Part shown: piece by piece, positions 1 to 35,871 of the stretch
Numbering within the stretch: the first letter of the stretch is position 1
Layout of the letters: every line of letters begins with the position of its first letter
Source of the DNA: Bacillota bacterium
GTDB lineage: Bacteria > Bacillota_I > Bacilli_A > Erysipelotrichales > Erysipelotrichaceae
Length of the DNA: 35,871 bases
Assembly (NCBI GenBank): GCA_030526175.1
Contig: JAUNDJ010000013.1
Coordinates: 1 to 35,871, forward strand
Direction of reading: 5' to 3'
Program-made: the position numbers and the translations under genes
Notes under the pieces: generated by a model
Databases searched by the model: none
Told to the model about the DNA's origin: nothing
Seen by the model: only the letters and a program-made list of their open reading frames with translations

Positions 1-3
1 CAT
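1..3 (-). CDS. Start codon of a gene running off the left edge
   Basis: The minus strand reads GGAGGAG, nine bases, then ATG ending exactly at base 1. This strong ribosome site follows the DUF4349 gene by about 50 bases with no terminator between, so a third gene of the sigma/DUF4349 operon probably starts here. Nothing of its product is visible. Confidence 0.55.
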
Positions 4-22
4 TTTTATGTACTCCTCCGAT

Positions 23-49
23 TGTCATTAAATAATTAACTTAATGACA
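23..49 (-). other. Intercistronic hairpin
   Basis: A 9-bp perfect inverted repeat (TGTCATTAA and TTAATGACA) with a 9-base loop lies between the DUF4349 stop and the ribosome site of the next gene. No U-run follows it on the minus strand, so it does not look like an intrinsic terminator. It may be an mRNA-stability or processing hairpin. Confidence 0.4.
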
Positions 50-68
50 TTGCAATGAGCCCTTACTT

Positions 69-1031
69 TTACTTTTTAAAACGCTTGTATATTTTATATC
101 CTACAAAACAAGCGAATACAATTAAAACGATTAGCCAGATGTTATATACAAGACTTAGCACTACGTTTTGTAAGGTTTGTACACAATTTGTCCATCCATT
201 TTCTAGCGCAAATAAGAAACGAGATCCAAAATCGTCTTTTGTTTCTGTATATACTTTTGTTTCTTGCACATAAATATTTAAAGTTGAATAGTTTGTTAGT
301 GTATCAAAGTTCTTCTTTTGGTTTTTATACGAATTTAATTCGTAATCAATTTCGGAAAGTCTTTGTTCAACAGTTGTTAATTCTTCTACCGTTTGTGCTT
401 TTTCATAAAACTCTGTAACACGTTTCTTTTCTGCTTCTAAAGAGTCAATTCGAGCTTCTATATCAAAATATTCTTCTGTTATATCATCTACTGATTGAGA
501 ATAGCTTGTTACATTGGCCAATTCTTTGATTGATACTATATATTGATCAAATGATTCTGATGGAACACGAATCGTTGCAGAATAAATGCGTTGGTTTAAA
601 TAATCTTTATAAATATTAGAATATTGTGTATATCCATCGTTTGATTTTGTGAATGTATTTATTTTTTGAATGACTTCGTCTAGATTTAACGTTTCCATTT
701 CAATAGTAGAAGTTATAATCAACTTTGATTGTTTTTGAGAATTTTTATAATTTGTTGTACCAGTTTCAACTTCTTCCATTATCAAATCTTCTGAAATATA
801 CTCTTTGCTTGCACTTTCGCTCTTGTTAAGCGTATATCCACCATTGTCATAACTCGTATTAAATAGCACTTTTGGTAAGAACATAAAAGCCATACAAGTA
901 CACATTGCTGTTATGCATACAGGTTTCCAATATTTATGAATGATTGACTGTTTTTCCTCTACTTCATGCGCTTCAACAATATATTTTTCATCAATATCGT
1001 TTAATGCATCTATTAACTTATTATCCTTCAT
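69..1031 (-). CDS. DUF4349 membrane protein, probable anti-sigma partner
   Basis: A 320-residue protein with a short cytoplasmic N-terminus (IDALNDIDEKYIVEA), a membrane segment at about 35-58, an extracytoplasmic DUF4349 region with a charged coiled coil near 190-240 (IDSLEAEKKRVTEFYEKAQT), and a C-terminal membrane segment at about 289-313 ending in a basic tail. The N-terminal D-A-L-x-D-I-D-x-x-x-I-x-E-A pattern resembles the cytosolic segment of membrane anti-sigma factors paired with clostridial ECF sigmas. The ORF extends to a GTG at 1040, but the ATG at 1031 has AAGAAGG eight bases upstream and is preferred. It overlaps the sigma gene by 11 bases, so translation is probably coupled. 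The anti-sigma role is inferred from position and the N-terminal motif; DUF4349 itself has no firmly assigned function. Confidence 0.75.
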   Translation of the reverse strand: MKDNKLIDALNDIDEKYIVEAHEVEEKQSIIHKYWKPVCITAMCTCMAFMFLPKVLFNTSYDNGGYTLNKSESASKEYISEDLIMEEVETGTTNYKNSQKQSKLIITSTIEMETLNLDEVIQKINTFTKSNDGYTQYSNIYKDYLNQRIYSATIRVPSESFDQYIVSIKELANVTSYSQSVDDITEEYFDIEARIDSLEAEKKRVTEFYEKAQTVEELTTVEQRLSEIDYELNSYKNQKKNFDTLTNYSTLNIYVQETKVYTETKDDFGSRFLFALENGWTNCVQTLQNVVLSLVYNIWLIVLIVFACFVGYKIYKRFKK

Positions 1032-1575
1032 AATATACACCTTCTTCCTTTAATCTTTTTGCGAGTACATCTCTTGTTCTTTTTAAAATCATTTTGACTT
1101 TACTTTGTGAGAATCGGAAACGTTTGGATATTTCTTCTATACTTTCAAAATACCAATATCGGCATACAAACACTTTTCTTTGATCGGATGATAATCTTTT
1201 TAGAAAATCGTTTAATATTTCGGTCAGTTCTTCTGCTTCCATTCTTTCTGGCGCTGGTATAATAGCTTCTAGTTCTTCAAAAGAACAAGTAACTTCTTGT
1301 CCACCTCTTTTTTGGGCATGCGTATTTCGCCAAACATACAAAGCCAATCTTCTCGTTATTTTTCCAAGATATGTGGATAAGTTTTTGGGTTTATGCGGGG
1401 GAATGGAATTCCACGCGCCTAAGAATGTATCATTCACACATTCCTGACTATCTTCATTACTATATAGAATTCGATAAGCGATTGAGTAACAATAATGACC
1501 ATATTTTAATTGCGATTGAGAAATAGCTTGTTCATCTCGTTTTAAGTACAAGTCTACGATTTCATAATCTTCCAT
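1021..1575 (-). CDS. ECF-type RNA polymerase sigma factor
   Basis: A 184-residue sigma-70 family protein with only regions 2 and 4, as in ECF sigmas. Region 2 spans about residues 25-90 (EDSQECVNDTFLGAWNSI, core-binding and -10 recognition). Region 4 is at about 125-175 (LSSDQRKVFVCRYWYFESIEEI, then a helix-turn-helix with FSQSKVKMILKRTRDVL). It should direct RNA polymerase to a small regulon and be held inactive by the DUF4349 membrane protein encoded immediately downstream in an overlapping frame. The start is supported by AAAGGAG 8-9 bases upstream. The inducing signal and target genes cannot be read from the sequence. Confidence 0.9.
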   Translation of the reverse strand: MEDYEIVDLYLKRDEQAISQSQLKYGHYCYSIAYRILYSNEDSQECVNDTFLGAWNSIPPHKPKNLSTYLGKITRRLALYVWRNTHAQKRGGQEVTCSFEELEAIIPAPERMEAEELTEILNDFLKRLSSDQRKVFVCRYWYFESIEEISKRFRFSQSKVKMILKRTRDVLAKRLKEEGVYYEG

Positions 1576-1602
1576 AATTTTGTTCTCCTTTCACTAATCA
1601 TC

Positions 1603-1625
1603 TCACGATTTTTTCATTTTGGTCA
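1603..1625 (-). promoter_or_regulatory. Possible ECF autoregulatory promoter
   Basis: The minus strand has TGACC followed 13 bases later by CGTGA, loosely like the TGAAC/CGTC pairs of ECF promoters. It would give a leader of about 20 bases that just includes the ribosome site. The spacing is shorter than usual and the -35 is imperfect, so this is a weak call. Confidence 0.22.
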
Positions 1626-1656
1626 CAAAAAAAGTGCTTTCTTTTACGAAAACACT
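1626..1656 (-). terminator. Intrinsic terminator after the CoA-transferase
   Basis: On the minus strand a 9-bp stem (AGTGTTTTC with GAAAGCACT, one G-U pair) is followed by seven T. It lies just past the CoA-transferase stop and separates it from the sigma operon. Confidence 0.8.
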
Positions 1657-1664
1657 CATTTTTT

Positions 1665-3011
1665 TTATCTGTTGTTTGAATTTTTCCAAATGTGCATAGC
1701 TTGGGCTTGTTTAATCAACTCTTCTCGGAAGTCTGGGTGAGCTACACTAATAATCGCTTCCGCTTTTTGCCAAGTTGTTAATCCTTTAAGATTTACACAT
1801 CCATATTCTGTTACTAAATAATGGATATTAGCACGCGTATCTGTAATGATGCTACCATTTGCCAAAGTAGGCACAATACGACTTTCTAATTTACCTGTCT
1901 TTTTGTTCATAAATGTTGAACTTAAACAAATGAATGATTTTCCTCCATTTGAATTGTAAGCTCCTAATACAAAGTCCAATTGTCCTCCAGCACCTGAAAT
2001 ATGTTTTGTTCCAGCACTTTCCGCATTTACTTGACCAAATAAGTCAATGTTTACAGCGTTGTTGATGGAGATGAAATTGTCTAATGAAGAAATTGCTTCA
2101 ATCGAGTTAGTATAATTTACTGGGGCTGACATACATTCTGGATTGTTATCTAGGTAATCGTATAATTTTTGCGTACCAGCTCCAAAGGCATATACTTGAC
2201 GTCCTTTATCGATATTCTTATTTTTACCAGTGATTTTTCCTGCTTTTGCGATATCTACAAACGCATCCACATACATTTCTGTGTGTACACCCAAATCTTT
2301 TAGATCGCTTTTGGCAATTAAGCTTCCAACCGCATTTGGCATACCACCAATTCCTAATTGTAAACATGCTCCGTTTGGAATCATTTTTACAATTTGTTCG
2401 GCAACCGCAATATCAATTTCACTTGCAGCTCCTCCTGCTGGCATTTGTAACATTGGAGGATTATCTCCTTCTACGATATATGTAACATCGCTAATGTGGA
2501 CACCTTCTTCAAAACCTCCTAAACAACGAGGCATGTTTTTATTTACTTCAACAATGATTACTTTTGCTTTTTCACAAACAGCTGCCATATGAGAAGCATT
2601 TGGTCCAAAGTTAAAATATCCATGTTTATCCATTGGAGCCACTTGCATGATAGCTACATCTAATGGATCGTTACTTTCGCGATAATATCTTGGTAATTCC
2701 GAATAGCGTAATGGCGTATAAAAACAGAACCCTTGTTTAATTGCTTTTCTTTCAATACCTGTCATATGCCAACTGTTCCATGTCATATGAGCTGCTGGAT
2801 TATCAATTTTAAAAATTTCTGGTTCTTTTAAAAGGATACCACCTCTAAATTTTACATCTTCTAATTCTGGTAAGATTTTTGCTAAAGCTTGGTCACATTT
2901 ATCTGCTGTCGCTGTACACCAACCATAATCTACCCAGTCACCACTTTTTATTACAGAAACCGCTTCTTCAGCGCTTACTAATTTTTGCTCATATAGTTCT
3001 TGATAATTCAT
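1665..3011 (-). CDS. Acetyl-CoA hydrolase/transferase family CoA-transferase
   Basis: A 448-residue class I CoA-transferase of the 4-hydroxybutyrate / butyryl-CoA:acetate CoA-transferase type. Such enzymes move CoA between an acyl-CoA and a carboxylate (for example butyryl-CoA plus acetate) through a glutamyl-CoA intermediate in the cytosol. Visible motifs are [12 protein letters not shown] (about 221-231), HTEMYVDAF with the likely catalytic Glu at 245, and the C-terminal [18 protein letters not shown] and [11 protein letters not shown] blocks typical of this family. Length matches the family. The start has AGAGAGG upstream. It is a single-gene unit with its own extended -10 promoter and terminator, divergent from an MFS transporter. 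The true substrate pair (butyrate, propionate, 4-hydroxybutyrate, acetate) cannot be fixed by eye. Confidence 0.88.
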
Positions 3012-3045
3012 AGTAAATCCTCTCTTGATAATTTTTTCACTAATG

Positions 3046-3054
3046 ATTATAACA
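3046..3054 (-). promoter_or_regulatory. Extended -10 promoter of the CoA-transferase
   Basis: The minus strand carries TGTTATAAT, a perfect TGn-TATAAT element, 35 bases upstream of the start codon. No good -35 is visible at 17 bases, which is usual for extended -10 promoters. Confidence 0.5.
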
Positions 3055-3130
3055 TCATTTATTCACAGATGCCACAAAGTATCCAATTAGTTTTTTCCTT
3101 TTTTTATTCTCATTTCTGTGTAAAAAATAT

Positions 3131-3149
3131 TATAATAATATATAAGGAG
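3131..3149 (+). promoter_or_regulatory. Possible -10 and ribosome site of the MFS gene
   Basis: TATAAT at 3131-3136 is followed by AAGGAG about ten bases before the ATG at 3160. The ribosome site supports the start. The promoter is weak evidence: no -35 is evident, and the transcript would begin almost at the ribosome site. Confidence 0.35.
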
Positions 3150-3159
3150 AATACAGTAT

Positions 3160-4404
3160 ATGAATTCCAATCACTTATCTTATAAGCACCTTATCATGCT
3201 TGCCTCCTGTTGCATCTTAACAGGAACGAGTATTGGAATTACAGGAAATTGTTTGGGACAATTTGTCACCCCTTTGTCACAATCATTAAAGCAGCCTGTA
3301 GGTTCCATTACTATTTTTATTACACTAATGTCTATTAGTAGTGCATTTTTTGGCCCGATTGTCACAAAATTAATGCAAAAGATCCACGTGCGAATCATAA
3401 TGAGCCTAGGAGTAATCATCAATTGTAGTTGCTTGTGCTTACTCGCTTTTGTAAAAAATATCATATTACTCTATGGCATCGGAATTATTTTAGGGATGGC
3501 AAACATTTGTTTCAGTTTAATTCCTATTACTATTTTATTAAACAACTGGTTTTACAAAAACGTTGGTTCTTTTACTGGATTGTGTGCTAGTTTTTCCGGA
3601 TTAATGGGAGCTATTTTCAATCCAATTATTGCTGGAATGATTGTCAGCAAAGGATATCAATATGCTCTGTTTGTATCCGCGATATTGGTCTTAATATTTT
3701 CATTACCATGTTCTTTACTATTTGTTCGATATCGCCCGCAAGAAGTTGGAGTGATGCCATATGGATTTGAAGAATTTCAGCAAAATGCGCCTTCCATGAA
3801 AAAAGGGAAATCCATTGCTTTACCATTCTATATGTTGATTTTCATTTCTCTTATTGCGATAAGCATAAATTTTATCGCTGGATTAAATCCTAGTATTGCG
3901 GCTATGGCCAATTCTATTCCTTTAGCTGCTGGATTATCCGCTACAATGGTGAGCGCTGCCATGATTGGTAATGTTTGTTCTAAGTTGTCTTTGGGTGTAT
4001 TAGTTGATAAATTTGGAACAAAAGTGGGTATTTCTATTATGTTGTCATTCACATTTTGTGGATTGATTCTACTTTCTATATTAAATTCAAAAAGCTACGT
4101 TCTAGCTTTATTCGGATGTTTAATCTATGGTTGTATCTTCGCTTGTGGAGCCAATGGTCCTGCTTTTATTATGAGAGAAGTTTATGGACCAGAAAGATTT
4201 GCAGAACTATATCCAACAGTTGCCTTATTTGGTAGCTTATCGTATGCGATCAGCACTGCAATCGTAGGTAAATCGTACGACTTATTAGGAAGCTATAAAT
4301 ATATTATTTTAATCCTAGCTTGTTTGTGTATCGTAACCATCGGACTATTATTTTTTGTACAATTCTTAAACAAAAACATCCGAAAAAAAATCGCACAAAA
4401 CTAA
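3160..4404 (+). CDS. MFS transporter, OFA-like
   Basis: A 414-residue integral membrane protein with about 12 hydrophobic segments in two six-helix halves. The loop between halves carries LVDKFGTKVG, the MFS motif A signature (D-x-F-G-x-K). The N-terminal half (GQFVTPLSQSL) and the WFYKNVGSFTGL segment resemble the oxalate/formate antiporter (OFA) branch, whose members carry small organic anions. It is transcribed alone on the plus strand, divergent from the CoA-transferase, and ends in a strong terminator. Its place beside a CoA-transferase would suit carboxylate transport, but the substrate is not determined by any visible motif. Confidence 0.85.
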   Translation: MNSNHLSYKHLIMLASCCILTGTSIGITGNCLGQFVTPLSQSLKQPVGSITIFITLMSISSAFFGPIVTKLMQKIHVRIIMSLGVIINCSCLCLLAFVKNIILLYGIGIILGMANICFSLIPITILLNNWFYKNVGSFTGLCASFSGLMGAIFNPIIAGMIVSKGYQYALFVSAILVLIFSLPCSLLFVRYRPQEVGVMPYGFEEFQQNAPSMKKGKSIALPFYMLIFISLIAISINFIAGLNPSIAAMANSIPLAAGLSATMVSAAMIGNVCSKLSLGVLVDKFGTKVGISIMLSFTFCGLILLSILNSKSYVLALFGCLIYGCIFACGANGPAFIMREVYGPERFAELYPTVALFGSLSYAISTAIVGKSYDLLGSYKYIILILACLCIVTIGLLFFVQFLNKNIRKKIAQN

Positions 4405-4436
4405 ACACAGGAGTATCAATCTCCTGTGTCTTTTTC
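4405..4436 (+). terminator. Intrinsic terminator after the MFS gene
   Basis: A perfect 9-bp stem (ACACAGGAG with CTCCTGTGT, 7-base loop) is followed by CTTTTTCTTT, starting right after the MFS stop. The same hairpin sits between two convergent genes and could slow transcripts from the other side, though the T-run there is poor. Confidence 0.9.
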
Positions 4437-4440
4437 TTTA

Positions 4441-5376
4441 TTACTTTTCTAATTTTCTATAAAGATTGGCTAATAGTGCACCAGAAATATTGTGCCATAC
4501 AGAGAAAACAGCACCTGGGACTGTAGCTAAGGCAAGATTTGGAAAAGCTGTTCCAGCTAAAGAAGTTGCTAAGCCAGAGTTTTGCATACCAATTTCAATT
4601 GATAAAGCTTTTTTCTTAGTCATAGGTAATCCTAATAGTTTACCCAATCCATATCCACAAGCATATCCTAAAAGATTGTGTAAGATTACGACCGCAAATA
4701 CAGTAAATCCTGTGGAAAGGATTTGTTGGGCATTGTGTGAAACAACAGCTCCTACAATAAACGAAATCGCAATCACCGAAATCATTGGTAATACTTTACT
4801 CACTTTTTTGGTACTTTCTGCCCAAAAGCGATTAATCACAAAACCAAGAGAGATTGGAATGATTACAACTTTTACAATGGATAAGAACATGCTCATCATA
4901 TCCACTTGAACGGTTGTTCTCAACAAAAGCCAAGTAATCATTGGGGTTAGGACGGGTGCCAACAAAGTGTTGATACCTGTCATTCCTACGGAAAGTGCAA
5001 CATCTCCATCACTTAGATATGTAATGACATTGCTTGATGTTCCTCCAGGACATGTCCCTACTAATACAACACCAGCCAAAAGAGCGGCATCTAAATGAAA
5101 TAATGTTCCTAATAATAAAGCTAATAAGGGCATAATCGTAAACTGTGCCAAACAACCAATGATAATATCCTTTGGCTTTGTGAATACCAATTTAAAATCC
5201 TCAATTTTCAAAGTAAGTCCCATTCCAAACATCACTATCATTAATAAATAGTTGATCCACGTAGTTTGGATCCATAAGGTAGACTGGGGCACGAATAATG
5301 AAAAGGATGCCACAATCAATACAACTACAGCCATATACTTTCCTAATACATCACTCAATTTTTCTAAAACTCTCAT
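4441..5376 (-). CDS. Bile acid:sodium symporter family (BASS) transporter
   Basis: A 311-residue membrane protein with about nine or ten hydrophobic segments. The family core is clear: GMGLTLKIEDFKLVF near the N-terminus, then GTCPGGTSSNVITYLSDGDV with the P-G-G-x-S-S-N motif, then ALSVGMTGINTLLAP. These residues form the crossover helices and sodium sites in BASS structures. Bacterial members import various organic anions with Na+ (bile acids, pantoate, pyruvate-like acids), so the substrate stays open. The C-terminal IGMQNSGLATSLA segment is also typical. AGGAGA precedes the ATG. It is convergent with the MFS gene. Confidence 0.9.
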   Translation of the reverse strand: MRVLEKLSDVLGKYMAVVVLIVASFSLFVPQSTLWIQTTWINYLLMIVMFGMGLTLKIEDFKLVFTKPKDIIIGCLAQFTIMPLLALLLGTLFHLDAALLAGVVLVGTCPGGTSSNVITYLSDGDVALSVGMTGINTLLAPVLTPMITWLLLRTTVQVDMMSMFLSIVKVVIIPISLGFVINRFWAESTKKVSKVLPMISVIAISFIVGAVVSHNAQQILSTGFTVFAVVILHNLLGYACGYGLGKLLGLPMTKKKALSIEIGMQNSGLATSLAGTAFPNLALATVPGAVFSVWHNISGALLANLYRKLEK

Positions 5377-5458
5377 ATCTTTCTCCTCTTTTTCTGTCCT
5401 TATTATATTCTACAATTATTTCTGTACTCTTTTTTTCACCTTAACGATAACTAAAAAA

Positions 5459-5487
5459 TGAAAAAGACATACAGATTTGCATGTCTT
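5459..5487 (-). terminator. Intrinsic terminator after the lipoprotein gene
   Basis: On the minus strand AAGACATGC pairs with GTATGTCTT (one G-U pair) around a 6-base loop, followed by a T-run. It lies just past the lipoprotein stop codon. Confidence 0.8.
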
Positions 5488-5493
5488 ATCCAA

Positions 5494-5814
5494 TTATTCA
5501 ACTTTTACTATAACAGTAAATCCATTTTTGCTTTCTACAGTATAGCCTTGTTTAGTGTGCGAGATACTTAAAAAATCTTCTTCCCCATCCACACGAACTT
5601 GAACTTCAAAAGTAGCTTCTTTAGAAATTGAACATTTCACTTTGTTTCCTTCAACAGAAATATTATCCATTCCATCGTCATATGCCACTAATTCAACCTC
5701 TTTCGCTTCTGTATATTCAGTTGTACAAACTTTCGTTTTAGAACATCCAGTAACCGACACCATCGTAACCATCACAAATAGTGCAACAAAAATAGTAGAT
5801 AAAAATTTTTTCAT
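5494..5814 (-). CDS. Small predicted lipoprotein, function unknown
   Basis: A 106-residue protein with a lipoprotein signal: MKKFLST, a hydrophobic core, then VSVTGC with the lipidated Cys at residue 24. The mature part is about 80 residues and rich in beta-strand-like sequence (CSISKEATFEVQVRVDG); I recognise no domain. An upstream in-frame ATG would add six residues, but the ribosome site AAAGGAG lies inside that extension and points to the ATG at 5814. The gene has its own extended -10 promoter and terminator, so it appears to be a separate unit on the outer face of the membrane. Confidence 0.75.
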   Translation of the reverse strand: MKKFLSTIFVALFVMVTMVSVTGCSKTKVCTTEYTEAKEVELVAYDDGMDNISVEGNKVKCSISKEATFEVQVRVDGEEDFLSISHTKQGYTVESKNGFTVIVKVE

Positions 5815-5842
5815 GATAAACTCCTTTAGCATATTTTACTCA

Positions 5843-5851
5843 ATTATAGCA
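5843..5851 (-). promoter_or_regulatory. Extended -10 promoter of the lipoprotein gene
   Basis: The minus strand reads TGCTATAAT, a TGn-TATAAT element, about 28 bases before the start codon. A 4-of-6 match to the -35 consensus (ATGATA) lies 17 bases upstream. A second TATAAT lies just upstream of the first. Confidence 0.5.
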
Positions 5852-5922
5852 CAATTATACTAATATATCATTTTTAGAATTCATCTCCCTATTCACTTCG
5901 AGACAAAACCAATACTATCTTA

Positions 5923-6690
5923 TTATTTTACTAATTCTTTTAAGTCTTCAATATTATTTGGATTACCTGCAAGAACACGAATTGGTGCTACATCTCCCCA
6001 ATTTCCATTTTCTGCAACAAAACATCCTCCAGCTTCCTTCACAAATAAAGAAGCGGCTGCATAATCCCAAAAAGATAAGCTTTCTTCATAAAATGCATCC
6101 ACACGACCGGCTGCGACATAAGCTAAATCTAAAACCGCCGATCCTGAACGACGTAAATCACGTCCGTGGATAAACAATCTTTTTAATGTATCAAAGGTTT
6201 TATCGGCTAATTCTTTCTTATATGGAGATGTTCCAATTAGTATTAATGAAGAACGCATTGGATTTTGTTTCACATTCAATTTTTGCCCATTCACAAAAGC
6301 ACCTTCGCCTTTTAATGCCCAGAACAATTCTTTTAAATATGGATCGTAAACAGCTCCTAAAAGAGGTTCGTGATTATAAGCTAGAGCAATACTTACACAA
6401 GAGTGTTTAAAATCATATGCGTAATTGGAAGTTCCATCAATTGGGTCAATAATCCAAGTGTATTCATTTGTTAATGCTTGATTTTCTTTTTCTTCCGCAA
6501 AGAAAATCGCATTTGGGATCAATGGAGTTAATTTTTCAATTACTAGATTTTGTGTAGCTACATCCATATTTGTAACAATATTGGCTACATCTCCTTTTTC
6601 GTCCACTTGTTCCACTGTACCGTTTGCCATAAATTCAGCGGCTTCTTTGGCAATCGCTTTAACTTGTTCTAATAATTCTTGATAGTTCAT
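5923..6690 (-). CDS. Inositol monophosphatase family protein
   Basis: A 255-residue Mg2+-dependent phosphatase of the IMPase/SuhB superfamily, which hydrolyses small phosphate esters such as inositol phosphates, histidinol phosphate or 3'-phosphoadenylates. The three metal-site motifs are present in order: FFAEEKEN (first Glu), WIIDPIDGTSNYAY (D-P-x-D-G-T), and SFWDYAAASLFVKEAGG near residue 205. Length fits the family. It starts 3 bases after folA, with the ribosome site inside the end of folA, so it is the last gene of the phosphatase-thyA-folA operon. The exact substrate is uncertain; in a nucleotide operon a pAp-type or nucleotide-linked substrate is possible but unproven. Confidence 0.9.
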   Translation of the reverse strand: MNYQELLEQVKAIAKEAAEFMANGTVEQVDEKGDVANIVTNMDVATQNLVIEKLTPLIPNAIFFAEEKENQALTNEYTWIIDPIDGTSNYAYDFKHSCVSIALAYNHEPLLGAVYDPYLKELFWALKGEGAFVNGQKLNVKQNPMRSSLILIGTSPYKKELADKTFDTLKRLFIHGRDLRRSGSAVLDLAYVAAGRVDAFYEESLSFWDYAAASLFVKEAGGCFVAENGNWGDVAPIRVLAGNPNNIEDLKELVK

Positions 6691-6693
6691 ATT

Positions 6694-7173
6694 CTATTTC
6701 CTCTTATATTCTATGTGATTATAGTGTACACCATTTTCTGTGATATCTGATAATATTGTTTTTTCATATTTAGTTTTATCAAACACGGGAAAAAAAGCAT
6801 CGGCATCATAGCTTTTTTCAATTTCTGTTAATAATAGTCGATCGGCTTTTTCTAACATTTGTGTATAAATTTGTGCACCACCTATCACAAAAATTTCTTC
6901 ATCAACATTTCTATATTTTTCCAAAAATTCTTCAATACTAGAAAAAATTTCTACTTCTTCTGGTAACTTTGGATTCGTTCTTGTGATCACAATATGATGT
7001 CTTTTGGGAAGCATTCCTGGTAACGATTCAAAGGTTTTTCTCCCCATTGCAATAGTATGTCCCTTTGTTTGACTTCGAAAAAATTTAAGATCTTGAGGAA
7101 AATTCCAAATTAATGTATTGTCTTTTCCTAGTTCGTTGTTTTGGCCAATCGCGGCAATCATCGTTAATGTCAT
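6694..7173 (-). CDS. folA: Dihydrofolate reductase
   Basis: A 159-residue enzyme that reduces dihydrofolate to tetrahydrofolate with NADPH in the cytosol. The N-terminus has the classic MIAAIGQNNELGKDNTLIW block, then FPQDLKFFRSQT with the active-site Asp, then IAMGRKTFESLP (NADPH-binding) and FVIGGAQIYTQML. Size is standard. It lies nine bases after thyA and overlaps no gene; its ribosome site ATAGGAG is in the thyA tail. The pairing is functional: thymidylate synthase makes dihydrofolate, which this enzyme recycles. Confidence 0.96.
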   Translation of the reverse strand: MTLTMIAAIGQNNELGKDNTLIWNFPQDLKFFRSQTKGHTIAMGRKTFESLPGMLPKRHHIVITRTNPKLPEEVEIFSSIEEFLEKYRNVDEEIFVIGGAQIYTQMLEKADRLLLTEIEKSYDADAFFPVFDKTKYEKTILSDITENGVHYNHIEYKRK

Positions 7174-7181
7174 AAAAACTC

Positions 7182-8054
7182 CTATTGTGCTAATGGGAAA
7201 GCAATTTTTCCCATATGCTTATATTCTACTAATTTAATATCCTTACAATCTTTTGAATTATCAAAATCATAAAAATCTTTTATTTCTGGATTTATCCACA
7301 ATTCAGGCGAAGGATAGTGCCCTATCGTATGGAAACGTTCCAATTGTTCTTTAATTCCATCTACTTGATTTACATAAATATGAGCATCTTTAATAGACCA
7401 GTCAATCGTTCCAGCTTTTAATCCTGTTACTTGTGCCAATAATTTCAATAATACGGCGTATTGTGTCATATTAAATGGAAGGCCTAATGGCACATCGCAA
7501 CTTCTTTGATGCACCCAGCAGTTTAGTGTTCCATCCGTAACATCCCATTCACTTGACCATACACAACTTGGTAAAACCGCAGTATCTAAATAGTCGTCTT
7601 GCCATAAAGACATCACCATTCTACGATCGGTTGGATTGTTCTTAATTTTGTCAATTAAATTATCAATCAAATGAAATTTCTTCACAATATATCCATAGGC
7701 AGTTCCAATCGTATGTGCATACGCAGAATCAAAATGTTTCAATACTTTTCCTGTATTAATATCTTTCCAATCTCCATTTTCATCAATTTCCCATAAATCC
7801 CAAATGTGAACATTTCTTTCTTGTAACCAACGAACATCGTTTGATTGTGCTTGATAGATCCACATCATTTCCAAAATTGCTTGTCGAATAAACAATTGTT
7901 TTGTGGTCAAAATAGGAAACTCTTCGCCTACATTTAATTGAAAATGATACGAAGGAATTTTGATTGTATTTATTCCAGTTCTATTTTCCACTTCTTTTCC
8001 ATCTTTTAAGATTTTTTCGCATAATTTACAATATTCAATATCCCAAGCCGACAT
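7182..8054 (-). CDS. thyA: Thymidylate synthase
   Basis: A 290-residue enzyme making dTMP from dUMP and methylene-tetrahydrofolate. The reading frame extends upstream inside the previous gene, but AAGGAGG seven bases before the ATG at 8054 fixes the start, one base after the previous stop. Motifs: NRTGINTIKIPSYHFQL (phosphate-binding Arg loop), RRMVMSLW, the catalytic Cys at 164 in LPSCVWSSEW, and HQRSCDVPLGLPFNMTQYA (dUMP-binding). The usual active-site context is LPPC followed by an H/Y-rich stretch; here it is LPSCVWSSEWDV, which I take to be a family variant since all other motifs are intact. Confidence 0.95.
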   Translation of the reverse strand: MSAWDIEYCKLCEKILKDGKEVENRTGINTIKIPSYHFQLNVGEEFPILTTKQLFIRQAILEMMWIYQAQSNDVRWLQERNVHIWDLWEIDENGDWKDINTGKVLKHFDSAYAHTIGTAYGYIVKKFHLIDNLIDKIKNNPTDRRMVMSLWQDDYLDTAVLPSCVWSSEWDVTDGTLNCWVHQRSCDVPLGLPFNMTQYAVLLKLLAQVTGLKAGTIDWSIKDAHIYVNQVDGIKEQLERFHTIGHYPSPELWINPEIKDFYDFDNSKDCKDIKLVEYKHMGKIAFPLAQ

Positions 8055-8055
8055 A

Positions 8056-8643
8056 TTAATCCTCCTTAAACGTACAATTTCCGTAATCATCAATTCTAAA
8101 TTGTCCGTTTTCATAGTTTAATATTGTAACAGAACAATTTTCAATCTTATTTCCCAATTTTTCTTGTTCCACCACTTTTTTATGATCTAAGGCATGCATA
8201 ACATTCATAATAGATCCTCCATGAGAGACAACGAGAACATTTCCTTTTGGATACATATTTCCTATTTTTTCTAAAAAAGCTAACATTCGCTTAGAAACAT
8301 CTGGCATATTTTCCCCACCAACATCTCTAAATCCTTGCATATGTGTACGATGATTAAACACATCTTTTTCATAATCTCCATCGTATATTCCAAAGTTGAA
8401 TTCTTTAATTTCTTTTCTTTCTTCTAATTCAACATCTCTTCCTGCAAGAATATATTCGGCAGTATCGACCACTCTTTCCAATGTTGAACAATATGCTTTT
8501 TCAAAAGGAATATTTCGCATATTTTTCCCAACATTTTTGGCTTGTCGGATTCCTAATTCGGTTAATGGTGAATCACACCATCCTTGAACTCTTCCTCTTT
8601 TATTAAAAATAGTCTCCCCATGACGAACTAAATATATCTTCAT
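8056..8643 (-). CDS. Histidine phosphatase family protein (second of a tandem pair)
   Basis: A 195-residue phosphoglycerate-mutase-like phosphatase. The phospho-accepting His is in the opening LVRHGETIFN, the second catalytic His in VVSHGGSIMNV, and the acidic partner lies in EFNFGIYDGDYE. Members dephosphorylate sugar phosphates, nucleotides or cofactor precursors. A GTG at 8655 is possible, but the ATG at 8643 puts MKIYLVRHG at the expected first residues and has AGGTGA upstream inside the preceding gene. It shares the GWCDSPLT segment and overall plan with the neighbour upstream, so the two are tandem paralogues. Its place before thyA-folA suggests a role in nucleotide or folate phosphate metabolism, which is inference. 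Confidence 0.9.
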   Translation of the reverse strand: MKIYLVRHGETIFNKRGRVQGWCDSPLTELGIRQAKNVGKNMRNIPFEKAYCSTLERVVDTAEYILAGRDVELEERKEIKEFNFGIYDGDYEKDVFNHRTHMQGFRDVGGENMPDVSKRMLAFLEKIGNMYPKGNVLVVSHGGSIMNVMHALDHKKVVEQEKLGNKIENCSVTILNYENGQFRIDDYGNCTFKED

Positions 8644-8647
8644 AACC

Positions 8648-9217
8648 TTATTCACCTACAGAAATTAATTTCATTTCTCCTTTTTCCATTTCAATAATTG
8701 TAACGGAGCCATTTTTCAATCCACCTTTTTCCTCAAAAATCGCTTTATACGAAGGATCGATTGTAAAAACGGTCGCCATCATTACACCACCATGACCACA
8801 AATGCACACATTGCCTTCAGGGTGTTTCTTTTCTAATTCTTGAAGAGTTGAAATAAAACGATCCAATGCTTCATCAAAAGATTCTCCACCTTGTGCTTTA
8901 AAACCATCAAAGTAGTTAATTCCCAATTTCGCATACATACTTTCTGGTTCACCTTCTAATTCACCTGTGTAAATCTCTCTTAATCCCTTCAAATGTTTTT
9001 GCGGAATGTCTCTTCCTTCGAACACAATATGCAATGTGTCTTTTGCACGTTCTGCTGTCGAAGAATATCCTGCCACAAAGTCTACATTTTCAACTTTTTT
9101 TCTAGCATCTTGTACTTGTTCAATTCCTTTTTTTGTAAGTGGAGAATCACACCATCCTTGAATTTGCCCTTTTACATTGAATAATGTTTCTCCATGTCTA
9201 ATTAAATAAAATCTCAT
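8648..9217 (-). CDS. Histidine phosphatase family protein (first of a tandem pair)
   Basis: A 189-residue phosphatase with LIRHGETLFN at the N-terminus and ICGHGGVMMATV near residue 150, the two catalytic His motifs of the histidine phosphatase superfamily; the acid is likely in LREIYTGELEGE. The frame is open 33 codons further upstream, but AGAGGA before the ATG at 9217 and the family's N-terminus fix the start. It is the first gene of an operon running through a second phosphatase, thyA, folA and the inositol-phosphatase-like gene. The two phosphatases differ in the insert after the first His loop, so they may have different substrates. Confidence 0.9.
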   Translation of the reverse strand: MRFYLIRHGETLFNVKGQIQGWCDSPLTKKGIEQVQDARKKVENVDFVAGYSSTAERAKDTLHIVFEGRDIPQKHLKGLREIYTGELEGEPESMYAKLGINYFDGFKAQGGESFDEALDRFISTLQELEKKHPEGNVCICGHGGVMMATVFTIDPSYKAIFEEKGGLKNGSVTIIEMEKGEMKLISVGE

Positions 9218-9262
9218 ATAAAAAATCCTCTTACCCATATATATTTTATCAGACATTTTGAT

Positions 9263-9292
9263 AAAAATAAAAAGGAAGCTCAATTGAGCTTC
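9263..9292 (-). terminator. Intrinsic terminator after pncB
   Basis: An 18-base palindrome (GAAGCTCAATTGAGCTTC) is followed on the minus strand by CTTTTTATTTTT, two bases beyond the pncB stop codon. Confidence 0.85.
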
Positions 9293-9294
9293 TT

Positions 9295-10518
9295 CTATTC
9301 GTGGGCCATTCTCCAATCAATACATCTTTGAAGATATTCTGTATACGCTGGATTTTTACACATTCCTTTTCCTGGAACATCACTGATTTTTGCGACGTCC
9401 ATTCCGTTACAAGCTGTTGTTTTCATAACAATGTTTAATGGAGAAACATCTGTATCATTCGATAAATATGTTCCAATTCCAAACGCAACTTTTACACGAT
9501 CTTGGAAATATTCTTTTAGCGCATTTGCTCTTTCAAAATCTAGACTATCCGAGAATAATAATGTTTTCGTTTGCGCATCAATACCTAACTCTTCATAGTG
9601 CGCAATCATTTTGTCTCCCCATACAAATGGATCTCCACTGTCATGACGAACACCATTGAATAATGTTGCGAAAGTTAATTGGAAATCTTTTAAGAAACAT
9701 TCTGTCGTGATTGCATCGGTTAATGCTGTACCATTCAACACTCCATATTCTTGAATCCAACGGTTTAATGCATACCAGTTTGAATAAGCCGGGTTGTGTT
9801 TGTGATCCCCTTGTCCAACACACATGATCCATTCGTGTGCCATTGTTCCTACTGGTGTTACTTTATATTTTTTTGCCAAATATACATTACTTGTTCCGAC
9901 ACAAACAGAATCTTTAAAAGAAGAATTGTTTTTGATCAATACTTTCATTAAATAATCTTGGCTATCCGCAGACAAACGGCGACGAATTCCGAATTCACTA
10001 AATTTCCCAATGTCAAATCCACCGTTTTCTTTTCCTAATTTTAGTTTTTCAATTTTATCTAACAATTTTCGTTTAAATTGTTCATATAGTTCATCATAAT
10101 CATAAGCCATTCTAAAATATACTTCGTTTACAATAGCTAATGTCGGAATTTCATACATAGAAGTATTTAGCCATGTTCCTCTTGTTTCGATTGAAAGTCC
10201 ACATTCTGCATTGGTTGTGATTTCAAAATCTTCAAAACGAGGTTGCCATAATCTTAAAAAGTCTACATAAGACCCCTTAATCCAACGGATAGAATCTAAA
10301 TATTGTAGTTCATCTTCTTCAAATTTAAGATTACAATACATTTTAATTTGGTCACGGATTTCTTGTACCATTTCTTCGGTAAAGAAAACATCCTTATTAC
10401 GACATTTAAAACTCCATGTTGTTTTATAATCACTAAATTGGTGATAAATCGCTTGTCCCATGGAAAATTTATATAAATCGGTTTCTAATAAACTAGTAAT
10501 AATTGGTTTTAATTTCAT
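9295..10518 (-). CDS. pncB: Nicotinate phosphoribosyltransferase
   Basis: A 407-residue enzyme forming nicotinate mononucleotide from nicotinate and PRPP, with ATP hydrolysis, in the Preiss-Handler NAD salvage route. Family blocks seen are LLETDLYKFSMGQAIYHQF at the start, FSEFGIRRRLSADSQDYLM, GTSNVYLAKKYKVTPVGT with MAHEWIM (the autophosphorylated His region), and HDSGDPFVWGDK (PRPP/product site). Length is that of bacterial PncB. It follows the nicotinamidase gene by 14 bases with AGGAAGAGA as ribosome site, so the two consecutive steps of the pathway share a transcript. Confidence 0.95.
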   Translation of the reverse strand: MKLKPIITSLLETDLYKFSMGQAIYHQFSDYKTTWSFKCRNKDVFFTEEMVQEIRDQIKMYCNLKFEEDELQYLDSIRWIKGSYVDFLRLWQPRFEDFEITTNAECGLSIETRGTWLNTSMYEIPTLAIVNEVYFRMAYDYDELYEQFKRKLLDKIEKLKLGKENGGFDIGKFSEFGIRRRLSADSQDYLMKVLIKNNSSFKDSVCVGTSNVYLAKKYKVTPVGTMAHEWIMCVGQGDHKHNPAYSNWYALNRWIQEYGVLNGTALTDAITTECFLKDFQLTFATLFNGVRHDSGDPFVWGDKMIAHYEELGIDAQTKTLLFSDSLDFERANALKEYFQDRVKVAFGIGTYLSNDTDVSPLNIVMKTTACNGMDVAKISDVPGKGMCKNPAYTEYLQRCIDWRMAHE

Positions 10519-10532
10519 AATTCTCTTCCTTC

Positions 10533-11141
10533 TTATTTAATATGACTAACAACGTTTACACCGTTGATTCGCATATTTTCTAATGCCATTTTGTTCCATA
10601 GAGCGGCATCATGAACTCCTTCTATATGATAAGTTTCTACACAATCCACAGGAACAACAATAGAATGATTGACCATATTGTGTTCGTTTAAGTATGACTG
10701 TAAAGATAAAACAAATTGTAAAATGCATAAGTCTGTACAACATCCAACAACCACAATATCATTGTATCGATCCATTTCTTCTTTTAAGAATTCTTGAAAT
10801 CCTTGTGCATGAAAAGTATTTGTACTATTTTTAGGAATATGTCTCTTAATATATGGTTGTAATTCTTCTATAACTTGTGCTTCGCTTGTTCCAATCACAC
10901 AGTGTTTAGGATAACTTTCAAATTCACGAGTTCTTGGTGGATGGTTATCGCACACAAAAACATTTCGACATTCCAATGCATCCATTAATTCTTTTTGGGC
11001 ATCTACAATATCTAAGATTGCTTTGTCATGCAAATCTCCTTCTTTACAAAAACCATTTACCATATCTACCACAAAAACTACTGGATTTTTCAATGAATCC
11101 GCTGGAATCGTAGAGTAAATATCTTTTTCTAATCTTGCCAT
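10533..11141 (-). CDS. pncA: Nicotinamidase (isochorismatase family)
   Basis: A 202-residue isochorismatase-fold hydrolase that converts nicotinamide to nicotinate. The likely catalytic triad is Asp26 (FVVDMVNGF), Lys104 (HIPKNSTNTF) and Cys139 (GCCTDLCILQF); the metal site is probably DNHPP with the YPKHCVIGT block. The frame runs seven codons further upstream, but CAGGAGA before the ATG at 11141 fixes the start. It is first in a two-gene operon with pncB, which is strong support for nicotinamide rather than isochorismate as substrate. A near-consensus promoter lies upstream. Confidence 0.92.
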   Translation of the reverse strand: MARLEKDIYSTIPADSLKNPVVFVVDMVNGFCKEGDLHDKAILDIVDAQKELMDALECRNVFVCDNHPPRTREFESYPKHCVIGTSEAQVIEELQPYIKRHIPKNSTNTFHAQGFQEFLKEEMDRYNDIVVVGCCTDLCILQFVLSLQSYLNEHNMVNHSIVVPVDCVETYHIEGVHDAALWNKMALENMRINGVNVVSHIK

Positions 11142-11166
11142 ACAATTTCTCCTGTGTATCAAAAAT

Positions 11167-11194
11167 ATTATACTCTTTTCATATTACTTTTCAA
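11167..11194 (-). promoter_or_regulatory. Sigma-A promoter of pncA-pncB
   Basis: On the minus strand TTGAAA, a 16-base spacer and TATAAT. The predicted transcript starts about 20 bases before the nicotinamidase start codon. No operator-like palindrome is evident within it. Confidence 0.75.
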
Positions 11195-11216
11195 TATACA
11201 TCTGACAAGACACGTG

Positions 11217-11246
11217 TAAAAAAGTCACAACATTATATGTTGTGAC
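11217..11246 (-). terminator. Intrinsic terminator after recA
   Basis: A 10-bp perfect stem (GTCACAACAT with ATGTTGTGAC, 3-base loop) followed on the minus strand by TTTTTT, just past the recA stop. Confidence 0.88.
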
Positions 11247-11252
11247 CTCTTT

Positions 11253-12284
11253 TTATTCTGGAATTTCCATATTTGGGTGTGATTGTTGATATTCTTTTAA
11301 TTGTGCTTCAATTTTAGCTTGGAATTCTGGGTTGTTTTTAACATATTGTTTAGCCGCTTCTTTTCCTTGCCCAATTTTATCCCCTTCATAGCTGAACCAG
11401 GCTCCTGCTTTGTGAATAATGTCAGCTTCTACACAAAGATCAACTAACTCAGATACATAAGACAATCCTTCTCCGTATACAATTTCCAAAGTTGCTGATT
11501 TAAAAGGAGGAGCTACCTTATTTTTTACAACTTTGACTTTTACTTTGTTACCAACGATTTCAGAACCGTTCTTAATCGCATCAGCTTTACGAATATCAAT
11601 ACGAACAGAAGAATAGAATTTTAACGCTCTTCCTCCTGGAGTTGTTTCAGGGTTTCCATAAATCACCCCTACTTTTTCACGCAATTGGTTAATAAAAATT
11701 GCAGTACAATCGTTATGATTCATTAAACCAGCTAATTTACGCATAGCTTTTGACATCATACGAGCTTGGGCACCTACTTGAAGATCTCCCATTTCTCCAT
11801 CTAATTCCACTTGCGGAACTAAGGCAGCTACACTATCCACAACAACTAGATCTACTGCTCCACTTTCAATTAACATAAGCATGATATTTAACCCTTGTTC
11901 CCCACTATCCGGTTGAGAAAGAATTAATTCATCAATATCTACACCTAAGTTTTTGGCATAAACAGGATCAATTGCGTTTTCAGCATCGATAAAAGCGGCT
12001 CTTCCTCCTTGACGTTGAACTTGCGCAATCGCATGTAATGCCAAGGTAGTTTTCCCACTAGATTCTGGTCCATAAATTTCAATAATTCGTCCTTTTGGGT
12101 ACCCTCCAATACCTAACGCTTGATCTAGTAATAAGCTTCCACTTGGGATTGGTTCAATATCAAGAGCAGGACGATCCCCCAATTTCATGATTGAACCTTT
12201 TCCATATTCTCTTTCAATTTGACCCAAAACATCTTTTAAAAGCTTATCTTTATCTTTTGTTTCTACGGTTTCTTTTTTAGCCAT
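11253..12284 (-). CDS. recA: Recombinase RecA
   Basis: A 343-residue RecA, standard length. It forms filaments on single-stranded DNA, promotes strand exchange and triggers LexA-type self-cleavage. Walker [15 protein letters not shown], Walker [14 protein letters not shown], loop L1/L2 regions [19 protein letters not shown] and [19 protein letters not shown] are all intact. The C-terminus is acidic and Gln-rich. It is the last gene after rodZ-like and pgsA genes, a common Firmicute order; the 19-base gap to pgsA holds only the ribosome site (AAGAGG). No CGAAC-N4-GTTCG SOS box is visible near the gene or upstream of the operon. Confidence 0.98.
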
Positions 12285-12303
12285 TTATTTCCTCTTTCAA
12301 ATA

Positions 12304-12882
12304 TTACATTGATTCTAATACATAATTTTTTAGTTGCATAAAATAAATATATCCACTAAATAATGAACATGCACATGCAGCCCATAATAGAATTTGATCC
12401 ACTGGTAATCCAAGGGCAGCAAAAGGCCAGTTTCTTAATAACACAAAGACAATCGCAATCATTTGTAGTACAGTTTTTAGTTTTCCATAAAAACCAGCAC
12501 TCACTACTTTTCCTTTATTGCTGGCAGTCATTCGTAATCCATCTACAATTAAATCTCTCCATACCATTAGTAATACTGCAATAACGTTTGCTTGTCCAGA
12601 AACAGCTAATAAAATCAATAAGGTATTTACTAGCATCTTATCTGCAATTGGATCTGCAAACTTTCCAAATGAAGTAATTAAATTGTATTTACGCGCAATC
12701 ATTCCGTCTAACATATCTGTGATACTTGCGATTGCGAAAACCACGAAAGCTAATACATCTCTTAAAGCCAATCCTGAAGCTTGATTAATAACACAAAACT
12801 TTGGATCTATACATAACATAATTAATACCACAACTGGTACTAATAAAATACGCATCAAAGTAAGCTTGTTTGGTAAATTCAT
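12304..12882 (-). CDS. pgsA: CDP-diacylglycerol-glycerol-3-phosphate 3-phosphatidyltransferase
   Basis: A 192-residue inner-membrane enzyme making phosphatidylglycerol phosphate from CDP-diacylglycerol and glycerol-3-phosphate, the committed step to phosphatidylglycerol. The CDP-alcohol phosphatidyltransferase signature D-G-x2-A-R-x8-G-x3-D-x3-D is complete (DGMIAR ... GKFADPIADK) at about residues 60-85. The N-terminus MNLPNKLTLMRILLVPVV and several membrane helices match the family. It starts three bases after the rodZ-like gene ends, so the two are cotranscribed. Confidence 0.96.
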   Translation of the reverse strand: MNLPNKLTLMRILLVPVVVLIMLCIDPKFCVINQASGLALRDVLAFVVFAIASITDMLDGMIARKYNLITSFGKFADPIADKMLVNTLLILLAVSGQANVIAVLLMVWRDLIVDGLRMTASNKGKVVSAGFYGKLKTVLQMIAIVFVLLRNWPFAALGLPVDQILLWAACACSLFSGYIYFMQLKNYVLESM

Positions 12883-12885
12883 AAA

Positions 12886-14016
12886 TTATTCTTCCTCTTC
12901 CTCTTCTTCAATATATGCATCATAGTATTGTTCTTCACCATTGGATCCAGCTCCATCGTTTGTCTTAATTTCAAGATAGATTACAGCTGGTTCTCCTTCA
13001 TACCACAACGATGTATCAAATGTGATTTTTTGTCCATTAATGATAATTTCGTTTTCTTGGTAATTAGAGATTTCCAATTGAATTAAACAAGTATGATCAA
13101 TTGTAAAAGATTCGGAATACAATTTTGTATATTCTGCTTCCGTATCGTTAATCGGTGTATCATCTTGGTATACAGCAATTTTTGTTTCTTCTGGAATAAC
13201 AATTTCGATAGTTAATCTTTGATCTGTCTCGATTAAATTCGTAATTTGATAAATATTATTTGCTGCATCTGTATTTGTGATGATTGAATCACTTTCTACT
13301 TGTGATTCCAATTTGTTCTTTTCAGCTTCTTCTTGGGCAGTTTTTTTACTAGTTGCTTTCTTTTGGTTCGCAAGTTTTGCCGTTTCTTCTTCTTTGGCTT
13401 TTAGTTCCGCTTGTCGAGCACTGTCTTGCGCTGCGTTTTGTTCGCTAGAAATTTTGCTCAAAACCATGTTTGCTCCCAATAATAAAGCTCCAATTCCAAC
13501 CGCAACCGCGATCAAGAATCTTCTACGACTTGCTTTTGTCCATTTCACAACTTTTTTTGCATGTTGTTGAAAATCCACATTTGGGATATTCACAGATTTT
13601 TTCTTAGCTCCTGAAACTTTCTTTCCTTTTTTCTTTCCAGATTTTTTCTTAGCGGATGTTTTTGGTGCCGCTTTCTTAGGAGCTTGTTTAAAAGATGGAA
13701 CTTCTTCTTCAATATCATACATTTCTGCACTTGGCTTTAGTACGATTTGTTCAGAAGGTTCGTTGATTTTCATTTGAATGTAACGACTGATATTCAATTC
13801 TACATCGTCTTTTATATATTCCCAATTGACCCCGATTGTTTCTGCATAAGATTTTACAAAACGTCTGACAAAATCAAAATCTCCAGTAAAAATATCTAAA
13901 TTGTTTTCTTCAATTGCTTCAATATATTGAGGTGCTAGACGAGTTTGAGACGAAATATCTTCGATAGAAACTTGCAAGTCTATACGCCGCTGTTTTAATA
14001 CTTGATAATAAACCAT
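12886..14016 (-). CDS. RodZ-like helix-turn-helix membrane protein
   Basis: A 376-residue protein of RodZ/YmfM type: an N-terminal helix-turn-helix (about 1-65, LKQRRIDLQVSIEDI and FVRRFVKSYAETIG), a Lys/Ser/Ala-rich linker (about 105-150), one membrane helix (about 165-185), a charged coiled stretch, and an outer DUF4115 domain (about 250-350). RodZ links MreB to cell-wall elongation. The frame extends 13 codons upstream, but AAAGGGGGA before the ATG at 14016 sets the start. The protein ends in seven consecutive Glu from a GAA/GAG run. It is first in the rodZ-pgsA-recA unit. Assignment rests on architecture and gene order. Confidence 0.85.
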   Translation of the reverse strand: MVYYQVLKQRRIDLQVSIEDISSQTRLAPQYIEAIEENNLDIFTGDFDFVRRFVKSYAETIGVNWEYIKDDVELNISRYIQMKINEPSEQIVLKPSAEMYDIEEEVPSFKQAPKKAAPKTSAKKKSGKKKGKKVSGAKKKSVNIPNVDFQQHAKKVVKWTKASRRRFLIAVAVGIGALLLGANMVLSKISSEQNAAQDSARQAELKAKEEETAKLANQKKATSKKTAQEEAEKNKLESQVESDSIITNTDAANNIYQITNLIETDQRLTIEIVIPEETKIAVYQDDTPINDTEAEYTKLYSESFTIDHTCLIQLEISNYQENEIIINGQKITFDTSLWYEGEPAVIYLEIKTNDGAGSNGEEQYYDAYIEEEEEEE

Positions 14017-14110
14017 AGTATCCCCCTTTACGTTTCCTAACTTTAAGTATATCAAGAACTATACAATAAATGAATAGAAACACACAATTTCACAAAGTCA
14101 TTTTGTGGAC

Positions 14111-14138
14111 AAAAAAGAAAAAATCCCCGTAGGGATTT
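14111..14138 (-). terminator. Intrinsic terminator after the CaCA antiporter
   Basis: On the minus strand AAATCCC and GGGATTT close a 4-base loop, followed by TTTCTTTTTT, six bases past the antiporter stop. A neighbouring inverted repeat (CACAAA-GTCAT-TTTGTG) at about 14090-14110 lies between it and the rodZ promoter region. Confidence 0.85.
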
Positions 14139-14143
14139 CATCA

Positions 14144-15115
14144 TTATCTCATGAAAATATATACCATATAACAAGCATACATTAGAAGCATTAATAGTCC
14201 TTCTTTTTTATCCAATTCTCGTTTTGTCCATGCAAATAGCCAAACGATTACACTCATTACACAAAGTATGATTATGTCATATACATTTTCCATAATAAAT
14301 TCGATTGGACTAATTGTAGACGCAACACCTAATACAAGTAAAATGTTAAAGATATTGGATCCAATAACATTTCCTAAAGCCATATCTACTTCATTTTTCT
14401 TAGCTGCTACAACAGAAGTTACTAATTCTGGTAAAGAAGTTCCTAAAGCTACGATTGTCAACCCAATCAAGTTCTGACTCATTCCAAAACTAGAAGCAAT
14501 TTCACTAGCCCCTTCTACGACAAAGTCTCCTCCATATTTAATCGCAACAGCTCCACCAAGAATAAAAACTATACATTTCCATAATGGAAGCGTTTCTTCT
14601 TCGTTTTCTTCAGCTTCGTTTCGGGCTTTTAAAGCCGAGCGAATCATCCAAAGTAGATAACACGCAAAAACAGCTAACAATACCATTCCATCTGTACGAC
14701 TCAAGGACATTTCAATGAATCCTAAGTGGCTAATGTTCATGCCAAGAAATCCCAATCCTAATAATAAAAGAGCACAGAATATTGAAAAAGGAAATTCTTC
14801 TTTTAAAGTTTTGATTTGTACAGCCATAGGAACAAATAAACAACTACATCCTGTTACCACTAATAGATTAAATATATTAGACCCAATCGCATTACTAATA
14901 GCCAAGGCATTGTTGTTCATCAAAGAAGCTGTCACACTAACTGCTGTTTCTGGTAAAGAAGTTCCCATCGCCACAATTGTTAATCCAATGATTATAGGAG
15001 GTACCTTAAACATTTTTGCCACATTGGAAGACCCATCGACAAAAAAGTCGGCTCCTTTTATTAATAACACAAATCCAATAATCAATAAAAATACGGAAAG
15101 CAATAAATGATACAT
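14144..15115 (-). CDS. Sodium/calcium exchanger family (CaCA) antiporter
   Basis: A 323-residue membrane protein with the internal duplication of CaCA exchangers: each half has an alpha repeat, GTSLPETAVSV with NAIGSNIFNLL in the first and GTSLPELVTSV with GNVIGSNIFNILL in the second; these acidic and polar residues bind the cation. About ten to eleven helices are predicted by hydrophobicity, with an acidic loop (EAEENEEETLP) in the middle. It follows the MntP-type gene after 12 bases with AAAGGAGG, so it is almost surely on the same riboswitch-controlled transcript. That makes Mn2+ (or Ca2+/Mn2+) export a fair guess, beyond the generic Ca2+/Na+ annotation. Confidence 0.93.
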   Translation of the reverse strand: MYHLLLSVFLLIIGFVLLIKGADFFVDGSSNVAKMFKVPPIIIGLTIVAMGTSLPETAVSVTASLMNNNALAISNAIGSNIFNLLVVTGCSCLFVPMAVQIKTLKEEFPFSIFCALLLLGLGFLGMNISHLGFIEMSLSRTDGMVLLAVFACYLLWMIRSALKARNEAEENEEETLPLWKCIVFILGGAVAIKYGGDFVVEGASEIASSFGMSQNLIGLTIVALGTSLPELVTSVVAAKKNEVDMALGNVIGSNIFNILLVLGVASTISPIEFIMENVYDIIILCVMSVIVWLFAWTKRELDKKEGLLMLLMYACYMVYIFMR

Positions 15116-15127
15116 ACTTTTCCTCCT

Positions 15128-15682
15128 TTAAAGGATTCCTAATCCTTCTAATAAGACCTTTATTCCTATTAAGATTAACACAATTCCACCAACGAATTCA
15201 CTCTTAGATTTATATTTTGTTCCAAAAATAGAACCAATTTTCACCCCAATGGCTGAAAATGCAAATGTTGTCACTCCAATCAAAGAAACCGCTGGTATAA
15301 TTTGAACTTTTAAAAAGGCAAAAGTTAATCCAACTGTTAAAGCATCTATACTAGTGGCTATTGCCAACATAAACATACTTTTCACATCCATGTTCGCATC
15401 GACTTCTTCCTCTTCTCGACTTTCTTTAATCATTTGGAAACCAATAAAAGCTAATAGAATAAAGGCAATCCAATGTGCATAACTATTCACAAAATCCGCA
15501 AAGAATCTTCCCAAAAAATAACCAATAATTGGCATTCCTGCTTGGAATCCTCCAAACCAGGCACCAGCCAATGCCATATGATGCCATTTTATATCTTTCA
15601 TAGATAATCCTTTACAAATCGATACCGCAAAAGCGTCCATAGACAATCCAACAGCTAAAATAAATAATTCTAACAAACTCAT
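15128..15682 (-). CDS. mntP: MntP-type manganese efflux pump
   Basis: A 184-residue membrane protein with six hydrophobic segments in two similar halves. The Asp-bearing motifs LSMDAFAVSICKGL and ATSIDALTVGLTFAF, one per half, are the hallmarks of MntP, and GGFQAGMPIIGYFLG is also characteristic. MntP exports excess Mn2+. It starts 20 bases after a terminator that belongs to an upstream yybP-ykoY-like leader, so expression should rise with cellular Mn2+. The ribosome site is in GGAAAGGCAGG. The related sporulation protein YtaF has a similar fold, but length and the leader favour MntP. Confidence 0.92.
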   Translation of the reverse strand: MSLLELFILAVGLSMDAFAVSICKGLSMKDIKWHHMALAGAWFGGFQAGMPIIGYFLGRFFADFVNSYAHWIAFILLAFIGFQMIKESREEEEVDANMDVKSMFMLAIATSIDALTVGLTFAFLKVQIIPAVSLIGVTTFAFSAIGVKIGSIFGTKYKSKSEFVGGIVLILIGIKVLLEGLGIL

Positions 15683-15701
15683 ACATTAAAACCTGCCTTT
15701 C

Positions 15702-15747
15702 CAAAAAAAAGACCCAGCGATCAACAAATAAAGCTAATCGCTGAGTC
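15702..15747 (-). terminator. Riboswitch-controlled terminator before mntP
   Basis: On the minus strand GACTCAGCGAT pairs with ATCGCTGGGTC (11 bp, one G-U pair), followed by nine T, immediately upstream of the mntP ribosome site. Being in a leader rather than after a gene, it fits the expression platform of the aptamer upstream. Confidence 0.88.
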
Positions 15748-15835
15748 TCATCATTTAATGTAATACCGGGTGAAAATCAATTCACCATTGTGTCGATAGT
15801 ACAACATATCTCTATGCTGATTACTCCCTCAAGAA
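15748..15835 (-). promoter_or_regulatory. yybP-ykoY-like manganese riboswitch aptamer
   Basis: The predicted transcript starts at about 15836 and runs into GGGAGUAAUCAGC, close to the conserved GGGGAGUAG opening of yybP-ykoY aptamers, then ACUAUCGACA and a hairpin GGUGA ... UCACC-CGG like the second leg of that family. GUAAU in the first block can pair with AUUAC near the 3' side to close the element. The family binds Mn2+ and commonly controls mntP, so the gene context agrees. Match is by memory of the consensus; a covariance-model search was not possible. Confidence 0.78.
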
Positions 15836-15842
15836 TAAAGAG

Positions 15843-15871
15843 ATTATACACAAGAATCCTTTTTCTTTCAA
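15843..15871 (-). promoter_or_regulatory. Sigma-A promoter of the mntP operon
   Basis: On the minus strand TTGAAA, exactly 17 bases, TATAAT. It places the transcript start at the first bases of the riboswitch and leaves a leader of about 150 bases before mntP. Confidence 0.85.
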
Positions 15872-16219
15872 GTAAGAATCGCTTTCAATGAAGGAAAAAA
15901 TAAAGAGAGAAAACATCATCCGCGATTCACTATCTTTTGCACACGAAAGATTTTCATTTACCCCATATTCCTTCTTGTACAAAATTACATTATATGATTT
16001 TTCAGAGCAAATGGTTTCCAGATGGAAACCATATTTGAACAAACAAAACACATTTTGTCAGATTACCAAAGACTACATACCCATACTCATAGTTCCCCAT
16101 TTAAACACTTATAAAATATGCTTGTTTATGTCCAAAACAAAAAATGAAACACACTACTTTCGAATTTTATCATTCCCACACTCAAAATTCGTTTTTTTCG
16201 TATTCTTTTATACAAAACA
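15872..16219. other. Gene-free interval
   Basis: About 350 AT-rich bases between the mntP promoter and a terminator. Short open frames occur on both strands, but none has a ribosome site or recognisable motif, and the plus-strand one ends inside a terminator loop. Apart from the inverted repeat at 16011-16032 I see nothing in it. A decayed gene is possible but I cannot identify one. Confidence 0.5.
16011..16032. repeat. Perfect inverted repeat / hairpin
   Basis: ATGGTTTCC and GGAAACCAT flank a 4-base spacer; the symmetry extends to CAAATGG / CCATaTTTG with one bulged base. No T-run follows on either strand, so it is not a usual terminator. It could be a repressor operator or a structured RNA. 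Confidence 0.6.
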
Positions 16220-16262
16220 ACAAAAAAGGCGCTATCAACCCTAAGATTGAAAAGCGCCTTTG
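16220..16262 (-). terminator. Second terminator downstream of the giant gene
   Basis: AAGGCGCT and AGCGCCTT form an 8-bp GC-rich stem, extendable by CAATC/GGTTG inside the loop, followed on the minus strand by TTTTTTG. It is about 120 bases past the first terminator and probably insulates mntP from the giant gene's transcript. The plus-strand T-run is weaker. Confidence 0.7.
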
Positions 16263-16337
16263 CTTTGTACACTAATAATGTATATAAATGTGAAATAAAT
16301 GTCAATGTTTTTTTCAGAAAACAATTTCAAAACATTC

Positions 16338-16370
16338 AGAAAATAAAGACTGATCAAAATGACCAGCCTT
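16338..16370 (-). terminator. First terminator of the giant surface-protein gene
   Basis: On the minus strand AAGGCTGGTCA pairs with TGATCAGTCTT (11 bp with two G-U pairs, 3-base loop), followed by TTATTTT, about ten bases after the stop codon. Confidence 0.82.
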
Positions 16371-16381
16371 TATTATATTAT

Positions 16382-19300
16382 CTATTCTGTTTCTTTACGT
16401 TTTTTCAACATAATCACAAGTAAAGCAAACATAGAAGCTAACATACCTCCTCCATAGAATGTAGAGTTAGTATTAACACTTGTAGGTGTACCGCCGTTGA
16501 CTTTTTTATCAACCATAACGATTTCTTTTACAACTTCTTTATTTCCTTTCTTATCAACCACAGAAATAGTTCCGTCAACATCGATTTCAAAAGTAATATC
16601 TTTTGCGATCGCATATCCTTTTGGAGCCGAAATTTCTTTTAATGTGTAAACACCTGGTTGTAATTCTGTAACATACGATTGACCCGCAACAGTAGTCCAA
16701 GTTTCTGTATAGGATTGACCATCTAATGTCGTACCAATAATTTGTAACTTCGCACCACCAATTAAGTCTTTCATATCTGTTTTATTAACAATTACTTTGT
16801 GGTTTGACCAAGCATCTTTCATTACGATTTCTTGCACTTCTTCTACACCATTTACAGTTACTGTAAAGTCAATAGATTCTGCAATTTCATAACCATTTGG
16901 AGCCATTACTTCTGTTAATGTGTAATCACCAGGTTGTAATTCAAGTTCATGCGATTTTCCAGCTTCTGAAATCCAAGTAATTTCTACTTGTCTACCATCT
17001 TTTGTAGTTCCAGTTACTGTTAATTCAGCACCTTCAATTTCTTTTCCATTAAAGTCAACTTTTGAAATCATTACCTTGTGATCTGACCACTTATCTTCCA
17101 TCTTGATATTTTGCACTTCATCAACACCTTCTACATCAACAGTAAATTCGATTGATTCAGCAACTTCGTATCCGTCAGGAGCTGTCACTTCCGTTAATGT
17201 ATATTCACCAGGTTGTAATTCAAGTTCGTGCGATTTACCAGCTTCTGATGTCCAAGTAATTTCTACTTTTTCACCATCTTTTGATGTTCCAGTCACTGTT
17301 AATTTTGCACCTTCAATTTCTTCTCCGGTAATGTCTACTTTAGAAATGGCAACTTTGTGATCCGCATACTTATCTACCATAACGACTTTGTCAACTTCAT
17401 CATCTCCGATAGTTACAATTCCTTCTTTGCTTACTACAAAAGTAATAGGATCGGCTTTTTCATAACCATCTGGAGCTGAGATTTCGCTTAGTACATAAGT
17501 TCCAGCTTTAACATTAATTTCCTTAACTTTTCCATCAGTTGTCCAAGTAAATTCTACTTGTTCACCACTGTCTGTTACACCATTTACTCTTAATTGAGCA
17601 TCGGCTAATTCTTCACCAGCAATATCTGTTTTACTAATAGTCACATCATATGTTGATAATTCGTCAATCATGATTAATTCATCCACTGCATTTCCATCAA
17701 CAATGATCATTCCTAATTCATTTACAGTAAATTCCACCGTTTCAGCAATATCATATCCTAAAGGAGCTTTATTTTCTGTAAATGTATATGTTCCTGGTTG
17801 TAATTGTACAAATTTCGCATCACCTGTTGATGTCCAAGTAATTGGTACAATTTCTTGACCATCTTTTCTATGACCAGCAATTGTTAATTCTGCACCTGCT
17901 AATTCATTACCAGCAATATCTTGTTTAGATACTAAGATAGTATGTTTTACCCAAGCATCTAACATGTAGACATTAGTACCTCTTACTGTTTTTCCATCCA
18001 CTGTAATTTTTCCAGTGTGATCAATAGTAAATGTTACTGGTCTAGCAATTTCAAATCCTGCTGGAGCATAATTTTCCACTAATGTGTAAGTTCCAGGTAA
18101 TACTTCTACTTCTTTTCCAGGAGCATCTGTAATCCAAGATTTAACAACGTTTCCGTCTTCATCATACAATGTTAAGCTTGCACCCATAACTTCTCTATTC
18201 GAGAAATCTGTCTTTTTAACAGTTACTAATTGTTCTGAATAATCATCAATCATGACTACTTTTTCAACTTCTTCATTTCCAACTTTTACGATTCCATCTT
18301 TATCCACTACGAATGTAATAGATTCAGATACTTCATAACCATTTGGAGCTGAGTTTTCTGTTAATGTGTATTCTCCTGGTTGTACAGAAATTTCATGTGA
18401 TTCACCTTCTACAGAAGTCCATGATTCAACTACATTTCCTTCACTGTCTGTTACTGATAACTGAGCACCTTCAATTTCTTTTCCAGAAATGTCCTGTTTA
18501 GAAATTACAACAGTTTGATCAGAGTATTCGTCAACCATTACGACTACATCCACAGTATCTTTTCCAACTTTTACGTTTCCATCTTTGTCCACTACGAATG
18601 TGATAGATTCAGATACTTCATAACCGTTTGGAGCTGTGTTTTCAGTTAATGTGTATTCTCCTGGTTGTACAGAGATTTCGTGTGATTGTCCTTCAACAGA
18701 AGTCCATGTATCGACTGTATTTCCTTCACTGTCTGTTACTGATAACTGAGCACCTTCAATTTCGTTTCCAGAAATGTCTTGTTTAGAAATTACTACAGTT
18801 TGATCCGAGTATTCGTCAACCATGATTACTGCATCAACTTTGACTTTTCCAACTTTTACGTTTCCATCTTTGTCCACTACGAATGTGATAGATTCAGATA
18901 CTTCATAACCATTTGGAGCTGAGTTTTCTGTTAATGTGTATTCTCCTGGTTGTACGCTAATTTCATGAGATTCACCTTTTACAGATGTCCATGTTTCCAC
19001 TACATTTCCTTCACTGTCTGTTACTGATAACTCTGCACCAGCAATTTCATTTCCGGAAATATCTTGTTTAGAAATCACAACAGTTTGATCCGAGTATTCG
19101 TCAACCATTTCGATTTCTTGTACTTCTTCTACACCCTGGATTCCCACTGTGAAATCAATTGATTCCGCTACTTCATATCCGTTTGGAGCCATTGTTTCTT
19201 CTAATGTGTATTCTCCTGGTTGTAGTTCAATTTCCTTGGCTTCTTTTCCAGATTCCCAAGTAATTTCGACTGTTTCTCCACCTTTTGTTGTTCCGGTAAT

Positions 19301-22300
19301 CTTCATTTGTGCGCCTTCTACTTCGTTTCCGGCTACATCGACTTTCGATACTTTCACTTTGTGATCTGTGTATTCGTCTGTCATGATTACTTTTTCAACT
19401 TCTTTTTCATTAATTGTCACTTTTCCATCTTTATCCACTGCGAATGTGATAGATTGTGATACTTCGTATCCTTCTGGAGCTGTGTTTTCAACTAATGTAT
19501 AAGTTCCTGGTTGAAGATCGATTCGATAAGATTTTCCTGCTTCCGATGTCCATGAAGCTACTTCATTTCCATCTTCGTCTGTTACAGATAATTCTGCACC
19601 GGCAATTTCATTTCCAATAATATCTTGTTTAGAAATCGCAACTTTTTGGTCGGCATATTCGTCAATCATAACGACTTTGTCAACTTCTTGTTCACTGATA
19701 GTTACTTTTCCATCTTTATCCACTTCAAAAGTAATAGATTCTGATTTTACATAACCATCTGGTGCTGTATTTTCCGTTAATGTGTATTCTCCTGGTTGTA
19801 CATTGATTTCATGAGATTCACCTTCTACAGATGTCCATGTATCAACTGTATTTCCTTCTTTATCTGTTACTGATAATTCTGCACCTTCAATTTCTTTTCC
19901 AGAAATATCCTGTTTAGAAATCACAACGGTTTGATCAGAGTATTCGTCAACCATGACTACTTTTTCAACTTCTTCACCACCAACTGTTACTTTTCCAGTT
20001 TCATCCACTACAAATGTGATTGATTCTGATACTTCGTATCCGTTTGGAGCTGTGTTTTCAGTTAATGTGTATTCTCCTGGTTGTACGCTAATTTCATGTG
20101 ATTCATCTTTTACAGATGTCCATGATTCAACTACATTTCCTTCTTTATCCGTTACAGTTAATTCTGCACCTTCAATTTCGTTTCCAAAAATGTCTTGTTT
20201 AGATATTACAACGGTTTGATCTGCGTATTCGTCTACCATAACTACAGCATCGACTTTGTCTTTTCCTACAGTTACTTTTCCATCTTTATCTACTACGAAT
20301 GTGATAGATTCAGATACTTCATAACCATTTGGAGCTGAATCTTCTGTTAATGTGTAAGTTCCTGGTTGTAATACTACATTTCTTGTATTTCCTGTTGATT
20401 CCCAAGTAATTGGTGTAATTTCTTGGCCATCTTCCGTTGTACCTGTGATTGTTAATGTTGCACCAGCTAATTCTTTTCCGGCAACATCTTGTTTTGAAAT
20501 CTTAACAGTTTGATCCGACCATGCGTCTACCATTTCGATTTCTTGTACTTCTTCTACACCCTGGATTCCCACTGTGAATTCAATTGATTCCGCTACTTCA
20601 TATCCGTTTGGAGCCATTGTTTCTTCTAATGTGTATTCTCCTGGTTGTAGTTCAATTTCCTTGGCTTCTTTTCCAGATTCCCAAGTAATTTCGACTGTTT
20701 CTCCACCTTTTGTTGTTCCGGTAATCTTCATTTGTGCGCCTTCTACTTCGTTTCCGGCTACATCAACTTTTGATACCTTCACTTTGTGGTTTTCGTATTC
20801 GTCTGTCATGACAACAGCGGATACTTCTTGTCCATTAACGCTGACTGTTCCTGTTTCATCCACTACGAATGTAATTGATTCAGATACTACATATCCTTCT
20901 GGAGCTGTGTTTTCTGTTAATGTGTATTCTCCTGGTTGAAGGTCTACTTTATGAGATTTTCCTTCTTCAGAAGTCCATGTTTCTACAACATTACCTTCAC
21001 TGTCTGTTACAGATAATTCTGCACCAGCGATTTCGTTTCCGACAATGTCTTGTTTAGAGATTATAACTTTTTGATCAGCGTATTCGTCAACCATGACTAC
21101 TTGATCAACTTCTTGTTCTCCTACAGTTACTTTTCCACTTAAATCCACTGAGAATGTTATAGTTGCAGCTTTTTCATATCCTAATGGAGCTAAGTTTTCC
21201 ACTAACTTGTAAGTTCCTGGTTGTAATGAAACTTCGTGTGATTGTCCTTCAACAGAAGTCCAAGTTTCTACTACATTTCCTGCATTGTCTGTTACTTTAA
21301 GTTGAGCACCAGAAATTTCTTTTCCAGTAATATCTTGTTTAGAAATAACAACATTGTGATCCGAGTATTCGTCAACCATGATTACTTGATCAACTTCTTG
21401 TCCTCCAATTGTTACTTTTCCAGTTTCATCCACTACGAATGTGATAGATTCTGATACTTCGTATCCGTTTGGAGCCGTTGTTTCTTCTAATGTGTATTCT
21501 CCTGGTTGTACAGAAATTTCGTGTGATTGTCCTTCTTCTGAAGTCCATGTATCCACTACGTTTCCTGATTTGTCAGTAACTTTAAGTTGTGCACCTTCAA
21601 TTTCTTTTCCAGAAATATCTTGTTTAGAAATTGTCACTCTTTGATCTGAGAACGCATCTACCATTACTACATTATCTACTGCAACACCTTTTACGGTCAC
21701 TTTTCCAGTATGATCTACACTAAATGTGATTGATTCTGCTTTTTCGTATCCTAGAGGAGCAAGGTCTTCGACTAATGTATATGTTCCTGGTTGTACAGTA
21801 ATTTCATGAGTTTGATCTTCTCTAGATGTCCATGAATCTATAACTTTTCCGTCTTGATCTTTTACTTTCAAATCGGCACCAGAAATTTCATTTCCATTAA
21901 TATCTTGTTTAGAAATTACAACAGTTTGGTCAGAGTATTCATCAACCATGACTACTTTATCAACTTCTTCGTTTCCAACTGTTACTTTTCCATCTTTATC
22001 TACTATGAATGTGATAGATTCGGATACTTCGTAACCATTTGGAGCTGTGTTTTCAGTTAATGTGTATTCTCCTGGTTGTACAGTAATTTCATGAGATTCA
22101 CCTTTTACAGATGTCCATGCGTCTACTTCGTTTCCTTCACTGTCTGTTACTGATAACTGAGCACCTTCAATTTCTTTTCCAGAAATATCTTGTTTAGAAA
22201 TAACAACTGTTTGGTCAGAGTATTCGTCAACCATGACTACTTTATCAACTTTGTCATTACCAACTTTTACGTTTCCATCTTTGTCTACTACAAATGTGAT

Positions 22301-25300
22301 AGATTCGGATACTTCATAACCATTTGGAGCTGAGTTTTCTGTTAATGTGTAAGTTCCTGGTTGTACGCTAATTTCATGAGAAACATCTTTTTCGGATGTC
22401 CATGAATCGACTTCGTTTCCTTCACTGTCTGTTACTGTTAATTCTGCACCTTCAATTTCTTTTCCAGAAATGTCTTGTTTAGAAATCACAACGGTTTGAT
22501 CTGCGTATTCGTCTACCATAACTACAGCATCGACTTTGTCTTTTCCTACAGTTACTTTTCCATCTTTATCTACTACGAATGTGATAGATTCAGATACTTC
22601 ATAACCATTTGGAGCTGAATCTTCTGTTAATGTGTAAGTTCCTGGTTGTAATACTACATTTCTTGTATTTCCTGTTGATTCCCAAGTAATTGGTGTAATT
22701 TCTTGGCCATCTTCCGTTGTACCTGTGATTGTTAATGTTGCACCAGCTAATTCTTTTCCGGCAACATCTTGTTTTGAAATCTTAACAGTTTGATCCGACC
22801 ATGCGTCTACCATTTCGATTTCTTGTACTTCTTCTACACCCTGGATTCCCACTGTGAATTCAATTGATTCCGCTACTTCATATCCGTTTGGAGCCATTGT
22901 TTCTTCTAATGTGTATTCTCCTGGTTGTAGTTCAATTTCCTTGGCTTCTTTTCCAGATTCCCAAGTAATTTCGACTGTTTCTCCACCTTTTGTTGTTCCG
23001 GTAATCTTCATTTGTGCGCCTTCTACTTCGTTTCCGGCTACATCAACTTTTGATACCTTCACTTTGTGGTTTTCGTATTCGTCTGTCATGACAACAGCGG
23101 ATACTTCTTGTCCATTAACGCTGACTGTTCCTGTTTCATCCACTACGAATGTAATTGATTCAGATACTACATATCCTTCTGGAGCTGTGTTTTCTGTTAA
23201 TGTGTATTCTCCTGGTTGAAGGTCTACTTTATGAGATTTTCCTTCTTCAGAAGTCCATGTTTCTACAACATTACCTTCACTGTCTGTTACAGATAATTCT
23301 GCACCAGCGATTTCGTTTCCAGCAACGTCTTGTTTAGAAATTGTTACTTTTTGATCAGCGTATTCGTCAACCATGACTACTGCATCGACTTTGTCTTTCC
23401 CAACTTTTACGTTTCCATCTTTGTCTACTACGAATGTGATAGATTCGGATGCTTCGTATCCATTTGGAGCTGTGATTTCGATTAATTGATAAGTACCTGG
23501 TTGTACGCTAATTTCATGTGATTCACCTTTTACAGATGTCCATGTTTCCACTACATTTCCATCTTTGTCTGTTACTGATAACTCTGCACCAGCAATTTCG
23601 TTTCCAGAAATGTCTTGTTTAGAAATCACTACGGTTTGATCCGAGTATTCGTCAACCATTTCGATTTCTTGTACTTTGTCTACACCTTGGATTCCCACTG
23701 TGAATTCAATTGATTCCGCTACTTCATATCCGTTTGGAGCCATTGTTTCTTCTAATGTGTATTCTCCTGGTTGTAGTTCAATTTCCTTGGCTTCTTTTCC
23801 AGATTCCCAAGTAATTTCGACTGTTTCTCCACCTTTTGTTGTTCCGGTAATCTTCATTTGTGCGCCTTCTACTTCGTTTCCGGCTACATCGACTTTCGAT
23901 ACTTTCACTTTGTGATCTGTGTATTCGTCTGTCATGATTACTTTTTCAACTTCTTTTTCATTAATTGTCACTTTTCCATCTTTATCCACTGCGAATGTGA
24001 TAGATTGTGATACTTCGTATCCTTCTGGAGCTGTGTTTTCAACTAATGTATAAGTTCCTGGTTGAAGATCGATTCGATAAGATTTTCCTGCTTCCGATGT
24101 CCATGAAGCTACTTCATTTCCATCTTCGTCTGTTACAGATAATTCTGCACCGGCAATTTCATTTCCAATAATATCTTGTTTAGAAATCGCAACTTTTTGG
24201 TCGGCATATTCGTCAATCATAACGACTTTGTCAACTTCTTGTTCACTGATAGTTACTTTTCCATCTTTATCCACTTCAAAAGTAATAGATTCTGATTTTA
24301 CATAACCATCTGGTGCTGTATTTTCCGTTAATGTGTATTCTCCTGGTTGTACATTGATTTCATGAGATTCACCTTCTACAGATGTCCATGTATCAACTGT
24401 ATTTCCTTCTTTATCTGTTACTGATAATTCTGCACCTTCAATTTCTTTTCCAGAAATATCCTGTTTAGAAATCACAACGGTTTGATCAGAGTATTCGTCA
24501 ACCATGACTACTTTTTCAACTTCTTCACCACCAACTGTTACTTTTCCAGTTTCATCCACTACAAATGTGATTGATTCTGATACTTCGTATCCGTTTGGAG
24601 CTGTGTTTTCAGTTAATGTGTATTCTCCTGGTTGGACAGAAATTTCGTGTGATTGTCCTTCTTCTGAAGTCCATGATTCAACTACATTTCCTTCACTGTC
24701 TGTTACTGTTAATTCTGCACCTTCAATTTCGTTTCCAGAAATATCTTGTTTAGAAATTACAACTGTTTGATCAGAGTATTTATCAACCATAACGACAGCA
24801 TCGACTTTGTCTTTTCCTACAGTTACGTTTCCTTCTTTGTCTACTACGAATGTGATAGCTTCAGCTAATTCATAACCATTAGGAGCTGCGTTTTCGGTTA
24901 ATGTGTAAGTTCCTGGTTGTACGCTAATTTCATGTGATTGTCCTTCAACAGAAGTCCATGTATCCACTACATTTCCTTTATTATCTGTTACAAACAATTG
25001 TGCACCAGCAATTTCGTTTCCAGAAATGTCTTGTTTTGAAATCACAACAGTTTGATCCGAGTATTCATCAACCATGACTACTTGATCAACTTCTTCGTTT
25101 CCAACTGTTACTTTTCCATCTTTATCTACTACGAATGTGATAGATTCGGATTTTTCATAACCGTTTGGAGCTGTGTTTTCGGTTAATGTATAAGTTCCTG
25201 GTTGTACAGAAATTTCGTGTGATTGTCCTTCTTCTGAAGTCCATGTATCCACTACGTTTCCTGATTTGTCAGTAACCTTAAGTTGTGCACCTTCAATTTC

Positions 25301-28300
25301 TTTTCCAGAAATATCTTGTTTAGAAATTACAACAGTTTGGTCAGAATATTCGTCAACCATAATTACTTGATCAACTTCTTCATTTCCAACTGTTACTTTT
25401 CCATCTTTGTCTACTACGAATGTGATAGATTCGGATACTTCATAACCATTAGGAGCTGAGTTTTCTGTTAATGTGTAAGTTCCTGGTTGTACGCTAATTT
25501 CATGCGATTCATCTTTTACAGATGTCCATGAATCGACTTCATTTCCTTCACTGTCTGTTACGGATAACTGAGCACCTTCAATTTCTTTTCCAGAAATATC
25601 TTGTTTAGAAATCACAACAGTTTGATCCGAGTATTCATCAACCATGACTACTTGATCAACTTCTTCTTTTTCAACTTTTACTTTTCCAGATTTAGTTACT
25701 ACAAACGTAATCGATTGTGCGATTTCATATCCATTTGGAGCTTGTGTTTCTGTTAAAGTATATGTTCCTGCTGGAAGACTTAATTCATGTGTTGTACCAT
25801 TTGAAGTCCAAGTAATAGGTGTAATTGTTTGACCATCTTCACTTGTTCCGGACACACTCAAACGAGCATCTTTAATTTCATTTCCGGCAATATCTACTTT
25901 AGAAATCGATACATTATGATTCGACAATTCATCCTTCATCACTACAGCTTCTACAGCTTGTCCATTTACTCGAACAACACCTTCTTTATCGACTGTGAAT
26001 GAGATAGATTCTGCAATGTCATATCCTAATGGCGCTTTCTTTTCGATTAATGTATATGCACCTGGTTGTAATGCCACTTCTTTTGTCTCATCTGCTTTTG
26101 AAACCCATGAAATCACATTTTGACCACTTGCATCAACAATGGATAATTCAGCACCAGCTAGTTCATTTCCAGCTATATCTGTTTTCTTAATTACAACGTC
26201 TTGATCTGCATACGCATCAATCATGGTAACCGCATTTACTTCATTTCCACCAACAGTTACTTTTCCATCTTTAGTTACTTTGAAGGTAATAGATTCAGAT
26301 TTTACATAACCTTTTGGAGCTGTAGTTTCTGTTAATGTATATGTTCCTGGTTGTAATTCCACTTTATGAACAGATCCATCGGAAGTCCATTGTTCAACAA
26401 CTTCAGAGTCTTTATTTTTAATAACTAAACTAGCACCTGCTAATTCTTGTCCGCCAATATCTTGTTTAGAAATTGAAACTTCTTTTCCTGGATAACTATT
26501 TGTGATAGTAAATCCATTTTCAACATCTCCACTTACTTTGGAATTAAATGCTTTTCCTGTCATATCTTCAACAACTGTATAAACATATGCATTTCCTGCA
26601 TCGTCTGTTTTTTCATAATTGTTGAAAGATGCTTGCCATTGATTTGCGTTCGATAATTCTAATTCTCCAACAACTTGACCACCACGTAATAATTTTACGG
26701 TAACAGCTGTTTGTTCTTCCGTAGGAATTTCACTTGACCAAATTTTTTCGACTGGAATCGAAATTTTTTCTTTTTCGTTCTTAATCGTCAAAATATCGTT
26801 GTTGTAATAAATATATTGATCGTAATCTACATCGGTATTGCTTACTTGGAAATAGTATTTTGTAGTATTCGCTTGATATCCTGGTAGAGCTGAAATTTCT
26901 TGTACATAATATGTATCTCCTGGCCAGATTACCCAATCGTCACGATCCATTTTACCTTCTAAGAACGCAACCCCATTTTCATCTGTTGTCGCAATAACTG
27001 GTTGTCCACGTCCTAATACTGGTGTTCCATCTCCATTAAATAATTGGAATTGTACACCCGCTAATGTTTTCGCGTTATTGTCTTTATCAACTTTCAAAAT
27101 ACGAATTGCTAAGTTTGAACCAGCACCTTCACCAGAACTTTGTACATCTACCCATTCAGACGAACTAGCCGAATAACCTTTCCATTGAATGTTATTTACA
27201 ATGTTCACACCATTTTCATTCTTTGTTACGGTAGCATCGTATGTAATGATAATTGTTTTTCCATCTGGAATATTTCCAAATGTGATTGTGTTTCCTTTAT
27301 ATTTTCGTGTTACACCATCAATCACATTACCATTTGCATCTGTAATTTGAATAGTTGTATAGTCAATTGACAAGTTTTCATACGAATCCACAAAATCCAT
27401 TGGATTTCCATGGTTCATTTCCATTGCTTCTTTATTAATAGTAATTCTGTATTTCGCAACTTTATTTTTTGAATTAATTTCACCTTTGTTGATTAACTCT
27501 TTTGAAACATTGTCTAATTGCCAGAAGAAATCTTTATGAGCCGATTCTCCATCGTATTCTACTGTATTTCCTAAATTTGCTTGTCCATTATTGCGAATGG
27601 CTGCTGCTTTTAACAACTCTTCATCGTTGGTTGCTTCTAAGAAATATTCAATCTTATAAAATTCGTATAACTCACCATTTTGATTTTTTGGAAGATCTTC
27701 TTCAGCCATAGTGAATTGTCCACCTGTTGCGTTTGGTGTAAACGAAATAGCTTTTTGACCATCCCCTTGATAGTATTGGTTACCACCATAAATATAAGAT
27801 TGTCCTGGTGACATAGATAATAAAGTTGTATCGAATACTTCGTTTACAACTAAATCACCACTTACGTTATTAAAAGATATCCAATATTTATATCCTTTTA
27901 CTTCGCCTCTTTCGACATCCCAATAAGAAGCAGGTTGTCCATCTTTTGTAAGCGAAGTAGTTCTACCTTTAATCTCAACTTGAGCCGTATCTTCGACAAA
28001 ATTTCCATCTTTTAAATATAAGATTGCTTTATTTTGGTGAACTGTATCTTGTCCTGTTGTTTGTGAATATTCTTTCCAATTCGCATTAATCTCTGTTTCC
28101 ACAGAAATCACAACTTGACGACTTGAATTCGAAGCTTTTAATCCCGGATTTCCATCCTTAGTAAATACAATCTTTCCATTTCCCCATTCGTCTTCTTGAT
28201 ATGAGGCATTTTCTCCATCTAGTAATCCACTGACTACATCCATGGTAACAATTTCATCTTTAAGCATTTGTCCATTTGCATAAACAGAAGGAACAACATC

Positions 28301-30391
28301 TTCTAATTCCGCTTTTGATAGACCAGTTTTAGGAACAGAAATCGCAATTTGCCAAGTCACTTTTTCATCTGTTTTCGAAACATATGTTTTTTCTACACCT
28401 GGTAATGCATCTGATCCTGGTCCTTCAGCCGAAGCGTCTGATGTAATAGCTCTAGACGACTTGTTGTAATATAGTTCTGCCGTATTTGTGTGCCATTTAA
28501 AATCACCAGTTTCCCCTGCATACTCAACCCAATCTTGATTGATTGCAGTTTCTACAGTGACCTTAATTGTACGAGGCGAATCGCTCGCTTTTAATCCTGG
28601 TTGTCCATCGTTTGTGAAAACAATAGTACCGCTAGTCTTGTCCACTTGTGCATTTTCACCAGATAATAAACCTTCTGTTACCCTCATACTAGTAATAGTA
28701 TCTGAATAAGATTCACTACCTGAATTCATAGAAGGTACGATATCTTTTAATTCCGCTTTCGTAAGTCCTTTAGCAGGTACGATGATTTCGATATCCCAAA
28801 TCATTTTTTCATCTGTTTTTGAAGCTAACGATTTAGTTAATCTAGGAATTGATGAATAATCTACATCGATATTTGCACTACCAAATGCTTCTTTTCCTTT
28901 GTCCGAAGTCACCTTGTTGTTTGCTTGTGTGCTATATTCAAGAGACTCCATCGTAGAAGCATCTACTTGTGTGTTATACGTAAATGTATACTTACTAGCT
29001 TTATCCGTATTTGGAATTGTGTATTCCCAAGAATTTCCACTTGGTGTAAAGTTATCAATTTCTTGATCATCTTGTTTCACAACTACCGATCCTTGATAAT
29101 GATGCAATTCTGGATTGGTAATTGTATCCGTAACTTTGGATCCACTCACATTTGCACGTTTGTTTTCGTTATAAGTAACAGTCCATGTAATCGTATAAGA
29201 ACCATCATCGTTCTTTACTGCATTTCCATATTTTCCAATAGAGAATACATCAATTTGTGGTTTTGATTCTTTAACGATATCATTTGGTAATTCGTTCGAA
29301 TGTACTTTTACTTGGTTGTTTAATTCTTGTTTCAAAGTAGCTTCATCCGTTTTACCACTTACTTTTGTAAAATCAACACTTGCTGTGTACTCAATAACAA
29401 CGCTCTCGTTGTAATCCATGGAAGGAATTGTGATATCAAATCCGTTTCCAGATTGACCACCGTTATAAGAAACGTTTTCCCCATTTTTCTTTACTGTAAG
29501 ATCATTATTATACGATAATGCAGATCCTGTGATTGTATCCGCCACTTTAACTCCCGTGTTACTTCCATTTGAAACGACAGTAATACGATAATGAACTTTA
29601 TTGTCACTTGAGTTGTAGTAACTTTGTTTTTCAACACTCATGCTGTTGGAAGTATCCACCGTTACTTCTTTAAGTGCTTGTCCACCACTTCCAATAAAGG
29701 TAGCAGTTTTTCCTAAAGAAGCATTGAATCGAATATGGAATTCAACGTTAGGCGCACCTGTTAAGTGTTCAAAATTAGAATCTGCTGTATTAAAATGTAC
29801 AACAATAGAATTTCCAGAAATAGAATATGTATTTCCTGAAATAGTAAAGGTTCCTTCTGAATCTGTAATCACAATATTGAAGGTTCCATTATCGTTAATA
29901 CCTGTTACACCTTCTGGTAAAGTGTAGACTAAAGTATCCCGATTGGCGAATTGAAGAGATTTACCTTCTCTAAATCCTACTTCAAATTCCACAACTTGGT
30001 TTGGTTTAACAGTATCTGGCCCTGAAATAGTGTAGGCAAAATTCGTTAAATTTGAACTTGTTGGAATAGAAGTGTCTTCGTTTTGTTGTTCAATCTCTTC
30101 TTCCTCTTCTTCAACAATCTCATCCTCAATTGGTTCGGTATCTTGTTCTGTAGCCGATGTTTCTGGATCTGTAATTGCATCATTTACATTTTCAAAATCA
30201 CCGTCTTCAGACTCTGAAGGCTGTTGAATTTGAGGTGTTTCAACAGGTTCAGCGGGTACTTCTTCTGATGCTGTTACGATTTCCGCTTCTGCTTCTCTCG
30301 CATAAACAATCATACTTGTTGATTTGTTCATGGTCGAAAAAGCCAAAACGACCGCCAACATGGTTGAAAGTACCCTTTTAAAAGTCTTCAT
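16382..30391 (-). CDS. Giant surface protein with 35 CnaB2-like isopeptide domains
   Basis: A 4669-residue secreted protein. Order: signal peptide 1-31 (cleavage near IVYA); acidic linker to about 110; beta-rich adhesin-like domains about 112-1090, including two similar ~145-residue modules (515-659, 660-805); SpaA-like domain about 1095-1208; Cna_B-like domain about 1210-1300; 35 tandem ~95-residue domains 1304-4630; hydrophobic segment and KKRKETE tail. Each repeat has Lys in SKxD, Glu in YTLTExxAPxGY and Asp in VMVDEY, the triad that in S. pyogenes FbaB CnaB2 makes a Lys-Asp isopeptide bond. The likely role is a very long, protease- and force-resistant stalk carrying the N-terminal domains away from the cell; the ligand is unknown. 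No LPXTG is present. AAAGGAGG seven bases before the ATG fixes the start. It is a single-gene unit bounded by terminators. Confidence 0.93.
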   Translation of the reverse strand: MKTFKRVLSTMLAVVLAFSTMNKSTSMIVYAREAEAEIVTASEEVPAEPVETPQIQQPSESEDGDFENVNDAITDPETSATEQDTEPIEDEIVEEEEEEIEQQNEDTSIPTSSNLTNFAYTISGPDTVKPNQVVEFEVGFREGKSLQFANRDTLVYTLPEGVTGINDNGTFNIVITDSEGTFTISGNTYSISGNSIVVHFNTADSNFEHLTGAPNVEFHIRFNASLGKTATFIGSGGQALKEVTVDTSNSMSVEKQSYYNSSDNKVHYRITVVSNGSNTGVKVADTITGSALSYNNDLTVKKNGENVSYNGGQSGNGFDITIPSMDYNESVVIEYTASVDFTKVSGKTDEATLKQELNNQVKVHSNELPNDIVKESKPQIDVFSIGKYGNAVKNDDGSYTITWTVTYNENKRANVSGSKVTDTITNPELHHYQGSVVVKQDDQEIDNFTPSGNSWEYTIPNTDKASKYTFTYNTQVDASTMESLEYSTQANNKVTSDKGKEAFGSANIDVDYSSIPRLTKSLASKTDEKMIWDIEIIVPAKGLTKAELKDIVPSMNSGSESYSDTITSMRVTEGLLSGENAQVDKTSGTIVFTNDGQPGLKASDSPRTIKVTVETAINQDWVEYAGETGDFKWHTNTAELYYNKSSRAITSDASAEGPGSDALPGVEKTYVSKTDEKVTWQIAISVPKTGLSKAELEDVVPSVYANGQMLKDEIVTMDVVSGLLDGENASYQEDEWGNGKIVFTKDGNPGLKASNSSRQVVISVETEINANWKEYSQTTGQDTVHQNKAILYLKDGNFVEDTAQVEIKGRTTSLTKDGQPASYWDVERGEVKGYKYWISFNNVSGDLVVNEVFDTTLLSMSPGQSYIYGGNQYYQGDGQKAISFTPNATGGQFTMAEEDLPKNQNGELYEFYKIEYFLEATNDEELLKAAAIRNNGQANLGNTVEYDGESAHKDFFWQLDNVSKELINKGEINSKNKVAKYRITINKEAMEMNHGNPMDFVDSYENLSIDYTTIQITDANGNVIDGVTRKYKGNTITFGNIPDGKTIIITYDATVTKNENGVNIVNNIQWKGYSASSSEWVDVQSSGEGAGSNLAIRILKVDKDNNAKTLAGVQFQLFNGDGTPVLGRGQPVIATTDENGVAFLEGKMDRDDWVIWPGDTYYVQEISALPGYQANTTKYYFQVSNTDVDYDQYIYYNNDILTIKNEKEKISIPVEKIWSSEIPTEEQTAVTVKLLRGGQVVGELELSNANQWQASFNNYEKTDDAGNAYVYTVVEDMTGKAFNSKVSGDVENGFTITNSYPGKEVSISKQDIGGQELAGASLVIKNKDSEVVEQWTSDGSVHKVELQPGTYTLTETTAPKGYVKSESITFKVTKDGKVTVGGNEVNAVTMIDAYADQDVVIKKTDIAGNELAGAELSIVDASGQNVISWVSKADETKEVALQPGAYTLIEKKAPLGYDIAESISFTVDKEGVVRVNGQAVEAVVMKDELSNHNVSISKVDIAGNEIKDARLSVSGTSEDGQTITPITWTSNGTTHELSLPAGTYTLTETQAPNGYEIAQSITFVVTKSGKVKVEKEEVDQVVMVDEYSDQTVVISKQDISGKEIEGAQLSVTDSEGNEVDSWTSVKDESHEISVQPGTYTLTENSAPNGYEVSESITFVVDKDGKVTVGNEEVDQVIMVDEYSDQTVVISKQDISGKEIEGAQLKVTDKSGNVVDTWTSEEGQSHEISVQPGTYTLTENTAPNGYEKSESITFVVDKDGKVTVGNEEVDQVVMVDEYSDQTVVISKQDISGNEIAGAQLFVTDNKGNVVDTWTSVEGQSHEISVQPGTYTLTENAAPNGYELAEAITFVVDKEGNVTVGKDKVDAVVMVDKYSDQTVVISKQDISGNEIEGAELTVTDSEGNVVESWTSEEGQSHEISVQPGEYTLTENTAPNGYEVSESITFVVDETGKVTVGGEEVEKVVMVDEYSDQTVVISKQDISGKEIEGAELSVTDKEGNTVDTWTSVEGESHEINVQPGEYTLTENTAPDGYVKSESITFEVDKDGKVTISEQEVDKVVMIDEYADQKVAISKQDIIGNEIAGAELSVTDEDGNEVASWTSEAGKSYRIDLQPGTYTLVENTAPEGYEVSQSITFAVDKDGKVTINEKEVEKVIMTDEYTDHKVKVSKVDVAGNEVEGAQMKITGTTKGGETVEITWESGKEAKEIELQPGEYTLEETMAPNGYEVAESIEFTVGIQGVDKVQEIEMVDEYSDQTVVISKQDISGNEIAGAELSVTDKDGNVVETWTSVKGESHEISVQPGTYQLIEITAPNGYEASESITFVVDKDGNVKVGKDKVDAVVMVDEYADQKVTISKQDVAGNEIAGAELSVTDSEGNVVETWTSEEGKSHKVDLQPGEYTLTENTAPEGYVVSESITFVVDETGTVSVNGQEVSAVVMTDEYENHKVKVSKVDVAGNEVEGAQMKITGTTKGGETVEITWESGKEAKEIELQPGEYTLEETMAPNGYEVAESIEFTVGIQGVEEVQEIEMVDAWSDQTVKISKQDVAGKELAGATLTITGTTEDGQEITPITWESTGNTRNVVLQPGTYTLTEDSAPNGYEVSESITFVVDKDGKVTVGKDKVDAVVMVDEYADQTVVISKQDISGKEIEGAELTVTDSEGNEVDSWTSEKDVSHEISVQPGTYTLTENSAPNGYEVSESITFVVDKDGNVKVGNDKVDKVVMVDEYSDQTVVISKQDISGKEIEGAQLSVTDSEGNEVDAWTSVKGESHEITVQPGEYTLTENTAPNGYEVSESITFIVDKDGKVTVGNEEVDKVVMVDEYSDQTVVISKQDINGNEISGADLKVKDQDGKVIDSWTSREDQTHEITVQPGTYTLVEDLAPLGYEKAESITFSVDHTGKVTVKGVAVDNVVMVDAFSDQRVTISKQDISGKEIEGAQLKVTDKSGNVVDTWTSEEGQSHEISVQPGEYTLEETTAPNGYEVSESITFVVDETGKVTIGGQEVDQVIMVDEYSDHNVVISKQDITGKEISGAQLKVTDNAGNVVETWTSVEGQSHEVSLQPGTYKLVENLAPLGYEKAATITFSVDLSGKVTVGEQEVDQVVMVDEYADQKVIISKQDIVGNEIAGAELSVTDSEGNVVETWTSEEGKSHKVDLQPGEYTLTENTAPEGYVVSESITFVVDETGTVSVNGQEVSAVVMTDEYENHKVKVSKVDVAGNEVEGAQMKITGTTKGGETVEITWESGKEAKEIELQPGEYTLEETMAPNGYEVAESIEFTVGIQGVEEVQEIEMVDAWSDQTVKISKQDVAGKELAGATLTITGTTEDGQEITPITWESTGNTRNVVLQPGTYTLTEDSAPNGYEVSESITFVVDKDGKVTVGKDKVDAVVMVDEYADQTVVISKQDIFGNEIEGAELTVTDKEGNVVESWTSVKDESHEISVQPGEYTLTENTAPNGYEVSESITFVVDETGKVTVGGEEVEKVVMVDEYSDQTVVISKQDISGKEIEGAELSVTDKEGNTVDTWTSVEGESHEINVQPGEYTLTENTAPDGYVKSESITFEVDKDGKVTISEQEVDKVVMIDEYADQKVAISKQDIIGNEIAGAELSVTDEDGNEVASWTSEAGKSYRIDLQPGTYTLVENTAPEGYEVSQSITFAVDKDGKVTINEKEVEKVIMTDEYTDHKVKVSKVDVAGNEVEGAQMKITGTTKGGETVEITWESGKEAKEIELQPGEYTLEETMAPNGYEVAESIDFTVGIQGVEEVQEIEMVDEYSDQTVVISKQDISGNEIAGAELSVTDSEGNVVETWTSVKGESHEISVQPGEYTLTENSAPNGYEVSESITFVVDKDGNVKVGKVKVDAVIMVDEYSDQTVVISKQDISGNEIEGAQLSVTDSEGNTVDTWTSVEGQSHEISVQPGEYTLTENTAPNGYEVSESITFVVDKDGNVKVGKDTVDVVVMVDEYSDQTVVISKQDISGKEIEGAQLSVTDSEGNVVESWTSVEGESHEISVQPGEYTLTENSAPNGYEVSESITFVVDKDGIVKVGNEEVEKVVMIDDYSEQLVTVKKTDFSNREVMGASLTLYDEDGNVVKSWITDAPGKEVEVLPGTYTLVENYAPAGFEIARPVTFTIDHTGKITVDGKTVRGTNVYMLDAWVKHTILVSKQDIAGNELAGAELTIAGHRKDGQEIVPITWTSTGDAKFVQLQPGTYTFTENKAPLGYDIAETVEFTVNELGMIIVDGNAVDELIMIDELSTYDVTISKTDIAGEELADAQLRVNGVTDSGEQVEFTWTTDGKVKEINVKAGTYVLSEISAPDGYEKADPITFVVSKEGIVTIGDDEVDKVVMVDKYADHKVAISKVDITGEEIEGAKLTVTGTSKDGEKVEITWTSEAGKSHELELQPGEYTLTEVTAPDGYEVAESIEFTVDVEGVDEVQNIKMEDKWSDHKVMISKVDFNGKEIEGAELTVTGTTKDGRQVEITWISEAGKSHELELQPGDYTLTEVMAPNGYEIAESIDFTVTVNGVEEVQEIVMKDAWSNHKVIVNKTDMKDLIGGAKLQIIGTTLDGQSYTETWTTVAGQSYVTELQPGVYTLKEISAPKGYAIAKDITFEIDVDGTISVVDKKGNKEVVKEIVMVDKKVNGGTPTSVNTNSTFYGGGMLASMFALLVIMLKKRKETE
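19155..20083 (-). repeat. 929-bp perfect duplication, copy 1
   Basis: Identical base for base, by line comparison, to 23706-24634 (offset 4551 bp). It covers most of one long-type unit and the next three units. No synonymous change was seen, so the duplication or gene conversion is recent. Confidence 0.9.
20208..21040 (-). repeat. 833-bp perfect duplication, copy 1
   Basis: Identical base for base, by line comparison, to 22488-23320 (offset 2280 bp, eight repeat units). It spans about three domains, including one short and two long units. Differences begin abruptly at both ends. Confidence 0.9.
22488..23320 (-). repeat. 833-bp perfect duplication, copy 2
   Basis: Partner of 20208-21040. The flanks diverge at once (for example GACAATGTC versus AGCAACGTC at one end), marking the limits of the copied tract. 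Confidence 0.9.
23706..24634 (-). repeat. 929-bp perfect duplication, copy 2
   Basis: Partner of 19155-20083. One edge is a single A/T change that turns Asp into Glu in the long-type unit; the other is a TTGTACG versus TTGGACA change. Confidence 0.9.
27977..28849 (-). repeat. Two ~145-residue modules in the adhesin-like region
   Basis: Two adjacent segments align over their length: SKTDEKMIWDIEIIVPAKGL / SKTDEKVTWQIAISVPKTGL, then KAELKDIVPS / KAELEDVVPS, GLLSGENA / GLLDGENA, and NDGQPGLKAS / KDGNPGLKAS. They are old, diverged duplicates of a beta-rich domain unlike the CnaB2-type units. Function is unknown; ligand binding or cross-linking is possible. Confidence 0.7.
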
Positions 30392-30398
30392 GCAAATT

Positions 30399-30498
30399 CC
30401 TCCTTTCTCTTATTTTGCATAGGATACACTCGATAATTATTTACTAAATCCATATTCTATTTAGCTAATTTACGAAAATGTACCTAACTTACATTATA
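30399..30498 (-). promoter_or_regulatory. Promoter and ribosome site of the giant gene
   Basis: A TATAAT -10 (30493-30498) has only a weak -35 at 17 bases (TATAGA). The transcript would carry a leader of about 95 bases ending in a perfect AAAGGAGG (30399-30406), seven bases before the ATG. I see no convincing riboswitch or operator in the leader. Confidence 0.5.
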
Positions 30499-30574
30499 AT
30501 TCATAAATCTATTTTTCTATAACAAAACATTGAAATCGTTTACATTTCTGATGAATATAACAAATTCATTACAT

Positions 30575-30620
30575 AAAAAGCTCCAGAATCCCCATAAATA
30601 AAGGATTTCTGAAGCTTTTT
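30575..30620 (-). terminator. Intrinsic terminator of the ATP-grasp operon
   Basis: A long stem on the minus strand (AAAAAGCTTCAGAAATCC with GGATTCTGGAGCTTTTT, one bulge and wobble pairs) ends in a T-run. Its A/T-flanked symmetry could also stop plus-strand transcripts. It separates the operon from the giant gene's promoter. Confidence 0.8.
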
Positions 30621-30672
30621 CATCTTATTAATTTTTATTATTCTATTGACACTAAACGGCTGCCCAAAAATT

Positions 30673-31602
30673 TTAAATATCCTTTTTTATTTTCACAATT
30701 GAAGTGTGAGAATACACCATACTTTTTCCATGAACAAAAAATATTTTTCCTTCTTGTGTAGAAACAATGCTTTCTCTTTCCGCATGTGTGTATGGATCAT
30801 AGATAATTGCGACCTGTTGTCCAATCGATACATGTTCGTCCACTTGAACCAGTGTTTTTAAAAATCCACCACATGTGGATTTAATCGAAAGTATCCTATC
30901 TTCTTCAACAACTTCACTCTTATATCCTCCAGCTACTGGATATGAAATGATACCTTTTTCATACATAAATCTCAAAATTGCTTCTTCCGCTTCTTTGGCA
31001 GTTTTCTCATCAATTTCCTCACATGCTTTTGTATACAAGGAATACGCTTTGCAATTCCAAATTTGCCAATTGTAATTTAGCGTCGTTGTATCATATGGAC
31101 GAGGGTTTCTCACAACTATAGAAGCTAGGCCAAAATGTTTCGCTTCCTCAATGTCTTCCAATCCCGTTTTCATCATTCGAACATGTGTAGAAAAATGTCC
31201 TGGAATATAGAAACTTGTTAGCTGAATCCCATACTCACAATCTTTAATTTGTTCAAAAAGACCATCCGCAATACGTTGTGTGGTTTCTCCTAAACTATAT
31301 CCTGGAAACATACGATTAATATCGGTTCCATCACTAGCCCAAAAACGAGTTTCCATATTCGTTGAATACGTATTCGCACAAGGAATAACCATAATACGAT
31401 GTGTATTTGTAAGATATCCTTTCGATTCTAGTTGTCTTAATCTTTCTATTAATAAAGAACAAATATACATTTGTTGAACTTCATTTCCTCTTAAAGAACC
31501 AATGACACAAATTGACTCTTCTCCTTTCCCAAACTCATAGCTTCGAATGCGAAAAGAATCTCTATACATGGAATTTAACTCATATAACACTTTTTCAATC
31601 AT
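30673..31602 (-). CDS. AstE/M14-like protein with a degraded zinc site
   Basis: A 309-residue protein of the succinylglutamate desuccinylase/aspartoacylase (M14-like) fold, paralogous to the gene just upstream: both have an N-terminal G-x-x-x-G-[ND]-E block, MVIPCANTYS / DIYPCMNPLG, NRMFPG / NRIFPG, and a C-terminal barrel-sandwich-like region (LVQVDEHVSIGQQVAIIYDP). Here the zinc motif G-x-H-G-N-E reads GSLRGNE, with Arg38 for the His; the second His motif (DIHAS in the partner) is IQLTS; and the partner's LEMG with the catalytic Glu is VVRN. Catalysis by the usual mechanism seems unlikely. It may be a binding or regulatory subunit for its partner. The start overlaps the upstream stop by ATGA. 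Confidence 0.8.
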   Translation of the reverse strand: MIEKVLYELNSMYRDSFRIRSYEFGKGEESICVIGSLRGNEVQQMYICSLLIERLRQLESKGYLTNTHRIMVIPCANTYSTNMETRFWASDGTDINRMFPGYSLGETTQRIADGLFEQIKDCEYGIQLTSFYIPGHFSTHVRMMKTGLEDIEEAKHFGLASIVVRNPRPYDTTTLNYNWQIWNCKAYSLYTKACEEIDEKTAKEAEEAILRFMYEKGIISYPVAGGYKSEVVEEDRILSIKSTCGGFLKTLVQVDEHVSIGQQVAIIYDPYTHAERESIVSTQEGKIFFVHGKSMVYSHTSIVKIKKDI

Positions 31603-32516
31603 TGTTCTTCCTCCAATATACGAGCCACTAAACTTCCTTCGTTACAAATCGGATACTTTCGAATCGTAAATAAAAGACCATTCCATTGACTTTTTACTTC
31701 AGCCAACAAATTTCCAGTTAGTGGATCCACAATTTCTCCTATTTTCTGACCTTTGACAACTTTCGTGTTCACTTCTACTTTTGAAATAAACAATCCTGCT
31801 TGTTCTGCATTTAGGAAACGAATGTTTTTATCGAAGCCAATAATTGGTTCCATAACAGAAAACTTTTCTTCTATCATTCCAAGTTGATGCATCGCATTTA
31901 ATATACCTTGAACACTATTATCTCCATATTCATAAGTCAATCTTGAACCGATTCCCATTTCTAATACCAAGGTTGGAGTATCCACAATATTCAAACAATA
32001 TCCTAAGGTAGATTCTAATACCTTATTTTCCTCGTGAACCCATAAAAAGTTCGCATTGACCCATTTTGCCATAGGAATTAACTTTTCTTTAAATAAAGTA
32101 TTAATTCGGATTTGTGGAAGTTCTACCAAATACGCATTACTTGCATGAATATCAATAACCAAGTCGGCTCCTTTTAAATCTTCTACAATGCAATGCGCTA
32201 AATACTCAACCATACTTCCTTCCTCATCTCCTGGGAAAATACGGTTCATATCTAAATCAAACATAGGAACTTTTCTTTGAATAGAGTCCATTCCTAATGG
32301 ATTCATGCATGGATAAATATCCACGATTCCATCTGTTTTATATTTTTTCAGCTCTTGTTGTAGCTTGTAAGAAACGTATTGTCCTTCTAATTCATCACCA
32401 TGAATTCCTGTCACAATACAAATCCTCTTTTTACTCTTTCCACCTTGAATACGTTGTTTTACCAACTTATATTTTTCATCAATCGGAAGATTTACACTTG
32501 AAAATATTTCAATCAT
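31599..32516 (-). CDS. AstE/M14-like zinc carboxypeptidase or deacylase
   Basis: A 305-residue succinylglutamate desuccinylase/aspartoacylase-family hydrolase. Zinc ligands are His39 and Glu42 in TGIHGDELEG and His124 in VIDIHAS; the general-base Glu is probably 186 in LVLEMG; NRIFPG (91-96) supplies substrate-binding Asn-Arg. The C-terminal region, about 210-305, resembles a lipoyl-like barrel (VNTKVVKGQKIGEIVDPLTG). Members cleave amide bonds of N-acylated amino acids or C-terminal residues. In this operon it may remove or trim residues joined by the ATP-grasp enzyme, which is inference. It overlaps the transglutaminase gene by eight bases and the degraded paralogue by four. Confidence 0.85.
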   Translation of the reverse strand: MIEIFSSVNLPIDEKYKLVKQRIQGGKSKKRICIVTGIHGDELEGQYVSYKLQQELKKYKTDGIVDIYPCMNPLGMDSIQRKVPMFDLDMNRIFPGDEEGSMVEYLAHCIVEDLKGADLVIDIHASNAYLVELPQIRINTLFKEKLIPMAKWVNANFLWVHEENKVLESTLGYCLNIVDTPTLVLEMGIGSRLTYEYGDNSVQGILNAMHQLGMIEEKFSVMEPIIGFDKNIRFLNAEQAGLFISKVEVNTKVVKGQKIGEIVDPLTGNLLAEVKSQWNGLLFTIRKYPICNEGSLVARILEEEQ

Positions 32517-33300
32517 AAATAACCTCTTCTATACTAATTTCAATATTTTGTTTCTGAGAAACATTCATTCCATAAAATACACCTTTGTTTATTAAAGTAT
32601 CTTTATGATCTCTTCCTTTAGAAAAGATGACATAATTATCATCGATTAAGAGATTGTTCGTAGGATCTGTTCCATACCAATATCCATTGGCATAGAATTC
32701 TACCCAAGCATGTGTGTATTTTTCTCCGTTCATAATACCAGCTACATATCTTGCAGGAATTCCGGATTCTCTTAAAAAACCAATAAGAATATGGGCATAA
32801 TCTTGGCAAACTCCTTTTTTATTTTCAAAAGCCATCTTTCCGCTGGTATTAATTCCTGTAGCTCCTTTTTCGTAAGTCATATATTCAAAAATATACTTTG
32901 AAAAATATATAGCTTTTTCGTATGTATTCAAACCATGTGTTAATAGTTCAAGTTCTACCAAACATTGTTTCATATGCGAACTTAATGATGTTGCTTCTGT
33001 TTGTTTCAAAAATACAGGTAATAAAGAATCGTCCCTATCGTATTGTGTCCAATCTACTTGAACGACACTTCTAATGGAAACCGAAAAAGTATCGTGTTTT
33101 CCAATTGTATTTCCATAAATGATATTATTTCTAAAACAATCTTGACTTAAAGAAAAGTATTCAGAATTTACATAAATTTTATTTGATATAACTTGTTGTC
33201 TTGGTTGTGTTTTTGGTAAACATTTCAAAGTAAAATAATGATGTTCCACAGGTTTAGAAAACAATAGTTCCATACTATAGTTTATTTGAAATGTCTTCAT
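32509..33300 (-). CDS. Transglutaminase-like cysteine protease/amidase
   Basis: A 263-residue protein with the bacterial transglutaminase N-terminal beta region (about 1-110) and a transglutaminase core. The catalytic triad is visible: Cys165 in KKGVCQDYAHILIGFLR, His197 in YTHAWVEFY, Asp212 in WYGTDPTNN. The set matches COG1305 proteins that sit beside alpha-E and circularly permuted ATP-grasp genes and are thought to be peptidases or amidases acting on the modified peptide. No signal peptide is visible, so it is probably cytosolic. Three bases separate it from the alpha-E gene. Confidence 0.92.
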   Translation of the reverse strand: MKTFQINYSMELLFSKPVEHHYFTLKCLPKTQPRQQVISNKIYVNSEYFSLSQDCFRNNIIYGNTIGKHDTFSVSIRSVVQVDWTQYDRDDSLLPVFLKQTEATSLSSHMKQCLVELELLTHGLNTYEKAIYFSKYIFEYMTYEKGATGINTSGKMAFENKKGVCQDYAHILIGFLRESGIPARYVAGIMNGEKYTHAWVEFYANGYWYGTDPTNNLLIDDNYVIFSKGRDHKDTLINKGVFYGMNVSQKQNIEISIEEVIYD

Positions 33301-33303
33301 ACT

Positions 33304-33963
33304 CTATAAAAGCCCTTCTACACACTGAATACATTCTGCATAATGAATAGAATCGGAGAACACTTCTTTTTTCAACAAATCCATTTTGGAAAAGTCAAAC
33401 GGTAGAATCGTTTTATGAAGACGATGTTCCAAACTATTAAAAGCTTTCACAACATCCTTTTTTCCTTTGCGCAAACGAAGATACATATCCAAACGTTCTT
33501 GTCTTTGTCCCAATTTGATAATATCTCGAACATCATAATCTTCTACATTTTCAGACAAACATGCCCAGAAAGCTAAAATATGATCGATCACGAGTTGTAA
33601 ATCTAATAGAAAAGAATCAAAATCTTTAATCGATTTTAGTTCATTTAGTGCCAATTCTAAATATGTCATTGTTTCCGTACCAATTTCATTTCTTAATACA
33701 ATACAGTTATCATAAGCACGATATAGATTGGCCAAAAGACTATCTGGAACTGTTTCATCGCTTACATATCTTTCGACAAAATCTATTGGATCGTTATATA
33801 TCATTGGGATTTGTAGATTTCTACAATACGTTTGATATGTAGAAGGATCATCTAACATATCATCATAACAGTGAAAAAATTCTTTAATTGTTAAGTAAAC
33901 ACGCTCACTGTAGCGTCCTAACCAAATTAGGTTGTCTACTCGTTCTAAAGAGATAATACCCAT
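33304..33963 (-). CDS. Alpha-E domain protein (DUF403)
   Basis: A 219-residue all-helical protein of the alpha-E/DUF403 family (COG2307). The N-terminus carries the family's Arg/Glu signature (ERVDNLIWLGRYSERVYLT), with IKLGQRQERLDMYLRLRKGK later. Family members are usually around 300 residues, so this is a compact version. The family always travels with circularly permuted ATP-grasp enzymes, and in some species is fused to them; a role as partner subunit is assumed but its chemistry is unknown. It overlaps the ATP-grasp gene by 19 bases. Confidence 0.87.
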   Translation of the reverse strand: MGIISLERVDNLIWLGRYSERVYLTIKEFFHCYDDMLDDPSTYQTYCRNLQIPMIYNDPIDFVERYVSDETVPDSLLANLYRAYDNCIVLRNEIGTETMTYLELALNELKSIKDFDSFLLDLQLVIDHILAFWACLSENVEDYDVRDIIKLGQRQERLDMYLRLRKGKKDVVKAFNSLEHRLHKTILPFDFSKMDLLKKEVFSDSIHYAECIQCVEGLL

Positions 33964-35264
33964 GTGTCTTTAAAACCTCCTCCTTGACTTGAATTCACAA
34001 TAAAACTATCTGGATTTCTTGAAAAACGTGTTAAACCGCTCTTCCATACTTTTGTTTCTTTTCCACTTAGCACAAACACTCTAAGGTCTGCTTTTCTTTC
34101 AACGGTTTCTCCATTTTCAACAATCGGAAGATCTTTGAAATCTATTATTTCTTGAGCAATAAATCGTCTTGGTTCTTTCAACATCTTTTGAATAAATACT
34201 TCTTTTTGTTCTGAATTTAATGTGTTTCCAAAAAAGACACCATATCCTCCAGCTTCCGCCACATCTTTAATCACTAATTCTTCAAAATGTTCTAGTATAT
34301 ATTTTTTATCTTCTTCATAATATGGAAGATATGTTGGAGCATTTTTTAAAATCGGTTTTTCGTGCAAATAATATTCGACCATTTTTGGAACAAAATAATA
34401 AATTCCTTTGTCGTCGGCTACCCCATTTCCTGGTGCGTTAATGATCGCAATATTTCCTTTTTTATAAATTTCCATTAAGTGTGGAATTCCAATTAAGGAT
34501 TCTTCTAAAAAAGTCATCGGGTCTAAATACTCATCACTTATACGACGATATAAAGCACCTATTTTTTCTAAAGAACCATCATAATTTTTAAAATACAAAT
34601 AATCTTCTTTTACGATTACATCTTGAGAAGAAACAAGCTTACTTCCTGTTTGTTCAGCTAAATAAGAATGTTCAAAATATGCAGCGTTCATTCTTCCAGG
34701 TGTAAAAATCGCATTGATTCCTCCTGTATTCACATGATCCATGACTTCTTTTAATAATTTCGCATAATCTCGATTTTCTTCTACATGATTGTCACGGAAT
34801 GTTTTAGGACTCGCTTTACGACATAAATCACGAGCAATCATTGGATAACTAGCACCACTAGGAACACGAAGATTGTCCTCAAGCACATACCAATTTCCAT
34901 CTTTTCCCTCAACCAAATCAATTCCTGAAATATGCGAGTGTATGTGTTGTGCTGGCTCAATTCCTTCACATTCCACTAAATATCCTGATGACGAATATAT
35001 AAACTCAGCAGGAATTACTCCATCTTTGACAATTTTCTTTTCCCCATAAATATCTTCCAAAAATGCATTTAACGCATTCACTCGTTGAATTAACCCTTTG
35101 TTTAAATATTCAAAATCTGCTTTCGAGATAATTCGTGGAATACAATCAAATGGAAATAATTGTTCATTAAAAACATTGTTTTTATAAATCCCAAATTTAA
35201 CACCATATCTTTGTAACAAGTGATTAATTTTACTTTGTTGCTCTATCAAACTATTCATTTTCAT
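33945..35264 (-). CDS. Circularly permuted ATP-grasp ligase
   Basis: A 439-residue COG2308 protein. Hallmarks are FPFDCIPRIISKADFEYL, the FLEDIYGEKKIVKDGVIP segment, VLEDNLRVPSGASYPM (nucleotide/metal site), INAPGNGVADDKGIYYFVP and the C-terminal RADLRVFVLSG...WKSGLTRFSRN. Such enzymes form amide or peptide bonds through an acyl-phosphate; these clusters are predicted to make or attach short peptides, with substrate unknown. Two ATGs are possible, 35264 and 35258; AGGAAGG fits either, and the longer is given. It is first of five overlapping genes and has its own promoter plus a terminator-like hairpin in the leader. Confidence 0.92.
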   Translation of the reverse strand: MKMNSLIEQQSKINHLLQRYGVKFGIYKNNVFNEQLFPFDCIPRIISKADFEYLNKGLIQRVNALNAFLEDIYGEKKIVKDGVIPAEFIYSSSGYLVECEGIEPAQHIHSHISGIDLVEGKDGNWYVLEDNLRVPSGASYPMIARDLCRKASPKTFRDNHVEENRDYAKLLKEVMDHVNTGGINAIFTPGRMNAAYFEHSYLAEQTGSKLVSSQDVIVKEDYLYFKNYDGSLEKIGALYRRISDEYLDPMTFLEESLIGIPHLMEIYKKGNIAIINAPGNGVADDKGIYYFVPKMVEYYLHEKPILKNAPTYLPYYEEDKKYILEHFEELVIKDVAEAGGYGVFFGNTLNSEQKEVFIQKMLKEPRRFIAQEIIDFKDLPIVENGETVERKADLRVFVLSGKETKVWKSGLTRFSRNPDSFIVNSSQGGGFKDTWVLSL

Positions 35265-35278
35265 CTTCCTTCCTATGC

Positions 35279-35311
35279 AAAAAGGACGTCCTACTTTCGT
35301 AGAACGTCCTT
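35279..35311 (-). terminator. Terminator-like hairpin in the ATP-grasp leader
   Basis: On the minus strand AAGGACGTTCTAC and GTAGGACGTCCTT (13 bp, one G-U pair) close a GAAA tetraloop, followed by five T. It directly precedes the ATP-grasp ribosome site. It may terminate the flavin-reductase-like transcript, or act as an attenuator if the promoter at 35324-35351 is used. Confidence 0.75.
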
Positions 35312-35323
35312 GTTCATGCGCCT

Positions 35324-35351
35324 ATTTTACCATGTTTCATCAGTTTTTCAA
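35324..35351 (-). promoter_or_regulatory. Promoter of the ATP-grasp operon
   Basis: On the minus strand TTGAAA, 16 bases, TAAAAT (each 5 of 6). Transcripts would start near 35317, just before the leader hairpin, giving a leader of only about 53 bases that is mostly hairpin. Confidence 0.6.
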
Positions 35352-35365
35352 TAATTTTCAGAAAA

Positions 35366-35821
35366 TTATTTCAATACCATACCAGCACTAAATGCTTGTC
35401 CAACAACATCTGTGCATTTTACATACGTGTTCGTAAATGGATCAAAAGCGATTGGTTCCACCTTTTTAATATCCACTTTTCCATTTTCGTCTAACACCGA
35501 TTCGTCCACACTCACATTGACAATATCGCAAACGAGAACACAACTTTCTGAATCGTAAGAAATCAACTTACATTCCACACACACTGGTAGTTCATCAATC
35601 ATAGGTGCATCCACAAACGCTGCCTTCGTATCGTGCCAACCAGCTACTTCAAATTTATTCGATACATCATTTCCACTCGCAATCCCCATATAATCACAAG
35701 CTACCATTTGACTAACAGTTGCCATAGAAATTGTAAATTCTTTTTTAATTTCAATATTCTTTACCGTTTTATGATGTGCACTTAAACAAAGTGTAATTTC
35801 GGTATCGTTACTAATACCGTT
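35366..35821 (-). pseudogene. 5'-truncated flavin-reductase-like protein
   Basis: From the first ATG (35725) 119 residues are open: MATVSQMVACDYMGIASGND, ELPVCVECKLISYDSES, PIAFDPFTNTYVK and GQAFSAG match the C-terminal two-thirds of small FMN-binding split-barrel flavin reductases, usually near 190 residues. The homology continues upstream of that ATG in the same frame (GISNDTEITLCLSAHHKTV, then KNIEIKKEFTIS) to about 35818, where it stops; a TAA in frame lies at 35831-35833. The usual first 35-40 residues, with N-A-x-x-x-A-W-G-G, are absent and the sequence there does not resemble them in any frame. So the gene is cut, probably by an insertion or deletion, and is likely dead. A start on ATT cannot be ruled out. 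Confidence 0.72.
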
Positions 35822-35871
35822 ACTGAAAACTTATAAAAAGCTAAAAGCTTTTATGTTTCATTCCTGCTTCT

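Follow-up and report, generated by a model that had tools for sequence, protein, structure and literature searches.

A predicted giant fibrillar adhesin with 35 tandem SpyCatcher-like CnaB2-type domains in its stalk

The one long open reading frame (ORF) of the window, by which we mean the whole 35,871-nt stretch of DNA that was analysed, encodes 4669 amino acids (about 507 kDa, pI 4.2, no Cys). The product is very probably a cross-linked, single-chain fibrillar adhesin, in which a cysteine-less stalk of CnaB2-type domains carries an Ig-like head; tandem stalk domains within a single chain, the make-up of a fibrillar adhesin, are indeed found in this ORF. This explanation draws on a Lys-Glu-Asp triad kept throughout the stalk, a profile match to the structure 2x5p, a SpyCatcher-like predicted fold, and a signal peptide together with a C-terminal segment and tail. 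It is further favoured by a head shared with other stalks, purifying selection between units, exact block duplications, and a Shine-Dalgarno sequence and terminator-like stem of the gene's own. The host is probably a Holdemanella-like gut bacterium of the Erysipelotrichaceae. The features are as follows.

30399–30406, minus strand: ribosome-binding site AAAGGAGG, strong, 7 nt before the ATG (read directly)
16382–30391, minus strand: probable giant fibrillar adhesin, single ORF (ORF listing and translation)
30299–30391, minus strand: signal peptide, residues 1–31 (sequence; hydropathy 1.35 over residues 11–29)
30059–30298, minus strand: acidic low-complexity linker, residues 32–111 (sequence)
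26765–30058, minus strand: head, residues 112–1209, Ig-like domains with a SpaA domain at the end (homologues, AF2 model, Ig-like matches)
26771–27106, minus strand: SpaA domain, residues 1096–1207, with K1100/E1165/N1205 (Pfam PF17802, E 2.1e-14)
26495–26758, minus strand: Cna_B domain, residues 1212–1299 (Pfam PF05738, E 7e-17)
16502–26479, minus strand: stalk, 35 tandem CnaB2-type units of 92–98 aa (motif parsing, alignment, profile, fold)
23706–24634 and 19155–20083, minus strand: exact 929-bp direct repeat (sequence)
22488–23320 and 20208–21040, minus strand: exact 833-bp direct repeat (sequence)
16385–16501, minus strand: C-terminus VNGGTPTSVNTNS-TFYGGGMLASMFALLVIML-KKRKETE, hydrophobic segment and basic tail (hydropathy 1.83)
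16340–16369, minus strand: intrinsic-terminator-like stem CTGGTCA-TTT-TGATCAG, then TCTTTATTTT (read directly)

Judging from sequence alone, the signal peptide would be cleaved near IVYA/RE. Parsing at the V-x-I-S-K-x-D motif delimited 35 contiguous head-to-tail units, and the limits of the array fall within a few bases of those in the original prediction (16495–26482), which had proposed 35 domains of the FbaB CnaB2 type in one protein with Lys, Glu and Asp retained in each. The 35-row alignment agrees on the triad: its 15 invariant columns include K5, E51 and D88 (unit-1 numbering), and W31 and other core positions are likewise invariant. Variant spellings of the Asp strand (IEMVD, LIMID) occur in units 10, 13, 21, 26 and 31, with the Asp itself kept in all. 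The codon for this acceptor Asp is mixed (13 GAT and 22 GAC), and its invariance is therefore not merely the result of recent copying. Amino acid identity between units averages 57% over all pairs, with a minimum of 32%, and 60% between neighbours. Silent changes exceed coding ones (median pairwise pS 0.51 versus pN 0.29), a sign of purifying selection between units. The family-profile comparison suggested with the original prediction placed Pfam SpaA on 36 stretches and Cna_B on one, and NCBIfam pilus_ancill_1 on 35. Minor family matches to DUF4399, TraK_C and Csf5 were read as by-products of the repeats.

The subtype of the units is supported by the profile search and the predicted fold, in addition to the triad. 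Searched against the PDB, the 35-row profile found 2x5p, the CnaB2 domain of FbaB, as its top match (E 1.6e-27), followed by SpyCatcher entries, and the Lys, Glu and Asp of the units align with the triad region of 2x5p. Structure prediction for paired units, also suggested at the outset, gave an AlphaFold2 model of units 4–5 with a mean pLDDT of 96.3, which shows a CnaB fold with the tag strand. Foldseek superposed this model on SpyCatcher (4mli) at 1.1 Å over 82 columns with 43% identity, on SpyCatcher003 (9oj3) at 1.0 Å, and on 2x5p at 2.0 Å over 96 columns; proximity of the triad residues is taken from these superpositions (about 1.0–1.2 Å for SpyCatcher) and not from atomic Lys–Asp distances. 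The lysine, catalytic Glu and acceptor Asp stand at the CnaB2 positions in 35/35 units, and chance or low-complexity repeats are ruled out by the PDB profile match, the fold and the triad. FbaB CnaB2 of Streptococcus pyogenes (2x5p; SpyCatcher/SpyTag 4mli) thus resembles the stalk unit in fold, in its Lys-Glu-Asp triad and at about 42–43% identity. The solved FbaB fragment has one domain of this type, whereas the present protein has 35 in tandem.

With this fold and triad, the formation of 35 isopeptide bonds in the stalk is strongly predicted, and the array is best read as a long, cross-linked stalk. In the proposed mechanism of adhesion, each of the 35 units would fold independently after secretion, and the Lys of its first strand would condense with the Asp of its last strand under catalysis by the buried Glu. 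Each bond would tie both ends of its domain, so that a pulling force bypasses the fold. The stalk would act as a rod that hardly stretches and resists proteases, roughly 120–160 nm long if each unit spans about 3.5–4.5 nm, and would carry the N-terminal multi-Ig head outward past the cell wall and the polymers of the surface.

Two other arrangements of the bonds bear on this mechanism. The units could fold and yet in many cases lack the isopeptide bond, leaving an ordinary Ig-like rod that is not fully locked. Bond formation does depend on surroundings beyond the triad, and the variation of the isopeptide-bond signature among DUF11 family members (PMC12617251) counts in the same direction. We nonetheless consider a partly unlocked rod improbable, given that the triad is constant in every unit while other columns drift, that W31 and the core positions are constant too, and that the unit fold matches SpyCatcher at about 1 Å. 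It is the CnaB2 subtype, moreover, that splits into a tag and a catcher (SpyTag/SpyCatcher), and C-terminal strands might in this style be swapped between neighbouring units or molecules to give intermolecular covalent networks. Such swapping seems highly improbable: in the pair model each unit has one copy of the strand pattern and the linker is short, 2x5p, a single domain, corresponds to one unit, and an intact domain should close on itself. Read as a stalk locked unit by unit, the array would be a nearly uniform, naturally occurring polymer of the SpyCatcher/SpyTag-type domain, in which a single chain combines many clearly distinct sequences that keep the triad. New tag/catcher candidates can be drawn from its units, and the giant stalk can serve to test how many self-locking domains a cell is able to secrete and fold one after another.

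The head, which the original prediction, confined to the stalk, did not take into account, has homologues in seven other Erysipelotrichaceae adhesin genes, at about 30% identity. The head-bearing ORFs measure 4083 aa in G535, 3583 aa in G523 (which has a second one), 1552 and 1589 aa in G205, and 1209 aa in G538, with a partial one in G516; they carry other stalk domains and at most one unit-like match each. The giant adhesins G535:C37 (4083 aa) and G523:C28 (3583 aa) illustrate this, being homologous in the head (30–37% identity) but with stalks of other repeat domains that again hold no more than one unit-like match each. Head and stalk therefore behave as separate modules, and relatives would have combined the head with stalks of other kinds. 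In the 8-row alignment, K255/D285/N358, K387/D422/N492 and K964/D1002/N1066 are invariant in 8/8 head homologues, and further head domains retain partial K-D-N triads. Lys-Asp-Asn is the triad pattern of CnaA-type isopeptide domains. The SpaA domain of the head has K1100 and E1165 in 8/8 homologues, with N or D as acceptor. On these residue patterns the head itself is probably cross-linked, and about 40 (40–43) cross-links are plausible in the whole protein, counting the stalk, the head triads, SpaA and Cna_B. The AF2 model of the head is of moderate quality (pLDDT 76, pTM 0.37); its informative Foldseek matches were PrgB Ig-like domains, pilins and the S. gordonii C123 fragment. Matches to complement and macroglobulin proteins were set aside as long, poor superpositions (rmsd above 40 Å). 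A phmmer search of the PDB with the region before the stalk (residues 112–1304) returned no match, and one part of the conserved Ig-like head gave a weak Pfam match to Collagen_bind (E 0.0016, below cut-off).

The exact direct repeats of 929 bp (A) and 833 bp (B) lie inside the array in the order A-B-B-A. Short reads could not span them, so that 35 is the count in the present assembly and the true number is uncertain. The array could be partly an assembly product, with a real unit number similar to but different from 35 and the 833-/929-bp repeats mis-joined or collapsed. Both repeats exceed short-read length in a draft genome of 186 contigs, and repeat elements are not accurately resolved by short reads (PMC9704523). 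We regard this as unlikely, though by no means negligible: the reading frame is open throughout without ambiguous bases, most units differ from one another (as the mean for neighbours shows), the units of the present array occur on no other contig of the genome, and a collapse of repeats would usually make the array shorter. The block duplications of exact identity also suit a Periscope-type stalk, whose main role would be a change of length by repeat recombination that raises or hides the head. Periscope proteins reach >40 repeats (PMC8201768), and a protein of the same genus (L140) has 3 units of the same type. Yet identity between adjacent units, at 60% on average, is below the 82–100% of the SHIRT example (PMC8201768), and L140 may not be orthologous to the giant adhesin. 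That length change is the main role is therefore possible but somewhat doubtful, and it would be compatible with the cross-linked adhesin that we favour. For such an adhesin, the gene may have lengthened by unequal recombination among near-identical repeats.

A pattern scan of genomes from 84,980 species (GTDB-wide) yielded 209 relatives, the best 80 of which were examined with up to 10 kb per side. Among these 80, the longest contiguous run of the CnaB2 subtype was 10 units, followed by 8 and 6, although longer arrays may be missed owing to contig ends and the restriction to the best 80 of 209 loci. The unusual length claimed for the array stands to this extent, whereas its novelty had been overstated, as giant adhesins of the general kind, some with cross-linked stalks as long or longer, were already described. 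The giant TIE adhesin of Mobiluncus mulieris (7651 aa) is likewise one giant chain, with 51 cross-linked Ig-like domains (PMC10619420). It differs from the present protein in its mixture of ester, isopeptide and disulfide types and its thioester head, and the isopeptide domain solved from it is like domain 2 of Spy0128, with Lys-Asn in place of the Lys-Asp of CnaB2 (PMC10619420). In AggLb of Lactobacillus paracasei, a long CnaB-like stalk likewise bears N-terminal domains, which bind there and may do so here, but it has 20 almost identical repeats, an LPXTG signal and a head of six collagen-binding domains (PMC5014864). Fibrillar adhesin-like proteins as a group have 1–73 stalk domains, among which SpaA is the second commonest (PMC8286594). 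The global survey of isopeptide bonds worked from AlphaFold DB models of no more than 1280 residues, so that proteins of the present size lie beyond its reach (PMC12617251). From the same genus comes L140 (1436 aa) of Holdemanella sp. MAG4, whose CnaB2-type units score as high as 107 bits; unlike the giant adhesin, it has 3 such units and a sorting-like motif, GPKTG. The present protein is an extreme member of a known adhesin class and not a new category; the unusual part is the length and uniformity of its CnaB2-type stalk. A separate observation from the scan was a Ruminococcus ORF (L138:547-16050) of at least 5168 aa, which runs off its contig and has about 20 scattered, mostly weaker CnaB-like matches.

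The motif ahead of the C-terminal hydrophobic segment is TPTSV, a degenerate sequence and not a canonical LPXTG, and Gram_pos_anchor (PF00746) attains 14.4 bits, short of the cut-off of 20 that no ORF of the present genome reaches. Sortase (PF04203) was not detected in the present draft even at E 10, save for one fragment with a stop, nor in the draft of G004 (93% complete), whereas G001–G003 of the same genus have 2–7 sortase matches. As the present draft is 90.3% complete, the absence of sortase is suggestive only. With neither a sortase nor a canonical sorting motif found, attachment is uncertain. One tentative and rather unlikely possibility is that this unusually long and perhaps longest uninterrupted CnaB2 stalk occurs in a lineage whose sortases have been lost, where a locked rod of ~4,600 residues would be held by its C-terminal membrane segment and not by peptidoglycan.

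The giant gene appears to stand alone. Terminator-like stems, read directly, follow both the gene itself and the gene upstream; a consensus terminator scan of 30300–30680 did not list the upstream stem. An MntP gene lies downstream. Upstream, at 30673–35264 (minus strand), CP_ATPgrasp, Alpha-E, transglutaminase-like and two AstE/AspA-like genes follow one another closely in what looks like a peptide-ligase type cluster, and G004 (L147) has ORFs of closely similar sizes in matching order. By its flanking proteins (84–86% identity), G004 is the closest relative, and its draft has no matching stalk units; the giant gene is therefore not genus-wide, as far as the drafts show. The two G004 contigs on either side of the position of the giant gene both stop there, at edges (L147:1-330 and L153:1-200) with matching termini, which are probable insertion-sequence ends.

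Other surface proteins were seen in the same genome as the giant adhesin. A second CnaB-type protein (L009:4368-10993) has five contiguous units and the tail VNTGD. Between it and an upstream ORF lies a group-II-intron-type reverse transcriptase ORF (L009:6590-8470), and the upstream ORF also ends within SpaA-type domains, so that a surface-protein gene may here be intron-interrupted. A further SpaA-containing surface protein of 1473 aa (L010:180-4601) has a TPDTA tail.
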